Assembly: GCF_023544465.1 (NCBI RefSeq)
Contig: NZ_JALPVL010000002.1
Coordinates: forward strand, 682,001 to 746,000
From: Paractinoplanes maris
Lineage (GTDB): Bacteria; Actinomycetota; Actinomycetes; Mycobacteriales; Micromonosporaceae
DNA length: 64,000 nucleotides
Reading direction: 5' to 3'
The notes under the pieces were generated by a model, which did no database searches, was not told the origin of the DNA, and saw nothing but the letters and a program-made list of their open reading frames with translations. The position numbers were made by a program, and so were the translations under genes. The stretch's first letter is position 1, and the number at the start of each line of letters is the position of its first letter. Below, piece by piece: positions 1-64,000 of this stretch.

Positions 1-2
1 CG

Positions 3-983
3 CTCAAGGCCGAGGATCTCGAGCTCTTCGGCGGCGACGTGGCCCGGGCGGCGGTCGACGGGCTGACGGCGTCGGGGGCACTGCGGAAGAGGCCGTCGGG
101 CTGGTACTGGACACATCCCGGCCGGCCCGATGTGGACCTGCGCGGGGCGGGCGGGGCCCCGGTCTCGGTGGTGGAGTCGGCGACCGGGCGGTTGCTGGGC
201 ACGGTCGACCAGACGTCGTCGCACGTCATGCTGCACACCGGGGCGGTCTACCTGCATCAGGGAGTGACGTTCGTGGTCGACCGCCTCGACCTGGAGGACG
301 CGGTGGCGCTGGTGCACCACCAGGAGCCGGACTGGTCGACCCACGCCCGCGAGGTGACCGACGTGTCGGTGCTGGGCATCCGCTCACACATCGACGCCGG
401 CCCGGTCCGGCTCTGTCTGGGCGACGTCGAGGTGACCAGCCAGGTCGTCTCGTACCAGCGCCGTCGCCTCGGCTCGGGCGAGGTGATCGACACCAGGCCG
501 CTCGACCTGCCGGTCCGCGAGCTGCGCACGGTCGCCGTCTGGTTCACCATCACGCCGCGGGCACTGGACCTGGCCGGCGTGGAGCCGCCGGACGTCCCGG
601 GCGCCCTGCACGCCGCCGAACACGCCGCGATCGGCCTGCTCCCGCTGATGGCGACGTGCGACCGCTGGGACATCGGCGGCCTCTCCACGGCCAACCACAT
701 CGACACCGAGGCGCCCACCGTCTTCGTCTACGACGGCCACCCGGGCGGCGCGGGCTTCGCCGAACGCGCCTACGCCACCGCCACCGCCTGGCTGGCCGCC
801 ACCCGCGAGGCGATCGCCGCCTGCACCTGCGAAGCAGGCTGCCCCTCGTGCGTCCAGTCCCCCAAGTGCGGCAACGGCAACAACCCCCTCCACAAACCCG
901 GCGCCGTCCAGGTCCTCGACACCGTCCTGAACGCTCTCGCCACCGCGAATCCGGCTCCCGCACCTCGGCAGCCTGGGAACTGA
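3..983 (+). CDS. DEAD/DEAH helicase, C-terminal part (DUF1998), partial
   Basis: The frame is open from the left edge, so only the C-terminal ~326 residues are present and the real start lies outside the window. The tail carries a cysteine cluster (CTCEAGCPSC...KCGNGN) followed by HKPGA, typical of the DUF1998 zinc-binding region of large actinobacterial Lhr/MrfA-like helicases; the motor domains are not visible. This helicase type characteristically sits next to TadE-like pilus genes, as here, where it converges on them with a 22-nt gap. Role in DNA repair or processing is inferred from the family. Confidence 0.85.
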   Translation, partial: LKAEDLELFGGDVARAAVDGLTASGALRKRPSGWYWTHPGRPDVDLRGAGGAPVSVVESATGRLLGTVDQTSSHVMLHTGAVYLHQGVTFVVDRLDLEDAVALVHHQEPDWSTHAREVTDVSVLGIRSHIDAGPVRLCLGDVEVTSQVVSYQRRRLGSGEVIDTRPLDLPVRELRTVAVWFTITPRALDLAGVEPPDVPGALHAAEHAAIGLLPLMATCDRWDIGGLSTANHIDTEAPTVFVYDGHPGGAGFAERAYATATAWLAATREAIAACTCEAGCPSCVQSPKCGNGNNPLHKPGAVQVLDTVLNALATANPAPAPRQPGN

Positions 984-1005
984 CGCGCTCGCCATCGCGA
1001 TTCGC

Positions 1006-1359
1006 TCATTCCGGTAGGGCGTGGATCGGGCCGGCGCGGGATGTTGCGATGGCGTGGCGGTCGAGGCCGGGGACGGCGCGGACGACTACCTCGGCGCGGA
1101 CCGTGATGTCCAGGCCTTCGACCACGCAGGACGTCATGCGGGCTTGGTTCGCGATGACGAACTGCTGGGCCCGGGCGCAGGCGTGCTCCTGGCCGAAGAT
1201 GGTCTGGGCGGCGCCCGCCAGAGCGCCCAGATCGGCCGCGGTGCGCGCCTGGTGCCGGCCCACGCGAGCCGCTCCCACGGCGGCCGCGGCCAGCCCGGCC
1301 ACGGTCAGCAACAGGCCGAAGGCCAGCACGAGAATGGTGGCCGCGCCCCGATCCCTCAC
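1006..1359 (-). CDS. TadE-like membrane protein (helicase/secretion neighbourhood type)
   Basis: A 117-residue protein starting at a GTG that overlaps the stop of the upstream TadE gene (GTGA), which excludes the longer frame extending to 1701. It begins with a short charged segment (VRDRGAATIL) and one hydrophobic helix (residues ~8-30) followed by a small Cys-containing domain. The +5 glutamate of prepilin-like proteins is missing, so it may be inserted in the membrane without prepilin-peptidase processing. It is the last gene of the Tad operon, at the position where actinobacteria carry a second, divergent TadE-like protein. Exact role unknown. Confidence 0.8.
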   Translation of the reverse strand: MRDRGAATILVLAFGLLLTVAGLAAAAVGAARVGRHQARTAADLGALAGAAQTIFGQEHACARAQQFVIANQARMTSCVVEGLDITVRAEVVVRAVPGLDRHAIATSRAGPIHALPE

Positions 1360-1715
1360 GGCAGGGGCTCGGGTTCCCGGGCTGCCGTCGCGGTGCCCTC
1401 GACGGTGATCGCCGGGAGGTTGGCGCCGAGCACCCGCAGGCGGGCGCGGACCCGGGCCGTCACGAGGTCGGCGTCGCCGCCGATGTGCACGTCGGCGCCG
1501 GGCTGGGCGACCCGGGCACCGGCCGCCGCGCCCGAGTCGCCGCGGGCCTCGGCCAGGGCGGCCTCGCGGGCGGCGTCCAGGCATTGGCCTTTGGCGGCCA
1601 CCGCCGTGACCGCGGTCAGGCCGGCCGCCAGCAGCAGCATGAGCGCCGGCAGCCCGGCCGCGAGCTCGGCGGTGAACGCTCCCCGGTCGCGGCCGGGCCA
1701 CCGGCGCGCTGTCAC
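1356..1715 (-). CDS. TadE family pseudopilin
   Basis: 119 residues. The N-terminus reads RDRGAFTAELAAGLP: a glycine, four residues, then glutamate, followed by a hydrophobic helix (~16-42), matching TadE/prepilin processing and membrane anchoring. The rest is a small soluble domain. The ATG overlaps the stop of the pilin gene (ATGA) and its own stop overlaps the next GTG, so translation is coupled in both directions. TadE pseudopilins are thought to help assemble or prime Flp pili. Confidence 0.85.
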   Translation of the reverse strand: MTARRWPGRDRGAFTAELAAGLPALMLLLAAGLTAVTAVAAKGQCLDAAREAALAEARGDSGAAAGARVAQPGADVHIGGDADLVTARVRARLRVLGANLPAITVEGTATAAREPEPLP

Positions 1716-1897
1716 TTCAGGGCCCGGTCGATGACCGCGTCCAGCGCTCCGGCCACCCCGGTGCTGGTGACGACCTTGTAGAGCACTCCGGCGAACGCGA
1801 CGGCGGCCAGTGTGCCGACCGCGTACTCGGCTGTGTTCATGCCGGCGTCGGCGGCCTCGGCCCGCAGCCGGGTGAAGTTCGCGATGAGTTTGCGCAT
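1712..1897 (-). CDS. DUF4244 protein, Flp/Tad-type pilin subunit
   Basis: 61 residues. Gly19 followed by MNTA-Glu24-Tyr25 reproduces the G-x4-E-Y cleavage motif of Flp prepilins, placing cleavage after Gly19 and leaving a ~42-residue mature pilin that is mostly one hydrophobic helix. A good ribosome site (AAGGAGA) lies 5-6 nt before the ATG. It is the probable structural subunit of the pilus made by the TadA/B/C machine encoded upstream. The gene is preceded by a hairpin at 1923-1941. No prepilin peptidase gene is in the window. Confidence 0.85.
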   Translation of the reverse strand: MRKLIANFTRLRAEAADAGMNTAEYAVGTLAAVAFAGVLYKVVTSTGVAGALDAVIDRALK

Positions 1898-1922
1898 GTG
1901 GTTCTCCTTCGGTTGGGGTGAC

Positions 1923-1941
1923 GACCGGCCCGCGGCCGGTC
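1923..1941 (-). terminator. Hairpin between tadC and the pilin gene
   Basis: GACCGGCC and GGCCGGTC form a perfect 8-bp stem around a 3-nt loop (CGC). It lies in the 58-nt gap between the tadC stop and the pilin ribosome site and has no T-tract. It could be a leaky terminator or an RNA-stabilising hairpin that separates pilin dosage from the assembly machinery; this is inference. Confidence 0.5.
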
Positions 1942-1955
1942 CCTGGGTTGTGTGG

Positions 1956-2681
1956 TCAGAGGACGTCGCCGAGGACGGCGATCACCACCGGGACCAGCCC
2001 GGCCAGCAGGAAGGCGGGCAGGAAGCACAGGCCGAGCGGCAGCACGATGAGCACGCCGGCCCGCTGCGCCGCGGCCTCGATCGCGACCGCCCGGTCGGCC
2101 CGCAGGTCGTCGGCGAGGCGGCCGAGTGCGCCGGCCAGCGCGCCGCCGCTCGCGCTGGTGCGCACCGCCGCGGCGATCAGCCGGTCGGCTCCGGGGATCT
2201 CGGCGAGGTGGGCCCAGGCCTCGGCCGGGGCGGCGCCGAGCGTCAGCGACCGTGCGGTGCGGAGCAGTCGCGTGCCGAGTGGTCCGTCGAGCGCGTCGGC
2301 GACGGCGGCCGCCGCACCGTCGACCGGCGCGCCGGCTCGCAGCGCCGCCGCCAGCAGGTCAGCCCCGAGCGGCAGGTCGGCCGCGGCGGCCCGGCGCTCC
2401 TGCCGCACGTGGGTGGGCTCCCGACGCCGCAGGAACCGTTCGGCCCCGAGGCCACCGGCCACACCCAGTACGACGCCCCACCAGGTGCCGAAGAACCCGG
2501 CCACGGCCAGCCCGGCCCCGACGGCGAGCAGGATCCGGGTCCGTCGGGTGCCTCCCGGGCCGGACCGGGGCGAGACCAGTGCCGCCCGCAACCGAGCCAC
2601 CCGACGGCGCGCCGCTCGTCCGCCCGCCGCCGGCGCGACGATCAGGGTCATCGCCGCCGCCACGATCAGCAGGGCGGTCAC
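1956..2681 (-). CDS. TadC-like type II secretion system F family protein
   Basis: 241 residues from a GTG that overlaps the TGA of the small upstream ORF; an in-frame ATG at 2768 would add a proline/glycine-rich stretch that is really the neighbouring gene. Hydrophobic segments at the N-terminus, around residues 50-70 and at the C-terminus (VLIVLPLGLCFLPAFLLAGL) bracket an Ala/Leu-rich helical GspF-like domain. Inner-membrane platform protein of the Tad pilus, acting with TadB and the TadA ATPase. Confidence 0.85.
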   Translation of the reverse strand: MTALLIVAAAMTLIVAPAAGGRAARRRVARLRAALVSPRSGPGGTRRTRILLAVGAGLAVAGFFGTWWGVVLGVAGGLGAERFLRRREPTHVRQERRAAAADLPLGADLLAAALRAGAPVDGAAAAVADALDGPLGTRLLRTARSLTLGAAPAEAWAHLAEIPGADRLIAAAVRTSASGGALAGALGRLADDLRADRAVAIEAAAQRAGVLIVLPLGLCFLPAFLLAGLVPVVIAVLGDVL

Positions 2682-2836
2682 GCCGCAGCCACCCGTTCCG
2701 CCTCCACCGGCGGCCGGGGCCGGCGTGGGCAGTTGCGGTTGCCGGCCAGGAGCGCGGCGACACAGCACGACCGCAGCGGAACCCGGCCCGGCCGCCCGGG
2801 CCGCAGGAACTCGGCCAGCGCACAGTCCGCACTCAT
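2678..2836 (-). CDS. Small hypothetical protein (52 aa) coupled to tadB and tadC
   Basis: The ATG at 2836 overlaps the tadB stop (ATGA), and the TGA at 2678 overlaps the tadC GTG, so this ORF fills the whole 150-nt gap between two Tad genes with 4-nt overlaps at both ends. The product begins MSADCALAEF, is rich in Arg, Pro and Ala and has four Cys (5, 24, 25, 36), two of them in a short hydrophobic patch (CCVAALLAG). No family recognised. It may be a real small Tad accessory protein, or a spacer that is translated only to carry ribosomes from tadB to tadC. Confidence 0.5.
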   Translation of the reverse strand: MSADCALAEFLRPGRPGRVPLRSCCVAALLAGNRNCPRRPRPPVEAERVAAA

Positions 2837-3540
2837 CGCGTCACCCCGCCGACCAGGCGATCGGACCAGAGCAGACCGGCCGCCTGGAGCACCACCGCGA
2901 CCAGCCCGCAGGCCGCACCGAGCGGCGTCCGCAGCAGGACGTGGAACGGGTTGGCGCCCATCAGCACACCCAGCCCGAGCCCGGCCAGCGGCAGCGCTGC
3001 CAGCAACATCGCCGTGGCCTGGGCGCCCGCCGCCTGGGCGGCCGCCGTCGCGCCCGCCCGATCGGTCGCCCGGGCGTCGGCCTCGATCCGCTCGACGAGG
3101 TCGGCGGCCGGTGCGCCCGTCCGCTCGGCGAGATGCCACACCGAGGTGGTGAGCCGCCGCAGCCGGTCACCCGAGTCGCCCCGTGTCTGGACCGGCGGCA
3201 ACCCGGCCCGCAGATCTGCCGCGAGCGCGGCCAGGGCATCGAGTGCCGCGGCCCGGTCGACCGCCGCGCGCTGCCGAGCCGACCGGCGCATCAACGCCCG
3301 CCCGGCGAGCACCGCGTAGGCGGCCAGGATCGCCGCCGCCACCGGTCCGCCGACGAGAAGCCCGACCACCGAGATGACCGCGACACCACCAGTCACCGCC
3401 CGGCGCGGTGCTTCCGTCGCGACGGCGGTGATCCGCCGGCCGAGCGCCGCCGGCGACACCCTCGGGACCCGCCGGAACGAGCCGCGGGGCAGAACGACCG
3501 CCAGTGCCCCAGCCACCAGCAGCAGCGGTCCCCAGGTCAC
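2833..3540 (-). CDS. TadB-like type II secretion system F family protein
   Basis: 235 residues from a GTG overlapping the tadA stop (GTGA). Hydrophobic segments at residues ~4-18, ~50-80 (VAVISVVGLLVGG...) and at the C-terminus (AMLLAALPLAGLGLGVLM and a final helix) flank the conserved GspF-like helical domain. It is the partner of TadC in the pilus inner-membrane platform. The gene sits in the order tadA-tadB-tadC usual for actinobacterial Tad clusters. Confidence 0.85.
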   Translation of the reverse strand: MTWGPLLLVAGALAVVLPRGSFRRVPRVSPAALGRRITAVATEAPRRAVTGGVAVISVVGLLVGGPVAAAILAAYAVLAGRALMRRSARQRAAVDRAAALDALAALAADLRAGLPPVQTRGDSGDRLRRLTTSVWHLAERTGAPAADLVERIEADARATDRAGATAAAQAAGAQATAMLLAALPLAGLGLGVLMGANPFHVLLRTPLGAACGLVAVVLQAAGLLWSDRLVGGVTR

Positions 3541-4760
3541 GGCCGCACCACCGGCGGCTGAAGGACCGCGGGCGGGGTCACACCACGGGCGGCCAACATG
3601 CGCGCCAGTGCCGCCGCGCCCGGCCCAGCCCCTTGCCGGCGGCGCCAGGCCGGCACCACGGTGGCGAGCCGGGCCTCCCCGGTGGGCAACAGCACGCTGA
3701 CCGACTCGAGGACGCGCCCCCGATCCGTACGCCGCATCTGAAGCACCACCTGCAGCGCCGCCACCACCTGGGCGTGCAACGCCGCCCGGGGCAGCCCGCC
3801 GAGCAGCCCGAGCGCCTCGAGCCGGGCCGGGACGTCGGCCGGAGCGTTCGCGTGCAGCGTCCCCGCCCCGCCGTCGTGCCCGGTGTTCAGCGCACCGAGC
3901 AGATCGACGATCTCGGCACCCCGGCACTCCCCCACCACCAGGCGGTCGGGTCGCATCCGTAAGGCTTGCCGCACCAGGTCCGTCAGGCCGATCGCACCCG
4001 CCCCTTCGACGTTCGCGGTGCGGGCCTGCAGGGCCACCACGTGCGGGTGCAACGGGCGCAGCTCGGCCGCGTCCTCGACCAGCACGATGCGCTCGGTCGG
4101 CGGCACCATCCCGAGCAGCGTGGCCAGCAACGTCGTCTTGCCGCTGCCGGTGCCGCCGGTGACCAGGTAGGCCAATCGGGCCGTGATGATCGCGGCCAGC
4201 ACCGGGGCGACGGTGGGCGGGACGGTGCCGCGCTCGATCAGGTCGTCGAGGCGGAACGGCCGGTGCCGGAACGTTCGCAGCGACAGATACGGCCCGTCGG
4301 TCGCCACCGGCGGCAGCACAGCGTGCAGGCGGGTGCCGTCGGGCAGCCGGGCATCGGCGTAGGGCTGACCGTCGTCGAGCCGGCGCCCGCACGCGGCCGC
4401 GAGCCGCTGGGCCAGGCGGCGGACCTCTTCCAGATCGCCCAGCACGACCGGCGCCCGCTGCAGACCGGCGCCGCGATCGACCCAGACCGCGAGACCGTTG
4501 ACCAGCACGTCGGTCACGTCCGGGTCGGCGAGCAGAGGGGCCAGCGGCCCGGCCCCGACCAGTTGGTCGTGCACCCGGTCGGCGAGTCGCAGCACCGCCG
4601 TGTCGCCCAGGACCGCGGCGTCCGGCTCGCCGCGGACGGCCCGCACGACGGCGGCCGGGGTGGCCTGCACACCGTCGACCACGAACCGGTGCCGGACCCG
4701 GTCGGCCACCACCGGGGCCGAGGCGGCGAGCCGGCTGCCGAGACCCGGATACGCCGTCAC
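3537..4760 (-). CDS. tadA: TadA/CpaF family secretion ATPase
   Basis: 407 residues from a GTG overlapping the ssd stop; the longer upstream frame is a shadow of ssd. Walker A GGTGSGKT at residues 202-209, an Asp box (IVLVEDAAEL) and a Walker B region (RPDRLVVGECRG) identify a hexameric type II/IV secretion ATPase. It powers Flp pilus assembly at the cytoplasmic membrane with TadB and TadC. Full length for the family. Its N-terminal region (ADPDVTDVLVNG) is the usual CpaF signature. Confidence 0.93.
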   Translation of the reverse strand: MTAYPGLGSRLAASAPVVADRVRHRFVVDGVQATPAAVVRAVRGEPDAAVLGDTAVLRLADRVHDQLVGAGPLAPLLADPDVTDVLVNGLAVWVDRGAGLQRAPVVLGDLEEVRRLAQRLAAACGRRLDDGQPYADARLPDGTRLHAVLPPVATDGPYLSLRTFRHRPFRLDDLIERGTVPPTVAPVLAAIITARLAYLVTGGTGSGKTTLLATLLGMVPPTERIVLVEDAAELRPLHPHVVALQARTANVEGAGAIGLTDLVRQALRMRPDRLVVGECRGAEIVDLLGALNTGHDGGAGTLHANAPADVPARLEALGLLGGLPRAALHAQVVAALQVVLQMRRTDRGRVLESVSVLLPTGEARLATVVPAWRRRQGAGPGAAALARMLAARGVTPPAVLQPPVVRP

Positions 4761-5830
4761 GCCGCCACCGCCGCGGTCGCATCCCGCTGAAGGTCGGCGA
4801 TCATCCGCCGGCACAGCTCGGCCAGTGGCCCCTTGCCGTCGGCCGCCGGTGGCAGGCCGTGCTCGATCCGCTGCGGGATGGCCGCCTCGGGCCGCAGCGT
4901 GCCGATCAGCGGCAGCCCGAGCGCCGACGCGACGTCGCGTGCTCGCAGCCGCCCCGGCGCCGGTCCCCGGACCACGAGGGACAGCTCGCTGCGATGCGCC
5001 CGCACCATCGCGACGACCCGGGCCGCGGCCGCCGACGCCCGCACCTCGGCCGGCACGATCAGCACGGCCTGATCGGCGCACTCGAGCGCGAGCACGCCGG
5101 CGTCGTCGAGCCGGCGCGGCAGGTCCACCACGATCACGTCGCGAGCGCGGCGGCCGGCGTCGATGGTCGCCGCCATGGCCTCGGGTGGCAGCGACGGCGA
5201 GCCCTCGCGATCGAACGACAGCAGCACCAGGTCACCGTCGCGGGGCAGAGCCTGGAGCAGGCTCGGCGGGTCGACCCGCCCACCGGCGTCGGCCAGCGCG
5301 GCCCAGCGCAGGCCGTCGCGGCGCTCCCAGCCGAACATCATGTCGAGGCCGCCGCCGAGCGCGTCGCCGTCGATCAGCAGGGTGCGGCGGCTGTCGCGGG
5401 CCGCGGTCATCGCCAGCCCCGCGGCCAGGGTGCTCGCTCCGGCTCCCCCGCGCCCGCCGATCACGGCCAGCACCCGGCCCACCGGCTCGTCGAGCTGCTC
5501 GGCGAAGCGGTCGACCACCCACGACTCGGCGGTGGGCAGCTCGGCGATGTGCTCGACGCCGTGAGCGTTCGCGGCCCGCCACATCGGCTCGGCGATCTCG
5601 CCGTGGCCCACGACGGAGACCCGGGAGCGACGGGGCAGCCGGGCGCGCAGGCAGGCCTCCAACTGATCGGCGCCGATCATCACGAGAGGGGCGGCGCCGT
5701 AGCGGGCCCGAGCGGCGGCGGGGTCGGGCGCCACGTCGACCTTGGTGCCGCCGGCGGCGGCCAGGCGAAGCAGATCGTCGAGCAGGTCGGGGTCGGCGGT
5801 GACGACGAGGGGCAGACGAGCAGCGGGCAT
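4757..5830 (-). CDS. ssd: Ssd-like septum-site determining / MinD-ParA type ATPase
   Basis: 357 residues from the ATG at 5830. An N-terminal receiver-like domain (~1-115) precedes a ParA/MinD ATPase with a deviant Walker A (GGRGGAGAST, residues 125-134), the LIDGDALGGGLD switch and VIVVDLPR. The layout matches mycobacterial Ssd (Rv3660c), which affects septation and is encoded beside the same Tad genes; members may instead localise the pilus machine (CpaE-like). First gene of the leftward Tad operon, so its promoter must lie in 5831-6045. Confidence 0.85.
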   Translation of the reverse strand: MPAARLPLVVTADPDLLDDLLRLAAAGGTKVDVAPDPAAARARYGAAPLVMIGADQLEACLRARLPRRSRVSVVGHGEIAEPMWRAANAHGVEHIAELPTAESWVVDRFAEQLDEPVGRVLAVIGGRGGAGASTLAAGLAMTAARDSRRTLLIDGDALGGGLDMMFGWERRDGLRWAALADAGGRVDPPSLLQALPRDGDLVLLSFDREGSPSLPPEAMAATIDAGRRARDVIVVDLPRRLDDAGVLALECADQAVLIVPAEVRASAAAARVVAMVRAHRSELSLVVRGPAPGRLRARDVASALGLPLIGTLRPEAAIPQRIEHGLPPAADGKGPLAELCRRMIADLQRDATAAVAA

Positions 5831-6045
5831 CGGCGGTCTCCAGCTCGGGGCGGAAGCGGGTGAGGCGCCCACCTTCGCCATTCGCGGAACCGGCGGCCAG
5901 CGGCGAGGATCCGATCTGTGGACAAGGGAAAGACCTGTGGATATCGCGCGCCTGTCCGATAGATCTGCTACGGGGCCAGGACTCGGGACGAGTGGAGGCG
6001 GCGCCGGTTGGGTATGTTGTGGCGACACGAACCAATGGGGTTGGC
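5831..6045. promoter_or_regulatory. Divergent promoter region with DnaA-box-like sites
   Basis: A 215-nt gap between the divergent ssd-tad operon and the STAS gene. TGTGGACAA at 5917-5925 is the complement of TTGTCCACA, the preferred Streptomyces DnaA box; TGTGGATAT at 5936-5944 differs at one base from the complement of TTATCCACA. No clear -35/-10 pair was found. Confidence 0.45.
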
Positions 6046-6408
6046 ATGGAAAGTTCGATAACCCGTTCGCTCGACGCCGACGGCTCCGCTGTGGTGTCCG
6101 TCAACGGCGAGATCGACTTCTCGAATGCCGACGAGCTGGCCGGCTGTGTCCGCGATGCCGTCGCCGAGTGGGCCCCGCCGGTCGTGCGGGTCGACCTGCA
6201 CGCCGCGACCTTCATCGACTCCACCGGCCTGGGCGCGCTGATCGAGGGTTATCGCGCCGCGACCGGGATCGAGTCCCATTTCGTGGTGGTCAACCCGACG
6301 CCGGCCTTCCGCCGTGTACTCGACGTGACCGGACTCTGCGATTTTTTTGGACTAGGTGAGGCCGTGGAGCCCGTCGCGGCGGAGCCGACGCAGGCCACGG
6401 GCGCCTAG
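6046..6408 (+). CDS. STAS domain anti-sigma factor antagonist
   Basis: 120 residues from the ATG at 6046; the upstream part of the frame is intergenic. The STAS signature FIDSTGLGALI (residues 56-66) contains the serine (Ser59) that anti-sigma kinases phosphorylate in SpoIIAA/RsbV/BldG-type proteins. It would act in the cytosol by partner switching to release a sigma factor. No cognate kinase or sigma gene is adjacent, so its partner is elsewhere. The ribosome site is weak. Confidence 0.85.
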   Translation: MESSITRSLDADGSAVVSVNGEIDFSNADELAGCVRDAVAEWAPPVVRVDLHAATFIDSTGLGALIEGYRAATGIESHFVVVNPTPAFRRVLDVTGLCDFFGLGEAVEPVAAEPTQATGA

Positions 6409-6432
6409 TCACCGGCGGCGGAAAGGGAACGA

Positions 6433-6454
6433 CCCCCGTCGGGGGAGACGGGGG
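6433..6454 (+). terminator. Hairpin downstream of the STAS gene
   Basis: Perfect 8-bp stem (CCCCCGTC/GACGGGGG) with a 6-nt loop, 25 nt after the STAS stop codon. No T-tract, as usual for high-GC actinobacteria. Confidence 0.6.
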
Positions 6455-6463
6455 CCGTCCGAG

Positions 6464-6493
6464 GATTCGGCTCCGGGGGGGTCGAGCCGAATC
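6464..6493 (+). terminator. Second hairpin downstream of the STAS gene
   Basis: Perfect 10-bp stem GATTCGGCTC/GAGCCGAATC around a 10-nt G-rich loop. It follows the first hairpin directly and probably reinforces termination. Confidence 0.55.
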
Positions 6494-6727
6494 GACTCGG
6501 TGATCGCGGGGGGCGCAATCACCGAGGGTTCTTCATCACCGAGGGTTCCGGAAAAGTGGTGGAGCGCGACGGGTCACAACATGAATCCCGATCGCAACAG
6601 CACAAGCATGCCTCACTTAGGCAGCACAGTCGAGTACCGATTGTGGCTCGGTGCGATACTGCTACCTGTCTGACCGATTTCACTGGCTGTCACGCTGCGT
6701 CGATCCGGCGCGCCGGGGACGACAGCG

Positions 6728-7555
6728 ATGAACCACTTGCGACTACACTTGCCGCCCGTGGGCCCGAGCGCCGCGTTTTTCGACCTGGACAAGACCGTCA
6801 TCGCCAAATCCAGTGCGTTGGCGTTCGGACGGCCGTTCTACCGTGACGGCCTGATCAGTCGTCGGGACATGGTCCAATCCGCTTACGCACAGCTGATGTT
6901 CCGGCTCGGCGGCGGCTCGGACGAGCAGGCCATGGCCCGCACCCGCGACTACCTGGCCGCCCTGTGCAAGGGCTGGCGGGTGGAGCAGGTGCAGCAGATC
7001 GTCGCCGAGACCCTGGACGAGCTGATCAACCCGTACGTCTACGCCGAGGCCGCCACCCTGATCGCCGAGCACCAGGCCGCCGGGCGCGACGTCGTGCTGG
7101 TCTCCGCCTCGGGCGACGAGATGGTCCGGCCGATCGGCGCCCTGCTCGGCATCACCGACATCATCGCCACCCGGATGAGCATCGTCGACGGCCGCTACAG
7201 CGGCGAGGTCGAGTTCTATGCGGCCGGGCCCAGCAAGGTGGTCGGGGTCCGTGAGCTGGCCGCCGAGCGCGGCTACGACCTGGCCGACTGCTATGCCTAC
7301 TCCGACTCCAGCAGCGACCTTCCCCTGCTCGAGTCGGTCGGTCATCCGAGCGCGGTCAACCCTGATCGGGCACTGCGCCGGGCCGCGGTCGAGAACTCGT
7401 GGCCGGTCCTCGAGTTCCGCCACCCCATCCCGCTGGGCCGCCGCCTGCGCGACCGTCCGGCCGTCCCGGTCGCGGCCGCTCTCAGCGTCGGCGTGGGGGC
7501 CGCCATCGGCCTGGTCATCTACGCTCGCCACCGCCGCACCCGCACGCCGGCCTGA
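6728..7555 (+). CDS. HAD-IB family hydrolase with C-terminal membrane anchor
   Basis: 275 residues. The HAD nucleophile motif is FFDLDKT (Asp19 and Asp21), with the later VLVSASGD and YSDSSSDLPLL motifs giving the full haloacid dehalogenase fold of the SerB-like IB subclass. A hydrophobic helix near the C-terminus (VAAALSVGVGAAIGLVIYA) followed by basic residues suggests a membrane anchor. A GTG at 6761 just before the HAD motif is an alternative start. The family is found beside ssd in mycobacteria (Rv3661). Substrate unknown, likely a phosphomonoester. Confidence 0.88.
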   Translation: MNHLRLHLPPVGPSAAFFDLDKTVIAKSSALAFGRPFYRDGLISRRDMVQSAYAQLMFRLGGGSDEQAMARTRDYLAALCKGWRVEQVQQIVAETLDELINPYVYAEAATLIAEHQAAGRDVVLVSASGDEMVRPIGALLGITDIIATRMSIVDGRYSGEVEFYAAGPSKVVGVRELAAERGYDLADCYAYSDSSSDLPLLESVGHPSAVNPDRALRRAAVENSWPVLEFRHPIPLGRRLRDRPAVPVAAALSVGVGAAIGLVIYARHRRTRTPA

Positions 7556-8093
7556 GCTCGCCACACGGCGGGGCAGAGCCGATGCGTACGGCGAAGCGAA
7601 GCCCCCGCACACGGCCGGACAAAGCCGATGCGTACGGCGAACGAAGCCCCCGCACACCGCGGAGCAAAGCCGATGCGTACGGCAAAGCGAGCCCCGGCAC
7701 ACGGCGAGGCACGCCCATGCGTACGGCGGGGAAGGACCCATCCAGCACGGTGCGGCAGATTTGGCGCGCGCGAGCCGACAAGGCCAATGAGCAGCACGAA
7801 TGGCTTTGGTCTGACTAATGCGGAAAGCGAGATTTGCGTAGCCGAAGCCCTGGCGATCAAGCCGCGACGGGCGTAGAAAGAACTGGCGAGGACCGAACCG
7901 AAGAGGTCGGGATTGCCCACCGATTCGGCCGCGATTCTCGTGCACGGCCACCGGGAACCCACGCGCGATCAGCCACGGCAGGCACGTTGCGGCGGGACCT
8001 CGACCCCCCAGGCTCCATTTGAGGAGCCGTGAGGTTGTGGACTGCCGACAACGACCCAGGTGCACGCTTGATAACCCGGTTCGGACGCGCAGC
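7556..8093. other. Intergenic region, mostly without recognised features
   Basis: After the repeat tract at 7562-7731, about 360 nt show no plausible gene on either strand. A short inverted repeat (GGCTCC 8011-8016 with GGAGCC 8023-8028) is the only structure seen. Base composition around 7770-7960 is less GC-rich than the flanking genes, which could mean a decayed gene or regulatory RNA; nothing in the sequence decides this. Confidence 0.5.
7562..7731 (+). repeat. Tandem repeat, ~46-bp unit, four degenerate copies
   Basis: Units at 7562-7607, 7608-7652, 7653-7697 and a truncated one at 7698-7731. Each starts CACACSGC and contains the core GCCGATGCGTACGGC (the last copy slightly altered). 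Copies are contiguous with no spacers, so this is a minisatellite and not a CRISPR array. It begins seven nucleotides after the HAD hydrolase stop codon. Confidence 0.85.
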
Positions 8094-8122
8094 AGCCGGC
8101 GCCCCTTCGCGGGACGCCGGCT
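8094..8122 (-). terminator. Terminator of the PH-domain protein gene
   Basis: AGCCGGCG (8094-8101) pairs perfectly with CGCCGGCT (8115-8122) around a 13-nt loop, starting at the very next base after the leftward stop codon. Confidence 0.75.
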
Positions 8123-8599
8123 CTAAATTTCCCGGCCCGCGGCCAGATGGCGGGTGCGCAGCTCGTGATAGACGGCGCGAAACAGCTTGGGCCGGGAGTG
8201 GAAGTCGACGCCTTGGGCCCACAGTTCCGTGTTGACCGTCGTGCCGTCCTGGCGCTCGATCAGGACCGTCAGGCCGCTCGGGATCTGGAAGGGGCCGATC
8301 CGCTGGCTCGCCTCGTGCAGGTGCACGTGGGCGATGTCGCCCCAGGCCATCGTCCGCGAGCGCATCAGACCGTGGATGCGCAGGCCGTGGGCACCGACGT
8401 AGGCGCCCATCTGCAGGATGCGGTGGGTTCCAAGCACCCACACGGCGGCCAGGGCACACGCCAGCAGGCGCAGCCCGTGGTCGTTCAACTCGAAGGTCTC
8501 GATCGACGTCCAGCCCAGCAGGGCCAGGGCGACAGCTTCCCACCCGATGATCAGCCAGCGTCCGGCGCCGGGCGTGTAGGGGCGCTTCCAGGACTCCAC
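8123..8599 (-). CDS. PH domain-containing membrane protein
   Basis: 158 residues from a GTG. Two hydrophobic segments (residues ~13-31 and ~43-60) form a hairpin in the membrane, followed by a bacterial PH-like domain (GAYVGAHGLRIHGLMRSRTMAW ... PFQIPSGLTVLIERQDG). The arrangement resembles the actinobacterial low-molecular-weight antigen 6 type PH proteins; function unknown. Single gene with its own terminator. A 6-bp inverted repeat (GACTCC 8592-8597/GGAGTC 8604-8609) straddles the start codon and could be an operator or a translation-blocking hairpin. Confidence 0.75.
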   Translation of the reverse strand: MESWKRPYTPGAGRWLIIGWEAVALALLGWTSIETFELNDHGLRLLACALAAVWVLGTHRILQMGAYVGAHGLRIHGLMRSRTMAWGDIAHVHLHEASQRIGPFQIPSGLTVLIERQDGTTVNTELWAQGVDFHSRPKLFRAVYHELRTRHLAAGREI

Positions 8600-8666
8600 T
8601 CCTGGAGTCTAGAAACCACTGATCACCGTGTGTGCTGTTCGCACATACACACAGTTCGACGGCGGA

Positions 8667-9398
8667 TCATACGGATGCCAGTACGTTGTCGCCGATCTCG
8701 GTGATCTCGTCGGCCGCGACGGTCACCGCGGCGGCGTAGTGGCGCAGCCAGGACCGGACCCCGTCCGGCGTCCCGGTGGCGTAGGCGCCGGCCGATCCGA
8801 CGTACTCCGGCTCGCGGGCCCGGTGCCCCACCTCGACGGCGACCAGGCCCCGCGGATCGAAGCCGCGGCTGATCATAGTCAGGCGGGCGGCGGCCCGGGC
8901 CACGACACCCGCCGGGCCGGCGAACGGGCGCAACGTGACGAGCTCGGCGTGCACGACCGCGGCGAGCAGGAGCGGAGGCGTACGGTCGTTGCCCGCGACC
9001 AGGCCGGCGAGCATGTCGACCCGCTCGGCGGCCCCGGTGAGCCGGCCCAGGTCGGCGGCCGGGACGACGCCCCGGGCGGCGAGGACGTGCAGCTTGGCCA
9101 GCACCTGCCGGGGCGCGCGAGGCCAGAGGTCGACGAGCCCGCCGAGCCCCTCGGCGACCCGCAGAGCACCCTGCAGCACCGGATCGGTGACGGTTCCCCC
9201 GCGGACGTCATCGAGGTCGTGCACGTTGCCCTCGAGCGCCGCACTGGCCACGGCCGACCGGAGACTCGCCTCGGCCGCGACCTGGCCACCGTGGCGTCGC
9301 AGGGCGCGATGCCGCAGGGCGGCGTCGACACGCTCCCGCGCTCCGGTCAGGGCGTCGGCGACATCGGCCAGGTCGAGAAGGGGGGCTAGCGGATCCAC
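8667..9398 (-). CDS. Fic-like protein with degenerate catalytic motif
   Basis: 243 residues from a GTG. Residues 46-58 (SLRSAVASAALEGN) match the Fic N-terminus including the inhibitory-helix motif S-x3-E-G/N (Ser52, Glu56, Gly57). The place of the catalytic HPFx(D/E)GNGRxxR is taken by RPFAGPAGVVAR (157-168): the histidine, acidic residue, asparagine and first arginine are all lost. AMP-transfer activity is therefore unlikely; a binding or regulatory role is inferred. It is divergent from acs with a 213-nt gap. The protein might instead be only distantly related to Fic. Confidence 0.6.
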   Translation of the reverse strand: MDPLAPLLDLADVADALTGARERVDAALRHRALRRHGGQVAAEASLRSAVASAALEGNVHDLDDVRGGTVTDPVLQGALRVAEGLGGLVDLWPRAPRQVLAKLHVLAARGVVPAADLGRLTGAAERVDMLAGLVAGNDRTPPLLLAAVVHAELVTLRPFAGPAGVVARAAARLTMISRGFDPRGLVAVEVGHRAREPEYVGSAGAYATGTPDGVRSWLRHYAAAVTVAADEITEIGDNVLASV

Positions 9399-9611
9399 CG
9401 GAACACCGTAGCCGGAAAACGGGAGGAAACATGGGGTGCGCGAATGGGCTCACAAATGGCAAGATTCGCGCAGGACCAAGCACCTCATGGTCATCCGGCG
9501 CGGCCACGAGGCCATCTGGCGCGCTGTTATCCACAGGTGTCGCCGGTACCCACCGGCGCAACTAGTGTGCAACGAAGAAGCCCGGGTCAGCAGTGAAGAG
9601 GAGCCGCCCTC
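9399..9611. promoter_or_regulatory. Divergent promoter region upstream of acs
   Basis: 213 nt between the Fic-like gene and acs. TTATCCACA at 9527-9535 is a perfect consensus DnaA box. A ribosome site (GAGGAG) lies about 8 nt before the acs ATG. No convincing -35/-10 pair was identified. Confidence 0.4.
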
Positions 9612-11597
<1,986 letters not shown>

Positions 11598-11607
11598 CGC
11601 CGGTGTC

Positions 11608-11638
11608 GCGGCGTCCGGAGAAGCTGTCCGGACGCCGC
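11608..11638 (+). terminator. Terminator of acsA
   Basis: A perfect 12-bp stem, GCGGCGTCCGGA paired with TCCGGACGCCGC, with loop GAAGCTG, 10 nt after the acsA stop codon. Confidence 0.9.
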
Positions 11639-11715
11639 ACCCCACGGAGAACCTGAAACCGCTACGCTTTGGCGCCGCGGTCCCGCACGACCGCGAGGCT
11701 CGGTCACGGGGGTGC

Positions 11716-12222
11716 ATGGTCATGCTCAGGTCCATCGCGGGGACGACGGCGGCGCTGTCACTGGTGCTGCTGGCCGGAGGCTGCTCGCGCGACGACGAGA
11801 AAGAGCCCGCCGCCGCTCCGGCACCGGTCACCTCCGCCGGCGCCTCGGCTGTCGCGTCCGGCGCCGCCGTGGTGCCCGCTGCCCCCGACGCGTCCGAGCC
11901 AGCCCCCACCGACAGCCGCGGGTTGCCGCTCAGCAGCGACGGTTCGCCCCCGCCACCGCCCAGCCGTCCGGCCGGCCACAAATTCCCCGACGCCGGCACG
12001 CTGCGCGTCGGCTGGATCGACGCGACCGTGACCAGCGGCGGCGGCACCTGTTACAGCCTCAAGGACGCCGACGGCGAGATGTGGGCCGTCTATTCGAAGA
12101 AGGCTGTCCCGCTCGACGACGGTGACAAGGTGCGGGCCCGGATCACCCCCGGTAAGACGCCGGTCGACTGCGGCAGCGGTAAGCCCGCGACCCTCGTACG
12201 GCTGCTCATCAGCCCGAAGTAG
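11716..12222 (+). CDS. Probable lipoprotein, function unknown
   Basis: 168 residues. A short signal sequence ends in LLAGGC, making Cys23 the likely lipidated residue. A low-complexity Ala/Pro/Ser linker (~28-90, including PPPPPSRP) is followed by a compact C-terminal domain (~95-168) with two cysteines (Cys112 and Cys152) that could form a disulfide. ATG at 11716 or 11722 may start it. Located outside the membrane by prediction. No family recognised. Confidence 0.75.
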   Translation: MVMLRSIAGTTAALSLVLLAGGCSRDDEKEPAAAPAPVTSAGASAVASGAAVVPAAPDASEPAPTDSRGLPLSSDGSPPPPPSRPAGHKFPDAGTLRVGWIDATVTSGGGTCYSLKDADGEMWAVYSKKAVPLDDGDKVRARITPGKTPVDCGSGKPATLVRLLISPK

Positions 12223-12290
12223 AGCCGAGCCGGAGCCCCGCCGGGCCGCCGCGGTCGTCCCCGCGGGACGCCAACGCCTACGCTGGGGGT

Positions 12291-13214
12291 ATGGGCGGTC
12301 GGGTTGACGAGTCGTGTGTGCTGGTGGACGGGCCCTGGACCCATCGTTTTGTCGGCGCCAACGGCAGTCGCTTCCACGTCGTCGAGGCCGGCACCGGGCC
12401 GCTCGTGCTGTTCCTGCACGGTTTTCCCGAGTTCTGGTGGGCCTGGCACGACATGCTGCCCCGCATCGCCGACGCGGGGTTCCGGGCGGTCGCGATCGAC
12501 CTCCGCGGTTACGGCGCGAGCGACAAACCGCCGCGCGGCTATGACGGCTACACGATGGCGGCCGATGTCACGGGGCTGATCCGGGCGCTCGGCGAGCGGA
12601 ACGCGACAATCGTCGGCGCCGGTGCCGGCGGCATGATCGGCTGGGCGGCCGCCAGCTTCCATCCCAAGCTGGTCAACCGATTGGTCGTGCTGGGCGCGGC
12701 CCACCCGCTGCGCCTGCGGGCGGCGCTGTTCGCCGACCCGCGCGGTCAGTTCGCGGCCTCGGCCAGTGCGCTGCGTTTCCAGGTGCCACGGTACGAGCAC
12801 GTGCTCACCCGGGACGACGCGGCGCTGGTGGGCGAGATGATGACCCGCTGGACAAGTCCGCAGTGGAGAGAGACGCCGGAGTTCGCCGACTACGTCGCCC
12901 GCTGCCGCGAAGCCATGCAGATCCCGCAGGCCGCGTTCTGCGCGCTGGAGGCGTACCGCTGGGTGTTCCGCAGTGCGATCCGGCTGCAGGGATACCGGTT
13001 TGTGAAGCTGATGCAGCGCCCGCTGGTGACGCCCACCCTGCAACTGCACGGTGAACTCGACACCGCCACGCTGCCGCGGACGGCGCAGGGCTCGGGGCGG
13101 TACGTGCTCGCGCCGTACGAGTGGCGGCTGCTCCCCGATGTCGGGCATTTCCTGCACCAGGAGGCCACCGACGTCGTGACCGGCGAAGTGCTCCGCTGGC
13201 TCAAGACGAACTAG
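12291..13214 (+). CDS. Alpha/beta hydrolase (epoxide hydrolase-like) lacking the nucleophile
   Basis: 307 residues with a GGGGG ribosome site before the ATG. HGFPEFWWAW (oxyanion region of epoxide hydrolases) and a C-terminal GHFLHQE with the catalytic-type histidine identify the family. The nucleophile elbow, normally G-H-D-W-G-G, reads GAGAGG at codons spanning 12616-12633, with glycine at the nucleophile position. Hydrolysis by the usual mechanism is therefore not expected. Position near acs resembles mycobacterial ephE (Rv3670), and the loss may be a subfamily trait. Confidence 0.85.
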   Translation: MGGRVDESCVLVDGPWTHRFVGANGSRFHVVEAGTGPLVLFLHGFPEFWWAWHDMLPRIADAGFRAVAIDLRGYGASDKPPRGYDGYTMAADVTGLIRALGERNATIVGAGAGGMIGWAAASFHPKLVNRLVVLGAAHPLRLRAALFADPRGQFAASASALRFQVPRYEHVLTRDDAALVGEMMTRWTSPQWRETPEFADYVARCREAMQIPQAAFCALEAYRWVFRSAIRLQGYRFVKLMQRPLVTPTLQLHGELDTATLPRTAQGSGRYVLAPYEWRLLPDVGHFLHQEATDVVTGEVLRWLKTN

Positions 13215-13218
13215 CGCC

Positions 13219-13581
13219 TCAGATGCGCTGCTCGTTGAGGTCGGAGATCTCGTGCAGGGGCGCCCAGCCCTGATAGACGCCGAAGTCGAACTCCTCGAGG
13301 CCCAACTGGCGAGCGACCGGGGCACGGCCACCCGCATACTCGACCCGCAGCCACGAATTCGCCTCGGCCAGCACGATGAACGGGGCACCACGCCACGTGC
13401 ACGTGGTCCGCACATAGATCAGCTCGTCGTATTCCGGAGGGGTCAGCACCCGGACGTAGCGGCCGGGACGCACCTCGTCGAAGCCGTCGGCCGGATCCGT
13501 CCGGTAGATGCGCACGTTGTCACCGTCGGGCGCGGCGTCGTACTCGTGCCCCTGCCAAGCCACCACGTAGCCGTCGCGCAT
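13219..13581 (-). CDS. Small hypothetical protein overlapping the SseB protein gene
   Basis: 120 residues from the ATG at 13581 (GTG at 13584 is an alternative); the start overlaps the stop of the large SseB gene, so the two are translated together. The product is soluble, rich in Tyr, Asp and Glu, with alternating strands (YVVAWQGHEYDA, YVRVLTPPEYDELIYVRTT) and no signal or membrane segment. No family recognised. Tight coupling to a large multi-domain T7SS-linked protein suggests a dedicated partner, possibly a chaperone or immunity protein; this is inference. Confidence 0.7.
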   Translation of the reverse strand: MRDGYVVAWQGHEYDAAPDGDNVRIYRTDPADGFDEVRPGRYVRVLTPPEYDELIYVRTTCTWRGAPFIVLAEANSWLRVEYAGGRAPVARQLGLEEFDFGVYQGWAPLHEISDLNEQRI

Positions 13582-16500
13582 CACTGCTCACCCACCCGGC
13601 GCCACACAGGACCGTCGTTGTCGAAGATGGCCACCATGCGCTCGGTGCCGTCGATGTCGATGCGCCACAGCTGGGCACCATGCGGCAGCCGCACACTGTC
13701 CACCTTGAACTCGGCGACGACGTCGCGACCCTCACCGGGGGCGAAACCGTTGCCCCGGAAAGGCGGACGCTCGATGACCCAGCCGTCCATGGCCTTCAGA
13801 GCCTGCTCGTTCTGCCCGCCGTAGGGGATGCGGTAGAGGCTCGGACGATACGCCGGCCAGCGCAGGACGTACGCCTCCTTGACGTCCGCCTGATGCGGCG
13901 AGCCGTCGTAGCTCAGTCCGAGCGCGCCGAAGAGCTCGGCCGGCGTCCGCAGGTGCTCCACCTCGGTCGCGCGGTGCACGAAGCCGGCCACCCGGTCGTA
14001 CCCACGCTCCAGGTAGTAGTCGACCTGGTCGGGCGGGATCGTCTTCTGCATGACGGTGGCGTGCTGGGCGTCGTCGTTCGCGGGCTCGGGCGGCGGCACC
14101 GGCGCGGCATCCTCGACCGGGCTGTCCGGGTCGAGGCCCAGACCGGACTCCGCGGCCCAGCTGGCCAGCGCGATGACCTGAGGACCGGGGTACTTGGCAC
14201 CGATCGGGCCGGTCGGGTTCACCGCGAACGACCAGGCCGGGTCGGGCCAGTTGCGGATCAGCTCGTAGAACCGGACACCCACCGTGCGGGTGGGCTCCGC
14301 GAAGTGCTCGGCCAGCCGGTCTTTGCTGGTGAAGACGATCAGGAAGGTCTCGCCGTCGACCTGCTCAGTGCGGAACGCGAAGCCGGACTCGCCGGGTGAG
14401 CTGCCCGGGCGCGAGTGGTTGGCCACCGGGACCAGCACGGTCGCGAGCAGCAGAGTGGAGAGGAACGCGTCGGTGCTGTGGCCGCCGGCGGCGTCGAAGA
14501 GATCACGCTCGACGTCGTTGGCCGGCACGAACGCCTCGGCGACGGGGGCCGGCGGGGCTGCCCTCGGCGGCTCGGCCGTCTCGAACGCGGGCTGAGCGCC
14601 GAGGCGGGCCGGGCGGTCGCTGCCGGGAGTTCCCGGGATGACCGGCGGGGCGACCGACGGCGACGGGGCCTCGGACTTGGTCTGGAACGCCGGGAACGAC
14701 GTGAGACCGGGACGCTCGGACGGCGAGGTCGCCTGACGGCGCGGCAGCGGAGTGCCGAAACCGGGGCTGGGCTGGGCCTGCATGGGGGGCGCCGGCGACG
14801 GGGCGGCGGACGGTGCCGCAGCCGCTGCGGGTGGGGCCGGGGGCGCTGAGATCGGCGCCATCGCGGCCGGGCGCTGGGCCGCGGCCGCCTGCGGAGAGGC
14901 CGGACCCTGCGGGAAGCCGGCGTCGGACTGCTGGCGACGAGGCAGGGCGCCGAGGGCTCCGGACGGCGCGCCGGTCGCGCCCGACCAGGCCGGGTCGAAC
15001 GGAGTCTCGTCCGGGTTGTGCGGCGTGATGTGCTCGGGCACCGGCGGGGTCTGGGCCATCGGGGTGCGGACCGGCAGGGGGGCGCCGAGATCCTGCAGGG
15101 GGCCGCGCGGATCGTCGCCGCGACCCGTCGGCGCCGGGACCGGCGGGGCCGACACGGGTGGCGCGAAAACGGGTGGCACAGGTGGTGACTGGTAGGCCGA
15201 GGGGACCGCGGTGGGCGCGGCCGGCGACGGCGACGCCGGGCTCGCGCCCGGGCTGCGAACTGGCAGGCCGTTGGGTAGGACGGTTCCCGGCGTACGGATC
15301 GGCAGGCCGGCGGGACCGGTCGGCTCCGGCCTCGAACCGACTGCCTCGCGAGCAGCCGGCTGACCGAAGCCATCCGGACGCGCCGGGGCGTTCCCCGCCG
15401 GACTGGTGGGCTGACCGTAAGCGGGCGGAGCGCTCGCGGGTCGCCCGTACGTGGGCGGTGCGGCGGCCGGTTGACCGTAAGCCGGCGGGACAGCCGCAGG
15501 CTGACCGTAAGCCGGCGGGACGGCCGCGGGCTGACCGTAAGCCGGCGGGACGGCCGCGGGCTGACCGTAAGCCGGCGGGACGGCCGCGGGCTGACCGTAG
15601 GCGGGAGGGGCACTCGCAGGACGGCCGAATGTCTCCGGCGGGCCGCTCGTGGGCCGGTTCGTGGCCGGCGGCGCACTCGCGGGCGGCGCACTGGCCGGCG
15701 CGGTGGCCCCGGGCCGGCCGTAGGCGGATGGCGTGCGGGTCGGCAGACTGTCCGCGGCCGAAGGCGTACGGGAGGGCAGGCCGTTCGTGGCCGGCGGGGT
15801 GCGCAGCGGCAGGCTGCCGGCGATCGACGGCGTGCGGGGCGGCTGACCATCGGCGGGCGCACGAGTGGGCAAGCTGTCGTCGGCGGACGGCGTCCGGTTC
15901 GGCAGGCCCTCGCCGGCCGCCGGTGTCCGCGCGGGCAGGGTGTCGGCCGGTGGCTGACCGGGCTGCTGAGCGTAGGCGCCGCCATATGTATTGGCGGCGG
16001 CCTGACCGTACGCGGGCGGTGCACCCGCGGTCTGCGGGTTGTAAGCGGCCGGAGCCTGCGCGTTATAAGCGGCTGGGGCCTGCTGGCCGTACGCAGCCGG
16101 CGCGCCAGACGTCTGCTGGCCATACGCGGCCGGCGCGCCCGACGTCTGCTGGCCATACGCGGCGGGCGTGGCGGCCGGGGTCTGGGACTGCTGGCCGTAC
16201 GTGCCCGAGGGGTAGTGCGGGTAGGAGCCGGTCGCCGCCGTGAGCGGGGTGCCCTCGTGAGTGGGGCCGCCGGGACGGCCGGCCTCCTCCTCCTGGCGAG
16301 CGGTGGCGGCGTTGGCCGCCACGGCCGCGGAGTGCAGATCCTGGATCTTGCCGGCACCGGCCTTGGAGTCGGCGCGCCCCGGACCGCGGGTCGGCAGTCT
16401 CAGGTCGCCGCGGGACAGCTGGGCCACGAACCAGGCGGGCAGATAGCCCTCGATCGGCAGGCCGGGGTTGACCGCCAGCCACCACTCGAGGTTGGGCCAG

Positions 16501-16787
16501 GTGTTGGCCAGCTCCGCATACGGCACCCGCCGGGCCGAACCGGTGTAATCCGCCAGGCACGACTGCAGGGCCGCCGTCGACGTGAAGGCCAGCACATGGG
16601 TCCGGCCGCCGGTGCTCCAGGTGCCCCAGCCGAGCGGGGCCAGGCCCGCCAGCGCATCGGCGGAGACCGGTAGGAGCAGGTCAACGCCGGAGAGAATGCG
16701 GAAATAGGATTCCTGGTCGTCGGTGCGCAACGCATCGCGCATCGCCACCTCGGCGTCCGTAGCCGGTTCCCACTCGGACACGTCCAC
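13581..16787 (-). CDS. Giant SseB-domain, proline-rich repeat protein linked to T7SS genes
   Basis: 1068 residues from GTG 16787 (GTG 16781 has better ribosome-site spacing). An N-terminal SseB domain (~1-130) is followed by ~600 residues of Pro/Ala-rich sequence, with ten-residue PPAYGQPAAV repeats (~390-450) and about ten LPxRTP-like motifs (~280-360 and later). A second SseB domain (~755-890, ending near WSFAVNPTGPIGAKYPG) and a unique C-terminal domain (~915-1068) complete it. SseB domains occur in ESX-linked enhancer/adaptor proteins. No signal peptide. Downstream of two WXG100 genes in the same direction. Function unknown. Confidence 0.75.
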   Translation of the reverse strand: MDVSEWEPATDAEVAMRDALRTDDQESYFRILSGVDLLLPVSADALAGLAPLGWGTWSTGGRTHVLAFTSTAALQSCLADYTGSARRVPYAELANTWPNLEWWLAVNPGLPIEGYLPAWFVAQLSRGDLRLPTRGPGRADSKAGAGKIQDLHSAAVAANAATARQEEEAGRPGGPTHEGTPLTAATGSYPHYPSGTYGQQSQTPAATPAAYGQQTSGAPAAYGQQTSGAPAAYGQQAPAAYNAQAPAAYNPQTAGAPPAYGQAAANTYGGAYAQQPGQPPADTLPARTPAAGEGLPNRTPSADDSLPTRAPADGQPPRTPSIAGSLPLRTPPATNGLPSRTPSAADSLPTRTPSAYGRPGATAPASAPPASAPPATNRPTSGPPETFGRPASAPPAYGQPAAVPPAYGQPAAVPPAYGQPAAVPPAYGQPAAVPPAYGQPAAAPPTYGRPASAPPAYGQPTSPAGNAPARPDGFGQPAAREAVGSRPEPTGPAGLPIRTPGTVLPNGLPVRSPGASPASPSPAAPTAVPSAYQSPPVPPVFAPPVSAPPVPAPTGRGDDPRGPLQDLGAPLPVRTPMAQTPPVPEHITPHNPDETPFDPAWSGATGAPSGALGALPRRQQSDAGFPQGPASPQAAAAQRPAAMAPISAPPAPPAAAAAPSAAPSPAPPMQAQPSPGFGTPLPRRQATSPSERPGLTSFPAFQTKSEAPSPSVAPPVIPGTPGSDRPARLGAQPAFETAEPPRAAPPAPVAEAFVPANDVERDLFDAAGGHSTDAFLSTLLLATVLVPVANHSRPGSSPGESGFAFRTEQVDGETFLIVFTSKDRLAEHFAEPTRTVGVRFYELIRNWPDPAWSFAVNPTGPIGAKYPGPQVIALASWAAESGLGLDPDSPVEDAAPVPPPEPANDDAQHATVMQKTIPPDQVDYYLERGYDRVAGFVHRATEVEHLRTPAELFGALGLSYDGSPHQADVKEAYVLRWPAYRPSLYRIPYGGQNEQALKAMDGWVIERPPFRGNGFAPGEGRDVVAEFKVDSVRLPHGAQLWRIDIDGTERMVAIFDNDGPVWRRVGEQ
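15471..15620 (-). repeat. Tandem 30-bp coding repeat in the SseB protein gene
   Basis: Three identical 30-bp units (15501-15530, 15531-15560, 15561-15590), one near-identical (15471-15500) and one degenerate (15591-15620). Each encodes PPAYGQPAAV. Identity at DNA level, including third codon positions, indicates recent duplication and likely copy-number variation between strains. Confidence 0.9.
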
Positions 16788-17119
16788 CTCTCCCCACCGC
16801 GCGACGAGGCCATCTCAACGCGTACAACCTACAAGGTCAGCCCGCGATCACAATGGGCGGCGGTAGGCAGACGTGTAAGTCGTAGGCGATCGAGCCCTCG
16901 TACGCGCCCGGAAGCTCTCCGGAGCGCCTCATAAATCGCCTCAAGCGATCAAACAACAACCGATCGTAGCGATATCGGCCAGGTAGACCAGTACGCGTTC
17001 GAGCGACAACAAGCTTCGCAACAACGGACCAAACGGGTGAACGGCTCGAAGTGCAACAACGAAACGGCCGGTCAGTCCGGGGACTGGTCCGGCCGTTCAC
17101 GGTGCGGCGGGGCCGCGCG
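16788..17119. other. Intergenic region between the SseB and WXG100 genes
   Basis: 332 nt, noticeably less GC-rich than its neighbours. It holds the strong terminator at 17063-17097 just after the WXG100 stop codon and, by position, the promoter of the SseB gene (16788-~16950). No gene is convincing on either strand. Confidence 0.6.
17063..17097 (-). terminator. Terminator downstream of the WXG100 gene pair
   Basis: AACGGCCGG (17063-17071) pairs with CCGGCCGTT (17089-17097), and inside it CAGTCC pairs with GGACTG, giving an almost continuous 15-bp hairpin 23 nt after the leftward stop codon. Confidence 0.85.
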
Positions 17120-17416
17120 TCACTGGAAGCGCGCGGTCGCCTGCTTCTCGGTGCTGACGTAGTCGTCGACCGACTGGTCGACCGCACCCTTGATGTTCTG
17201 CAGGATGCTGGTCAGATCGCGCGATGCCGCGCGCCAGGTCGCCTGGCGCTGCTGATAAGCCTGCTGCGCCTCACCGTCCCAGGTGTCGACCAGCGGGGCG
17301 GCGTCACGCTCGAGCTGGTCGAGCTGTGACTGCAGCGTGTTGATCGCCTTCTGGATGTCGGCCCCCGCCTGCTGCAGGGCGCCGAAATTGACGAGCAGTA
17401 CTCCATCACTAGGCAT
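17120..17416 (-). CDS. WXG100 family protein (ESAT-6-like)
   Basis: 98 residues, the standard WXG100 length, predicted as two amphipathic helices joined by a turn with the WxG motif as WDG (residues 46-48). Such proteins form helical-hairpin dimers exported by type VII secretion. The C-terminus (VDDYVSTEKQATARF) carries a YxxxE-like signal. GGGGGG before the ATG serves as ribosome site. It follows a second WXG100 gene by 16 nt, probably its heterodimer partner. Confidence 0.9.
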   Translation of the reverse strand: MPSDGVLLVNFGALQQAGADIQKAINTLQSQLDQLERDAAPLVDTWDGEAQQAYQQRQATWRAASRDLTSILQNIKGAVDQSVDDYVSTEKQATARFQ

Positions 17417-17432
17417 GTCTTGTCCCCCCGAG

Positions 17433-17795
17433 TCAGAGCGGCAGTGAGAAGGTGCCGCCGGTGCCGGACACCCGGCTGGCCGCCTCGGTGTCGGTCGCGT
17501 CGTAGCTGGTGCCGGACTGCTTGATCGAGTCGGCGGTCTGGGCGAGAGCCGAGTTGAGGCTCTTCAGGTCCTGCGCATACTGGACCTTGACCTGCTCGAA
17601 CGCCGCGGCGCCGAGCCCTTTCCACGTGCCGCTCAGCGCGGACAGCTCGTTCATGAGCGTGCTCAGCATCGTCTGCAGCTGGTCGTTGACCTGATCGAAC
17701 TTGACGGCGGTCCCCGCCATCACCTGGGATTCAGCTTGCGTTCCGGCCACCCGGATGTCACCCCGCTCCCTCGCTTGGGTCGCCGACGATGTCAT
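17433..17795 (-). CDS. WXG100 family protein (larger partner)
   Basis: 120 residues from the ATG at 17795; an upstream in-frame ATG at 17822 is less likely. After a ~25-residue leader come two helices joined by WKG, with the C-terminal helix including YAQDLKSLNSALAQT and a flexible Gly/Ser tail. Probably a CFP-10-like partner of the 98-residue protein downstream. The first gene of this leftward operon; its promoter lies in the divergent region shared with eccE. Confidence 0.85.
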   Translation of the reverse strand: MTSSATQARERGDIRVAGTQAESQVMAGTAVKFDQVNDQLQTMLSTLMNELSALSGTWKGLGAAAFEQVKVQYAQDLKSLNSALAQTADSIKQSGTSYDATDTEAASRVSGTGGTFSLPL

Positions 17796-18069
17796 GATCC
17801 GTTGTGGACGGACGGTGATCAACCGCCCTCGACATATCGACGTTGGCCACCAGGCTAACCCCTGTCCACAAGCCGTAGGGGGCGTGCCGTGAGCGACCGA
17901 TTACTCTTCCATGACGTTGCCGACCGTAGCGAAAGACGTCAAGCGGCGGTAGCTCGAAAATCGGAGGCTGTGGATAACTCCGGGTTGTCCACAGGGCATC
18001 CCGCGGCGTGACCGGAGCCCATACGATGGGCCCGCACAAGGACAGACGCGTTCTGAAGGGCGGTGTGTC
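17796..18069. promoter_or_regulatory. Divergent T7SS promoter region with four DnaA-box-like sites
   Basis: 274 nt between the WXG100 pair and eccE. Sites fitting YYRTCCACA are at 17803-17811 (complement), 17862-17870 (CTGTCCACA), 17969-17977 (complement, TTATCCACA) and 17985-17993 (TTGTCCACA). The last two are only 7 nt apart and face each other. Confidence 0.55.
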
Positions 18070-19923
18070 GTGACGGTTGACGTGGCTCGTGACCGGGATT
18101 ACCGCGACCTGTCCGGTCCGGCCAAGCCGTCACCCAAGGTCAGCACCGGCCCGCTCCGACGTGGACGACTGTTCGGCCTGCGCGCCTCTCAGCTGGTCGC
18201 CACCCAGGTCGCCGCGGTGGCGGTGGCGCTGGGCGCGATCAACGGTCCGATCGGTCTCGTCGCCGGCGGTGCGCTCGCCCTGGCGATCCTGGCCCTCACC
18301 TGGCTGCGACTGCGGGGCCGCTGGGCGTTCGAGTGGCTGGGGGTCGGCCTGCGATTCGGCGGCCGGCGCCATGCCGCTCCGGTCGGCGGCGACCCGACGG
18401 CGCTGCTGCGGTTCCTGGCCCCCGGCGCGCGCGTCGAGCAGACCGACCTGGCCGGCGATCCGGCCGCGGTCGTCGTCGACGGTCACGGCCTCACCGCGGT
18501 GCTCGAGCTGGGTGACCCGGCGGGCCTGCTGGCCGAGGACACCCCGGCCCTTCCCGCGCCGGCGAGCCTGCTGCCGTCGGCCGAGGCCGAGGTGCCCCCG
18601 GTGCTGATCCAGTTGTTGCTGACCGGAGCGCCGGCTCCAGCGTTGCGGGCCGGGGCCGGCACCCCGGCCAACTCCTACCGTCAGCTCACCGAGGGCCGCC
18701 TGCTCGGGCACAGCCGCGCACTGCTCGCGGTGCGGGTGCTGCGGGCCGAGGGCTGGTCCGAGCAGGAGCTGCAGCGCGCGCTGTCCGGCCTGGTGCGAAA
18801 GCTGGTGCGCCGGCTGTCCGCCGTGCCGGCCCGGCCGCTGGGCGAGGCGGCTGCGCTGCGGGTCATCGCCGAGCTGGCGCACGACGACGGCGTCGGCTCG
18901 GCCCAGGAGTCCTGGCCCGGGGTCCGGGTCGGGGGCTTGGCGCAGACCACGTTCCGGCTGCGGCGCCCGCCCGACCTACAGGTCGAGACGTCCCGGCGAC
19001 TGGTGTCCCGCATGCTGACGCTCCCGGCCGCCGCGACAACGGTGTCGCTGACCGCGGGCCCGCAGGCGGCGCACGGGCCCACGCCGATGGATGTCACCGT
19101 CCGCCTGGCCGCGCCCGACCCTGGCACCCTGGGCGTCGCCTCGCAGGCGCTACGAAAGCTGCTGGCCGGCGAGCACGCCGGGGCCCAACGTCTCGACGGC
19201 GAGCATGTCCAGGGGCTGTTCGCGACGCTTCCGCTGGGTGGACGGCCTTCGGCCATCCCTGGGCTGGCTCTCGACGGCGTTCAACCGGCCGAGCAGTTGG
19301 AGGGCTTGCACCTTCAGGTCGGCACGTCCGGCCTGATGCTGGGACGCAACCGCCACGGCAGCCCCGTGGTGACCCGGTTGTTCCGGCCGGAGCAGACCCG
19401 GGCTCTCGTGGTGGGCGGCGTCCGCTGCGCGCAGCTCGTCGCGTTGCGGGCCATGGCCCTAGGGGCGCGAGTGGTCGTGCAGACGGCGCGGCCCCGGGCG
19501 TGGGAGCCGTTCGTCCGCGGAGCGGCCGTTCCCGGCGAGTCGATCGCCGTGGTGCCGCCGGGCCGGCCCATCGAGATAGCCCCCGGCTCGGCCCTGCACC
19601 CCCTGTTGATCGTGGTCGACATCGGCCCGGTGGGTGCCGACAACCGTCCCGGAGACGGCTGGCAGGCGACGCTGGTGGTTCGCGACGAGTTCGCCGCGGT
19701 CGACGTCGACGTGGCATCCCGCGCCGATCTGCTCATCCTCCAGCCCCTGCGCCCCGAGGAGGCCACCCTCATCGGCGGCGCTCTCGGCCTGGGTGAGGTG
19801 GCTCAGTGGATGACCAAAATCCGCCCCGACATGGTGGGAGTGGTCAACCGTCGCGCGGTCCGCTGGGCGGCCCTGGCGCACACCCCGATCGAGACTCAGC
19901 TGATCGGCCCACCCGGCCGCTGA
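18070..19923 (+). CDS. eccE: Type VII secretion protein EccE
   Basis: 617 residues from a GTG with ribosome site AAGGGCGG. Two adjacent membrane helices near the N-terminus (~39-77, VATQVAAVAVALGAINGPIG then LVAGGALALAILALTW) followed by a large cytosolic domain match EccE, the peripheral subunit of the ESX inner-membrane complex. The RxLLGHSRA and LMLGRNRHGSPV segments fit the family. No eccB, eccC, eccD or mycP is in the window, so this is a separated EccE, divergent from two WXG100 genes. Confidence 0.88.
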   Translation: MTVDVARDRDYRDLSGPAKPSPKVSTGPLRRGRLFGLRASQLVATQVAAVAVALGAINGPIGLVAGGALALAILALTWLRLRGRWAFEWLGVGLRFGGRRHAAPVGGDPTALLRFLAPGARVEQTDLAGDPAAVVVDGHGLTAVLELGDPAGLLAEDTPALPAPASLLPSAEAEVPPVLIQLLLTGAPAPALRAGAGTPANSYRQLTEGRLLGHSRALLAVRVLRAEGWSEQELQRALSGLVRKLVRRLSAVPARPLGEAAALRVIAELAHDDGVGSAQESWPGVRVGGLAQTTFRLRRPPDLQVETSRRLVSRMLTLPAAATTVSLTAGPQAAHGPTPMDVTVRLAAPDPGTLGVASQALRKLLAGEHAGAQRLDGEHVQGLFATLPLGGRPSAIPGLALDGVQPAEQLEGLHLQVGTSGLMLGRNRHGSPVVTRLFRPEQTRALVVGGVRCAQLVALRAMALGARVVVQTARPRAWEPFVRGAAVPGESIAVVPPGRPIEIAPGSALHPLLIVVDIGPVGADNRPGDGWQATLVVRDEFAAVDVDVASRADLLILQPLRPEEATLIGGALGLGEVAQWMTKIRPDMVGVVNRRAVRWAALAHTPIETQLIGPPGR

Positions 19924-20476
19924 CGGCGCCGGCCAGCACACGGGCAAACCCGGCGATCGCACCCGGGCGGGGTTGCGCAGCACCCGGGCGAGGCTGGGCA
20001 GCGAAGGGGCGGGATTGGGCAGCACGCGGGCGGGATTGCGCGGCGCAGCGGCGGGGTTAGGCAGCGCAAGGGCGGGATTGGGCAGCACGCGAGCGGGATT
20101 GCGCGGCGCAGCGGCGGGGTTAGGAAGCACACGCGGGCGGGGTTGGCAGCACGCGGGCGGGGTTGGCAGCACGCGGGCGGGGTCGCGCGGCGCAGCGGCG
20201 GCGTTAGGCAGCGCACGCGGGCGCGTTAGGCAGTGCACGCGGGCGGCGTTGGCCAGCGCAGGGGCGGGGTTAGGCAGCACACCCGGGCGGGGTTGGACAA
20301 CGCCGGGGCGAGGTTTGGCAGCACGCAGGGCGGCACCGGCCAGCGCATGGGCGTGGGAAGACGGAGCGGGCGCCGGCGGGCCCGGCTGGGCATCGCGGCG
20401 GCTTCCGGCAACGACATTGACAAGATCAGAGAGTGTCGCGGCTGGGAGTTGCGTGATCGTGGCACCATTCGTGGCC
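19924..20476. other. Repeat-filled intergenic region
   Basis: 553 nt, of which about 400 are the minisatellite at 19959-20357. The remaining 20358-20476 contains a TTGACA at 20417-20422 that could be a -35 element for the holin-like gene, without a clear -10. No gene is supported. Confidence 0.6.
19959..20357 (+). repeat. Degenerate minisatellite, ~21-bp unit, about 18 copies
   Basis: Head-to-tail variants of GCACGCGGGCGGGGTTGGCA, 20-23 nt each, running from 36 nt after the eccE stop. Several runs alternate two unit types (GCACGCGGGCGGGATTGCGCG and GCGCAGCGGCGGGGTTAGGCA minus one base), suggesting duplication of longer blocks. Because most units are 21 nt, one frame stays open through the tract and into the next gene. 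Confidence 0.85.
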
Positions 20477-20857
20477 ATGGGCCTCATCATCCGGCTTCTG
20501 ATCACCGCGTTCTCGCTGTGGCTGGCCACCGTGCTGATCGACGGGATCGAGCTGACCACCGACTCCGTGTCGGAGCAGATCATCACCCTGCTGATCGTCG
20601 CGGTGATCTTCGGCGTGATCAATGCGATTCTGCGACCGATCATCAAGGTTGTGGGGTGCGGGTTCTACGTGCTCACGCTCGGCTTGATCGCGCTCGTCGT
20701 CAACGGCGCCCTCTTCCTGCTCACCAGCTGGGTGGCCGGCAAGTTCGACTTGCCATTCCACGTCGACGACTTCTGGCCCAGCGCGGTGCTCGGTGCCCTG
20801 CTCGTCGGCGTCGTCAGCTGGGTGCTCAACATGCTCGTCCCCGACGGCGACGACTGA
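20477..20857 (+). CDS. Phage holin family (PF04020-type) small membrane protein
   Basis: 126 residues from the ATG at 20477. Four hydrophobic helices (starting LIIRLLITAFSLWLATVL, then IITLLIVAVIFGVINAIL, YVLTLGLIALVVNGALFLL and VLGALLVGVVSWVLNML) match the four-helix actinobacterial 'phage holin' membrane family, which is widespread in chromosomes and not proof of phage. The frame is open upstream through the repeat tract, but that part looks like repeat noise. Function unknown. Confidence 0.85.
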   Translation: MGLIIRLLITAFSLWLATVLIDGIELTTDSVSEQIITLLIVAVIFGVINAILRPIIKVVGCGFYVLTLGLIALVVNGALFLLTSWVAGKFDLPFHVDDFWPSAVLGALLVGVVSWVLNMLVPDGDD

Positions 20858-20858
20858 T

Positions 20859-20873
20859 TCAGGTACTACCTGA
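20859..20873 (+). terminator. Short palindrome after the holin-like gene
   Basis: TCAGGTA-C-TACCTGA, perfect 7-bp arms, starts 2 nt after the stop codon. The single-base centre means the loop would open several pairs; weak terminator or protein-binding site. Confidence 0.35.
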
Positions 20874-21033
20874 CCCGCTGCACACGACCCGCGGCCCGGC
20901 ACATTGAACTGCCGCGCCCGACCCGCGGCCCGGGACATAGTGCCGCCGCGCGCGACACGCGGATCGCGGGCTTTGCGGGGGCGGATTGGGAAAGGGCTGG
21001 CGGCGGGGGGATCTTGGGGTTTGACTCGGCGGC

Positions 21034-21483
21034 GTGGTGAACGACGACGGGTACACGCTGAGCTCCGACCGGGAGCGGATCGACCTTGAGCGGGTGCATC
21101 GGTGGCTGTCGACCGATGCCTACTGGGCCATGGGGCGGCCCCTCGAGCAGATGCGGGCCGCGCTGGCTGGGTCGGAGCCGTTCGGCGTTTATGACCGGGC
21201 CGGGGAGCAGGTGGCGATCGCTCGCGTCGTCACCGATGGGGCGGTCTTCGCCTATCTCTGCGACGTCTATGTCGATCCGGCGCACCGCGGCCGCGGTCTT
21301 GGCAGCCGGCTTGTGCAGCACCTTCGCGAACACTACGCCGCCCGCGGGCTGAATCGCTTCGTCCTGGTCACCCGGGACGCCCAAGCCGTGTACGCCCGGC
21401 ACGGCTTCACCGAGGTCGAGCCCGGCCGATGGATGGAGTGCGACCTGCGTGCCGTCCGGGCCGGCGTTGAAGCAGCGCCGTGA
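21034..21483 (+). CDS. GNAT family N-acetyltransferase
   Basis: 149 residues starting at one of two adjacent GTG codons (21034 or 21037). The acetyl-CoA site is DVYVDPAHRGRGLGSRLVQ (motif A), preceded by AYLCDVYV and followed by VLVTRDAQAVYARHGF (motif B), all in the usual order. It transfers an acetyl group from acetyl-CoA to an unknown amine. Stands alone, 51 nt before rarD. Confidence 0.9.
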   Translation: MVNDDGYTLSSDRERIDLERVHRWLSTDAYWAMGRPLEQMRAALAGSEPFGVYDRAGEQVAIARVVTDGAVFAYLCDVYVDPAHRGRGLGSRLVQHLREHYAARGLNRFVLVTRDAQAVYARHGFTEVEPGRWMECDLRAVRAGVEAAP

Positions 21484-21534
21484 AGTGAGCCATAGGCAAG
21501 GACCGGATCAGCCCGTGGCCCTTACGGTGGGGGC

Positions 21535-22476
21535 ATGAGCGACGAACGACGCGGATACTTGTACGGCCTCGCGGCGTACGTGTTGTGGGGTTTCTTCCCG
21601 ATCTATTTCAAGCACCTGCAGCCCGCGTCGCCGTTCGAGATCCTCGCCCACCGGGTCGTCTGGTCGGTCGTATTCGTCAGCCTGCTGCTCGCCGGGATGC
21701 GCAACTGGGCCTTCCTCAAACGTCTGGCCCGCCGGCCCAAGCTGCTCGCCGGCATCTCGCTGGCGGCGGTGCTCATCGCGGTCAACTGGGGCACGTACAT
21801 CTACGGCGTCAACTCGTCGCGGGTGGTCGAGACGGCGCTGGGCTACTTCATCACGCCGCTCGTGCTCGTGCTGCTCGGCGTGACCGTGCAGCGGGAGCAC
21901 CTCCGCGTCCTGCAGTGGGTCGCCGTCGGTGTCGGCACCATCGCGGTGGTTGTGCTGACCATCGACTACGGCCACCTGCCGTACATCGCTCTGTTGCTGG
22001 CCGCCAGCTTCGGCTCCTACAGCCTCGTGAAGAAGCGCATGTCGCTGCCACCGGCCGAGGGTCTCTTCGTCGAGTCGGCCGTGCTGGCGCTGCCCGCTCT
22101 GATCTTCGTCGGCTGGCTCACCACGTCCGGCGACGCCAAGTTCGGGAATGTCTCGGCGACCCACACCGTGCTCATGATCTTTTCGGGGCTGGCCACGGCA
22201 CTGCCGCTGCTGCTGTTCGCCTCCGCGGCCAACCGCGTGCCCATGGTCGGCATCGGCATCCTGCAGTACGTCGCCCCGATCCTGCAGCTTGCGGTCGGCC
22301 TGCTGATCTATCACGAGCCGATGCCGCCGGCCCGGCTGGCCGGTTTCGCCCTCGTGTGGGTCGCGCTGATCATCTTTACGGTCGACGCGCTGCGCCGGCG
22401 TCCGCGCCGGGAGAAGACGGCAGCCGGCCCGACGGCCGCCACCGTCGAACCGGCCACCACCCTGCCACCCCGCTGA
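21535..22476 (+). CDS. rarD: EamA family transporter RarD
   Basis: 313 residues with ten hydrophobic helices and two EamA repeats. RGYLYGLAAYVLWGFFPIYF at the N-terminus and EILAHRVVWS are characteristic of RarD. Linked historically to chloramphenicol tolerance in Gram-negatives; the natural substrate is unknown. Ribosome site GGTGGGGG before the ATG. Converges on the anti-sigma factor gene with a 15-nt gap. Confidence 0.92.
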   Translation: MSDERRGYLYGLAAYVLWGFFPIYFKHLQPASPFEILAHRVVWSVVFVSLLLAGMRNWAFLKRLARRPKLLAGISLAAVLIAVNWGTYIYGVNSSRVVETALGYFITPLVLVLLGVTVQREHLRVLQWVAVGVGTIAVVVLTIDYGHLPYIALLLAASFGSYSLVKKRMSLPPAEGLFVESAVLALPALIFVGWLTTSGDAKFGNVSATHTVLMIFSGLATALPLLLFASAANRVPMVGIGILQYVAPILQLAVGLLIYHEPMPPARLAGFALVWVALIIFTVDALRRRPRREKTAAGPTAATVEPATTLPPR

Positions 22477-22491
22477 CCCGGAATCAGAGGA

Positions 22492-23223
22492 TCAGGGGAC
22501 GTCGTAGGCGAGAAGCACCTTCCCGTCGAACTGCACCAGCTCGAGCCGGGACAGGCTGTCTCCGCCGAAGTGGGTGACGCCGGGCATCGTGAACTCCGCA
22601 CCGGGCGTCGCCTGCCACGAGCCGAGCTGTTCCTGCTGCTCGTCGGGACCGTAGGCGATCAACCGGAACGTGTAGGGACGCGTCGCCGCCTTGCTGTAGG
22701 AGCAGACCAGGTCGATTTTGGTGCCGCCCGGGGTGCTGGTCAGTCGCACCGAGGCCGAGACCGGGGACACGTTCTGCACCGCGGTCATCGCGATCGCGGG
22801 GCCGGCCGGCGGGGCAGCCGGGGCGGCGTTGTCGCGAGTCCAGGCGAACAATCCCACGCCGATGATGGCCACGAGCACGGCGGCGGCGGCGGTGCTCATG
22901 ACCCGTACGCTGAAGGCGCTCTTTTTCCGGACCCCCGCCTTGCGCCGTTTGGCGTCGGGCGCGAGCGTGGCCCACTCGCTGGTCGCCCAGTCCCGCAGCG
23001 AGGCCCCGGGGTGGCTCTGCCCACCGGTCAGGGTGGGGTCGAGGAGCTTGGCGAACTCCTTGGCGTCGAGCCGGGACAGCACGTCGGGCAGGGCCGAGAT
23101 GTCGGCGACCGCCTCCCGGCAGAACGAGCAGGTCGCCAGGTGACTTTCGTAGGCCGCCCGCTCGGCCGGCGACAAGGCGCCCAGCACATAGGCACCGTCG
23201 TCGTGCTCGTGCTCGCAGTGCAC
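22492..23223 (-). CDS. Zinc-finger anti-sigma factor (ZAS), orphan
   Basis: 243 residues from a GTG. The N-terminal cytosolic domain has the ZAS motif His28-x3-Cys32-x2-Cys35, one membrane helix follows (~108-129, STAAAAVLVAIIGVGLFAWT), and a ~110-residue extracytoplasmic domain senses the signal. Such proteins hold an ECF sigma factor at the membrane. The gene normally follows its sigma factor, but here the upstream gene is an IclR regulator, so no cognate sigma gene is present. Confidence 0.87.
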   Translation of the reverse strand: MHCEHEHDDGAYVLGALSPAERAAYESHLATCSFCREAVADISALPDVLSRLDAKEFAKLLDPTLTGGQSHPGASLRDWATSEWATLAPDAKRRKAGVRKKSAFSVRVMSTAAAAVLVAIIGVGLFAWTRDNAAPAAPPAGPAIAMTAVQNVSPVSASVRLTSTPGGTKIDLVCSYSKAATRPYTFRLIAYGPDEQQEQLGSWQATPGAEFTMPGVTHFGGDSLSRLELVQFDGKVLLAYDVP

Positions 23224-23323
23224 CCGTCACCACCCTCCGCTGATCTCCCGCTGCACCCTGTCTTACGGGAGACAGGAACGAGAGGTTCAACGGAGTCTTA
23301 GGTGCCCTTGTCAGACCGCCCCG

Positions 23324-23357
23324 GAAAGCAGGCAGCCACCGAAAGCAGGCAGCCACC
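23324..23357. repeat. 17-bp tandem duplication
   Basis: GAAAGCAGGCAGCCACC occurs twice back to back (23324-23340, 23341-23357), followed by a decayed third copy. It lies in the gap between the IclR gene end and the anti-sigma gene start. Confidence 0.85.
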
Positions 23358-23382
23358 GAAGGAGGCGGCCGCTGAAAGGCGA

Positions 23383-24180
23383 TCAGGCCGTCGCGGCCGA
23401 CTCGCCGGCCGACAGCGCCTCGGCGACATTGCGGGCGGCGGCGGTGAGTTTGGCCCGCACGACCCGGGCCGACGTGAGCATCTCGGCGGCGGGCAGCGCG
23501 CACGCCAGCACCAGCCGCCGCTCGATGTCGCGGTCGGCGATGACGAGCACCGAAGCGCACGCCAGCCCCTGCCGGAACTGGCCCATCTCGAGCTGCATGC
23601 CGCGCCGCTCCCCGGCCGCGAGGTCGGCCTCGAGCGTCTCGGGGGTGGTCAGCGTGGCCGGCGTGAACTGGCGCATGCCGTAGTCGCGCAGGTAACGCGC
23701 CCGCTGGTCGGGCGTGAGGGTCGCCAGCAGGCCTTTGCCGAGCGCGGTGGCATGACCGCCCTCGTCGAAGCCGGGCGACATGTCGTCGATGAACGGTGAG
23801 CGGGCTCCCTCGGCCGAAGCCGTCACCGCTATCCGGCCACCGACAAAACGGCCGAGGTAGTGGCTGTATCCGCTGTCGAGGGCGGCTCGCCGCAACGCCT
23901 CACCGACCGCGGGCGGGCCACGGAAGGCCGAGACCAGTTCCCGGTAGCGGTCCGCGATCTCCAGACCCACGATGTACGTCCCGTCCTCACGGCGGATCAC
24001 GTAGCCCTCGTAGGCCAGGGTGCGCACAAGGTGATAGGTCGTCGCGACGGTCAACTCGCACCGTCGCGCTATCTGCTTCACGGTGAGTCCGCGGGGCGCG
24101 CGGCCGACCGACTCGAGCACGCGCAGGGCGCGTGACACGCTCCGAATCAGGTCGGACGGCTCCGCCAGGGGGTCGCGCAC
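23383..24180 (-). CDS. IclR family transcriptional regulator
   Basis: 265 residues from a GTG. A winged-helix domain (~10-75, GLTVKQIARRCELTVATTYHLVRTL) is followed by the IclR effector domain (~85-255, with GHATALGKGLLA and ASVLVIADRD). Divergent from an MFS transporter gene with a 152-nt gap, suggesting it controls that transporter and itself. The ligand is unknown, usually a small organic acid or aromatic. Confidence 0.9.
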   Translation of the reverse strand: MRDPLAEPSDLIRSVSRALRVLESVGRAPRGLTVKQIARRCELTVATTYHLVRTLAYEGYVIRREDGTYIVGLEIADRYRELVSAFRGPPAVGEALRRAALDSGYSHYLGRFVGGRIAVTASAEGARSPFIDDMSPGFDEGGHATALGKGLLATLTPDQRARYLRDYGMRQFTPATLTTPETLEADLAAGERRGMQLEMGQFRQGLACASVLVIADRDIERRLVLACALPAAEMLTSARVVRAKLTAAARNVAEALSAGESAATA

Positions 24181-24332
24181 AGCTACCTCCGACGCCAGGG
24201 ACTTACACCATATGAATAATCTTCCTCCGAGGGAATGCCAAAAGCGTGTGGATCACGGTCGATTTACACGAGCCGTGTGGTCATTAGCACTCAGCGCGCT
24301 CGGATGCATTCTGTCCGCCTAGTCTGCGGGTG

Positions 24333-25517
24333 ATGGCCAAGCGCAAGATCCTTTCGGGACGGAGCGCGTCCACCAGCCCGTTCCAGGCGTCGGTGGGCGC
24401 GCTGACGACGACGATCGCGGTCAGCGTCCCGGTCTTCCTCGTCGGCGGGCTCGCCGTGCAGATCGGCGACGAGCTCGACTTTTCGCCGGCCGGCCTCGGG
24501 CTCGCGGTGTCGGCCTACTTCGGCGCCAGCGCGCTCGCCTCGCTCCCGGCCGGCTATCTGGTCGAACGCTTCGGGGCCACCCGGGTGTCCCGCGCCGGGA
24601 TCATCCTGTCCGTGGCTTCGTTGCTCGGCGTAGCCGCGTTCGCCAATACACTGTGGAGTCTCATTCTGATTCTGGCGCTCGGCGCCGGGGCCAACGCGAT
24701 GGGTCAGCTGGCGAGCAACACGGCCCTGTCCCGGCACGTACCGCCACGGCGACAGGGACTGTCGTTCGGCATCAAGCAGGCGGCCATCCCGGTCGCGACG
24801 CTGCTCTCCGGAGCCGCCGTTCCGGTGGTCGCGCTGACCTTGGGCTGGCGGTGGGCCTTCGTCTTCATGGCCGGACTGGCGGCGGGCGCGCTCCTGCTGG
24901 TGCCGGACGAACGCGAGACCGCCGCGAAACGGGCGAAGAGCACGGCGAAGCGGGCAACCGGGGCGCTGATCGTCATCGGCGTGGGCGCCACTCTCGCCTC
25001 CGGGTCGGCCAACGCGCTCGGCACTTTCCTCGTCGACTCAGCGGTAGCTCGCGGTATTTCGCCGGGTCCGGCCGGTCTGTCCCTTACGTTGGGTAGCGCG
25101 GTCTGTGTGACTTCCCGCGTGCTCGGCGGCTGGCTCGCCGACCGGTGGCCGGACCGCTCGATCACGATGATCTCGGGTCTGCTGCTGGCCGGAGCGCTCG
25201 GGCTGGGGCTGCTGGCCGCGCCCGGTAGCCTGCCGCTCGTCGCCGGGGTGGTGCTCGGCTTCGGGTTCGGCTGGGCCTGGCCCGGCCTGATGAACTTCGC
25301 GGTCGTCCGGCTGCACCCGCAGGCACCGGCGGCGGCCACCTCTATCACCCAGACCGGCGTGTATGCGGGGGGCTGCCTGGGCCCGCTCGGGCTGGGCACG
25401 CTGGCCACGACGACGAGCTACCCGACCATGTGGGTGGTCGCGGCGATCGCCATGCTGGGGGCCGCGGTGGCCATGCTGGCCGGGAGCCATCTCCTGCGGC
25501 GGCACGCCGGCTCGTGA
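24333..25517 (+). CDS. MFS transporter
   Basis: 394 residues from the ATG at 24333, with a GTG immediately before it as alternative. About twelve hydrophobic helices; PAGYLVERFGATRVSRAG after helix 2 is the MFS A-type loop, repeated as GGWLADRWPDRS in the second half. No ribosome site is evident, so the mRNA may be leaderless. Divergent from the IclR regulator. Substrate not predictable. Confidence 0.88.
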   Translation: MAKRKILSGRSASTSPFQASVGALTTTIAVSVPVFLVGGLAVQIGDELDFSPAGLGLAVSAYFGASALASLPAGYLVERFGATRVSRAGIILSVASLLGVAAFANTLWSLILILALGAGANAMGQLASNTALSRHVPPRRQGLSFGIKQAAIPVATLLSGAAVPVVALTLGWRWAFVFMAGLAAGALLLVPDERETAAKRAKSTAKRATGALIVIGVGATLASGSANALGTFLVDSAVARGISPGPAGLSLTLGSAVCVTSRVLGGWLADRWPDRSITMISGLLLAGALGLGLLAAPGSLPLVAGVVLGFGFGWAWPGLMNFAVVRLHPQAPAAATSITQTGVYAGGCLGPLGLGTLATTTSYPTMWVVAAIAMLGAAVAMLAGSHLLRRHAGS

Positions 25518-25526
25518 GCTTGTGCC

Positions 25527-25544
25527 AGATCAAGATTTTGATCT
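25527..25544 (+). terminator. AT-rich palindrome downstream of the MFS gene
   Basis: AGATCAA (25527-25533) pairs with TTGATCT (25538-25544) around GATT. It lies 9 nt after the MFS stop and 55 nt before the polyprenyl synthase start, and is strikingly AT-rich for this genome. Weak terminator or an operator for the following gene. Confidence 0.45.
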
Positions 25545-25599
25545 TGTCGGCGATACCCCTGGGGCCGTGCTCGTCCGACCCATGTGGCATCGTGAAAGC

Positions 25600-26616
25600 G
25601 TGGTGAGCACCGGTGACCTGACGCTGTCGTCGCTCGGCCTCGACATCGATCCCGCGGTCGATGCGTCGGTGTCGGCGACGCTGACCGCCGTGGAGGAGTC
25701 GCTGCGGGCCAACGTGGCCAGCGCCGACCCCCTCGTGGCCGAGGCCGCACGCCATCTCGCCGACGCGGGCGGCAAGCGGTTCCGGCCGATGCTGGTGGCG
25801 CTCGGCGCCCAGTTCGGCGACCCGACCGCGCCCGAGATCATCGCCGCGGCCAATGTCGTCGAGCTGACCCATCTGGCGACGCTCTATCACGACGACGTCA
25901 TGGACGAGGCACCCGTGCGTCGTGGCGCACCCAGCGCCAATGCCCGCTGGGGCAATTCGGTGGCGATCCTGGTCGGCGACTATCTGTTCGCCCAGGCCGC
26001 CGATCTGGCCGCTTCCCTGGGGCCCGAGGCGGTCCACCTGCAGGCGCGCACGTTCGCGCGGCTGGTGCACGGCCAGATCGCCGAGACGGTGGGCCCGCGC
26101 GGCACCGATCCGATCGAGCACTACCTGCACGTCATCACGGAGAAGACGGCGTCGCTGATCGCCACGTCGGCGCGCTTCGGCGGTCTGTTCTCGGGGGCTC
26201 CGGCCGAGGTCGTCGAGGCCCTGGCCGCCTATGGCGAGACGATCGGCATCGCCTTCCAGCTCTCCGACGACCTGCTCGACATCGCCTCCGAGTCGGTGCA
26301 ATCGGGCAAGACTCCCGGCACCGACCTGCGCGAGGGTGTGCCGACGCTGCCCGTGCTCTACGCGCTGGCCGGTGACGACACCGACGCTTCGGCGGTGCGG
26401 CTGCGCGAGCTGCTGGCCGCCGGCCCGATCACCGATGACGACCGGCACGCCGAGGCGCTGACGCTGCTGCGCGAGTCGGCCGCGATGAAAAAGGCGCGGG
26501 AGACCGTGCGCACCTACGCCGAGGAGGCGCGTGCCGCCCTGCGGCCACTGCCGACGGGCGATGCCCGGCGCGCGCTCGAGGACCTCTGCGACTTCATCGC
26601 CGACCGCACCAGCTGA
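25600..26616 (+). CDS. Polyprenyl diphosphate synthase (menaquinone side chain)
   Basis: 338 residues from GTG 25600 (GTG 25603 or ATG 25582 possible). Both Asp-rich motifs of trans-prenyltransferases are present: DDVMD at ~98-102 and DDLLD at ~227, with GGKRFRP before the first. It elongates isoprenoid diphosphates; the neighbouring nuo, menG and mqnC genes make the menaquinone tail its likely product. Chain length cannot be read with certainty. The stop codon lies inside the first copy of a 22-bp tandem repeat. Confidence 0.9.
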   Translation: MVSTGDLTLSSLGLDIDPAVDASVSATLTAVEESLRANVASADPLVAEAARHLADAGGKRFRPMLVALGAQFGDPTAPEIIAAANVVELTHLATLYHDDVMDEAPVRRGAPSANARWGNSVAILVGDYLFAQAADLAASLGPEAVHLQARTFARLVHGQIAETVGPRGTDPIEHYLHVITEKTASLIATSARFGGLFSGAPAEVVEALAAYGETIGIAFQLSDDLLDIASESVQSGKTPGTDLREGVPTLPVLYALAGDDTDASAVRLRELLAAGPITDDDRHAEALTLLRESAAMKKARETVRTYAEEARAALRPLPTGDARRALEDLCDFIADRTS

Positions 26617-26748
26617 GCCAGCCGGCCGCACCCGCTGAGCCAGCCGGCCGCACCCGCTGAGCCAGCCGGCCGCACCCGCTGAGCCAGCCGGCCGCACCCG
26701 CTGAGCCAGCCGGCCGCACGCGCTGAGTCAGCGGCGCCGGCTGAGCCG
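26612..26748 (+). repeat. 22-bp tandem repeat starting at a stop codon
   Basis: Five contiguous copies of 22 nt beginning GCTGAGCCAGCCGGCCGCAC (26612, 26634, 26656, 26678, 26700), the first four identical, then degenerate remnants to about 26748. The TGA of the polyprenyl synthase gene is bases 3-5 of the first copy. There are no spacers. Confidence 0.92.
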
Positions 26749-26759
26749 ATTGCAACAAA

Positions 26760-26789
26760 AAAGCCCCGGGCATCACTGCCCGGGGCTTT
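26760..26789. terminator. Bidirectional terminator between polyprenyl synthase gene and nuoN
   Basis: AAAGCCCCGGGCA (26760-26772) pairs with TGCCCGGGGCTTT (26777-26789), a 13-bp stem with loop TCAC and A/T-rich flanks on both sides (six A on the left). Placed between two convergent transcription units. Confidence 0.93.
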
Positions 26790-26799
26790 CCCTGTGAAC

Positions 26800-28332
26800 T
26801 CAGCGGACGAACTGCGCGGCGTCCCGGGTCAGGTCGATCAGCGGAGCCGGCACGACACCCAGGGCGAACGTCGCGACCACCCCGATGACCAGCGCGGCCG
26901 ACGTCAGGAAGCCCGGGATCGACACCGTCGGCGTCGACTCGTTGGGCTCGGACAGCCACAGCAGCACGACCACCCGCAGGTACGGGAAGGCCAGCAGCAT
27001 GCTGGTGACCACGCCGAACACGACCAGCCAGGTCTGACCACCCTCGATGGCCGCCCCGAAGACCGCGAACTTCGCCGTGAACCCACTGGTCAGCGGGATG
27101 CCCGCGAAGGCCAGCAGGATGAACGTGAAGGCGGCCGCGACCAGCGGGCTCTTGCGCCCCAGACCGGCCCAGCGGGCGAGGTGGGTGGCCTCCCCGTCCG
27201 CGTCCCGCACCAGGGTCACGATGCCGAAGGCGGCGAGGACCGAGAACCCGTACGCCACCAGGTAGAACATCGTGCTGCTGAGCCCCTCCTCGTTGAGCGC
27301 GAGGACACCGACCAGCAGGTAGCCGGCGTTGGCGATCGAGGAGTAGGCCAGCAGGCGCTTCATGTCGGTCTGGGTGATCGCCAGGACCGCGCCGACGAGC
27401 ATGGTGAGCACCGCGATCGTGCCCAGCACCGGCTGGAAGTCCCACTGCACACCGTCGAACGCCACGTAGAGAATCCGCAGCAGGGCGCCGAACGCGGCGA
27501 CCTTTGTGCAGGCCGCCATCAGCGCCGTGATCGGCGTCGGGGCACCCTGGTAGACGTCCGGCGTCCACACGTGGAACGGGGCCAGCGCCGCCTTGAACAG
27601 CAGGCCGATCGCGATCAGGGCCAGGCCGCCGTAGAGCAGCACCTGGCTGCGCTGCGGGTCGGCCACCGCGGCGTGCACCTGGGAGAGCGCGATGCCGCCC
27701 GAGAAGCCGTAGATCAGGGCCACGCCGAACAGGAAGAACGCCGAGGCGTACGAGCCGAGCAGGAAGTACTTGAGGGCGGCCTCCTGGCTGAGCAGGCGCC
27801 GACGGCGGGCCAGCGCGCACAGCAGGTAGAGCGGCAGCGAGAAGACCTCGAGCGCGACGAACATGGTGAGCAGGTCGTTCGCGGCGACGAAGAGCAGCAT
27901 GCCGCCGAGTGCGAAGAGGGTCAGCGGGTAGACCTCGGTGGCACCGGGCTGGTCGCCGGCCTGCTTGAGGTCCTTCTGCGAGCCGACGGTGATCGCCGCC
28001 TGCGAGACGAACGGGCCGCCCCGCTCGATCGAGCGCTCACCGATCAGCATCAGCGACACCGCGCCGAGGGCGAGGATCGAGCCCTGCAGAAAGAGCGTCG
28101 GGCCGTCGACGGCGACCGCACCGCCGATCGTGATCTTGCGGGTGTTGTGCTGGGCCACCACCGCGACGAACGACGCCGCCACGGCCAGGAACGCGAAGCT
28201 CAGCTGGATCACATTGCGCGACCGGCGAGGCGCGAACACCTCGATCAGGATGCCGACACACGCCGCCCCGAAGAGGATCAGCATCGGCAACAGCGCGCCG
28301 TAGTCGATGCCGGGCAGTTTCAGGTCTCCCAT
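26800..28332 (-). CDS. nuoN: NADH-quinone oxidoreductase subunit N
   Basis: 510 residues, about 14 membrane helices, antiporter-like subunit of complex I. LLTMFVALEVFSLPLYLLCA and HVWTPDVYQGAPTPITALM are diagnostic of NuoN. Pumps protons in the membrane arm. Last gene of the 14-gene nuo operon, starting 2 nt after nuoM and ending before a strong terminator. Confidence 0.97.
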   Translation of the reverse strand: MGDLKLPGIDYGALLPMLILFGAACVGILIEVFAPRRSRNVIQLSFAFLAVAASFVAVVAQHNTRKITIGGAVAVDGPTLFLQGSILALGAVSLMLIGERSIERGGPFVSQAAITVGSQKDLKQAGDQPGATEVYPLTLFALGGMLLFVAANDLLTMFVALEVFSLPLYLLCALARRRRLLSQEAALKYFLLGSYASAFFLFGVALIYGFSGGIALSQVHAAVADPQRSQVLLYGGLALIAIGLLFKAALAPFHVWTPDVYQGAPTPITALMAACTKVAAFGALLRILYVAFDGVQWDFQPVLGTIAVLTMLVGAVLAITQTDMKRLLAYSSIANAGYLLVGVLALNEEGLSSTMFYLVAYGFSVLAAFGIVTLVRDADGEATHLARWAGLGRKSPLVAAAFTFILLAFAGIPLTSGFTAKFAVFGAAIEGGQTWLVVFGVVTSMLLAFPYLRVVVLLWLSEPNESTPTVSIPGFLTSAALVIGVVATFALGVVPAPLIDLTRDAAQFVR

Positions 28333-28334
28333 GG

Positions 28335-29876
28335 CTAGCGCGCCACCCTTTCATTAGCGACGACCGCTGTCGGCCCCGGATCCTGGACGCCGACGTCCTG
28401 CATGGTCGCCTCCACCGCCGGGTTGATCACATCGGTGACCGGCTTGGGATAGAAGCCGAGCAGGATGATCAGCAGAACCAGCGGGGCCACCACGACCTTT
28501 TCGCGGAGCGTGATGTCCTTGCGCATCTCCGGCACCTCGGTGAGGGCCGGGTTGAGCTCGCCCTGCGTGGTGCGTTGCACCATCCAGAGCACGTAGGCGG
28601 CGGCCAGGATGATGCCGGCCGTCGCCACCACGGCGTACGCCGGGTGCACGGTGAAGGTGCCGATCAGCACCAGGAACTCGCTGATGAACGGCGCCGTGCC
28701 GGGCAGCGCGAGCGAGGCCAGACCGGCGGAGAAGAACACCCCGGCGAGAACCGGCACGAGCTTGCCGGCGCCGCCGAAGTCGCTGATCAAACTGGAGCCG
28801 CGGCGGGCGATGAACATGCCGACCACGATGAACAGCAGGCCGGTCGCGAGACCGTGGTTCACCATGTAGAGCACCGCGCCCGTGCCGGCCTGGGTGGTGA
28901 AGGCGAAGATGCCGATGCCGATGAAGCCGAAGTGCGCGATCGACGTGTACGACACCAGCCGCTTCAGGTCGTTCTGGCCGACCGCGAGCAGGGCGGCGTA
29001 GATGATGCCGATGACGCCGAGCACCAGGGCCGCCGGAGCGAACCAGCGCGACGCCTCCGGGAACAGCGAGAGGCAGTAGCGCAGGATCCCGAAGGTGCCG
29101 ACCTTGTCCATCACGCCGACGAGCAGGGCCGCCGCGCCGGCCGGGGCCGCACCACCGGCATCCGGCAGCCAGGTGTGGAACGGAAAGAACGGGGCCTTGA
29201 TGGCGAACGCGACGAAGAAGCCGAGGAACAGCCAGCGGGCCGTGTTCTGGTCGATCGAGCCGGCCGCCTGAGCCAGGTTGCCGAAGTCGAACGTTTTGCC
29301 ACCGACCACCCACAGCCCGATCACCGCGGCCAGCATGAACAGACCGCCGACCAGGCTGTAGAGGAAGAACTTGACCGCCGCGTACTGGCGTCGGGGCCCG
29401 CCGAACGACCCGATGATGAAGTACATCGGGATCAGCATGATCTCGAAGAACACGTAGAACAGGAAGACGTCGGCGGCCGCGAAGACGCCGATCATCGTGA
29501 ACTCGAAGGCCAGCAGCAGCGAGAAGTAGATCGGGGCGGAGCGGTTGCTCTTCTCGACGTCATGCCAGGACGCCAGGATCACGACCGGGAAGAGGATCGC
29601 GATCAGCATCAGCATGACGAGCGCGATGCCGTCGGCCGCGAACGTGAACCGGGCGTCCCACGAGGGGATCCAGGCGTACGACTCACGGAACTGGAAGCGG
29701 TCGCCGCCCGCCTGGAAGGCGATCCACATGACGATGCTGAGCACGAGCACGACCAGCGACCACCCGAACGCGATGGTCTTGGCCAGCTCGGCCTTCTGCT
29801 TCGGGATGAGCGCCACGACAACGGCGCCCACCAAGGGCAGCAATGTCAGGATGGACAGGAACGGAAAGTCGGTCAC
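28335..29876 (-). CDS. nuoM: NADH-quinone oxidoreductase subunit M
   Basis: 513 residues from a GTG overlapping the nuoL stop (GTGA); an in-frame GTG three codons earlier is less likely. Antiporter-like membrane subunit with FPFHTWLPDAGGAAP and the conserved YAALLAVGQNDLKRLVSYTSI (shortened here to its core) around the pumping lysine helix. Membrane arm of complex I, between NuoL and NuoN. Confidence 0.97.
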   Translation of the reverse strand: MTDFPFLSILTLLPLVGAVVVALIPKQKAELAKTIAFGWSLVVLVLSIVMWIAFQAGGDRFQFRESYAWIPSWDARFTFAADGIALVMLMLIAILFPVVILASWHDVEKSNRSAPIYFSLLLAFEFTMIGVFAAADVFLFYVFFEIMLIPMYFIIGSFGGPRRQYAAVKFFLYSLVGGLFMLAAVIGLWVVGGKTFDFGNLAQAAGSIDQNTARWLFLGFFVAFAIKAPFFPFHTWLPDAGGAAPAGAAALLVGVMDKVGTFGILRYCLSLFPEASRWFAPAALVLGVIGIIYAALLAVGQNDLKRLVSYTSIAHFGFIGIGIFAFTTQAGTGAVLYMVNHGLATGLLFIVVGMFIARRGSSLISDFGGAGKLVPVLAGVFFSAGLASLALPGTAPFISEFLVLIGTFTVHPAYAVVATAGIILAAAYVLWMVQRTTQGELNPALTEVPEMRKDITLREKVVVAPLVLLIILLGFYPKPVTDVINPAVEATMQDVGVQDPGPTAVVANERVAR

Positions 29877-31798
29877 GCCAACCACCCAAGCTGGATCGCG
29901 AGGAAGGCGCCGACGACAAGAACGGCACCGGTGAGCATCGAGAGGGCGTACGAGCGGACGAAGCCGGTCTGCAGCCGGCGGAGCCGGCCGGACGTGCCGC
30001 CGATGCCGGCCGCGATGCCGTTGACCAGACCGTCGATGCCCTTGTTGTCGAGGAAGACCAGCGCCCGGGTGAGATAGATGCCGGGCCGCTCGAACACCGC
30101 CTCGTTGATCGCGTCGGTGTAGAGGTTGCGGCGGGCCGCGGTGACCACGACCCCGGCCGGCTGGGGCTCGAGCGCGGTCCCCCGGCGGAACATGGCCCAG
30201 GCCAGACCCGCCCCGAGCACCGTCACCACCAGGCTGAGGATGGTGATCAGCGTGTGCGACAGGACCGCCTCGTGCGGGGCCTCCTCCGCGCCGAAGACCG
30301 GCTCCAGCCAGTCGGGCACCGAGGTCGACATCAGCCAGCCGGCCCCGATCGAGCCGAGAGCCAGCAGCATCAGCGGCACGGTCATGATGAACGGCGACTC
30401 GTGCGGGTGCTGGTTGTCCTCGGTGTACCGCTCGGGCCCGTGGAACGTGAGCACGAACAGCCGGGTCATGTAGAACGCGGTCAGACCCGCGCCGAGCAGT
30501 GCCGCCATGCCGTACAACCAGGACGTCCAGTCACCGCGCTCGAACGCCGCGGCGATGATCGGCTCCTTGGAGAAGTAACCGGACAAAGGCGGGATACCGA
30601 TGATCGCGAGCCAGCCCATCATGAAGGTGAGCCAGGTCCACCTCATGTATTTGCGCAGGCCGCCGAAGCGCCGGATGTCGACCTGGTCGTGCATGCCGTG
30701 CATGACCGAGCCGGCCCCGAGGAACATGTTGGCCTTGAAGAAGCCGTGCGCCAGCAGGTGGATGATCGCCAGGGCGTACGCCCCGCCGCCGAGCCCGACG
30801 CCGAGGAACATGTAGCCGATCTGGCTCACCGTCGACCAGGCCAGCACCCGCTTGATGTCGTCCTTGGCCGCGCCGATGATGCAGCCCATCAGCAGCGTGA
30901 GCGCGCCCACGCTGACCACGACCGTCTGCAGCACGGTGTTCGCGGTGAAGATGGCGTGCGAGCGGGCGATCAGGTAGACGCCCGCGGTGACCATCGTCGC
31001 CGCGTGGATCAGGGCCGAGACCGGAGTCGGGCCCTCCATCGCGTCCGGCAACCAGGCCTGGAGCGGGAACTGACCGGACTTGCCGGCCGCGCCGAGCAGC
31101 AGCAGAAGGCCGAGGACCAGCACCGTCGTCGAGCTCAGCGCGCTGACGTTGCCGAAGACCTCGTCGTACTGGGTCGTGCCGAGCGTGGCGAACATCAGGA
31201 AGATGCCGATGGCCAGGCCGGCGTCGCCGACCCGGTTCATCAGGAACGCCTTCTTGCCCGCGGTGGCCGCGGACGGGCGGGTGTACCAGAACGAGATCAG
31301 CAGGTAGGACGCGAGACCGACGCCCTCCCAGCCGAAGTAGAGCATCACGTAGTTGTTGCCCAGGACGAGCAGCAACATCGCCGCGACGAAGAGGTTGAAG
31401 TAGCCGAAGAAGCGGCGGCGGCCCGGGTCGTGCTCCATGTAGCCGACCGCGTACAGGTGGATCAGCGAGCCGACGCCGGTGATCAGCAGAACGAAGACGC
31501 CGGCCAGCGGGTCGAACAGCAACCCGAAGTCGACGTGCAGGTTCCCGACCGCCATGAAGTCCCACAGGCTGATCTGCGCCGAGCGCCGTTCCGCGTCCAG
31601 CCCGCTCAGGTTGAGGAAGAAGACCAGCCCGAGCACGAAGGTGGCGGCCACCGAAAGCACACCGAGCCAGTGCCCCCACTTGTCGGCCCGCTTGCCGAGC
31701 AGCAACAGGATGGCGGCGCTGGCCAGCGGAATGGCCACGAGCAGCCAGATCCCGCTCAGCACCCCCGACGCGGGGGCGAACTCCACTGTCTGTTCCAC
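29873..31798 (-). CDS. nuoL: NADH-quinone oxidoreductase subunit L
   Basis: 641 residues from a GTG with ribosome site AAGGGG. The distal proton-pumping subunit: FGWEGVGLASYLLI, LPDAMEGPTPVSALIHAATM and KDDIKRVLAWSTVSQ are all NuoL signatures, followed by a long C-terminal lateral helix region. Starts 12 nt after nuoK and overlaps nuoM by 4 nt. Confidence 0.97.
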   Translation of the reverse strand: MEQTVEFAPASGVLSGIWLLVAIPLASAAILLLLGKRADKWGHWLGVLSVAATFVLGLVFFLNLSGLDAERRSAQISLWDFMAVGNLHVDFGLLFDPLAGVFVLLITGVGSLIHLYAVGYMEHDPGRRRFFGYFNLFVAAMLLLVLGNNYVMLYFGWEGVGLASYLLISFWYTRPSAATAGKKAFLMNRVGDAGLAIGIFLMFATLGTTQYDEVFGNVSALSSTTVLVLGLLLLLGAAGKSGQFPLQAWLPDAMEGPTPVSALIHAATMVTAGVYLIARSHAIFTANTVLQTVVVSVGALTLLMGCIIGAAKDDIKRVLAWSTVSQIGYMFLGVGLGGGAYALAIIHLLAHGFFKANMFLGAGSVMHGMHDQVDIRRFGGLRKYMRWTWLTFMMGWLAIIGIPPLSGYFSKEPIIAAAFERGDWTSWLYGMAALLGAGLTAFYMTRLFVLTFHGPERYTEDNQHPHESPFIMTVPLMLLALGSIGAGWLMSTSVPDWLEPVFGAEEAPHEAVLSHTLITILSLVVTVLGAGLAWAMFRRGTALEPQPAGVVVTAARRNLYTDAINEAVFERPGIYLTRALVFLDNKGIDGLVNGIAAGIGGTSGRLRRLQTGFVRSYALSMLTGAVLVVGAFLAIQLGWLA

Positions 31799-31810
31799 GT
31801 GAAGGCCCCT

Positions 31811-32110
31811 TTAGTACTTCAGAAGGTTCGCGTCGTCGACGCTCGCCGAGCGCCGCGTACGGAAGATCGACATGATGATGGCCAGGCCCACCACGACCTC
31901 GGCAGCCGCGACGACCATCACGAAGAACGAGATGATCTGGCCGTCCAGGGTGCCGTTGATGCGGCTGAACGTGACCAGCGCGAGGTTCGCGGCGTTGAGC
32001 ATGAGCTCGATGCACATGAACAGCACGATCGCGTTGCGGCGGACGAGCACCCCGGCGGCGCCGATCGTGAACAGGATCGCCGCGAGCACGAGGTAGTAGT
32101 CGGGGGTCAT
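31811..32110 (-). CDS. nuoK: NADH-quinone oxidoreductase subunit K
   Basis: 99 residues with three membrane helices; [20 protein letters not shown] includes the conserved membrane glutamates used in proton transfer. ATG overlaps the nuoJ stop (ATGA). Confidence 0.97.
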
Positions 32111-32850
32111 TTCTCCGTTCCCTTCGGAGCTGCCTCATCGGCGGTGAGCTCCCGGAGCGGGAGGATCTGGGAGATGCTGCGCTCGGCGCCGTTGCCGTCG
32201 GGGAGCTTGGCCGGCGCGGCGACCGACATCGTGTTGGCGTAGACGCCGGGGCCGGGCTTGGGACCGGGGTAGTTGCCCGGCCGGAACCGCAGCTTCATCC
32301 GGGTCGCCTGGTTGACGACGTCGGCCTTGTTGCGCTCGACGTGGGCCATGATCATCGCACCGACGGCCGCGGTGATCAGCAGCGCCGAGGTCACCTCGAA
32401 GGCGAACACGTAACGGGTGAACAGCAGCGAGGCCAGCCCCTGCACGTTCCCGTCGGCGTTGGCGTCGGTCAGCCCGACGGCCGTGGTGCCGCCCAGCGAG
32501 CGGGCCAGTCCGGTCGCGACCAGCGCGGCGAAGCCGGCGCCGAGCAGGATCGCGGCGACCCGCTGGCCGCGCAGCGTCTCGATCAGCGAGTCCGAGGCGT
32601 CCCGGCCGACCAGCATGATCACGAACAGGAACAGCATCATGATCGCGCCGGTGTAGACGATGATCTGCACCGCGCCCAGGAACGGCGCCGAGTTGACCAC
32701 GTAGAGGAAGCCCAGGCAGAGCATCGTCACCACGAGCCACAGGGCGGAGTGGACCGCGTTGCGGGCCAGCACCATGCCGAGCGCGCCGATGACGGCGAGC
32801 GAGCCGAGGATCCAGAAGGCGACGGCCTCGCCGGTGGAGACGTGGTCCAT
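32107..32850 (-). CDS. nuoJ: NADH-quinone oxidoreductase subunit J
   Basis: 247 residues from an ATG overlapping the nuoI stop (TGATG); the frame continuing to 33339 is a shadow of nuoI. Five membrane helices, including [20 protein letters not shown], the conserved pi-bulge helix of NuoJ. A ~70-residue hydrophilic C-terminal tail, longer than in E. coli, is common in actinobacteria. Confidence 0.96.
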
Positions 32851-33497
32851 CACACCGCCTCCTTCGTCGATTGGCCGGGACGGCGCAGCGTGCCCGCCGT
32901 CTCGGGCCGGGAGTCGACGTCGATGGCCGTCGCCGCGTCGTCGGTGCCCGACTCCGACCAGGGCGCCCGCTCGGCACCGACCGAGGTGCCCGGGTTGGTC
33001 AGCGCGCCGAGGTAGTAGTCCTTGTCGGTCTCGCCCAGGCGCATCGGGTGCGGCGGCTGCTCCATGCCGGGCAGCAGCGGGGCCAGCAGTTCCTTCTTCG
33101 TGAAGATCAGGTCCTGGCGGCTGTCGCGGGCCAGCTCGTACTCGTTGCTCATGGTGAGCGAGCGGGTCGGGCAGGCCTCGATGCAGAGCCCGCAGAAGAT
33201 GCAGCGGGCGTAGTTGATCTGGTAGATCCCGGCGTAGCGCTCCCCCGGCGAGTAACGCTCCTCGTCGGTGTTGTTGGCGCCCTCGACATAGATGGCGTCG
33301 GCCGGGCAGGCCCAGGCGCACAGCTCGCAGCCGATGCATTTCTCCAGGCCGTCCGGGTGCCGGTTGAGGATGTGCCGGCCGTGGTAACGCGGCGCCGGCG
33401 TCGGCGGTGTGAACGGGTAGTCGGTCGTGATGACCTTGCGGAACATGTGCGCGAAGGTCACCCCGAAGCCCTTGAACGAGCCGGTGAACGTACCCAC
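32850..33497 (-). CDS. nuoI: NADH-quinone oxidoreductase subunit I
   Basis: 215 residues from a GTG with a strong AGGAGG site lying in the end of nuoH. Two 4Fe-4S motifs, [12 protein letters not shown] (Cys54, 57, 60, 64) and [12 protein letters not shown] (Cys99, 102, 105, 109), carry clusters N6a and N6b toward the quinone site. The ~50-residue tail is acidic and low in complexity. Confidence 0.97.
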
Positions 33498-33498
33498 G

Positions 33499-34866
33499 TC
33501 ACACCTCCTTGTTTTCGTCAGGAGACCCGACTGCGGCCGGAGTGCGTTCGGCCACCGCCCGCCGGGCCCGTGGACTGGGGGGAACCTGGAGATCCATCGG
33601 TGGCACCGGGAAGCTTCCCGGTGGTCGCGCGGCCAGCTCTTCCTCGATCGAGAGCTGGCGTGGCTTACGGGCGGCCGGCCAGAGCATGGCGACCAGCAGG
33701 ATCACGATCACGATGCCGACGATCGAGAACCACTTGGCCTGCTGCGAGAACTCGTTGTTGGCGACCTTGATGTAGCTCAGGAAGAGGATCCACACCAGGT
33801 TGACCGGGATGAGGACCTTCCAGCCGAAGCGCATGAACTGGTCGTAGCGCATCCGGGGCAGGGTCGCCCGCAGCCAGATGAAGCCGAAGAGCAGGATCAG
33901 CACCTTGACGAAGAACCAGATCAGCGCGAAGTAACCGGAGTTCGCGCCCTCCCAGAACCACGTGATCGGCCACGGAGCCCGCCAGCCGCCGAGGAACAGC
34001 GTGGTCGCGAAAGCCGAGACGGTGATCATGTTGATGTACTCGGCCAGGAAGAACAGCGCGAACTTGAACGACGAGTACTCGGTGTGGAAACCACCGACCA
34101 GCTCGGACTCGGCCTCGGGCAGGTCGAACGGGGCCCGGTTGGTCTCACCGACGGCCGCGATGCAATAGATGATGAAGCTCGGCAGCAGCAGTACGGCGTA
34201 CCAACTCGGCGTCGTCACCTCCCAGCCGAAGATGTTGACCGGGTTGCCGTGCGCCTGCGCGGCCACGATCTGTGAAGTGCTCATCGAGCCGGCCGTCATG
34301 AAGACCGCCACGATCGACAGACCCATCGCGACCTCGTACGAGATCATCTGAGCACTCGACCGCAGACCACCCAGCAGCGGGTAGGTCGAGCCCGACGCCC
34401 AGCCCGCGAGCACCACGCCGTAGACGGCCATCGACGAGCAGGCCAGCAGCACCAGCACCGAGACCGGCACGTCGGTGAGCTGGAGCGCGGTCTGCTGACC
34501 GAACATGTTGACCACGCCGCCGAACGGGATCACCGAGAAGGCGGTGAAGGCCACCGTCGCCGAGATCACCGGGGCGATGAAGTAGACGACCTTGTCGGCC
34601 GTCTTGGGGATGATCTCCTCCTTGAACGGCAGCTTCACGCCGTCCGTGAGACTCTGCAGCCAGCCCTTGGGACCGACCTGGTTGGGGCCGGGCCGGACGG
34701 CCATCCGGGCCACGACCTTGCGCTCGTAGACGATCGTGAAGAGCGTCAGCAGAAGCAGCAGGACGAAGACGCCCAGCAGCTTGATGAGCGAGATCCACCA
34801 GATGTCGTTCTCGAACGTCTGCAGCGTCGGATCCACGGCGTGGGCCGCGAGAGTCGACGTGTTCAT
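33499..34866 (-). CDS. nuoH: NADH-quinone oxidoreductase subunit H
   Basis: 455 residues from an ATG overlapping the nuoG stop (ATGA); the longer frame is a nuoG shadow. Eight membrane helices and signatures [19 protein letters not shown] and [20 protein letters not shown]. It forms the quinone-binding chamber with NuoB and NuoD. The ~60-residue Pro/Arg-rich C-terminal tail is an actinobacterial extension. Confidence 0.97.
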
Positions 34867-37376
34867 GAGTTGACCTCCGACGCGAGGACCGGGCCGGGCC
34901 GGCCGGCGGAGAGCCGGACGGTCGCACCCGCGGTGACGCCGAGGCTGCGGCGCAGGGCCGACCCGGGCGAGTTGGTGGGCAGCCACACCACGCGCGGCGC
35001 CAGATCGGTGATGGCAGCCGGCAGGGTGATCGCACCCCGGTCGGTGCCGACGGTGATCGCATCGCCGTCGATGACACCGAGCGTGGCGGCCAGCTCGCGG
35101 CCGATCCGGGCGACCGGCGGCCGCGCGGTGCCCGCGAGCACCGCATCGCCCTCGGTCATCGAGCCCAGGTCGATCAGCTGGTGCCAGGTGGCCAGCACGG
35201 CTTCCTGCTCGCCGGGCTCGGGCCGCGGGCCCGCGGCGACCGCGGGGGCCACCGGACGGACCGCCTTGCTGACCGGCATGGCGCCCAGTTCCCGGCGGAT
35301 CGTCATCACGTCGCCGGTACCGAGCGTCACCTCCATCAGCGCGCCGATCGCCTCGAGCACCCGGCCGTCGGTCATCGCCGTGCTCGGCAGGACCGTGCCG
35401 AACGAGCGCAGCCGGCCCTCCCAGTCGAGGAAGGTGCCGGACTTCTCGGCCGCCGGGGCGACCGGGAAGACGACGTCGGCGCGGCGGGTGACCGCGCTGT
35501 GCCGCAGTTCGAGGCTGACCACGAAGCCGGCGTTGTCGAGGGCCTGCTCGGCCAGCCGCGGGTCGGCCAGGTCACCCGGGTCGACCCCGGCGACCAGCAG
35601 GCCGCCGAGCTGACCGGCCGCGGCCGCCGCGACGATCGCGTCGGTGTCGCGACCCGTCGTGCTGGGCAGCGCGCCCGCCTCGACCTTCCAGGCGATCGAC
35701 ATCTCGGCGCGGGCCGCCGGGTCGCTCACCGGGCGGCCGCCCGGCAGCAGGTTGGGCAGGCAACCGGCGTCGATCGCGCCGCGGTCACCGGCCCGGCGGG
35801 GCACCCACGCGAGGCGGGCACCGGTGCGGGCGGCGAGTGCGGCGGCGGCCGAGAGACCGCCGGGCACGGTGGCCAGACGCTCGCCCACGAACAGCAGAGC
35901 ACCTGGCACGGACAGCGCGGCGGCGATCGCCGGGTCCTCGGCCAGCAGCCGTGCCTCGTCGCCGGGCACCGCCGCGACCAGGGCCGCACCGAGCTTCTCG
36001 AAACCTCGGGAGAGATACGGGGCAACGGCGGTGACCTGCAGCTTCTTGCGGTTGTGACCCTTGCGCATCCGCAGGAACAGGATCGGGCACTCTTCCTCGG
36101 GCTCGAGCCCGACGATGACCGCGGACGGCGCGTCCTCGACGTCCTCGTAGGTGACGTCGGCGACCCCGGCGACCGAGGAGGCGAGGAAGTCGGCCTCCTC
36201 GGCGCTGAGCGGGCGCGACCGGAAGTCGACGTCGTTCGTGCCGAGCGCGACCCGGGCGAACTTCGCGTACGCGTACGCGTCCTCGACCGTGAGCCGGCCA
36301 CCGGTCAGCACCCCGACGCCGGCGCCCTTGGCCGCCTTGAGGCCCTCGGCCGCCGCCAGCAGCGCCTCGCTCCAGGAGACCTCGCGCAGCTCACCGGTCC
36401 GGGCGTCACGCAGCAACGGCGTCGTGATCCGGTCGGTCGCCACCTGGTACTGGAAGCCCCAGCGGCCCTTGTCGCAGTTCCACTCCTCGTTGACCGCCGG
36501 GTCGTCGCCCGCCAGCCGGCGCAGCACCTTGCCGCGGCGGTGGTCGGCGCGCATCGAGCAGCCGGCCGCGCAGTGCTCACAGGCCGTCGTGGTCGAGACC
36601 AGGTCGAACGGGCGGGCCCGGAACCGGTACTGCTCGCCGGTGAGCGCACCGACCGGGCAGATCTGGATCGTGTTGCCCGAGAAGTAGGAGTTGAAGGGGA
36701 CGTCGCCCTCGCCGTCGCCGGCCTGGCCGTCGCCCGTGCCCTCGCCGCCGAAGAAGTCGTCCCGGTAGACGTTGATCTGCTCGCCGGACGAGCGGTCCAT
36801 CAGGTCGATGAACTTGTCGCCGGCGATCTCCTCGGAGAACCGGGTGCAGCGCTGGCAGAGGATGCAGCGCTCACGGTCGAGCAGCACCTGGCTGGAGATG
36901 TGGATCGGCTTCTCGTACTCGCGCTTGTGCTCCTTGAAGCGCGAGTCGGCCCGCCCGTTGGTCATCGCCTGGTTCTGCAGCGGGCACTCGCCGCCCTTGT
37001 CGCAGGTCGGGCAGTCCAGCGGGTGGTTGGCCAGGAGCAGCTCCATCACGCCGCCCTGCGCCTTGGCCGCGACCTCGGACGTGAGCTGGGTCTTGACCAC
37101 CATGCCCTCGGCCACCGTCTGGGTGCACGAGGCGACCGGCTTGCGCTGGCCCTCGATGTCGACCAGGCACTGGCGGCAGGCGCCGGCCGGGGCCAGCAGC
37201 GGGTGGTCGCAGAACCGGGGGATCGCGATGCCCATCCGCTCGGCGACCCGGATGACCAGCTCGCCCTTCTCGGCGGTGACCTGGATGCCGTCGATCGTGA
37301 GAGTGACCGAATTAGTATCTTTCGGTTTTCCGCCGCGGTTGGGATCAGCGTCGGTCTTCTTGGCAACGTCCGTCAT
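34863..37376 (-). CDS. nuoG: NADH-quinone oxidoreductase subunit G
   Basis: 837 residues. N-terminal 2Fe-2S cysteines (56, 67, 70, 84), the His118/Cys122/125/131 motif ([14 protein letters not shown]), a 4Fe-4S motif (CILCQRC, 171-177, with CPVGAL later) and a molybdopterin-oxidoreductase-like domain starting with CEHCAAGC, which could hold the extra cluster N7. The peripheral electron-wire subunit. ATG overlaps the nuoF stop (TGATG). Confidence 0.97.
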
Positions 37377-38692
37377 CAGTGAGCTCCAACCAGAGCCTTG
37401 GCGGACAGCCGCGGAGCGGTCCGGCCCTCGATGTAGTCCAGGTAGTCCTGGCGGAAGAACTTCAGGGTCGACATGACCGGCGTCGCGGCGCCGTCGCCCA
37501 GGCCGCAGAACGACCGGCCGAAGATGTTGTCGGCGGTGTCCTGCAGGGTGTCGAGGTCCTGGTGGGTGCCCTCACCGGAGAGGATCCGGCGGTAGGTCCG
37601 CACCATCCAGTAGTTGCCCTCGCGGCACGGGGTGCACTTGCCGCACGACTCGTGGTGATAGAACTCGAGCCACCGCCAGGTCGCATAGACCGGGCAGTCC
37701 TGGTCGCTGAAGATCTGCATCGCCGTGGTGCCCAGGATCGACCCGGCCGCCGCGACGCCCTCGAAGTCCATCGCGGTGTCGATGTGCTCGGCCGTGAGCA
37801 GCGGGGTCGACGAGCCGCCGGGGGTCCAGAACTTCAGGTTGTGGCCGGGCTGCATGCCGCCGGCCAGCTCGATGAGCTCCCGCAGCGTGATGCCGAGACC
37901 GCACTCGTACTGGCCGGGGTTGGCGATCCGGCCGGAGAGCGAATAGATCATCGGGCCGGACGACTTCTCGGTGCCCATGCTCTTCCACCACTCGGGACCG
38001 CCGAGCACGATGTACGGCACCGAGGCGATGGTGCCGACGTTGTTGACCACCGTGGGGCTGGCGTAGAGGCCGGCGATCGCCGGGAAGGGCGGACGCAGCC
38101 GGGGCTGGCCGCGGAAGCCCTCGAGCGAGTCGAGCAGTGCCGTCTCCTCGCCGCAGATGTAGGCGCCGGCGCCGCTGTGCACCACCAGTTCGAGGTCGAA
38201 GCCCGAGCCCAGGATGTTGGTGCCGAGGTAGCCCTTGGCCTTGGCCTCGGCCACGGCGTGGCGCAGCCGGCGGGCCGCGTGCACGGCCTCACCGCGGATG
38301 TAGATGAAGGCCCGGTTGGCCCGGATCGCGTAGGCCGCGATGATCGCCCCTTCGACCAGCGAGTGCGGGTCGTAGGTCATCAGCGGCAGGTCCTTGCAGG
38401 TGCCCGGCTCGCCCTCGTCGGCGTTGATGACGAGGTAGTGCGGCTTGCCGTCCCCCTGCGGGATGAAGCCCCACTTCAGACCGGTCGGGAATCCCGCGCC
38501 GCCACGGCCGCGCAGACCCGAGTCCTTGATCAGCTGGATCAGGTCGTCGGGGTGGACGTCGAGGGCCTTGCGGAGCGCCGCGTAGCCGTCGAGTCGCTCG
38601 TAGACCTCCATCTTCCAGGCGTCCGGCGACAGCCAGCGCTTGGTCAGGACGGGGGTCAGCTTCTGGAGAATCTCACGCCGGGGCTGAGTCAC
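37376..38692 (-). CDS. nuoF: NADH-quinone oxidoreductase subunit F
   Basis: 438 residues from GTG 38692, which overlaps the nuoE stop and has an AAGGAGG site inside the end of nuoE; the ATG at 38728 is poorer. NADH/FMN-binding [13 protein letters not shown] (~62-74) and [14 protein letters not shown], with the N3 4Fe-4S motif [12 protein letters not shown]. Entry point of electrons from NADH. Confidence 0.97.
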
Positions 38693-39858
38693 TTCTCCTC
38701 CTTCTCGCCGCGGGGCACGTTCTGCCATCCCGGGTTGGGGTCCGTGCCGCCGGACTTCCGGTCGGCTGCCTCGCGGCTGACGATGCTTTCGCCGCGCTCG
38801 GTGTCGCCGGCCGGCTTGCCGTCGCCGGCAGTCTCGTTGGCGGCGGCACCGGCTGCCTCGGCCGGGTTGGTGGCCACCGGCTTCTTCTCGTCGGTCGTCC
38901 CCGTGCGGTCCGGGGTGCTCGCGTCGGGGTTGCGCGTCTCCGCCGTACGGGTCTCAGGGTCCTTGACGTCGCCGGTGGTGACCGGTTGGCCGGCGTTGTC
39001 GGTGGCCTGCTTGGCCGAACGGCGCTCGACGACCTCCTCGACCTTGCCGGCCGCCGCCTTGACCGCGCTCGCGGCCTTGTCGACAACCGTCGCGACCTTG
39101 CCCCGGTTCTCCGTGCGGGCTTCCTCGCGCGGAGAAGGCTTGGTCTTGGTGATCGGGGTGTCGGGGTTGAAGTCGGCCACCGCCACACCGTGCTCCTGGG
39201 CCAGCGTCACCCCGCGCAGCGTGGGCGCCCCGGCCGGGCCGTCGGCCACCGCGCCCTCGCGGAGGTCGTCGAAACCGGCCAGCTGGGTCTGCATCTCCTT
39301 GAGCGAGCAGATGCGCGCGCCCCGGGTGGGCGTCGGCCGCTCACCGGAGCGCAGCTTGTCGACCAGGCCGACCGCCGTCTCGGGCGTGGCCTGGTCGACC
39401 GCGAAGTCGTAGTTGACCGTCACCACCGGCGCGTAGTCGCAGGCGGCCAGGCACTCGGCGTGCTCCAGCGTGATGCGGCCGTCGGCCGTGGTCTCGTCGT
39501 GCCCGACACCGAGGTGCTCGGACAACTGGTCGTAGACCTCCTGGCCGCCCAGCACGTTGCACAGGGTGTTGGTGCAGACGCTGACCAGGTATTCGCCGGT
39601 GGGCCGGCGCTTGTACATCGTGTAGAACGTGGCGACCGCGCCGACCTGGGCCTTGTTGATGCCCAGCACCTCGGCGCAGAAGGCCACGCCGTTGGGGCTG
39701 ACGTGCCCCTCCTCGGTCTGCACCAGGTGCAGCAGCGGGAGCAGCGCCGAGCGGCTGCGGCCCTCGGGGTAGCGCGCGATGATCTCGAGCGCCGCCGGCA
39801 GCAGGCGCTCAGCCAGGGGGGACGCGGCGGGGGAGAATTCGAGCTTGGTGTCGGTCAT
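38689..39858 (-). CDS. nuoE: NADH-quinone oxidoreductase subunit E with long C-terminal extension
   Basis: 389 residues. The thioredoxin-like core (~1-245) carries the 2Fe-2S cysteines 95, 100, 136 and 140 (CTNTLC, CLAAC). Beyond ~245 is a ~145-residue tail rich in Ala, Thr, Glu and Lys, with a predicted short helix (KVATVVDKAASAVKAAAGKV) and then disordered sequence. Typical NuoE is 160-250 residues. The ATG is 1 nt from the nuoD stop region and the gene continues the operon. Confidence 0.95.
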   Translation of the reverse strand: MTDTKLEFSPAASPLAERLLPAALEIIARYPEGRSRSALLPLLHLVQTEEGHVSPNGVAFCAEVLGINKAQVGAVATFYTMYKRRPTGEYLVSVCTNTLCNVLGGQEVYDQLSEHLGVGHDETTADGRITLEHAECLAACDYAPVVTVNYDFAVDQATPETAVGLVDKLRSGERPTPTRGARICSLKEMQTQLAGFDDLREGAVADGPAGAPTLRGVTLAQEHGVAVADFNPDTPITKTKPSPREEARTENRGKVATVVDKAASAVKAAAGKVEEVVERRSAKQATDNAGQPVTTGDVKDPETRTAETRNPDASTPDRTGTTDEKKPVATNPAEAAGAAANETAGDGKPAGDTERGESIVSREAADRKSGGTDPNPGWQNVPRGEKEEK

Positions 39859-41183
39859 CAGCGGTCACAACCACCCATCACGGGGTCCAGGGACGCACCG
39901 CCGGCGATCACGTCGGCCAGCAGGGCGCCTTCGGCCATCGCGGGGATGGCCTGGAGATTCACGAAGCTCGGGTCCCGCATGTGGACCCGGTAGGGATGGG
40001 TGCCGCCGTCCGAGACAGCGTGCACACCCAGCTCGCCCCGCGGGTGCTCGATCGAGACGTAGACCTGCCCCGCCGGCACCCGGAAGCCCTCGGTGACGAG
40101 CTTGAAGTGGTGGATGAGCGACTCCATCGACTGGCCCATGATCTTGGCCACGTGCTCGAGCGAGTTGCCCATGCCGTCGAGACCGACGGCCAGCTGCGCG
40201 GGCCAGGCGATCTTCTTGTCGGCCACGAAGATCGGGCCGGGCCGCAGCTTGTCGAGCGCCTGCTCCACGATCTTGAGCGACTCCCGGATCTCGGCCAGGC
40301 GCACCTGGTACCGGCCCCAGACGTCGGCCGTCGTCGCGGTCGGCACGTCGAACTCGTACTCCTCGTAACCGCAGTACGGCATCGTCTTGCGCTGGTCCCA
40401 GGCCAGGCCCGAGGCCCGCAGCACCGGGCCGGTCACGCCGAGCGCGATGCAGCCGGTGACGTCGAGGATGGCCACGCCCTGGGTGCGCTGCTGCCAGATG
40501 ACCTGGCCGGAGAGCATGTCCTCGTACTCCTTGAGCTTCTTGGGCAGGTAGACCAGGAAGTCGCGGATCTTTTTGATCGCCGAGTCGGGGATGTCCTGCG
40601 CGACGCCGCCCGGGCGGAAGTACGCGTGGTTCATCCGCAGGCCGGTGGTCTCCTCGAAGATGTCGAGGATGTACTCCCGCTCGCGGAAGCCGTACAGCAT
40701 CATCGAGATGGCGCCGAGCTCCATGCCCGTGGTGGCCAGCCAGACCAGGTGCGACGAGATCCGGTTGAGCTCCATGAAGAGCACCCGGATCGTGTTGGCC
40801 CGCTCGGTGATCTGATCGGTGATGCCCAGCAGCTTCTCGACCGCGAGGCAGTAGCCGGCCTCGTTGAACAGCGGCGCCAGATAGTCGGCGCGGGTCACGA
40901 AGGTCGTGCCCTGCGTCCAGTTGCGGTATTCGAGGTTCTTCTCGATGCCGGTGTGCAGGTAACCGACGACCGGCCGGACCTCCTGGACCGTCTCGCCCTC
41001 GAGCTCGAGGACGAGCCGCAGCACACCGTGGGTCGACGGGTGCTGCGGACCCATGTTGACGACGATCTTCTCGTTGCTCAGCGGGTCGACACTGCCGGTG
41101 ACGGTGTCCCAGTCGCCACCGGTGACCGTGAAGACGCGGCCCTCGGTGGTCTCTCGCTCGCTCGCGTATCCGGACTGTGTCAT
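39858..41183 (-). CDS. nuoD: NADH-quinone oxidoreductase subunit D
   Basis: 441 residues. [22 protein letters not shown] near residue 44 (quoted only in its core QHPSTHG) and the C-terminal DPVMGGCDR define the 49-kDa hydrogenase-derived subunit that lines the quinone pocket. NuoC and NuoD are separate here. ATG overlaps the nuoC stop (ATGA). Confidence 0.97.
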
Positions 41184-41908
41184 TGGTAGACCCTCCGCTG
41201 GTCAGGAGGCGGAATCTCGGCGCCCTTGTACTCGACGGGCACGCCGCCGAGCGGATAGTCCTTGCGCTGCGGGTGGCCCTCCCAGTCGTCCGGCATGAGA
41301 ACCCGCGTCAGGTTCGGGTGACCCGTGAAGATCACTCCGAACATGTCGTACGTCTCCCGCTCCTGCCAGTCGGCGGTCGGGTAGATGGAGGTGACGCTCG
41401 GGACCGAACCACCGGCCGGGACGGCGACCTCGAGGCGCACGCGCCGGCGGTAGGTCATCGACGCCAGGTGGTAGGTCACGTGCAGGCGGCGCGCGTCGCT
41501 GTTCAGGTAGTCCACGCCGGACACCGACGAGCACAGCTCGAAGCGCAGCGACTCGTCGTCCCGCATGATCTGCGCGACCTCGGCGATGCGCTCGGGCTTG
41601 ATGTGCAGGGTCAGCTCGTCCCGGTCGACGACCACCTTCTCGATGGCGTCGGCGAAGCCCGGGTACGCCTCCTCGAGCGCGTCGGTGACCTCGTCGAAGT
41701 ACCCGCCGTAGGGCTTCGGGGTGCCGACCACCTCGGCGTGCCGGCGGACCAGGCCGCCGAAACCGGAGACGTCACCGGTGCCGGTGATCCCGAACATGCC
41801 CTTGCGCGGGCTCGACGGCACCTGGGCCGGCGCGTCGAAGTCGGCGCCGACCGGGTCGGCGCTGACCGGCACACCACCGGTGCTGGTCTCGTTGGGTTCG
41901 ATCGTCAC
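41180..41908 (-). CDS. nuoC: NADH-quinone oxidoreductase subunit C
   Basis: 242 residues from a GTG overlapping the nuoB stop (GTGA). The 30-kDa domain (~75-225) has the signature [20 protein letters not shown] followed by [18 protein letters not shown]. An ~60-residue N-terminal extension is low in complexity. Peripheral arm scaffold between NuoD and NuoI. Confidence 0.96.
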
Positions 41909-42576
41909 TTGCCCTCCTCCCGGAGGTGGGGCTGAAGCTTCATCCAGTTCTCGATGCGCAGCTGCTCCTCGCGGCCTTCCTTGACCGCCTGGGTCCACTC
42001 CGCACGCCGGACCTTGTCGACCCGGTACGACGACGGCATCGCGCCCGCGGCGACGATCGGCATCTTGCCCTCGGCCTTGCGGGCCTCCAGCATCTTCTTG
42101 CCGTTCGGGCCGAGCGGGGCGGCCATGACCTTCTCGCGCATCTTGAGGATGGCGTCGATCAGCATCTCGGGCCGGGGCGGGCAGCCGGGCAGGTAGATGT
42201 CGACCGGCACGATGTGGTCGACGCCCTGCACGATCGCGTAGTTGTTGAACATGCCGCCGGACGAGGCGCACACGCCCATCGAGATGACCGAGCGCGGCTC
42301 GGGCATCTGGTCGTAGATCTGGCGGACGACCGGCGCCATCTTCTGGCTCACCCGGCCGGCCACGATCATCAGGTCGGCCTGGCGGGGCGAGGCCCGGAAG
42401 ACCTCCATGCCCCAGCGGCCGAGGTCGTAGTGCGGTCCGCCGGCGGCCATCATCTCGATGGCGCAGCAGGCCAGACCGAAGGTCGCGCCCCAGAACGAGG
42501 ACTTACGAGCCCAGTTCGAGAGCTTCTCGACGGAGGTGAGCAGGATTCCCGCAGGAAGTTTCTCTTCGATACCCAT
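41905..42576 (-). CDS. nuoB: NADH-quinone oxidoreductase subunit B
   Basis: 223 residues. Adjacent Cys37-Cys38 in [10 protein letters not shown], Cys103 and Cys132 ([10 protein letters not shown]) ligate cluster N2, the last before quinone. Somewhat longer at the C-terminus than E. coli NuoB. Starts 38 nt after nuoA. Confidence 0.97.
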
Positions 42577-42614
42577 GACACTGTGCCTTTTCGCTTAAGC
42601 CCAATGGAACAGGG

Positions 42615-42980
42615 TCAGTCCCAGTTGAGTCCGCCACGTCGCCACACGTACGTGTAGGCGATGAAGACGGTGACGATGAAGAGGACCATCTCGACGAATC
42701 CGAACAGGCCCAGCGCTCCGAAGCTGACGGCCCACGGATACAGGAAGATGGTCTCGATGTCGAAGATGATGAAGAGCATCGCGGTCAGGTAGAACTTCAC
42801 CGGGAACCGGCCGCCGCCGACCGGCTGCGGAGCCGGTTCGATGCCACACTCGTACGCGTCGAGTTTGGCGCGGTTGTAGCGGTGCGGGCCGACGATCGGC
42901 GCGATCGACACCGAGAACAACGCGAAGAGCGCGCCGAGGATCAGTAACCCGACGATCGGGACGTAGGGATTGACCGTCAT
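42615..42980 (-). CDS. nuoA: NADH-quinone oxidoreductase subunit A
   Basis: 121 residues with three membrane helices and the signature KLDAYECGIEP. First gene of the nuo operon, with an AGGAG site 5-6 nt before the ATG. Follows the reductase gene by 70 nt in the same direction, so transcription may continue into it. Confidence 0.97.
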   Translation of the reverse strand: MTVNPYVPIVGLLILGALFALFSVSIAPIVGPHRYNRAKLDAYECGIEPAPQPVGGGRFPVKFYLTAMLFIIFDIETIFLYPWAVSFGALGLFGFVEMVLFIVTVFIAYTYVWRRGGLNWD

Positions 42981-43050
42981 CGTTTCTCCTGCTCGACTAT
43001 TAGCCGGTTAACACTATTAGTCCGTTTTGACCTATATGCGGGCGGGGTGC
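42981..43050 (-). promoter_or_regulatory. nuo operon leader with 17-bp-spaced direct repeat
   Basis: A 70-nt, unusually AT-rich gap before nuoA. ACTATTAG occurs at 42996-43003 and 43013-43020, same orientation, 17 bp apart, with a GTTAAC palindrome between. On the coding strand these read CTAATAGT and could be -10 elements or activator half-sites. Confidence 0.5.
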
Positions 43051-44346
43051 TCATACGGCCGGAGCAACCTTGGTGAGGCCGTTGATCACCCGGTCCATCG
43101 CGTCGCCGCCGCGCGGGTCGGTGAGGTTGGCCAGCAGTTTCAGAACGAACCGCATCAGCATGGGGTGCGGCATGCCGTGTTTGGTGGCGATCCGCATGAT
43201 CTGCGGGTTGCCGATCAACTTCACGAAGACGCCACCGAGCCGGTAATAGCCGCCGAACCGCAGGCTGAGCTCCGCCGGATAGGCCCGCAACGCCCGCTCA
43301 CGATCCGCCCCGGCAGGACGGGCGAGCGCCTGGACGGCGACCTCGGCCGCCAGTTCGCCGCTCTCCATGGCGTAGGCGATGCCCTCGCCGTTCATCGGGT
43401 TGACCATGCCGCCCGAGTCGCCGACCAGCATCAGGCCCCGGGTGTAATGCGGAACCCGGTTGAAGCCCATCGGCAGCGCGGCGCCCAGGATCGGCCCGTC
43501 CGCGTTCGACTCGTCGCGCATGCCCCAGTCGGCCGGCGTCCCGGCCAGCCAGTCGGTGAGCATCGCGCGGTAATTGGTCTTACCGAACGCGCTGGAGCTG
43601 TTGAGGATGCCGAGACCCACATTCACCCGGCCGTCGCCCAGGCCGAAGATCCAGCCATACCCGGGAAGCAGGCGGTTGCGGTCGGACGCACTGCGCAGCT
43701 CGAGCCAGGACTCGAGGTAGTCGTCGTCGGCGCGGACCGGCGAGTGGTAATAGCGCCGGACGGCCACGCCCAGCGGGCGGTCGTCGCGCTTGGTCAGGCC
43801 CATCGCGATCGGCAGCTTGCCCGAGACGCCGTCCGCGGCGATCACCAGCGGGGCTCGGAACTCCACGGGCTCCTTCTCGGGGCCGACCTTGGCCTGCACC
43901 CCGATCGCCCGGCCGTCGTCGTCGAGCACCGGGCCGGTCACGTTTACACCGGTCCGCAGCATGACGCCTGCCTCGACGGCCCGGCGCGCGAGCAGGTCGT
44001 CGAAGTCGAGGCGCGTGCGGACCAGGCCGTAGTTGGGGAAGCTGGCGAGATCGGGCCAGTCGAGCTCGAGGCGGACGCCGCCACCGATCACCCGCAGGCC
44101 CTTGTTCTGCAGCCAGCCGGCCTTCTCCGAGGTGTCGATGCCCATCCGCACCAACTGACGGACGGCACGCGGGGTCAGCCCGTCGCCGCAGACCTTCTCC
44201 CGCGGGAATTCGGTCTTTTCCAGCAGCAGGACGCGAAGTCCGTGCCGCGCCATGTGATAGGCCGCCGCTGAGCCACCTGGACCGGCCCCGACGACGATGA
44301 CATCAGCCTCGTCGGCGATGAGTCCGGATGGTACTTGGTTGCGCAC
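43051..44346 (-). CDS. Geranylgeranyl reductase family protein, MenJ-like
   Basis: 431 residues from a GTG with a GGAGG site 6 nt upstream. FAD-binding Rossmann motif VIVVGAGPGGSAAAYHMARH at ~16 and the family's second motif GLMLVGDSGGMVNPMNGEGI. In mycobacteria the homologue beside menG (MenJ) saturates one isoprene unit of menaquinone; the same neighbours here support that role. Alternative: reduction of lipid or carotenoid polyprenyl chains. A Rex-type operator lies just upstream. Confidence 0.85.
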   Translation of the reverse strand: MRNQVPSGLIADEADVIVVGAGPGGSAAAYHMARHGLRVLLLEKTEFPREKVCGDGLTPRAVRQLVRMGIDTSEKAGWLQNKGLRVIGGGVRLELDWPDLASFPNYGLVRTRLDFDDLLARRAVEAGVMLRTGVNVTGPVLDDDGRAIGVQAKVGPEKEPVEFRAPLVIAADGVSGKLPIAMGLTKRDDRPLGVAVRRYYHSPVRADDDYLESWLELRSASDRNRLLPGYGWIFGLGDGRVNVGLGILNSSSAFGKTNYRAMLTDWLAGTPADWGMRDESNADGPILGAALPMGFNRVPHYTRGLMLVGDSGGMVNPMNGEGIAYAMESGELAAEVAVQALARPAGADRERALRAYPAELSLRFGGYYRLGGVFVKLIGNPQIMRIATKHGMPHPMLMRFVLKLLANLTDPRGGDAMDRVINGLTKVAPAV

Positions 44347-44370
44347 ACCACACCTCCGTCTCCCAACGGC

Positions 44371-44388
44371 TCGTGAAACAGTTCACAA
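44371..44388 (-). promoter_or_regulatory. Candidate Rex operator (ROP) upstream of the reductase/nuo genes
   Basis: On the coding strand TTGTGAACTGTTTCACGA; its inner 16 nt match the Streptomyces Rex consensus TGTGAACNNNTTCACA at 12 of 13 defined positions. It ends 25 nt before the reductase GTG. Rex represses respiratory genes until the NADH/NAD+ ratio rises. Confidence 0.65.
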
Positions 44389-44443
44389 GCGCGCCAAGTC
44401 GGAGTCTAGGACGGCCATCGAAGGTCGTTCCGGTAAGGGAACC

Positions 44444-44713
44444 CTAACTGTTTCCGCCGGGTGACGCGTTGTCCGCGAGCACCCGGTCGGCGGCCTCCCG
44501 GGCCTCTCCGTCGAGGTACTCGCGGAAGTTGCCGTCCAGGGCCTTGTCCAGCGCCACGATCAGGCTGTCGACCAGTTCCTGGGCCAGCTCGGGGTCCTGC
44601 GCGGCGACCAGGCGGAGGCGGGTGGCGAGCTCCATGCCGCGGCGCTCACCGGCGTCGCTCTCGTCGATCGCGATGTCGATGTCGGTGTCTTCGAGGTGCC
44701 CGATCGTCGTCAT
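44444..44713 (-). CDS. Small acidic hypothetical protein between menG and menJ-like genes
   Basis: 89 residues from the ATG at 44713 (a TTG four codons earlier is the alternative). Acidic N-terminus (HLEDTDIDIAIDES), then two amphipathic helices (ELATRLRLVAAQDPELAQEL and DSLIVALDKALDGNF) and a flexible tail. No membrane segment or cysteine. No family recognised. It lies within a run of leftward menaquinone/nuo genes with gaps of ~100 nt on both sides. Confidence 0.65.
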   Translation of the reverse strand: MTTIGHLEDTDIDIAIDESDAGERRGMELATRLRLVAAQDPELAQELVDSLIVALDKALDGNFREYLDGEAREAADRVLADNASPGGNS

Positions 44714-44822
44714 GAATCGAGCCAAGCACCGCCCGGCGCGTTTTGGGGCCGAAGCGCGCTTTTACCCTCTTTCGGCCCCCAAGGCCGCACCGGGCAGATC
44801 CGGCCCGGCCCGGAGCCGGGGC

Positions 44823-45518
44823 TCAGGCCTTGGTCGCCCGGTGCAGAGCCACGATGCCGCCGCTCAGGTTCCGCCAGCCCACGCGGCTCCACGGCCCCGC
44901 CCCGGCCACCCGCGCGGCCAGTCCCCGCTGGTCGGGCCAGGCGCGGATCGATTCGGCGAGATAGACGTACGCGTCGGGGTTGCTCGACACGCTGCGGGCC
45001 ACCGCCGGCAGCGAGCGCATGACGTACTGCATGTAGACGGTGTGGAAGGGCGCGAAGGTCGGGTGGCTGAACTCGCAGACGACCAGCCGCCCACCGGGCC
45101 GGGTGACCCGGCCGAGCTCCCGCAGCGCGCCCTCGACGTCGACGACGTTGCGCAGGGCGAAGGAGATCGTGACCGCGTCGAAGGTCTCGTCGGCGAACGG
45201 CAGCCGTAGCGCGTCCCCGGCGACCAGCGGCACCTCCGGCCGCGCCCGGCGCCCGGCGCGCAACATGCCGGTGGACAGGTCGGCCCCCACCGCGAACGCG
45301 CCCGAGCGCCCCAGTTCCTCGGTCGAGATGCCGGTGCCCGCACCCACATCCAGCACGCGCTCGCCCGGCCGCAGCCCCAGCGCGGCCCGGGTGGCCCGCC
45401 GCCATCCCCGGTCCTGCCCGAAGGCCAGCACCGTGTTGGTCAGGTCGTACCGCTCGGCCACGCCGTCGAACATCTCGGCGACCTCGTGCGGCTGCTTGTC
45501 CAGGTCTGCGCGCGTCAC
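44823..45518 (-). CDS. menG: Demethylmenaquinone methyltransferase
   Basis: 231 residues from GTG 45518. SAM-binding DVGAGTGI (57-64) and the UbiE/MenG signatures [20 protein letters not shown] (~16-35) and [13 protein letters not shown]. It adds the ring methyl in the last step of menaquinone synthesis. The 320-nt leader contains a strong hairpin, so expression may be attenuated or it may be separated from mqnC by termination. Confidence 0.93.
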
Positions 45519-45838
45519 ACAGTCAACTCTCTCACCTCCATCCGACCACCCCACCCGCCGCCCTGAAACGGACTGAAGGCCGCACATACAGAACGGGCGG
45601 GATGGTGACCCATCCCGCCCGTTCCTTGTGCGTTATATATACGACCGCCATCGGTCGGGTCCGCGACCATCACCGGGTTGATCAGATCCCGGGGATGAAG
45701 TTTTCGGTGGTACGCAGGCACCGTAACCAGGCCTGCAACACCGGCAACAGAGGTTCACGTCCCTCGTTACGAAGGAGCAACCCACCCTCCCCGGTTCGGC
45801 GAGGGGGACCTGACCGAACGGTCAACCGCGACTGGACG
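45519..45838 (-). promoter_or_regulatory. mqnC-menG intergenic leader
   Basis: 320 nt. The coding strand contains a TATATAA (-10-like) just upstream of the large hairpin at 45591-45624, then GGAGGTGA 16 nt before the menG GTG. No riboswitch class was recognised. A 68-codon ORF running through the hairpin and ending on the menG start is probably incidental. Confidence 0.5.
45591..45624 (-). terminator. Large hairpin in the mqnC-menG gap
   Basis: GAACGGGCGGGATGG (45591-45605) pairs perfectly with CCATCCCGCCCGTTC (45610-45624) around TGAC: a 15-bp stem. It is 215 nt past the mqnC stop and 73 nt before menG, so it is a late terminator for mqnC or a menG leader attenuator. Confidence 0.75.
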
Positions 45839-47080
45839 TCAGGACGCCTCGACCAGCGGAAGCTCCCGGCGGCCGGCGCCGCCACCGGGCATCGCGATCG
45901 ATGAGAAGTGCGAGACCACGCGGTCGTCGGTCGGGTCGTCGGCCGGCGTGTGGTGCACGGCCAGGTGGCGGTAGAGCGTGTCGCGCTGGGCCGGGATGCG
46001 GTCGCCGGTGCGGATCATCCAGATCAGCTCGTGCAGGTTGGACCGGTGCCGGGCGCCGGCCGAGGAGATCACGTTCTCCTCCAGCATGATCGAGCCGAGG
46101 TCGTCGACACCGAGGTGCAGCGACAGCTGGCCGACGTCCTTGCCGGTGGTCAGCCAGGACGCCTGCAGGTGCGAGACATTGTCGAAGAACAGCCGCGACA
46201 TGGCCAGGAACCGCAGGTATTCCATCGTGGTGGCCTGGGTCCGGCCCTTGAGGTGGTTGTTCTCCGGCTGGTAGGTCCACGGGATGAAAGCCCGGAACCC
46301 GCCCACCTCGTGCGAGGTCTCGACGGCGTCGTCGCGGTAGCCGTTGGCCACGGCCAGATCCTGCACGTCGCGAATCATGCGGATGTGCTCGATGCGCTCG
46401 GTGTGGGTCTCGCCGGTGCCCATCATCATCGTGGCCGTCGACGAGAGCCCGTTGCGGTGGGCCACCGCCATCACCTCGAGCCAGCGGGCGCCGCTCTCCT
46501 TGAGCGGGGCGATCGCCTGGCGCGGGCGGTCGGGCAGCATCTCGGCGCCGGCCCCGGCGATCGAGTCGAGCCCGGCCGCCTTGATCCGCACGACCGCGTC
46601 CTCGATCGAGACCCCGGAGACCTTGGCCATGTGCAGGATCTCGCTCGGGCCGATCGAGTGGATCGCCAGCTGCGGATAGGCCTGCTTGACCGACGAGAAG
46701 AGCTCCTCGTAATACTCCACCCCGAACTCGGGGTGGTGGCCGCCCTGCAACATCACCTGGGTCGCGCCGAGGTCGATCGCCTCGCCACAGCGGCGCAGGA
46801 TCTCCGCCATCGGGTGGACCCAGCCCTCGTTGTGCTTGGGCGCGCGGAAGAAGGCGCAGAACTTGCAGGCCGTCACGCAGACATTCGTGTAGTTGATGTT
46901 GCGGTCGATCAGGTAGGTGACGACGCCCTCGGGGTGACGCCGCCGCCGGACGGCATCGGCGGCCTCGCCCAGCGCGTGGAACGGGGCGTCCGTGTAGATG
47001 AGCAGCGCCTCCTCGGGGGTGATCCGCCCGCCGTCGGCGGCTCGCTGCAGAATGCTGTCGATCTCCGGGTTCGCCGTCAC
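45839..47080 (-). CDS. mqnC: Cyclic dehypoxanthinyl futalosine synthase
   Basis: 413 residues from a GTG. Radical SAM motif CVTACKFCAF (Cys68, 72, 75) and the family segments NINYTNVCVTACKFC and GGHHPEFG, FIPWTYQPENNHL. It cyclises dehypoxanthine futalosine in the futalosine route to menaquinone, the pathway also represented by mqnA at 57.8 kb. Divergent from the SNF2 helicase gene. Confidence 0.95.
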   Translation of the reverse strand: MTANPEIDSILQRAADGGRITPEEALLIYTDAPFHALGEAADAVRRRRHPEGVVTYLIDRNINYTNVCVTACKFCAFFRAPKHNEGWVHPMAEILRRCGEAIDLGATQVMLQGGHHPEFGVEYYEELFSSVKQAYPQLAIHSIGPSEILHMAKVSGVSIEDAVVRIKAAGLDSIAGAGAEMLPDRPRQAIAPLKESGARWLEVMAVAHRNGLSSTATMMMGTGETHTERIEHIRMIRDVQDLAVANGYRDDAVETSHEVGGFRAFIPWTYQPENNHLKGRTQATTMEYLRFLAMSRLFFDNVSHLQASWLTTGKDVGQLSLHLGVDDLGSIMLEENVISSAGARHRSNLHELIWMIRTGDRIPAQRDTLYRHLAVHHTPADDPTDDRVVSHFSSIAMPGGGAGRRELPLVEAS

Positions 47081-47190
47081 GCTGTCGAGGTTACGTCCCC
47101 TCCGGCCCGGACGTCAGTGTGCCGGTCGCGTGGCAATGAGCACTTCGGGTGCCGCCTCGTTACTCTCGATGGGTTCTCCAGGGGGTGGAA

Positions 47191-50100
47191 GTGCTCGTCG
47201 TGCATGGCGGCTGGGTGCCGGGCGCGGACCGGCCGGGTCAGCTCGCGCTCTGGGCCGAGGACCCGGCCCTTCCCCTGACCACCGGCTCCCGGGCCCAGCA
47301 GCGGCCACATCCCTTCGCCGTCGCCGCCGAGGCGCTGCTCACGACCCTCAGCGAGTCGTCCGGGGACCTCGGCGACGCGCTCGCCCCGGCCACGGCCGGC
47401 TCGCAGGTCCTTCAGCTGCCCGGCACGGCCCGTGGCCCACTGCCCTCCCCCGACACCGGTGCCGAGCCCGCCACCCGCGGTGTCCGCCTCGCCCCGTGGG
47501 GCGTGCCGGTCCTGCTGGTCCCGGGCGACGCCGCGCTGACCGCGCTGAGTTCGCTCGCCGACCCCGATCCCGGCGGTTCCTGGCTGGCCTCCTCGTCGCT
47601 GCGCTATCTCTGCGTGCTGGCCGGTCACGCCTGCGACCTGGCCCGTCGTGGCCGGCTGCTGCCGCAGCTGGTGACCGAGGCCGGCGTGCCCGCCGCCCGG
47701 TGGCGCCCGGTCGTCACCGGCGCCGACGCCGCGACCTACCGCGACTTCGCCACCGCCATGCCGGCCGTCGTCCGGGCGGCCGGCGGCGGCGTGGCCGGGA
47801 CGCTCCGGGACGCGCTGGCCGCGCTGGTCGACGGGGCCGCGCGAACGCTCATGCCCGAGCGGATCCTGATCGGGCACCGGGCCGGCCCCAAGGCACCGCT
47901 GCCCGACCGGTGGATAGCCGCGCTGACCGCCGACGACCCGGCCCTGCCCGGCGCCCGGCCGGCCGAGGAGCGCGACCTGCGGTCCGCGCTCGACGAGTGG
48001 CTGCGAGCGGCGCACGAGGCCAACGGGCCGATCCGGGTCAGCTTCCGGCTGCGCGAGCCGGCGCCGGAGACCGATCTGTGGGGCCTCGAGTTCGCTCTGC
48101 AGTCGGCCGAGGATCCCAGCCTCTATCTCCCGGCCGAGGACGTGTGGGCCGGCGGCCGCTTCCCCGGCTTGCCGCCGCGGCCCGACGAGACGTTGCTGGC
48201 CGGGCTCGGCCGGGCGGTGCGACTGTTCCGGCTGCTGCACGTCGCCCTGCAGGATCAGGAACCCGCGGCGATGGAGCTCGACACCTCCGAGGCGCACGAG
48301 TTCCTTCAGCAGGCGGCGCCGCTGCTGCAGGCGGCCGGGTTCGGCGTGCAGCTGCCGGCCTGGGCGGGCCGCAAGGCGGTCGGGCTCAAGCTGACCACCC
48401 GGTCCAAGTCGCGCGGCAGCGGGGCCAAGGCGATGGCCGATTCCGGCTTCGGGCTCGACGAGCTGGTCGACTTCCGGCTCGACCTGGTCATCGGTGAGGC
48501 CGCGGTCACCGCCGAGGAGCTGGCCGAGCTGGCCCGGCTCAAGGTGCCGCTCGTGCGGGTGCGCGGGCAGTGGGTCGAGCTCGACGACCGCCAGCTGCGG
48601 GCCGCCCTCAAGGCCGTCGGCCGGCGGCGCGAGGGCGAGCTGACCGCCGGTGAGGTGCTGCAGCAGGTCGTCGACGGGGGCGACGAGGACCTGCCACTGG
48701 TCGAGGTCGACGCCGACGGCATGCTGGGCGACCTGCTCTCCGGGCAGGCGGCCGAGCGGCTGACCCCGGTCCCGACGCCGCCCACCTTCCAGGGCAGCCT
48801 GCGCCCCTACCAGGAACGCGGCCTCTCCTGGCTGCACTTCCTGTCCCGGCTGGGCCTGGGCGGCATCCTGGCCGACGACATGGGCCTGGGCAAGACGGCC
48901 CAGACCCTGTCCCTGCTGCTGGCCGAGCGGGCCGAGACCCAGCCCGCGCCGGCCGCCGCCCCGGGTTCGTTAGCGGCCGCCTTCGTCGACGCGTCGATCG
49001 TGGCCCCGACCCTGCTCATCTGTCCTATGTCTCTGGTCAGCAACTGGCAGAAGGAGGCCGCGCGGTTCGCGCCCAGCCTCCGGGTCTATGTGCATCACGG
49101 CTCGACCCGGCAGCGCGGGGCCGACTTCGAGGCCGCGGTCGGCCACGCCGACCTCGTCCTGACCACGTACGGCACGGCCGTGCGCGATCTGGAAGCACTC
49201 AAGAGCGTCCACTGGGGACGCGTGGCTTGTGACGAGGCGCAAGCCATCAAGAACAGCGGGACGCGCCAGGCCCAAGCTGTCCGCGCCGTGCCCGCCCGCA
49301 CCCGGCTCGCCCTCACCGGCACGCCGGTCGAGAACCACCTGGCCGAGTTGTGGTCCATCATGGACTTCTGCAATCCCGGTCTGCTCGGACCGGCCAAGCG
49401 GTTCCGGCGCCGCTTCCAGGAGCCGATCGAGGTGCGTCAGGACGAGGATGCCGCCGCCGCGCTCAAGCGGGCCACCGGCCCGTTCGTCCTGCGCCGCCTC
49501 AAGACCGACAAGACGATCATCTCGGATCTGCCCGAGAAGAACGAGATGAAGGTGTGGTGCACGCTCACCCCCGAGCAGGCCACGCTCTATCAAGCCGTCG
49601 TCGAGGACATGATGGAGGCGATCTCGGGCAGCGAGGGCATCCAGCGCCGGGGCAACGTGCTGGCCGCGATGACCAAGCTCAAGCAGGTCTGCAACCACCC
49701 CGCCCACCTGCTCAAGGACGGCTCGCGCCTGCCCGCCCGATCGGGCAAGCTGGCCCGCCTCGAGGAACTCGCCGAGGAGATCATCGAGGACGGCGACAAG
49801 GCGCTGGTCTTCACCCAGTACGCGGAATGGGGCTCGCTGCTCCAGCCCTATCTCGCGGCGCATCTGGACCGCCCGGTCCTTTGGCTCCACGGTGGACTGT
49901 CGAAGGCGAAACGCGACGATCTGGTCGAGCGGTTCCAGACCGACGACGAGCCGATGCTGTTCCTGCTCTCCCTCAAGGCGGCCGGCACCGGTCTCAACCT
50001 GACCGCGGCCAACCACGTCGTCCACTTCGACCGGTGGTGGAATCCGGCCGTCGAGAACCAGGCGACCGATCGGGCGTTCCGCATCGGACAGTCGCGCAAC

Positions 50101-50277
50101 GTGCAGGTCCGCAAGTTCATCTGCACCGGGACGCTGGAGGAGAAGATCGACGCCATGATCGAGCGGAAGAAGGCGCTCGCCTCGTCGGTCGTCGGCACCG
50201 GCGAGGACTGGATCACCGACCTGAACACCGACCAGTTGCGCGAGCTGTTCGCGCTCGACCCGGCGGCGGTGCGCTGA
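47191..50277 (+). CDS. SNF2 family DEAD/DEAH helicase
   Basis: 1028 residues from GTG 47191, chosen for the GGGGG site just upstream (GTG 47185 and an in-frame ATG at 47149 are possible). The N-terminal ~530 residues are the actinobacterial SNF2-associated region; the motor follows with LADDMGLGKTAQ (Walker A), CDEAQAIKN (box II), LTGTPVENHLAELWS, and the C-lobe motifs AAGTGLNLTAANHV and RAFRIGQ. Probably translocates on duplex DNA to remodel nucleoprotein. Coupled to a SWIM protein 1 nt downstream. Confidence 0.93.
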   Translation: MLVVHGGWVPGADRPGQLALWAEDPALPLTTGSRAQQRPHPFAVAAEALLTTLSESSGDLGDALAPATAGSQVLQLPGTARGPLPSPDTGAEPATRGVRLAPWGVPVLLVPGDAALTALSSLADPDPGGSWLASSSLRYLCVLAGHACDLARRGRLLPQLVTEAGVPAARWRPVVTGADAATYRDFATAMPAVVRAAGGGVAGTLRDALAALVDGAARTLMPERILIGHRAGPKAPLPDRWIAALTADDPALPGARPAEERDLRSALDEWLRAAHEANGPIRVSFRLREPAPETDLWGLEFALQSAEDPSLYLPAEDVWAGGRFPGLPPRPDETLLAGLGRAVRLFRLLHVALQDQEPAAMELDTSEAHEFLQQAAPLLQAAGFGVQLPAWAGRKAVGLKLTTRSKSRGSGAKAMADSGFGLDELVDFRLDLVIGEAAVTAEELAELARLKVPLVRVRGQWVELDDRQLRAALKAVGRRREGELTAGEVLQQVVDGGDEDLPLVEVDADGMLGDLLSGQAAERLTPVPTPPTFQGSLRPYQERGLSWLHFLSRLGLGGILADDMGLGKTAQTLSLLLAERAETQPAPAAAPGSLAAAFVDASIVAPTLLICPMSLVSNWQKEAARFAPSLRVYVHHGSTRQRGADFEAAVGHADLVLTTYGTAVRDLEALKSVHWGRVACDEAQAIKNSGTRQAQAVRAVPARTRLALTGTPVENHLAELWSIMDFCNPGLLGPAKRFRRRFQEPIEVRQDEDAAAALKRATGPFVLRRLKTDKTIISDLPEKNEMKVWCTLTPEQATLYQAVVEDMMEAISGSEGIQRRGNVLAAMTKLKQVCNHPAHLLKDGSRLPARSGKLARLEELAEEIIEDGDKALVFTQYAEWGSLLQPYLAAHLDRPVLWLHGGLSKAKRDDLVERFQTDDEPMLFLLSLKAAGTGLNLTAANHVVHFDRWWNPAVENQATDRAFRIGQSRNVQVRKFICTGTLEEKIDAMIERKKALASSVVGTGEDWITDLNTDQLRELFALDPAAVR

Positions 50278-50278
50278 C

Positions 50279-51109
50279 ATGCCGATCGATCGTGACGGCC
50301 GTTTCTTCGAGGGCGGCCGGGCCATCGAGGTCGAGGGCGGCATCGCCGTCCGGGCCAAGCGCGGCAAGATCGGCGAGCAGTGGTGGTCGCGCCGGTTCGT
50401 CGACGTGCTCGAGCAGATCTGCGACGGCGGCCGCCTGGCCCGCGGCCGGGCCTATGCCCGCAAGGGCCAGGTGATGGATTTCGCGCTCGCTCCCGGCCGG
50501 GTCACCGCGCGGGTGCAGGGCTCACGCCCCCAGCCGTACGAGGTCACGATCGAGATCGCCGCGTTCGATGAGACACAGTGGACGGAGCTGACGGAGGCCC
50601 TGGGCTCGCAGGCGCTCTATCGCGCGGCCCTGCTCGCGGGCGAGATGCCGCACGAGATCGTCGACCTGTTCACCGCGCACGAGGCACCGCTTTTCCCCGA
50701 GCGCCTGGACATCCGGTGCAGCTGTCCTGATTGGAGCGTGCCCTGCAAGCACGGTTCGGCCGTTCTCTACGTGCTGGCCGAGGCCTTCGACGACGACCCG
50801 TTCCTGGTGCTGGCCTGGCGCGGCCGCCCGCGGGAGGCTTTGCTCGACGCCCTGCGCGGCACCCCCGAGCCCACCCCGCCGGTGGATCCCCTGGCTGTCG
50901 ACGAGTCCGCATTGGACGATCACCTCACCGACTTCTACACCCCCGCGATCAGCCTGAGCCGCCTGCGCGAACGCCCGGCCCGCGTCACCGCCCCACCCGA
51001 GCTTCTGCTCCGCGCCCTGGACGCTCCGCCGGTGCGTGTCCGCCACATCCCGCTGACCGACCTGCTCCGCCCCGCCTACCGCGATCTGGCCGCCCCACCC
51101 GACGCGTGA
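50279..51109 (+). CDS. SWIM zinc finger protein
   Basis: 276 residues. The SWIM motif Cys147-x-Cys149-x6-Cys156-x-His158 (CSCPDWSVPCKH) is intact. An N-terminal domain with WWSRRFVDVLE is common to SWIM proteins paired with SNF2 helicases. Starts 1 nt after the helicase stop, so the two are an operon, and the SWIM domain probably supplies DNA or protein binding to the helicase. Role in repair or genome maintenance is inferred. Confidence 0.9.
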   Translation: MPIDRDGRFFEGGRAIEVEGGIAVRAKRGKIGEQWWSRRFVDVLEQICDGGRLARGRAYARKGQVMDFALAPGRVTARVQGSRPQPYEVTIEIAAFDETQWTELTEALGSQALYRAALLAGEMPHEIVDLFTAHEAPLFPERLDIRCSCPDWSVPCKHGSAVLYVLAEAFDDDPFLVLAWRGRPREALLDALRGTPEPTPPVDPLAVDESALDDHLTDFYTPAISLSRLRERPARVTAPPELLLRALDAPPVRVRHIPLTDLLRPAYRDLAAPPDA

Positions 51110-51145
51110 CAGTCAGGCCGCGCCGAAAGGCTGGGCGCGTCGGGA

Positions 51146-51763
51146 TCAGCACGTGCCCAGCGTAAAGGTGGCACCGGCGGCGTAGGGGGTCACCGCGTCC
51201 GGCGTGATGACGTGAACGGGAGAGGGACCGGCGTTGCGGGCCCGTGCGCCGTCGACGACGACACCGGCCGTCTCCGGGATCGCCAGCACGGTCGCGTTCT
51301 GCGCCCGGGCAACGGATTCCTGGTCGGCGGTGTAGTGCGGAAGGACCACGCAACCCGAGAGCAGGCCGGCGCCCCTGGTGTCGGTCAGGCCGATGTTGTC
51401 GGGGTCGAGGAGGCCGGCGATCGCTATGTCGGCGCCCAGCACGATGGCGCCCGCGCTTCCGCCGTAGACGTGCCCGCCGCGCCGGACGAAAGCCTGAAGA
51501 TCGGTCAGCCTGTCCCGCACGGCGTGGAGCAGATCAAAGGTGTTCCCGCCGGGGATGACGACCACCTCCGCATCGGCCCAGGCGTCGACAAAAGTGAACC
51601 AGCCGCGGGGCTCCAGAGCCGCCTCGAACCACCGCCGCGTGTCCGGCCACTGTGGACGCGGCATGGCCTCGGGCCAGACAGCGAGGCGGACGCCGGGAAG
51701 AAAGACCTCGTCCCACAACGCGGACTCGTCGTGCTCGCTGCCGCCACCGCCGAGGTAGATCAC
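51146..51763 (-). CDS. Peptidase E-like (S51) protein
   Basis: 205 residues from a GTG. The nucleophile elbow GGSAGAIVLG (Ser103) and IPGGNTFDLLH match the class I glutamine amidotransferase-like S51 peptidases, such as dipeptidase E and cyanophycinase. PHYTADQE supplies the family's histidine region. Cytosolic; may cleave Asp-X dipeptides. Follows the GH64 gene after a strong terminator, so probably transcribed on its own or converging on the SWIM gene end. Confidence 0.85.
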   Translation of the reverse strand: MIYLGGGGSEHDESALWDEVFLPGVRLAVWPEAMPRPQWPDTRRWFEAALEPRGWFTFVDAWADAEVVVIPGGNTFDLLHAVRDRLTDLQAFVRRGGHVYGGSAGAIVLGADIAIAGLLDPDNIGLTDTRGAGLLSGCVVLPHYTADQESVARAQNATVLAIPETAGVVVDGARARNAGPSPVHVITPDAVTPYAAGATFTLGTC

Positions 51764-51780
51764 TCCGACACGGTAGTTCT

Positions 51781-51814
51781 CCGCCGCGGACCGGCCCCAA
51801 CCGGTCCGCGGCGG
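51781..51814 (-). terminator. Terminator of the GH64 glucanase gene
   Basis: CCGCCGCGGACCGG pairs perfectly with CCGGTCCGCGGCGG, a 14-bp stem with loop CCCCAA, 10 nt past the leftward stop codon. It overlaps the leader of the peptidase E-like gene. Confidence 0.92.
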
Positions 51815-51824
51815 AGACGCGGGG

Positions 51825-53414
51825 TCAGCCCTTGCGCCACTTCTGGTTCGAGGCGCCGACGCAGTCCCACAGGTGCAGCCGGGCGCCGTCGTTCGGGTTC
51901 ACTTCCTTGATGTCGACGCACCGGTTGGCCTGGGGGTTGACCAGGTCACCGGCGCCGTTCAGCACGAACTGCTGGGCCGCGGAGCCGTTGCAGGTGTAAA
52001 GCTGGATCGCCGTGCCGTTGGCCGTGCCCGCCGCCTGCACGTCCATGCACTTGCCGCCGGCCTGCAGCGTGCCGCCGGTGAAGGTCCACTTCTGCGCGCC
52101 ACTGTTGTTGCAGGTCCACATCTGCAGCGGCGCACTGTCGACGAAGTTGCCGCTGGGCACGTCGATGCACTTGTTGTTGAGCGAGCTGATCACGGGCACG
52201 CCGGTCGGCTGCGGGGTCGAGCCGCCCCCGCCGGTGAAGGCGGTCAGGTGGATGCCGGCCGATCGCGGGTCCCCGTCGTGCACCAGCGACTCGAACGCGC
52301 CGACGTCGTCGAACGCGAACGCGTAGGCCTTGCCGTCCTGCATGTTCGCGTGGATGGCCTTGGCGTAGACGTTGGTCGGGTTGTTCTTGTAGAAGTCGGC
52401 CGCGTTGGTGCTGGGCTGGGTGTCGATCGTGCCCAGCGTGCCCCGGTTGAGCGCGGCGCACAACGTACGGGAAATCGGTCCGACGACCTGGTCGTTGGGG
52501 GCCGGCAGATCACCGTCGCAGCCCCACACCGAGGCCGATGACGGCCGGTTGAACTGCGCGACCTGCGCGCCCGCCGCATTGGTGAAGCGCATGACGTTGC
52601 CCGAGGTGCGGCCGGAGTAGCGGGTGTTGGGCTGGTCGCCGAACGGCACGACAGTCAGCGTCTTGCCCGTGTAGGCGTTCCAGGCCGAGGCGATGTAGGG
52701 GTCCAGGTAGGTCGTGCTGAAGAGCCCAGCACCCGCGGCCTTGCCTGGCGCGAGCACCCGCAGCACCGTTCCGTCCGAACGAGTACGGACCGTGTCGGCC
52801 CATCCCGACGTCCCGCGCAGCGTGTTGATGATGTTGTCCCGGCCGTTCGCGACCAGGTCACCCGTACGCCTGGACGCGCCCGACGCCCCGGTCACCGACA
52901 CCGCGTGCGGCACCGCGAACATGTCGACCTGCGAGCTGTTGAGCCACAGACCGGCGTCGTTGTAGGTGAACTCGCTCCAGTCGAACAGGATGTTGGCGTT
53001 GGCGTCGCCGCCCGCCCACGGGGCCGGCTGCACCAGGCCGTCGGGGGTGAGGAAGAACTTGAGCTTCTCCCCGAGCGAGAAATAGACCCGGCCCGAGAAG
53101 CCACGCGGGAAGTTGATCGTGGTGCTTCCGCCGTTGCCGGCGCCGGGGATGGAGACGTCGGGCGCGGGCGCCGGGGGCAGCGCCCCGCCGGTCCACGGCG
53201 AGAAGGTGCCGCCCTGGTTGACGTAGCCGAGGCGGCCCGACGACAGCTGGACGCCGATGACGTAGAGGTGGACCGCCTCGCCGCGGCCGGAGTTGTTGGA
53301 GACGGTGACGGGCAGCAGGTTCGGTCCGATGGCCTGGGCCGCAGGTGGGGATATCGCGGCCACGACCGGAACGGTCATGGCCAGCGCGGCCAAGGCTCGC
53401 AAAAGGGTACGCAC
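51825..53414 (-). CDS. Secreted GH64 beta-1,3-glucanase with ricin-type lectin domain
   Basis: 529 residues from GTG 53414 with GGAAGG 7 nt upstream. A signal peptide (~1-28, ending AAQA) is followed by a GH64 thaumatin-like catalytic domain (~30-390); Glu148 (in DWSEFTYND) and Asp164 (in SSQVDMF) are 16 residues apart like the catalytic pair of the laminaripentaose-producing glucanase. A C-terminal CBM13/ricin domain (~395-529) has three QxW-like repeats (LQMWTC, IQLYTC, LHLWDC). It should cleave laminarin and fungal wall glucan. Regulated by the operator at 53443-53458. Confidence 0.92.
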   Translation of the reverse strand: MRTLLRALAALAMTVPVVAAISPPAAQAIGPNLLPVTVSNNSGRGEAVHLYVIGVQLSSGRLGYVNQGGTFSPWTGGALPPAPAPDVSIPGAGNGGSTTINFPRGFSGRVYFSLGEKLKFFLTPDGLVQPAPWAGGDANANILFDWSEFTYNDAGLWLNSSQVDMFAVPHAVSVTGASGASRRTGDLVANGRDNIINTLRGTSGWADTVRTRSDGTVLRVLAPGKAAGAGLFSTTYLDPYIASAWNAYTGKTLTVVPFGDQPNTRYSGRTSGNVMRFTNAAGAQVAQFNRPSSASVWGCDGDLPAPNDQVVGPISRTLCAALNRGTLGTIDTQPSTNAADFYKNNPTNVYAKAIHANMQDGKAYAFAFDDVGAFESLVHDGDPRSAGIHLTAFTGGGGSTPQPTGVPVISSLNNKCIDVPSGNFVDSAPLQMWTCNNSGAQKWTFTGGTLQAGGKCMDVQAAGTANGTAIQLYTCNGSAAQQFVLNGAGDLVNPQANRCVDIKEVNPNDGARLHLWDCVGASNQKWRKG

Positions 53415-53442
53415 GGGGACACCTTCCGCAGAGGCGGGATGG

Positions 53443-53491
53443 GGGAGAGCGCTCTCAGAAAAGAGTCCTTTTTGTTTCGGAGGTGTGTCAA
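53443..53491 (-). promoter_or_regulatory. Promoter and LacI/CebR-like operator of the GH64 gene
   Basis: The 12-bp palindrome GAGAGCGCTCTC (53445-53456) sits in the context TGAGAGCGCTCTCC, close to the CebR/CelR operator TGGGAGCGCTCCCA of Streptomyces and Thermobifida. A TTGACA (-35-like, coding strand, 53491-53486) lies ~30 nt upstream, so a bound repressor would block the start site. Confidence 0.7.
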
Positions 53492-53557
53492 TAGACGTAG
53501 ACCTATGTCGTGGCGTCCCGGGCAAACGTCGGCACATTCGGGCATAGGGTTTGGTTC

Positions 53558-54514
53558 ATGAGTGAGATGAGCTACCGCCGGTTGGGCTCCTCGGGCCTGG
53601 TCGTCTCCGTCGTCGGCATCGGATGCAACAACTTCGGCCGCAAGCTGGACGCCGACGGCACCCGCGAGGTCGTCGACGCCGCCTTCGACGCCGGGATCAC
53701 GCTGTTCGACACGGCCGACGTCTACGGCACCCCGCACGGCGCCTCCGAGCAATGCCTGGGCGCGGCGCTCAAGGGCCGTCGGGACGAGGTCGTGGTGGCG
53801 ACCAAGTTCGGGCTCGACATGGAGGGGCTCAACGGCAACGACTTCGGCGCCCGCGGTTCGCGCCGCTATCTCGTGCGGGCGGTCGAGACGTCGCTGCGCC
53901 GGCTCGAGACCGACTACATCGACCTCTATCAGCTGCACACCCCCGACCCGCAGACGCCGATCGAGGAGACGCTGGCCGCCCTCGACGATCTGGTCCGGTC
54001 GGGCAAGGTGCGCTATCTGGGCAACTCCAACTTCGCCGGCTGGCAGATCGCCGACGCCGACTGGACGGCGCGGGCCGGCAACCTGACCCCGTTCATCAGC
54101 GCGCAGAATCAATACAGCCTGCTGCACCGCGACGTCGAGACCGAGGTCGTGCCGGCCTGTGAGCAGTTCGGGCTGGGCCTGCTGCCGTTCTTCCCGCTCG
54201 ACTCGGGCCTGCTGACCGGCAAATACAGCCGCGATCAGAAGCCCGCCGCCGGCACCCGGCTGTCGCTCCCGCGATACCAGCGCTGGGTCGACGGCGCCGA
54301 CTGGGACACCATCGAGGCGCTCAAGGGGTTCGGCGCCGACCGGGGTCACAACCTGCTCGAGGTGGCGATCGCCGGGCTTGCCTCGCGGCCCGCCGTGAGC
54401 AGCGTCATCGCCGGTGCCACGACCGCCGAGCAGGTCCACGCCAACGCCCGGGCTGCCTCCTGGCAGCTGACCGTCGAGGACGTCGCCGCCCTCGACGAGC
54501 TGCTCCAGCGCTGA
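53558..54514 (+). CDS. Aldo/keto reductase
   Basis: 318 residues from the ATG at 53558. FDTADVYGTPHGASEQCLG, VATKFG and YQLHTPDPQTPIEETL give the Asp, Tyr, Lys and His of the AKR tetrad, and SNFAGWQI and SSVIAGATTAEQV the NADPH pocket. Reduces an unknown carbonyl substrate. Followed 4 nt later by an AraC regulator, which probably controls it. Confidence 0.93.
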   Translation: MSEMSYRRLGSSGLVVSVVGIGCNNFGRKLDADGTREVVDAAFDAGITLFDTADVYGTPHGASEQCLGAALKGRRDEVVVATKFGLDMEGLNGNDFGARGSRRYLVRAVETSLRRLETDYIDLYQLHTPDPQTPIEETLAALDDLVRSGKVRYLGNSNFAGWQIADADWTARAGNLTPFISAQNQYSLLHRDVETEVVPACEQFGLGLLPFFPLDSGLLTGKYSRDQKPAAGTRLSLPRYQRWVDGADWDTIEALKGFGADRGHNLLEVAIAGLASRPAVSSVIAGATTAEQVHANARAASWQLTVEDVAALDELLQR

Positions 54515-54518
54515 CGCC

Positions 54519-55409
54519 GTGCCGCTCGACGACCTGTGCACTCTGCTGGATCGCCATGCCCGCCCGGACGGGCTGACGGGGATCGACGGCGTCCTGATCG
54601 GGCGGGCGACCCGCGCGTTCGAGTCGTCGGTCTCGATGTCCGGCACCGTGCTCGCCCTCATCGCCCGGGGCGCCAAGACGCTCGCACTCGGCGATCGCGT
54701 CTACGAGTACCGCGCCGGTCAATACCTGGTGGCGTCGATCGACCTGCCGGTGACCGGCCACTACACCGAGGCGCCGGCCCTCGGCTTCGGGCTGGTGCTC
54801 GATCCGGCCGAGATCGCCGAATTGCTGCTGCAGGCCCCGCCGGGCTCGCTGCCCGAGCCCGGCGGGCCCACGTCGGCGATTGCCGTGAGTGACGCCCCGC
54901 CCGAGCTGGTCGACGCCGCCGTACGGATGGTGCGGCTCCTGGAGACCCCGCGCGACATCCCGGTGATGGCGCCGATGATCCGCCGCGAGATCCTGTGGCG
55001 CCTGGTCACCGGTGAGCAGGGAGCCGTCGTACGCCAACTGGGGCCGGCCGGCAGCAGCGTGAGCCAGGTCGTCCAGGCGGTGCGCTGGATCCGCGAGAAC
55101 TACCGGGAGTCGTTCCGCATCGAAGAGGTGGCACGCCGATCCGGCCTGAGCGTGTCCGCGTTCCACCGGCACTTCCAGGCGGTCACCGCGATGAGCCCGA
55201 TCCAGTTCCAGAAACACATCCGCCTGCAGGAGGCGCGGTTGATGCTGGCCGCGCGGCCCCACGACGTCACCGGCGTCAGCCACCGGGTCGGCTACGACAG
55301 CCCGTCCCAGTTCAGCCGCGAATACCGGCGCCAGTTCGGCGAGCCGCCGAGCCGGGACGCCGCCCGCCTGCGCGGCGAGGCGGCCGGCGAGGCGATGTCA
55401 GTGCCGTAG
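54519..55409 (+). CDS. AraC family transcriptional regulator
   Basis: 296 residues from a GTG. An AraC_N-type cupin domain (~1-170) precedes two helix-turn-helix motifs (~195-285, FRIEEVARRSGLSVSAFHRHF and VSHRVGYDSPSQFSREYRR, each shorter in the core). Co-transcribed with the aldo/keto reductase. Its last 12 nt overlap the convergent methyltransferase gene. Confidence 0.92.
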   Translation: MPLDDLCTLLDRHARPDGLTGIDGVLIGRATRAFESSVSMSGTVLALIARGAKTLALGDRVYEYRAGQYLVASIDLPVTGHYTEAPALGFGLVLDPAEIAELLLQAPPGSLPEPGGPTSAIAVSDAPPELVDAAVRMVRLLETPRDIPVMAPMIRREILWRLVTGEQGAVVRQLGPAGSSVSQVVQAVRWIRENYRESFRIEEVARRSGLSVSAFHRHFQAVTAMSPIQFQKHIRLQEARLMLAARPHDVTGVSHRVGYDSPSQFSREYRRQFGEPPSRDAARLRGEAAGEAMSVP

Positions 55410-56213
55410 GCCGGCCGCCAGCAGGGCCGAGGCGGGCAGGCCGAGCAGCCCACCGGCACCTCGGAAGGGGGCTGTGACCTCGTCGAACGCGGCGCGGATC
55501 TCGGCCACCACGGTCGGCGGCTGGTGGTCGAGGATCAACCCGGCCGTCGACAGGCCCGCGGCCGGGCCGGCCCACCAGTCCTCCGGGTCGATGCGCAGCG
55601 TCCACGACACGGTGGTGCAGGTGACCTCGGTCAGGCCGGCGTTCTCGAGCAGGGTCGTGACCCCGGCTTCCGTACGCGGGAAGTCGTTCGCCGGGTCGAG
55701 GCGGGGCAGCGCCGAGGGCCGCTCGGCGCCCGCCGCGTCGAAGATGTCGCCCCACAGGCGCTGGGCCGTGGGCGGTGGCGAGGGCCAGACGGTCAGCGCG
55801 ACCCGCCCGCCGGGCCGGGTCACCCGCGCCATCTCGGCGACGGCCGAGGCCGGCTTGCCCACATGGTTGATCACGAAGTTGCCGACAGTCGCGTCGAAGA
55901 CCCGGGGCGGGAAGGGCAGGACCGGCAGGTTCCCGAGCACGGTGGCGCCGGTCGGCAAGCGGGTCGCCGCCACGTCCAGCATGGAGGGCTCGGCGTCGAC
56001 GGCCACGACGGTCGCGCCCCACGAGTGGGCCAGGGCAGCCACCGTGCCGGTGCCGGTGCCGACGTCGAGCAGGTGGCGCCCTTTGTCCACGCCGGCCGCG
56101 TCGAGCAGGGCGGTGGCCGGGTGGGCACAGAGACGGGCGAAGCTACGGTCGTAGGCGGCCGCGCGGCCGGCCCAGCGAGCACGCTCATGCCCGTCGAACT
56201 CGGGACTCTTCAT
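55398..56213 (-). CDS. Class I SAM-dependent methyltransferase
   Basis: 271 residues from the ATG at 56213; the longer frame is not supported. SAM motif I is LLDVGTGTGTVA (~48-59), followed by VVAVDAEPSML and ATVGNFVINHV. Methyltransf_11/25 type; substrate unknown. Overlaps the AraC gene end by 12 nt tail to tail. Confidence 0.85.
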   Translation of the reverse strand: MKSPEFDGHERARWAGRAAAYDRSFARLCAHPATALLDAAGVDKGRHLLDVGTGTGTVAALAHSWGATVVAVDAEPSMLDVAATRLPTGATVLGNLPVLPFPPRVFDATVGNFVINHVGKPASAVAEMARVTRPGGRVALTVWPSPPPTAQRLWGDIFDAAGAERPSALPRLDPANDFPRTEAGVTTLLENAGLTEVTCTTVSWTLRIDPEDWWAGPAAGLSTAGLILDHQPPTVVAEIRAAFDEVTAPFRGAGGLLGLPASALLAAGLRH

Positions 56214-56304
56214 GATCCGTCGGATGCTAGTAACCGCGGTCAACGCGGCCCGGAAACGGCTCAGGACCGCCCGGGTCCACCCCGGACGGTCCTGACGCGA
56301 ACGA

Positions 56305-57774
56305 TCAGAGAGTGGTGACGATCCGGCGGCGACGGAAGAGGTACGCCGCCGCGCCGCCCGCGAGCAGCAGCAATGCGCCGCCGAGCGCGACCCAGCCGGT
56401 CGGTGCCCCGGTGACCGGCAGGCCGCCGCCCTCGCCACCCTGGTCGGTGAGGGCGACCGTGATCGCGGCCTTGTCGTTCTTGTGGTTGTTGTCCTGCGCG
56501 CCACCGTCGACGACGACCGATCCGGCCGCGGACTCGTCACCGGTCAGCTTGCCGGTGAAGGCGAAGGTCGCGAGCTTCCCGGCGCCGAGGCCGAGATCGG
56601 CGACACAGACGTATTTGTGACCGTCGATCGTGCCCGGCTTCGAGAAGTCGCCGTCCGAGTCGGGCATGCAGAACGGGTCGACCTCGGTGAGCTCGACGCC
56701 GGCCGGGATGGTGACCCGGACCGACGGGAACCACTCGAAGTCCTCGGAGACCGGGATGACCGAGGTCGGGCCGAGGTTGCGCACGCCCACCTTGATGGTC
56801 TTGGTGTCACCGCCGGCCCCCGAGAAGGTGGCGCCGACCGCGGCGCTGTCGGCCACCGACTTGCCGACCGACACGCCGAACAGGGCGATGTTGTCCTCGA
56901 GGTTGAGGTCGTCGGGCTCCTCGTCGAGGAAACCGGAGGCCTTGCTGACCGCGTCGAGCGAGAGCGTCTTGCCGGACTTCTGCCGGGCCAGCAGCGCGGC
57001 GTCCTCGTCGTTCAGGCCGATGGCGACGGCGGCCGCCACGTAGGTGAACGGCCCGCCCGCGTCCTTGTTCACCCGGATCTTGATCGGGCTGTCGGCCGGG
57101 AGCCGGAAGGTCGCGCCGGGCGCGAACTCCTCGTCGAAGAGGCAGACGAGGCCGGACAGGTCCGCGTCCTGCTCGACCTCGTCGAGCGGCAGGCAATTGC
57201 GGTAGTCGCCGAGCGGGGTGAGACTGGGCTCGCTCATGACCACCATGCCCACCGTGCCGACGGTCTCGCTGCCCGCGTTGTGCACGGTGATCGGGACGGC
57301 GGCCGACTGGCCCCGGCCGATCTTCAGGTCGTCGATGGGCTCCAGCTCGAGGTCGATGCCGCCCTCGGAGCGCACGACGCTCACCTCGGACGTGAACGCG
57401 CCGACCCCGACCTCGAAGGCGGACACGAGCTTGTCGCCGGGCGACCCGATGGTGAAGGACAGGATCTTGCGGCCGTCGGCGGCGATGTCCCCGACCGGGC
57501 ACGACGTCGCGTCGCAACCGGCGGGCAGGGCCAGCTTCAGGGCCGGGTCGACGTTCGCGAAGCTCACGACGACGTCCTTGACCGCCTCGGGGCCGAAGTT
57601 GACCACCTCGGCCCTGACGGTCTTGGTCTGACCGGCGATGACGGCGATCTGCTCCGGCACGATCACACCGACCATCGGCTCCTCGTCCTCGGGAGCGGCC
57701 TGCGCCGGGGCGGCGAGAACGCCGAGGGCCAGGGCGGCCAGGGCCGCCGGCAGTGCTATCGGGCGCAGGCGCAT
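56305..57774 (-). CDS. LPXTG-anchored surface protein
   Basis: 489 residues from the ATG at 57774. Signal peptide ~1-27 (ending AQAA), a long all-beta region resembling repeated DUF11/CARDB-like domains (TKTVRAEVVNFGPEAVKDVVV and TKTIKVGVRNLGPTSVIPV are similar modules), then a sortase signal: LPVTG at ~452, a hydrophobic helix and RRRR. Expected to be cell-wall linked. No sortase gene is in the window. Function unknown, probably structural or adhesive. Confidence 0.85.
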   Translation of the reverse strand: MRLRPIALPAALAALALGVLAAPAQAAPEDEEPMVGVIVPEQIAVIAGQTKTVRAEVVNFGPEAVKDVVVSFANVDPALKLALPAGCDATSCPVGDIAADGRKILSFTIGSPGDKLVSAFEVGVGAFTSEVSVVRSEGGIDLELEPIDDLKIGRGQSAAVPITVHNAGSETVGTVGMVVMSEPSLTPLGDYRNCLPLDEVEQDADLSGLVCLFDEEFAPGATFRLPADSPIKIRVNKDAGGPFTYVAAAVAIGLNDEDAALLARQKSGKTLSLDAVSKASGFLDEEPDDLNLEDNIALFGVSVGKSVADSAAVGATFSGAGGDTKTIKVGVRNLGPTSVIPVSEDFEWFPSVRVTIPAGVELTEVDPFCMPDSDGDFSKPGTIDGHKYVCVADLGLGAGKLATFAFTGKLTGDESAAGSVVVDGGAQDNNHKNDKAAITVALTDQGGEGGGLPVTGAPTGWVALGGALLLLAGGAAAYLFRRRRIVTTL

Positions 57775-57838
57775 CAAATGTCCGTTCCTATGAACCAGCT
57801 GAGAGGTTCGCGGACCGTAGCGCCTGCGGAGATGAAGA

Positions 57839-59890
<2,052 letters not shown>

Positions 59891-59907
<17 letters not shown>

Positions 59908-59934
59908 ACTTCGAAAGTAATCCTTCACATCTGG
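59891..59934 (-). promoter_or_regulatory. Inverted repeat overlapping the MFS start codon
   Basis: CCAGATGTGAAGGA (59891-59904) and its exact complement (59921-59934) are perfect 14-bp arms around a 16-bp spacer that itself contains TACTT-CGA-AAGTA. The MFS ATG is in the spacer and one arm encodes codons 2-6. Candidate operator of the HTH repressor encoded 19 nt upstream, and also a possible mRNA hairpin hiding the start. Confidence 0.75.
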
Positions 59935-59952
59935 TCCGCGCCAGACCCCGGC

Positions 59953-60540
59953 TCAGCCTTTCTCGTCGTCCGGGAAAGCCATGAAGCCGACGTGGACCGG
60001 CCGGGCGCCCTCGGGTGCGCCGTCCTGCCGCTCCCGGAAGCGGTACGGCGCTGTGAGCTCGGTGATCTTGTCGCTCAGGACCCGGAGCTCCTCGGCCGTC
60101 ATCAACAGCTTGTGGCTGGTCATCGTGCCGACGTCGCGCCACTGCTCGGGCTCGGCGGGCTGCCGCCGGATCCATCGCCGGGCGCGGTCCACGTCCCGCT
60201 CGAGAAAGATGTCGACCAGTGCCTCGGTGGCCGCGGCGGCTCCCGGCTGGTCCCGGTCGGCGTCGATGCGCAGGCCCGTGCTGGTGCTCTGCCAGACGCG
60301 CTCGCGCCCGTCACCCCGGCTGGCCGCCTGCTCCACCAGTCCATACTTGGCCAGCTCGCGCAGGTGGTAGCTGGTCGCGCTGGGCGACAGCCCCACCAGC
60401 TCGGCGGTCTCGGTCGCCGTCACCACGGCCCCGGTGTTGTTCAGATATTCGACGATGGCGATCCGGGCCGGATGAGCCAGTGCCCGCATGACCTGGGGAT
60501 CGGTGATCCGCACCCCGCCGCGCCCAGCGTCGTCACTCAT
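59953..60540 (-). CDS. ArsR-type winged-helix transcriptional regulator
   Basis: 195 residues from ATG 60540. An N-terminal winged helix (~14-80: MRALAHPARIAIVEYLNN, TETAELVGLSPSATSYHLREL) is followed by ~110 residues resembling the effector region of MFS-linked ArsR-like repressors. No metal-binding cysteines. First gene of the operon with the MFS transporter and mqnA; the inverted repeat in front of the MFS gene is its probable target. Confidence 0.88.
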   Translation of the reverse strand: MSDDAGRGGVRITDPQVMRALAHPARIAIVEYLNNTGAVVTATETAELVGLSPSATSYHLRELAKYGLVEQAASRGDGRERVWQSTSTGLRIDADRDQPGAAAATEALVDIFLERDVDRARRWIRRQPAEPEQWRDVGTMTSHKLLMTAEELRVLSDKITELTAPYRFRERQDGAPEGARPVHVGFMAFPDDEKG

Positions 60541-60722
60541 GCCGCCATTGTCCAACGGCGGTAATTCGGTGGAACAGGCAGAGCACGGGGCGTAACGTGG
60601 ACCGCCGCTTGACGGCCGTGGTGAGCATGCACCGCAGCGGACGTCCCACCGCGCCGAGTGGCGACGGATACGCCCCTTCGGATACGCGAGCAGCCAGGAA
60701 ACACCCGGCCTGAGGATGCACC

Positions 60723-62717
60723 GTGCCCGCCTTCGACCTGGACACCGAACTCACCTCCGAACGCACCCACCTCGCCGAGTCCCGGGCCGCCCTGGCCCGC
60801 ATGCGGGGCCGCGCCGAGGCCCTCTTCTCCACCGGCGACAAGGTCGCCGGTGACGCCTACACGGCCGAGCAGCTGGGCCGGCACATGGCCCGCCGGGTCA
60901 AGGAGCTCGCCGACGACCCGGCCACTCCGCTGTTCTTCGGGCGGCTCGACATCGACGAGGCGGCCTACCACGTGGGCCGCCGGCACGTCACCGACGACGC
61001 CGGCGAGCCGATGGTGCTCGACTGGCGGGCCCCGCTCTCCCGCTCGTTCTATCGGGCCAGCGTGCGCGACCCGCAGGGCGTCGCGACCCGTCGCCGGTTC
61101 GGCTTCGTCAAGGGCGAGCTGACCAGTTTCGAGGACGAGCACCTGGATCGCGGCGAGGAGCTGGGCACCAGCAGCCGCATCCTGACCGCCGAGATCGAGC
61201 GCCCGCGCGTCGGCCCGATGCGCGACATCGTGGCGACCATCCAGCCCGAGCAGGACGAGCTGGTCCGGGCCGAGATCACCGACTCGATCTGCGTGCAGGG
61301 CGCCCCGGGCACCGGCAAGACCGCCGTCGGCCTGCACCGGGCGGCCTATCTGCTCTATCTGCACCGGGAGCGGTTGCGGCGCTCGGGGGTGCTCATCGTC
61401 GGGCCCAACACCGCCTTCCTGTCCTACATCTCGGCCGTTCTGCCCACGCTGGGCGAGGTCGAGGTGCAACAGGCCACAGTGGATGAGCTGGTCGGCCGGA
61501 CGACCGTGCGGGCCACCGACACTCCGGAAGCGGCCCTGGTCAAGCACGACGTGCGGATGGCCGAGGTGCTGCGCCGGGCGCTCTGGGCCAAGCTGGGCAA
61601 GCCGACCGAGCCGATCATGGTGTCGGACGGCTCGTACCGCTGGCGCATCGACGCCGAACCACTGCGCCGGATCGTCGACGAGGCACGGCGCGACGGGCTG
61701 CCGTACGCGGTGGGCCGGGAGCGGGTGCGGGCGCGCGTGGTCGGCTTGTTGCAGCGCCAGTCGGAATACCGCACCGGCAACTCACCGACCGACGGCTGGC
61801 TGCGCCGGATGAGCAAGGTGGCCCCGGTGACCGGGTTCCTCGATGCGGCCTGGCCCGCGGTGACTCCCGAGGCGCTGGTGACCGAGGTGCTGACCGACCC
61901 GCCGGCCGGGGTGCTCGACGACCAGGAACGCGACGCGATCCGCTGGGCCAAGCCACCCCGTACGGTGAAGTCCGCGAAGTTCAGTGCGGCCGACCTGCTG
62001 CTGATCGACGAAGCGGCGGGGCTGCTGGAGCGGGCGGCGAGCTTCGGGCACGTGGTCGTCGACGAGGCGCAGGACCTCTCCCCCATGCAGGCCCGCGCGA
62101 TCGCCCGGCGCAGCGAGCACGGCTCGATCACCGTGCTCGGCGACCTGGCCCAGGGCACGGCGCCGTGGGCCGCCGCCGAGTGGCGCGAGACGCTGGGCCA
62201 TCTGGGCAAGCCCGAGGCCGCCGTCGTGCCGCTGACAATCGGCTTCCGGGTGCCCGCCTCAGTGCTGACCCTGGCCAACCGCCTGCTGCCGGCGCTCGGG
62301 GTGGACGTGCCCGAGGCGGTCTCGTTGCGCAGTGACGGCGACCTGGTGCTGGTGCCGGTGGCCGATCCGTCGGCCTTGGACGCCGAGACGCTGGCCGAGG
62401 TGACCGCGGCGCTGGTCCACGAGGGCTCGGTCGCGCTGATCGCGGCCGACGAGGCGGTGGACCGGCTGCGCGGGCATCTCGCCGCTGCGGGCATCCCGAA
62501 CGCGACGCCCGACGACGTCGACGCCGAGGAGCGGGTCACCGTGGTGCCCGCCACGCTGGTCAAGGGCCTCGAGTACGACCATGTCGTCGTTCACGAGCCG
62601 GCCGACATCGTCGCCGCCGAACCCAAGGGCCTCAACCGCCTCTATGTCGTGCTGACCCGAGCGGTGTCGCGGCTGTCGGTGGTGCACGCCAAGCCGCTGC
62701 CCGGCCCGCTGGCCTGA
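60723..62717 (+). CDS. helD: HelD/HelR-type UvrD-like helicase
   Basis: 664 residues from a GTG. Walker A GAPGTGKTAVGLHRAAYLLY, VVDEAQDLSPMQARA (box II), and the C-terminal ATLVKGLEYDHVVVHEP and LYVVLTRAVSRL give the split superfamily 1 motor. The N-terminal ~80 residues are the coiled-coil type region that HelD inserts into RNA polymerase. HelD recycles stalled polymerase, and the actinobacterial HelR branch also gives rifampicin tolerance. Single gene divergent from the regulator operon. Confidence 0.88.
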   Translation: MPAFDLDTELTSERTHLAESRAALARMRGRAEALFSTGDKVAGDAYTAEQLGRHMARRVKELADDPATPLFFGRLDIDEAAYHVGRRHVTDDAGEPMVLDWRAPLSRSFYRASVRDPQGVATRRRFGFVKGELTSFEDEHLDRGEELGTSSRILTAEIERPRVGPMRDIVATIQPEQDELVRAEITDSICVQGAPGTGKTAVGLHRAAYLLYLHRERLRRSGVLIVGPNTAFLSYISAVLPTLGEVEVQQATVDELVGRTTVRATDTPEAALVKHDVRMAEVLRRALWAKLGKPTEPIMVSDGSYRWRIDAEPLRRIVDEARRDGLPYAVGRERVRARVVGLLQRQSEYRTGNSPTDGWLRRMSKVAPVTGFLDAAWPAVTPEALVTEVLTDPPAGVLDDQERDAIRWAKPPRTVKSAKFSAADLLLIDEAAGLLERAASFGHVVVDEAQDLSPMQARAIARRSEHGSITVLGDLAQGTAPWAAAEWRETLGHLGKPEAAVVPLTIGFRVPASVLTLANRLLPALGVDVPEAVSLRSDGDLVLVPVADPSALDAETLAEVTAALVHEGSVALIAADEAVDRLRGHLAAAGIPNATPDDVDAEERVTVVPATLVKGLEYDHVVVHEPADIVAAEPKGLNRLYVVLTRAVSRLSVVHAKPLPGPLA

Positions 62718-62746
62718 CCGCCGGCCTGACCGCTCTGTTCGGTGTC

Positions 62747-62793
62747 AACTTTGTGGCACAAAGTTCTTTGACTTTGTGCGGTAAAGTTCTTTG
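62747..62793 (+). promoter_or_regulatory. Overlapping palindromes upstream of the membrane protein/HTH operon
   Basis: AACTTTGTG-G-CACAAAGTT (62747-62765) is a perfect 19-bp palindrome. It overlaps a second one, GCACAAAG (62756-62763)/CTTTGTGC (62772-62779). AAAGTTCTTTG occurs at 62760-62770 and again at 62783-62793, ending one base before the ATG. Likely autoregulatory operator for the winged-helix protein at 63424. Confidence 0.75.
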
Positions 62794-62794
62794 C

Positions 62795-63427
62795 ATGACC
62801 CCGATCGATGACGACGCCCCTCCGCTCGACCCGGCCGAGTCGCTCGCCCTGATCGAGCGGGAGCGGGCCAAGCTCGGCCGCGACCTCTCGCCCGACCCCC
62901 GGCTGATGTTCTGGCCGTGGGGCATCGCCTGGCTCGTCGGCTTCGCCCTGTTCTTCCTGCGATTCGGCCCGGACGGGCGGGTCTTCGTCGACCTGCCGGC
63001 CTGGCTGCCGCTGGCCGCCCTGGCCCTGCTGATGATCGGGGCCGGCATCACCACCGGGGTGGTCGGCAGCCGGGTCAGCCGCCGGGTCACCGGCCCCAGC
63101 AACCGTCAGGGCGCGATGTATGGGATCAGCTGGTCGGTCGCCTTCACCGCCTTCTCCATCCTCTTCGCGCAGTTCAGCGATGTGCTGCCGGAGAGCCAGG
63201 CGGGTCTGTTGTGGGCCGGCGGCATGGTCGCCCTGACCGGTGCGCTCTACATGGCCGGCGCCGCCATCTGGAACGACCGCAACATGTTCCTCCTCGGCTC
63301 GTGGACCAGCCTGATCAACATCGTGGGCATCCTGGCCGGCCCCGGGTGGCACTCGCTGATCGTCGCGGTCGCCGGGGGCGGCGGCATGGTCGCCGCCGGC
63401 CTGATCGGCTGGCTCAGGCTGCGATGA
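62795..63427 (+). CDS. Four-helix membrane protein of unknown function
   Basis: 210 residues from ATG 62795, which follows the operator directly without a ribosome site, so the transcript may be leaderless. Acidic N-terminus (DDDAPPLDPAESLALIERERAKLG) and about six hydrophobic segments beginning FWPWGIAWLVGFALFFLRF. No transporter motif. The stop overlaps the next ATG (ATGA). Perhaps a membrane partner of the ABC ATPase two genes on; no family recognised. Confidence 0.8.
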   Translation: MTPIDDDAPPLDPAESLALIERERAKLGRDLSPDPRLMFWPWGIAWLVGFALFFLRFGPDGRVFVDLPAWLPLAALALLMIGAGITTGVVGSRVSRRVTGPSNRQGAMYGISWSVAFTAFSILFAQFSDVLPESQAGLLWAGGMVALTGALYMAGAAIWNDRNMFLLGSWTSLINIVGILAGPGWHSLIVAVAGGGGMVAAGLIGWLRLR

Positions 63428-63750
63428 GCGACCACAGCGAACCCCTGGTCACCGAGCTCGACCCGGTGATCCACGCTCAGGCCCGGCTGCGCGTCGTCTC
63501 GGCCCTCTCGGTGCTGCGCGACGACGACCGCATCGCCTTCCCCCAGCTCCAGCAGTCGCTCAACATGACCGCCGGCAACCTCTCGGTGCACCTGCGCAAG
63601 CTCGAGGACGCGAGCTATGTCGAGGTCACCAAGACCCACCACGGGCGTACGCCGGCCACGCTGGTCCGCCTCACCCGGCGGGGCCGGCTCGCCTTCGACG
63701 ACTACACCGCGGCGCTGCGGGCGCTGCTCAACCCCAAGGAGGAGCCGTGA
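63424..63750 (+). CDS. Winged-helix transcriptional regulator (HTH_34/MarR-like)
   Basis: 108 residues, single winged-helix domain: ARLRVVSALSVLRDDDRIAF, QQSLNMTAGNLSVHLRKLE (recognition helix), then the wing VTKTHHGRTPATLVRLTRRG. Small size and basic C-terminus fit the PF13601 family, whose members usually control the ABC/permease genes beside them. Coupled on both sides by 4-nt overlaps. Expected to bind the palindromes at 62747-62793. Confidence 0.9.
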   Translation: MSDHSEPLVTELDPVIHAQARLRVVSALSVLRDDDRIAFPQLQQSLNMTAGNLSVHLRKLEDASYVEVTKTHHGRTPATLVRLTRRGRLAFDDYTAALRALLNPKEEP

Positions 63751-64000
63751 CCCTGGCCCGAGCCATCGAGGTGACCCGTCGCTACGGCGACAAGCCGGCC
63801 CTCGACCGCGTCTCGCTCGGCGTCGAGGCGGGCGAGCTGGTCGGTCTGCTCGGCCCCAACGGCGCGGGCAAGAGCACCCTGGTCAACCTGCTCACCGGCA
63901 TCCGGCGGCCCACGTCGGGCCGGGTCGAGCTCTTCGGCGGCGACCCCCGTTCGGCCGCCAGCCGGCGCGAGCTCGGCGTAACTCCACAGGAGACCGGGTT
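63747..64000 (+). CDS. ABC transporter ATP-binding protein, partial
   Basis: The first 84 codons only; the gene runs off the right edge. GTG overlaps the regulator's stop and has an AAGGAGGAG site. Walker A GPNGAGKST at ~36-44 and the Q-loop glutamine (TPQETG) near the end identify an ABC ATPase of the multidrug/Nod type, probably partnered with a permease encoded beyond the window. Confidence 0.92.
   Translation, partial: MTLARAIEVTRRYGDKPALDRVSLGVEAGELVGLLGPNGAGKSTLVNLLTGIRRPTSGRVELFGGDPRSAASRRELGVTPQETG

Follow-up and report, generated by a model that had tools for sequence, protein, structure and literature searches.

A giant SseB-domain protein beside eccE in Paractinoplanes maris: a candidate tethered ESX chaperone with a toxin-like C-terminal domain

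Described chaperones and toxin pairs

EspK, a chaperone of the substrate EspB in the mycobacterial ESX-1 system, consists of two domains on a low-complexity linker that its authors liken to a rope (PMC9811218). According to the main text, the C-terminal domain binds the substrate and the N-terminal domain is proposed to contact the ESX ATPase; when the authors searched for folds similar to the C-terminal domain, they found only mycobacterial proteins (PMC9811218). SseB has been proposed, by published prediction, to be a chaperone related to Tic22, within SseB/TY-Chap systems that are centred on an ADP-ribosylglycohydrolase and linked to NAD and ADP-ribose (PMC9503650). The passages of that paper considered here mention Ntox40/TNT and Imm63, and use “type VII” in hyphenated form only, for one phage toxin (PMC9503650). 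The term “SseB” is absent from the main texts of the EspK study (PMC9811218) and of a survey of T7SS variants (PMC11217815), as well as from the examined part of PMC3482391. A third point of comparison is provided by NADase and ADP-ribosyltransferase (ART) toxins that are encoded with a small immunity partner, such as Tne2-Tni2, SPN-IFS, TreX-TriX and RhsP2-RhsI2. In CpnT/TNT, a tail of the NADase type is linked to ESX and likewise has a partner gene, which encodes the immunity factor.

Gene order and linkage to ESX genes

The window, a stretch of 64,000 nucleotides of the P. maris genome, contains a locus that resembles each of these systems in part. A sequence-only reading had described two WXG100 genes, a giant gene of 1068 codons, a 120-codon gene overlapping the stop of the giant gene, and a divergent eccE, and this layout agrees with the open reading frames and profile matches (Table 1). 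The giant's stop and the partner's start overlap as TGATG. Both WXG100 genes match their family in Pfam (E 4e-16 and 5e-13), and WxG and C-terminal YxxxD/E, the marks of ESX substrates, occur in every sequence examined, window included (45/45 for protein A, 40/40 for protein B). For protein B, GTG 17750 is the more likely start because orthologue matches start near residue 25. The divergent gene matches EccE (TIGR03923) at E 5e-32 with 111.1 bits, or 113.4 bits in the genome search, against an NCBIfam cut-off of 108.

Table 1. Features of the locus in window coordinates
Feature	Coordinates	Strand	Remarks
120-aa partner gene	13219..13581	-	Open reading frame; ATG overlaps the giant gene's stop
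Giant gene, 1068 aa	13581..16787	-	SseB, Pro-rich repeat linker, SseB, ART/NADase-like CTD (predicted); GTG start
C-terminal domain (CTD) of the giant, residues 906-1068	13584..14072	-	Model resembles the ART/NADase superfamily
Second SseB domain of the giant	14193..14480	-	PF07179, 45.6 bits
Low-complexity Pro/Ala-rich repeat linker of the giant	14523..16367	-	Read from sequence
First SseB domain of the giant	16437..16724	-	PF07179, 24.7 bits
Hairpin between WXG100 pair and giant gene	17050..17119	-	Possible transcript boundary
WXG100 protein A, 98 aa	17120..17416	-	YxxxE close to the C-terminus
WXG100 protein B, ~105 aa	17433..17750	-	GTG 17750; YxxxD; ORF reaches 17822
eccE, divergent	18070..19923	+	Sole EccE match found in the genome

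A tblastn search of the window with the EccC, EccD and MycP-like subtilase of this genome found none of them, in line with the earlier statement that no other ESX core genes lie nearby; eccD, eccC and a subtilase gene are located at 79-86 kb of another contig (C28), and eccB at 298 kb of the same contig. The hairpin that separates the giant gene from the WXG100 pair (-34.1 kcal/mol, z -2.65) was equalled in stability by 3 of 200 shuffles and is absent from the terminator-scan list. Among other genera, this interval holds a subtilase gene of opposite orientation. Given the hairpin and the intervening gene, there is no indication that the giant and the WXG100 pair are co-transcribed.

The neighbourhood recurs among relatives. 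Across 49 named loci (L055-L103), the partner is found in 48 and eccE in 43; four of the six loci lacking eccE have little upstream sequence, and for L100 the gene is present in a wider stretch (L129) from a contig of equal length. In twelve further loci, taken from twelve other genera of the Micromonosporaceae, the partner adjoins the CTD in 11, the WXG100 pair is present in 10, and eccE and a mycosin-like subtilase are present in nine each. Outside the family, SseB-CTD adjoins eccE and an EccA-like AAA protein in L034, L035 and L105, and lies near eccE and an eccC-like gene in L033 and L035. The putative ESX link of the giant rests on synteny. Alternatively, the giant and its partner might form a cytosolic NAD-dependent or NAD-binding regulator that is unrelated to secretion and merely located near eccE. 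At the level of the class, EccE matches occur in 5 of 20 CTD-positive genomes versus 82 of 296 overall, so the CTD does not track eccE and a general ESX link finds no support; moreover, the CTD and partner exist as stand-alone genes (L148, L149) and as a fused paralogue in the P. maris genome itself (L032), and ESX core queries gave no match in these three stretches. However, the repeated linkage to eccE, WXG100, mycosin-like or EccA-like genes, both in the family and in the loci from other families, makes a regulator unconnected with ESX distinctly improbable.

Domains and predicted folds of the giant and its partner

The sequence-only reading had also placed SseB domains at both ends of the repeat linker, and two stretches indeed match PF07179 (E 1e-16), which we take to be the SseB of the TY-Chap systems. 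Both exceed the 21-bit Pfam cut-off, and they were the only SseB matches found genome-wide. At E <= 1, SseB is the sole Pfam match of the giant, with no T7SS signal, WXG, LXG or PPE domain recognised and no match to EspG (PF14011); a search of the P. maris genome for EspG, run without a positive control, found none either. NCBIfam yielded a single match, SAV915_dom, which lies inside the second SseB region and below the cut-off (E 0.0047). Among the matches listed, CTD-bearing open frames range from 376 to 1631 aa, some of which end at contig ends.

With N- and C-terminal domains on a long low-complexity linker, the layout of the giant is like that of EspK as described in the passages of PMC9811218 considered here, in which, unlike in P. 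maris, no ART-fold domain or SH3-like partner is mentioned. The giant might therefore work like EspK, an analogy of function that leaves relatedness outside the claim. With the SseB/TY-Chap systems, as far as the passages considered here describe them, it shares the occurrence of SseB in contexts tied to ADP-ribose enzymes, and a relative (L150) joins TY-Chap3 to SseB and the CTD; it differs in that those systems are centred on the glycohydrolase (PMC9503650).

The C-terminal region, initially regarded as a unique domain of about 150 residues, comprises 163 residues and belongs to a family recognised by profile matches, albeit one that is nameless in the libraries used. Pfam and NCBIfam assigned neither the CTD nor the partner to a named family, and sequence searches against the PDB gave no match for the CTD (best E 1 for its profile) and a best E of 0.52 for the partner. 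The two were folded separately; a mixed fused alignment had misplaced part of the partner. Because Foldseek alone gave nothing significant for the partner model and no match at E <= 0.001 for the CTD model, both fold readings rest on VIA. Single-chain prediction, a check suggested earlier, places the CTD nearest to ART/NADase toxins, with Tne2 at a top Z of 6.8, which is sub-decisive as a Z under 8 may reflect merely a common arrangement. The first 20 rows (Z 6.8 to 3.1; the chain is unnamed in complexes) are entries of ART-superfamily or NADase toxins. TNT is missing from these rows, which excludes nothing. The CTD is thus a predicted ART/NADase-fold domain, at sub-decisive scores. The partner was modelled with a pLDDT of 95 and is read as two SH3-like barrels; VIA rows covering both halves of the model have an rmsd of 11 Å or more, hence only the second half matched well, while the reading of the first barrel relies on the recurrence of the strand pattern.

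A shared fold is no proof of function, and the tail could conceivably be a structural scaffold, i.e., a catalytically dead ART fold that only binds the partner. An R-S-E type first-strand motif was not recognised in the CTD alignment columns, and first-strand residues vary in the wider residue table, as expected for such a scaffold. Yet a set of 39 sequences that reaches as far as an Acetatifactor MAG shares eight invariant columns, and 14 of the 15 SseB-linked CTDs of the table retain a glutamate ahead of a late strand, which renders a dead scaffold very unlikely.

A conserved pair with a possible toxin ancestry

The CTD profile matches all 250 Micromonosporaceae genomes, 245 of them strongly (E <= 6e-39), and the partner profile likewise matches 250/250, with strong matches (E <= 7e-30) in 248; together the matches cover all 44 genera. 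In the remaining five genomes the CTD match is only weak, including the single-contig genome G072 (E 7e-13). The same CTD is found in all 49 named loci and in the twelve loci of other genera, and it follows SseB in all of the 49 but L101 and in 11 of the twelve. L101 is an odd extra copy of the CTD, and L140 is that same copy. Median dN/dS values from 36 close pairs identify the N-terminal SseB domain as the slowest-evolving of eight stretches compared (0.016), followed by a neighbouring hydrolase (0.069), the partner (0.083), the CTD (0.088), eccE (0.147), the second SseB domain (0.185) and the two WXG100 genes (0.34 and 0.51). The CTD and partner are under purifying selection resembling that on a metabolic gene, and evolve more slowly than eccE and the WXG100 genes. 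The mirror-tree partial correlation between them is modest (0.33), compared to 0.75 for the WXG100 pair and -0.03 for CTD and eccE.

These data bear on whether the giant, or a cleaved tail of it, is an ESX-delivered effector, whose tail poisons competitors while the 120-aa protein confers immunity. Several observations point in this direction: The folds ranked nearest to the CTD model are those of toxins with immunity partners, and the gene order and stop/start overlap match a toxin followed by its small partner. In other lineages, the CTD terminates one protein with a T7SS_signal domain in L145 (E 3e-34) and another with a WXG100_2 domain in L147 (E 6e-9), each followed by a partner-bearing gene. 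It also terminates three proteins (L106, L146, L107) with no Pfam domain over the cut-off, followed by a partner-bearing gene in L106 and by weak partner matches in L146 (E about 0.001) and L107 (E 0.042 among 12,588 segments). An origin as an effector-immunity pair is therefore plausible. In its residue signature the window CTD still agrees with the effector-type copies, so that a toxin that is live today is conceivable. However, the pair is near-universal in the family, and the variable C-terminal toxins behind a shared N-terminus that define polymorphic toxins are not seen here, as no C-terminal swapping occurs in the 49 + 12 loci. The metabolic-like selection, the lack of a recognised secretion signal in the giant and the presence of SseB, CTD and partner within one open frame (L034, L142, L143) likewise argue against delivery, and we consider a present-day effector unlikely. 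Compared with Tne2-Tni2, SPN-IFS, TreX-TriX and RhsP2-RhsI2, the pair is chaperone-fused and its partner reads as SH3-like barrels; unlike CpnT/TNT and its immunity factor, the CTD and partner match no Pfam family at E <= 1, SseB aside. Being kept steadily across the family, the pair looks like an old toxin in routine work, not a weapon. Of the two layouts proposed at the outset, effector-immunity or secreted protein-chaperone, the former may thus describe the origin of the pair but not its present role here, and the latter is favoured because SseB is a proposed chaperone, TY-Chap3 is fused in a relative and the tethered layout is EspK-like.

The reading we prefer, at roughly even chances, is that the giant is a cytosolic accessory chaperone or adaptor of ESX that carries a domesticated toxin-class CTD with an immunity-type partner. 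We infer a chaperone role, a CTD-partner complex, docking on ESX and a switch function. The giant would serve the dispersed ESX (T7SSa) of this genome, with its two SseB domains as the peptide- or substrate-binding ends of a long flexible tether. The N-terminal SseB, under extreme constraint, may dock on a component that is itself invariant, probably a part of the ESX machine, and the C-terminal head of SseB, CTD and partner may hold or license a WXG100-type substrate. Within this head, the CTD, a predicted domesticated ART/NADase fold, would be complexed with the SH3-like partner, a putative descendant of an immunity-type protein, and could act as a switch that is NAD-using, NAD-sensing or purely structural. 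A bolder proposal, which seems unlikely, is that throughout the Micromonosporaceae an enzymatically live ART/NADase domain on SseB arms, restrained by a former immunity protein, modifies NAD, or senses it, at the ESX machinery or at its WXG100 substrates.

If the chaperone reading is true, an ESX system outside the mycobacteria would possess a tethered chaperone of its own, and a housekeeping complex would have taken over a toxin-type domain. The Micromonosporaceae are known for their antibiotics, and nearly every sampled genome of the family carries this unnamed domain pair. Actinoplanes and Micromonospora may offer a harmless soil model for ESX substrate choice and for the roles of ESX outside pathogens.

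Genes, distribution and selection at the locus

The genes proposed by the sequence-only reading are all real and lie where it placed them: two WXG100 genes, the gene of the 1068-aa protein ("the giant") and a 120-aa partner gene run on the minus strand with eccE divergent, and the partner ATG overlaps the TGA of the giant gene. The giant's two SseB domains both score above the Pfam cut-off, and a search of its own genome found no further SseB match. The WxG and C-terminal YxxxD/E motifs expected of WXG100 proteins are kept throughout the sequences examined (45/45 A-type, 40/40 B-type). The stretch separating the giant gene from the WXG100 pair holds a stable hairpin, which is absent from the terminator-scan listing; the sole Rfam match over the gathering score in the window is a 6C RNA (RF01066, 58.6 bits).

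Coordinates of features in the window and in compared loci
Feature	Sequence	Positions	Strand
6C RNA	window	6424-6496	-
Partner	window	13219-13581	-
Giant	window	13581-16787	-
C-terminal domain (CTD), residues 906-1068	window	13584-14072	-
WXG100 A	window	17120-17416	-
WXG100 B (ORF to 17822)	window	17433-17750	-
WXG100 pair	window	17120-17822	-
eccE	window	18070-19923	+
CTD-partner paralogue	L032 (own genome, C1 near 760 kb)	4934-5974	+
EccA-like AAA protein	L034	7825-9510	
EccA-like AAA protein	L035	3472-5178	
1415-aa ORF	L140/L101 (Phytohabitans flavus)	6382-10626	+

All 36 sampled genomes of the genus, this one among them, carry the partner, as do 3 of the 24 genomes from other families in the same sample. 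Within the Micromonosporaceae, the CTD profile has matches in 250/250 genomes and 44/44 genera, and the partner profile likewise in 250/250 genomes; the best match reaches E <= 6e-39 in 245 genomes for the CTD and E <= 7e-30 in 248 for the partner, which is weak in G205 and G220. Since the best CTD match is only of paralogue strength (4e-9 to 7e-13) in five genomes (G072, G100, G205, G213, G220), the main copy in these may be absent, have diverged or have dropped out of the assembly. In the single-contig family member G072 (3.5 Mb), a strong partner match (E 1.5e-41) stands beside a best CTD match of E 7e-13, so this genome may naturally have lost the CTD or carry a diverged one.

Median dN/dS values (Nei-Gojobori, own script, 36 close pairs from 9 loci) are 0.016, 0.185 and 0.088 for the N-terminal SseB, second SseB and CTD of the giant, and 0.083, 0.147 and 0.069 for the partner, eccE and the neighbouring hydrolase, a pattern not expected for a polymorphic weapon. 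The WXG100 genes (0.34 and 0.51) evolve far faster than the remaining locus and are strongly correlated with each other. Mirror-tree partial correlations over 37 loci are 0.33 for CTD and partner, 0.50 and 0.46 for the CTD with the N-terminal and second SseB, -0.03 for CTD and eccE, and 0.75 for the WXG100 pair.

Fold and residues of the C-terminal domain

Neither the CTD nor the partner has a named family in Pfam or NCBIfam, and limited term searches of the literature, in their top results, returned no description of them. The CTD model (mean pLDDT 83, pTM 0.81; 62-65 in the loop region) gave no match at E <= 0.001 with Foldseek alone. VIA placed Tne2 first (Z 6.8, rmsd 3.2, 103 aligned) and SPN second (Z 6.1, rmsd 3.7, 123 aligned), followed by Rhs and other ART toxins, and its first 20 rows all belong to ART-superfamily or NADase toxins. 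It is this agreement among rows, rather than Z, that suggests an ART/NADase-like fold. The second half of the partner model (pLDDT 95, pTM 0.77) matches SH3-like barrels with Z up to 5.5, and VIA rows covering both halves have rmsd of at least 11 Å.

In a residue table of 23 author-chosen loci, a glutamate before the late CTD strand is present in 5/5 effector-type CTDs and in 14/15 SseB-linked domains, the one without it being L150, where two TY-Chap3 stretches and one SseB precede the CTD. This glutamate is kept in paralogues L032 and L036, replaced in both stand-alone copies, and absent from three diverged partner-fused copies (L106, L145, L147). A P-x-x-G-x-G loop precedes it and is common to the window, most SseB-linked and effector-type CTDs. 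Because glutamate and loop are shared, the window CTD is, judged by its residues, a carrier of the effector-type signature. Those first-strand residues that stay invariant across 39 aligned sequences are variable in the wider 23-locus table. That giant and partner form an effector-immunity pair keeps weight because the signature is retained and proteins of this fold class act as toxins elsewhere; we consider it rather unlikely, though well short of negligible.

Architectures in relatives

The usual family form is SseB-CTD with the partner as a separate gene; L034, L142 and L143 join all three in a single open frame. In L033, L034, L035 and L105 the neighbouring genes include eccE; L033 and L035 have an eccC-like gene as well. 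L034 and L035 each encode an EccA-like protein (beta-helix, AAA and AAA lid) whose N-terminal half matches a right-handed beta-helix, and similarity points to an EccA-like protein in L105.

Effector-looking proteins with a terminal CTD were found in L145 (T7SS_signal, E 3e-34), L147 (WXG100_2, E 6e-9) and L106, the last having no Pfam domain over cut-off. In all three, the gene that follows encodes another, diverged copy of the CTD joined to a partner domain, so the immunity-like gene holds a copy of the effector-like protein's own domain. L146 has a terminal CTD with weak downstream partner matches. In L107, from a MAG labelled Acetatifactor, a CTD closes a repeat protein that is truncated at the contig boundary, and the following ORF has no more than a weak partner-profile match (E 0.042 among 12,588 segments). 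L148 and L149 have a stand-alone CTD and partner.

The L032 paralogue, which joins a diverged CTD to a partner domain and lacks SseB, has neighbours that, named by eye from sequence, resemble ksgA and metG; a second match resembling L032 occurs in most genomes of the genus. The Phytohabitans flavus ORF combines PP-binding and hexapeptide domains, one SseB and two CTDs that agree in every motif column, with no adjoining partner; a further CTD with partner lies elsewhere in that genome.

ESX genes and a putative chaperone role

In the genome (9.35 Mb; nearest named relatives in the scan Actinoplanes and Paractinoplanes), EccC, EccD, EccB and EccE each have a single match over cut-off, with additional weak FtsK-like matches below cut-off in the EccC search. 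Contig C28 holds eccD, eccC and a subtilase together, with eccB about 210 kb further along, and the window's eccE lies on C12; from these single copies, we infer that eccE belongs to one dispersed ESX system. With the C28 subtilase as tblastn query, a mycosin-like subtilase was found in nine of the 12 loci that represent other genera of the family; it lies between WXG100 pair and giant, on the opposite strand, in all eight subtilase loci that also have the pair. This agrees with the esxA-esxB-mycP cluster that PMC4182475 reports in Micromonospora lupini.

The most economical account would be that the giant is a tethered ESX chaperone or adaptor with a reused toxin-type head. Its main weakness is the class level: in a class-wide even draw, the CTD occurs in 20 of 296 genomes and EccE is not enriched with it (5/20 CTD-positive genomes versus 82/296 overall), which argues against a general ESX link. 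EspK serves as the functional model for such a tethered, two-ended chaperone or adaptor: PMC9811218 describes two domains joined by a flexible linker likened to a rope, one of them binding the substrate and the other proposed to contact the ATPase. SseB is proposed in PMC9503650 as a chaperone related to Tic22. A search of the genome, run without a positive control, found no EspG. Some ESX-4-type systems lack EspG according to PMC11217815, and the giant could fill such a gap.
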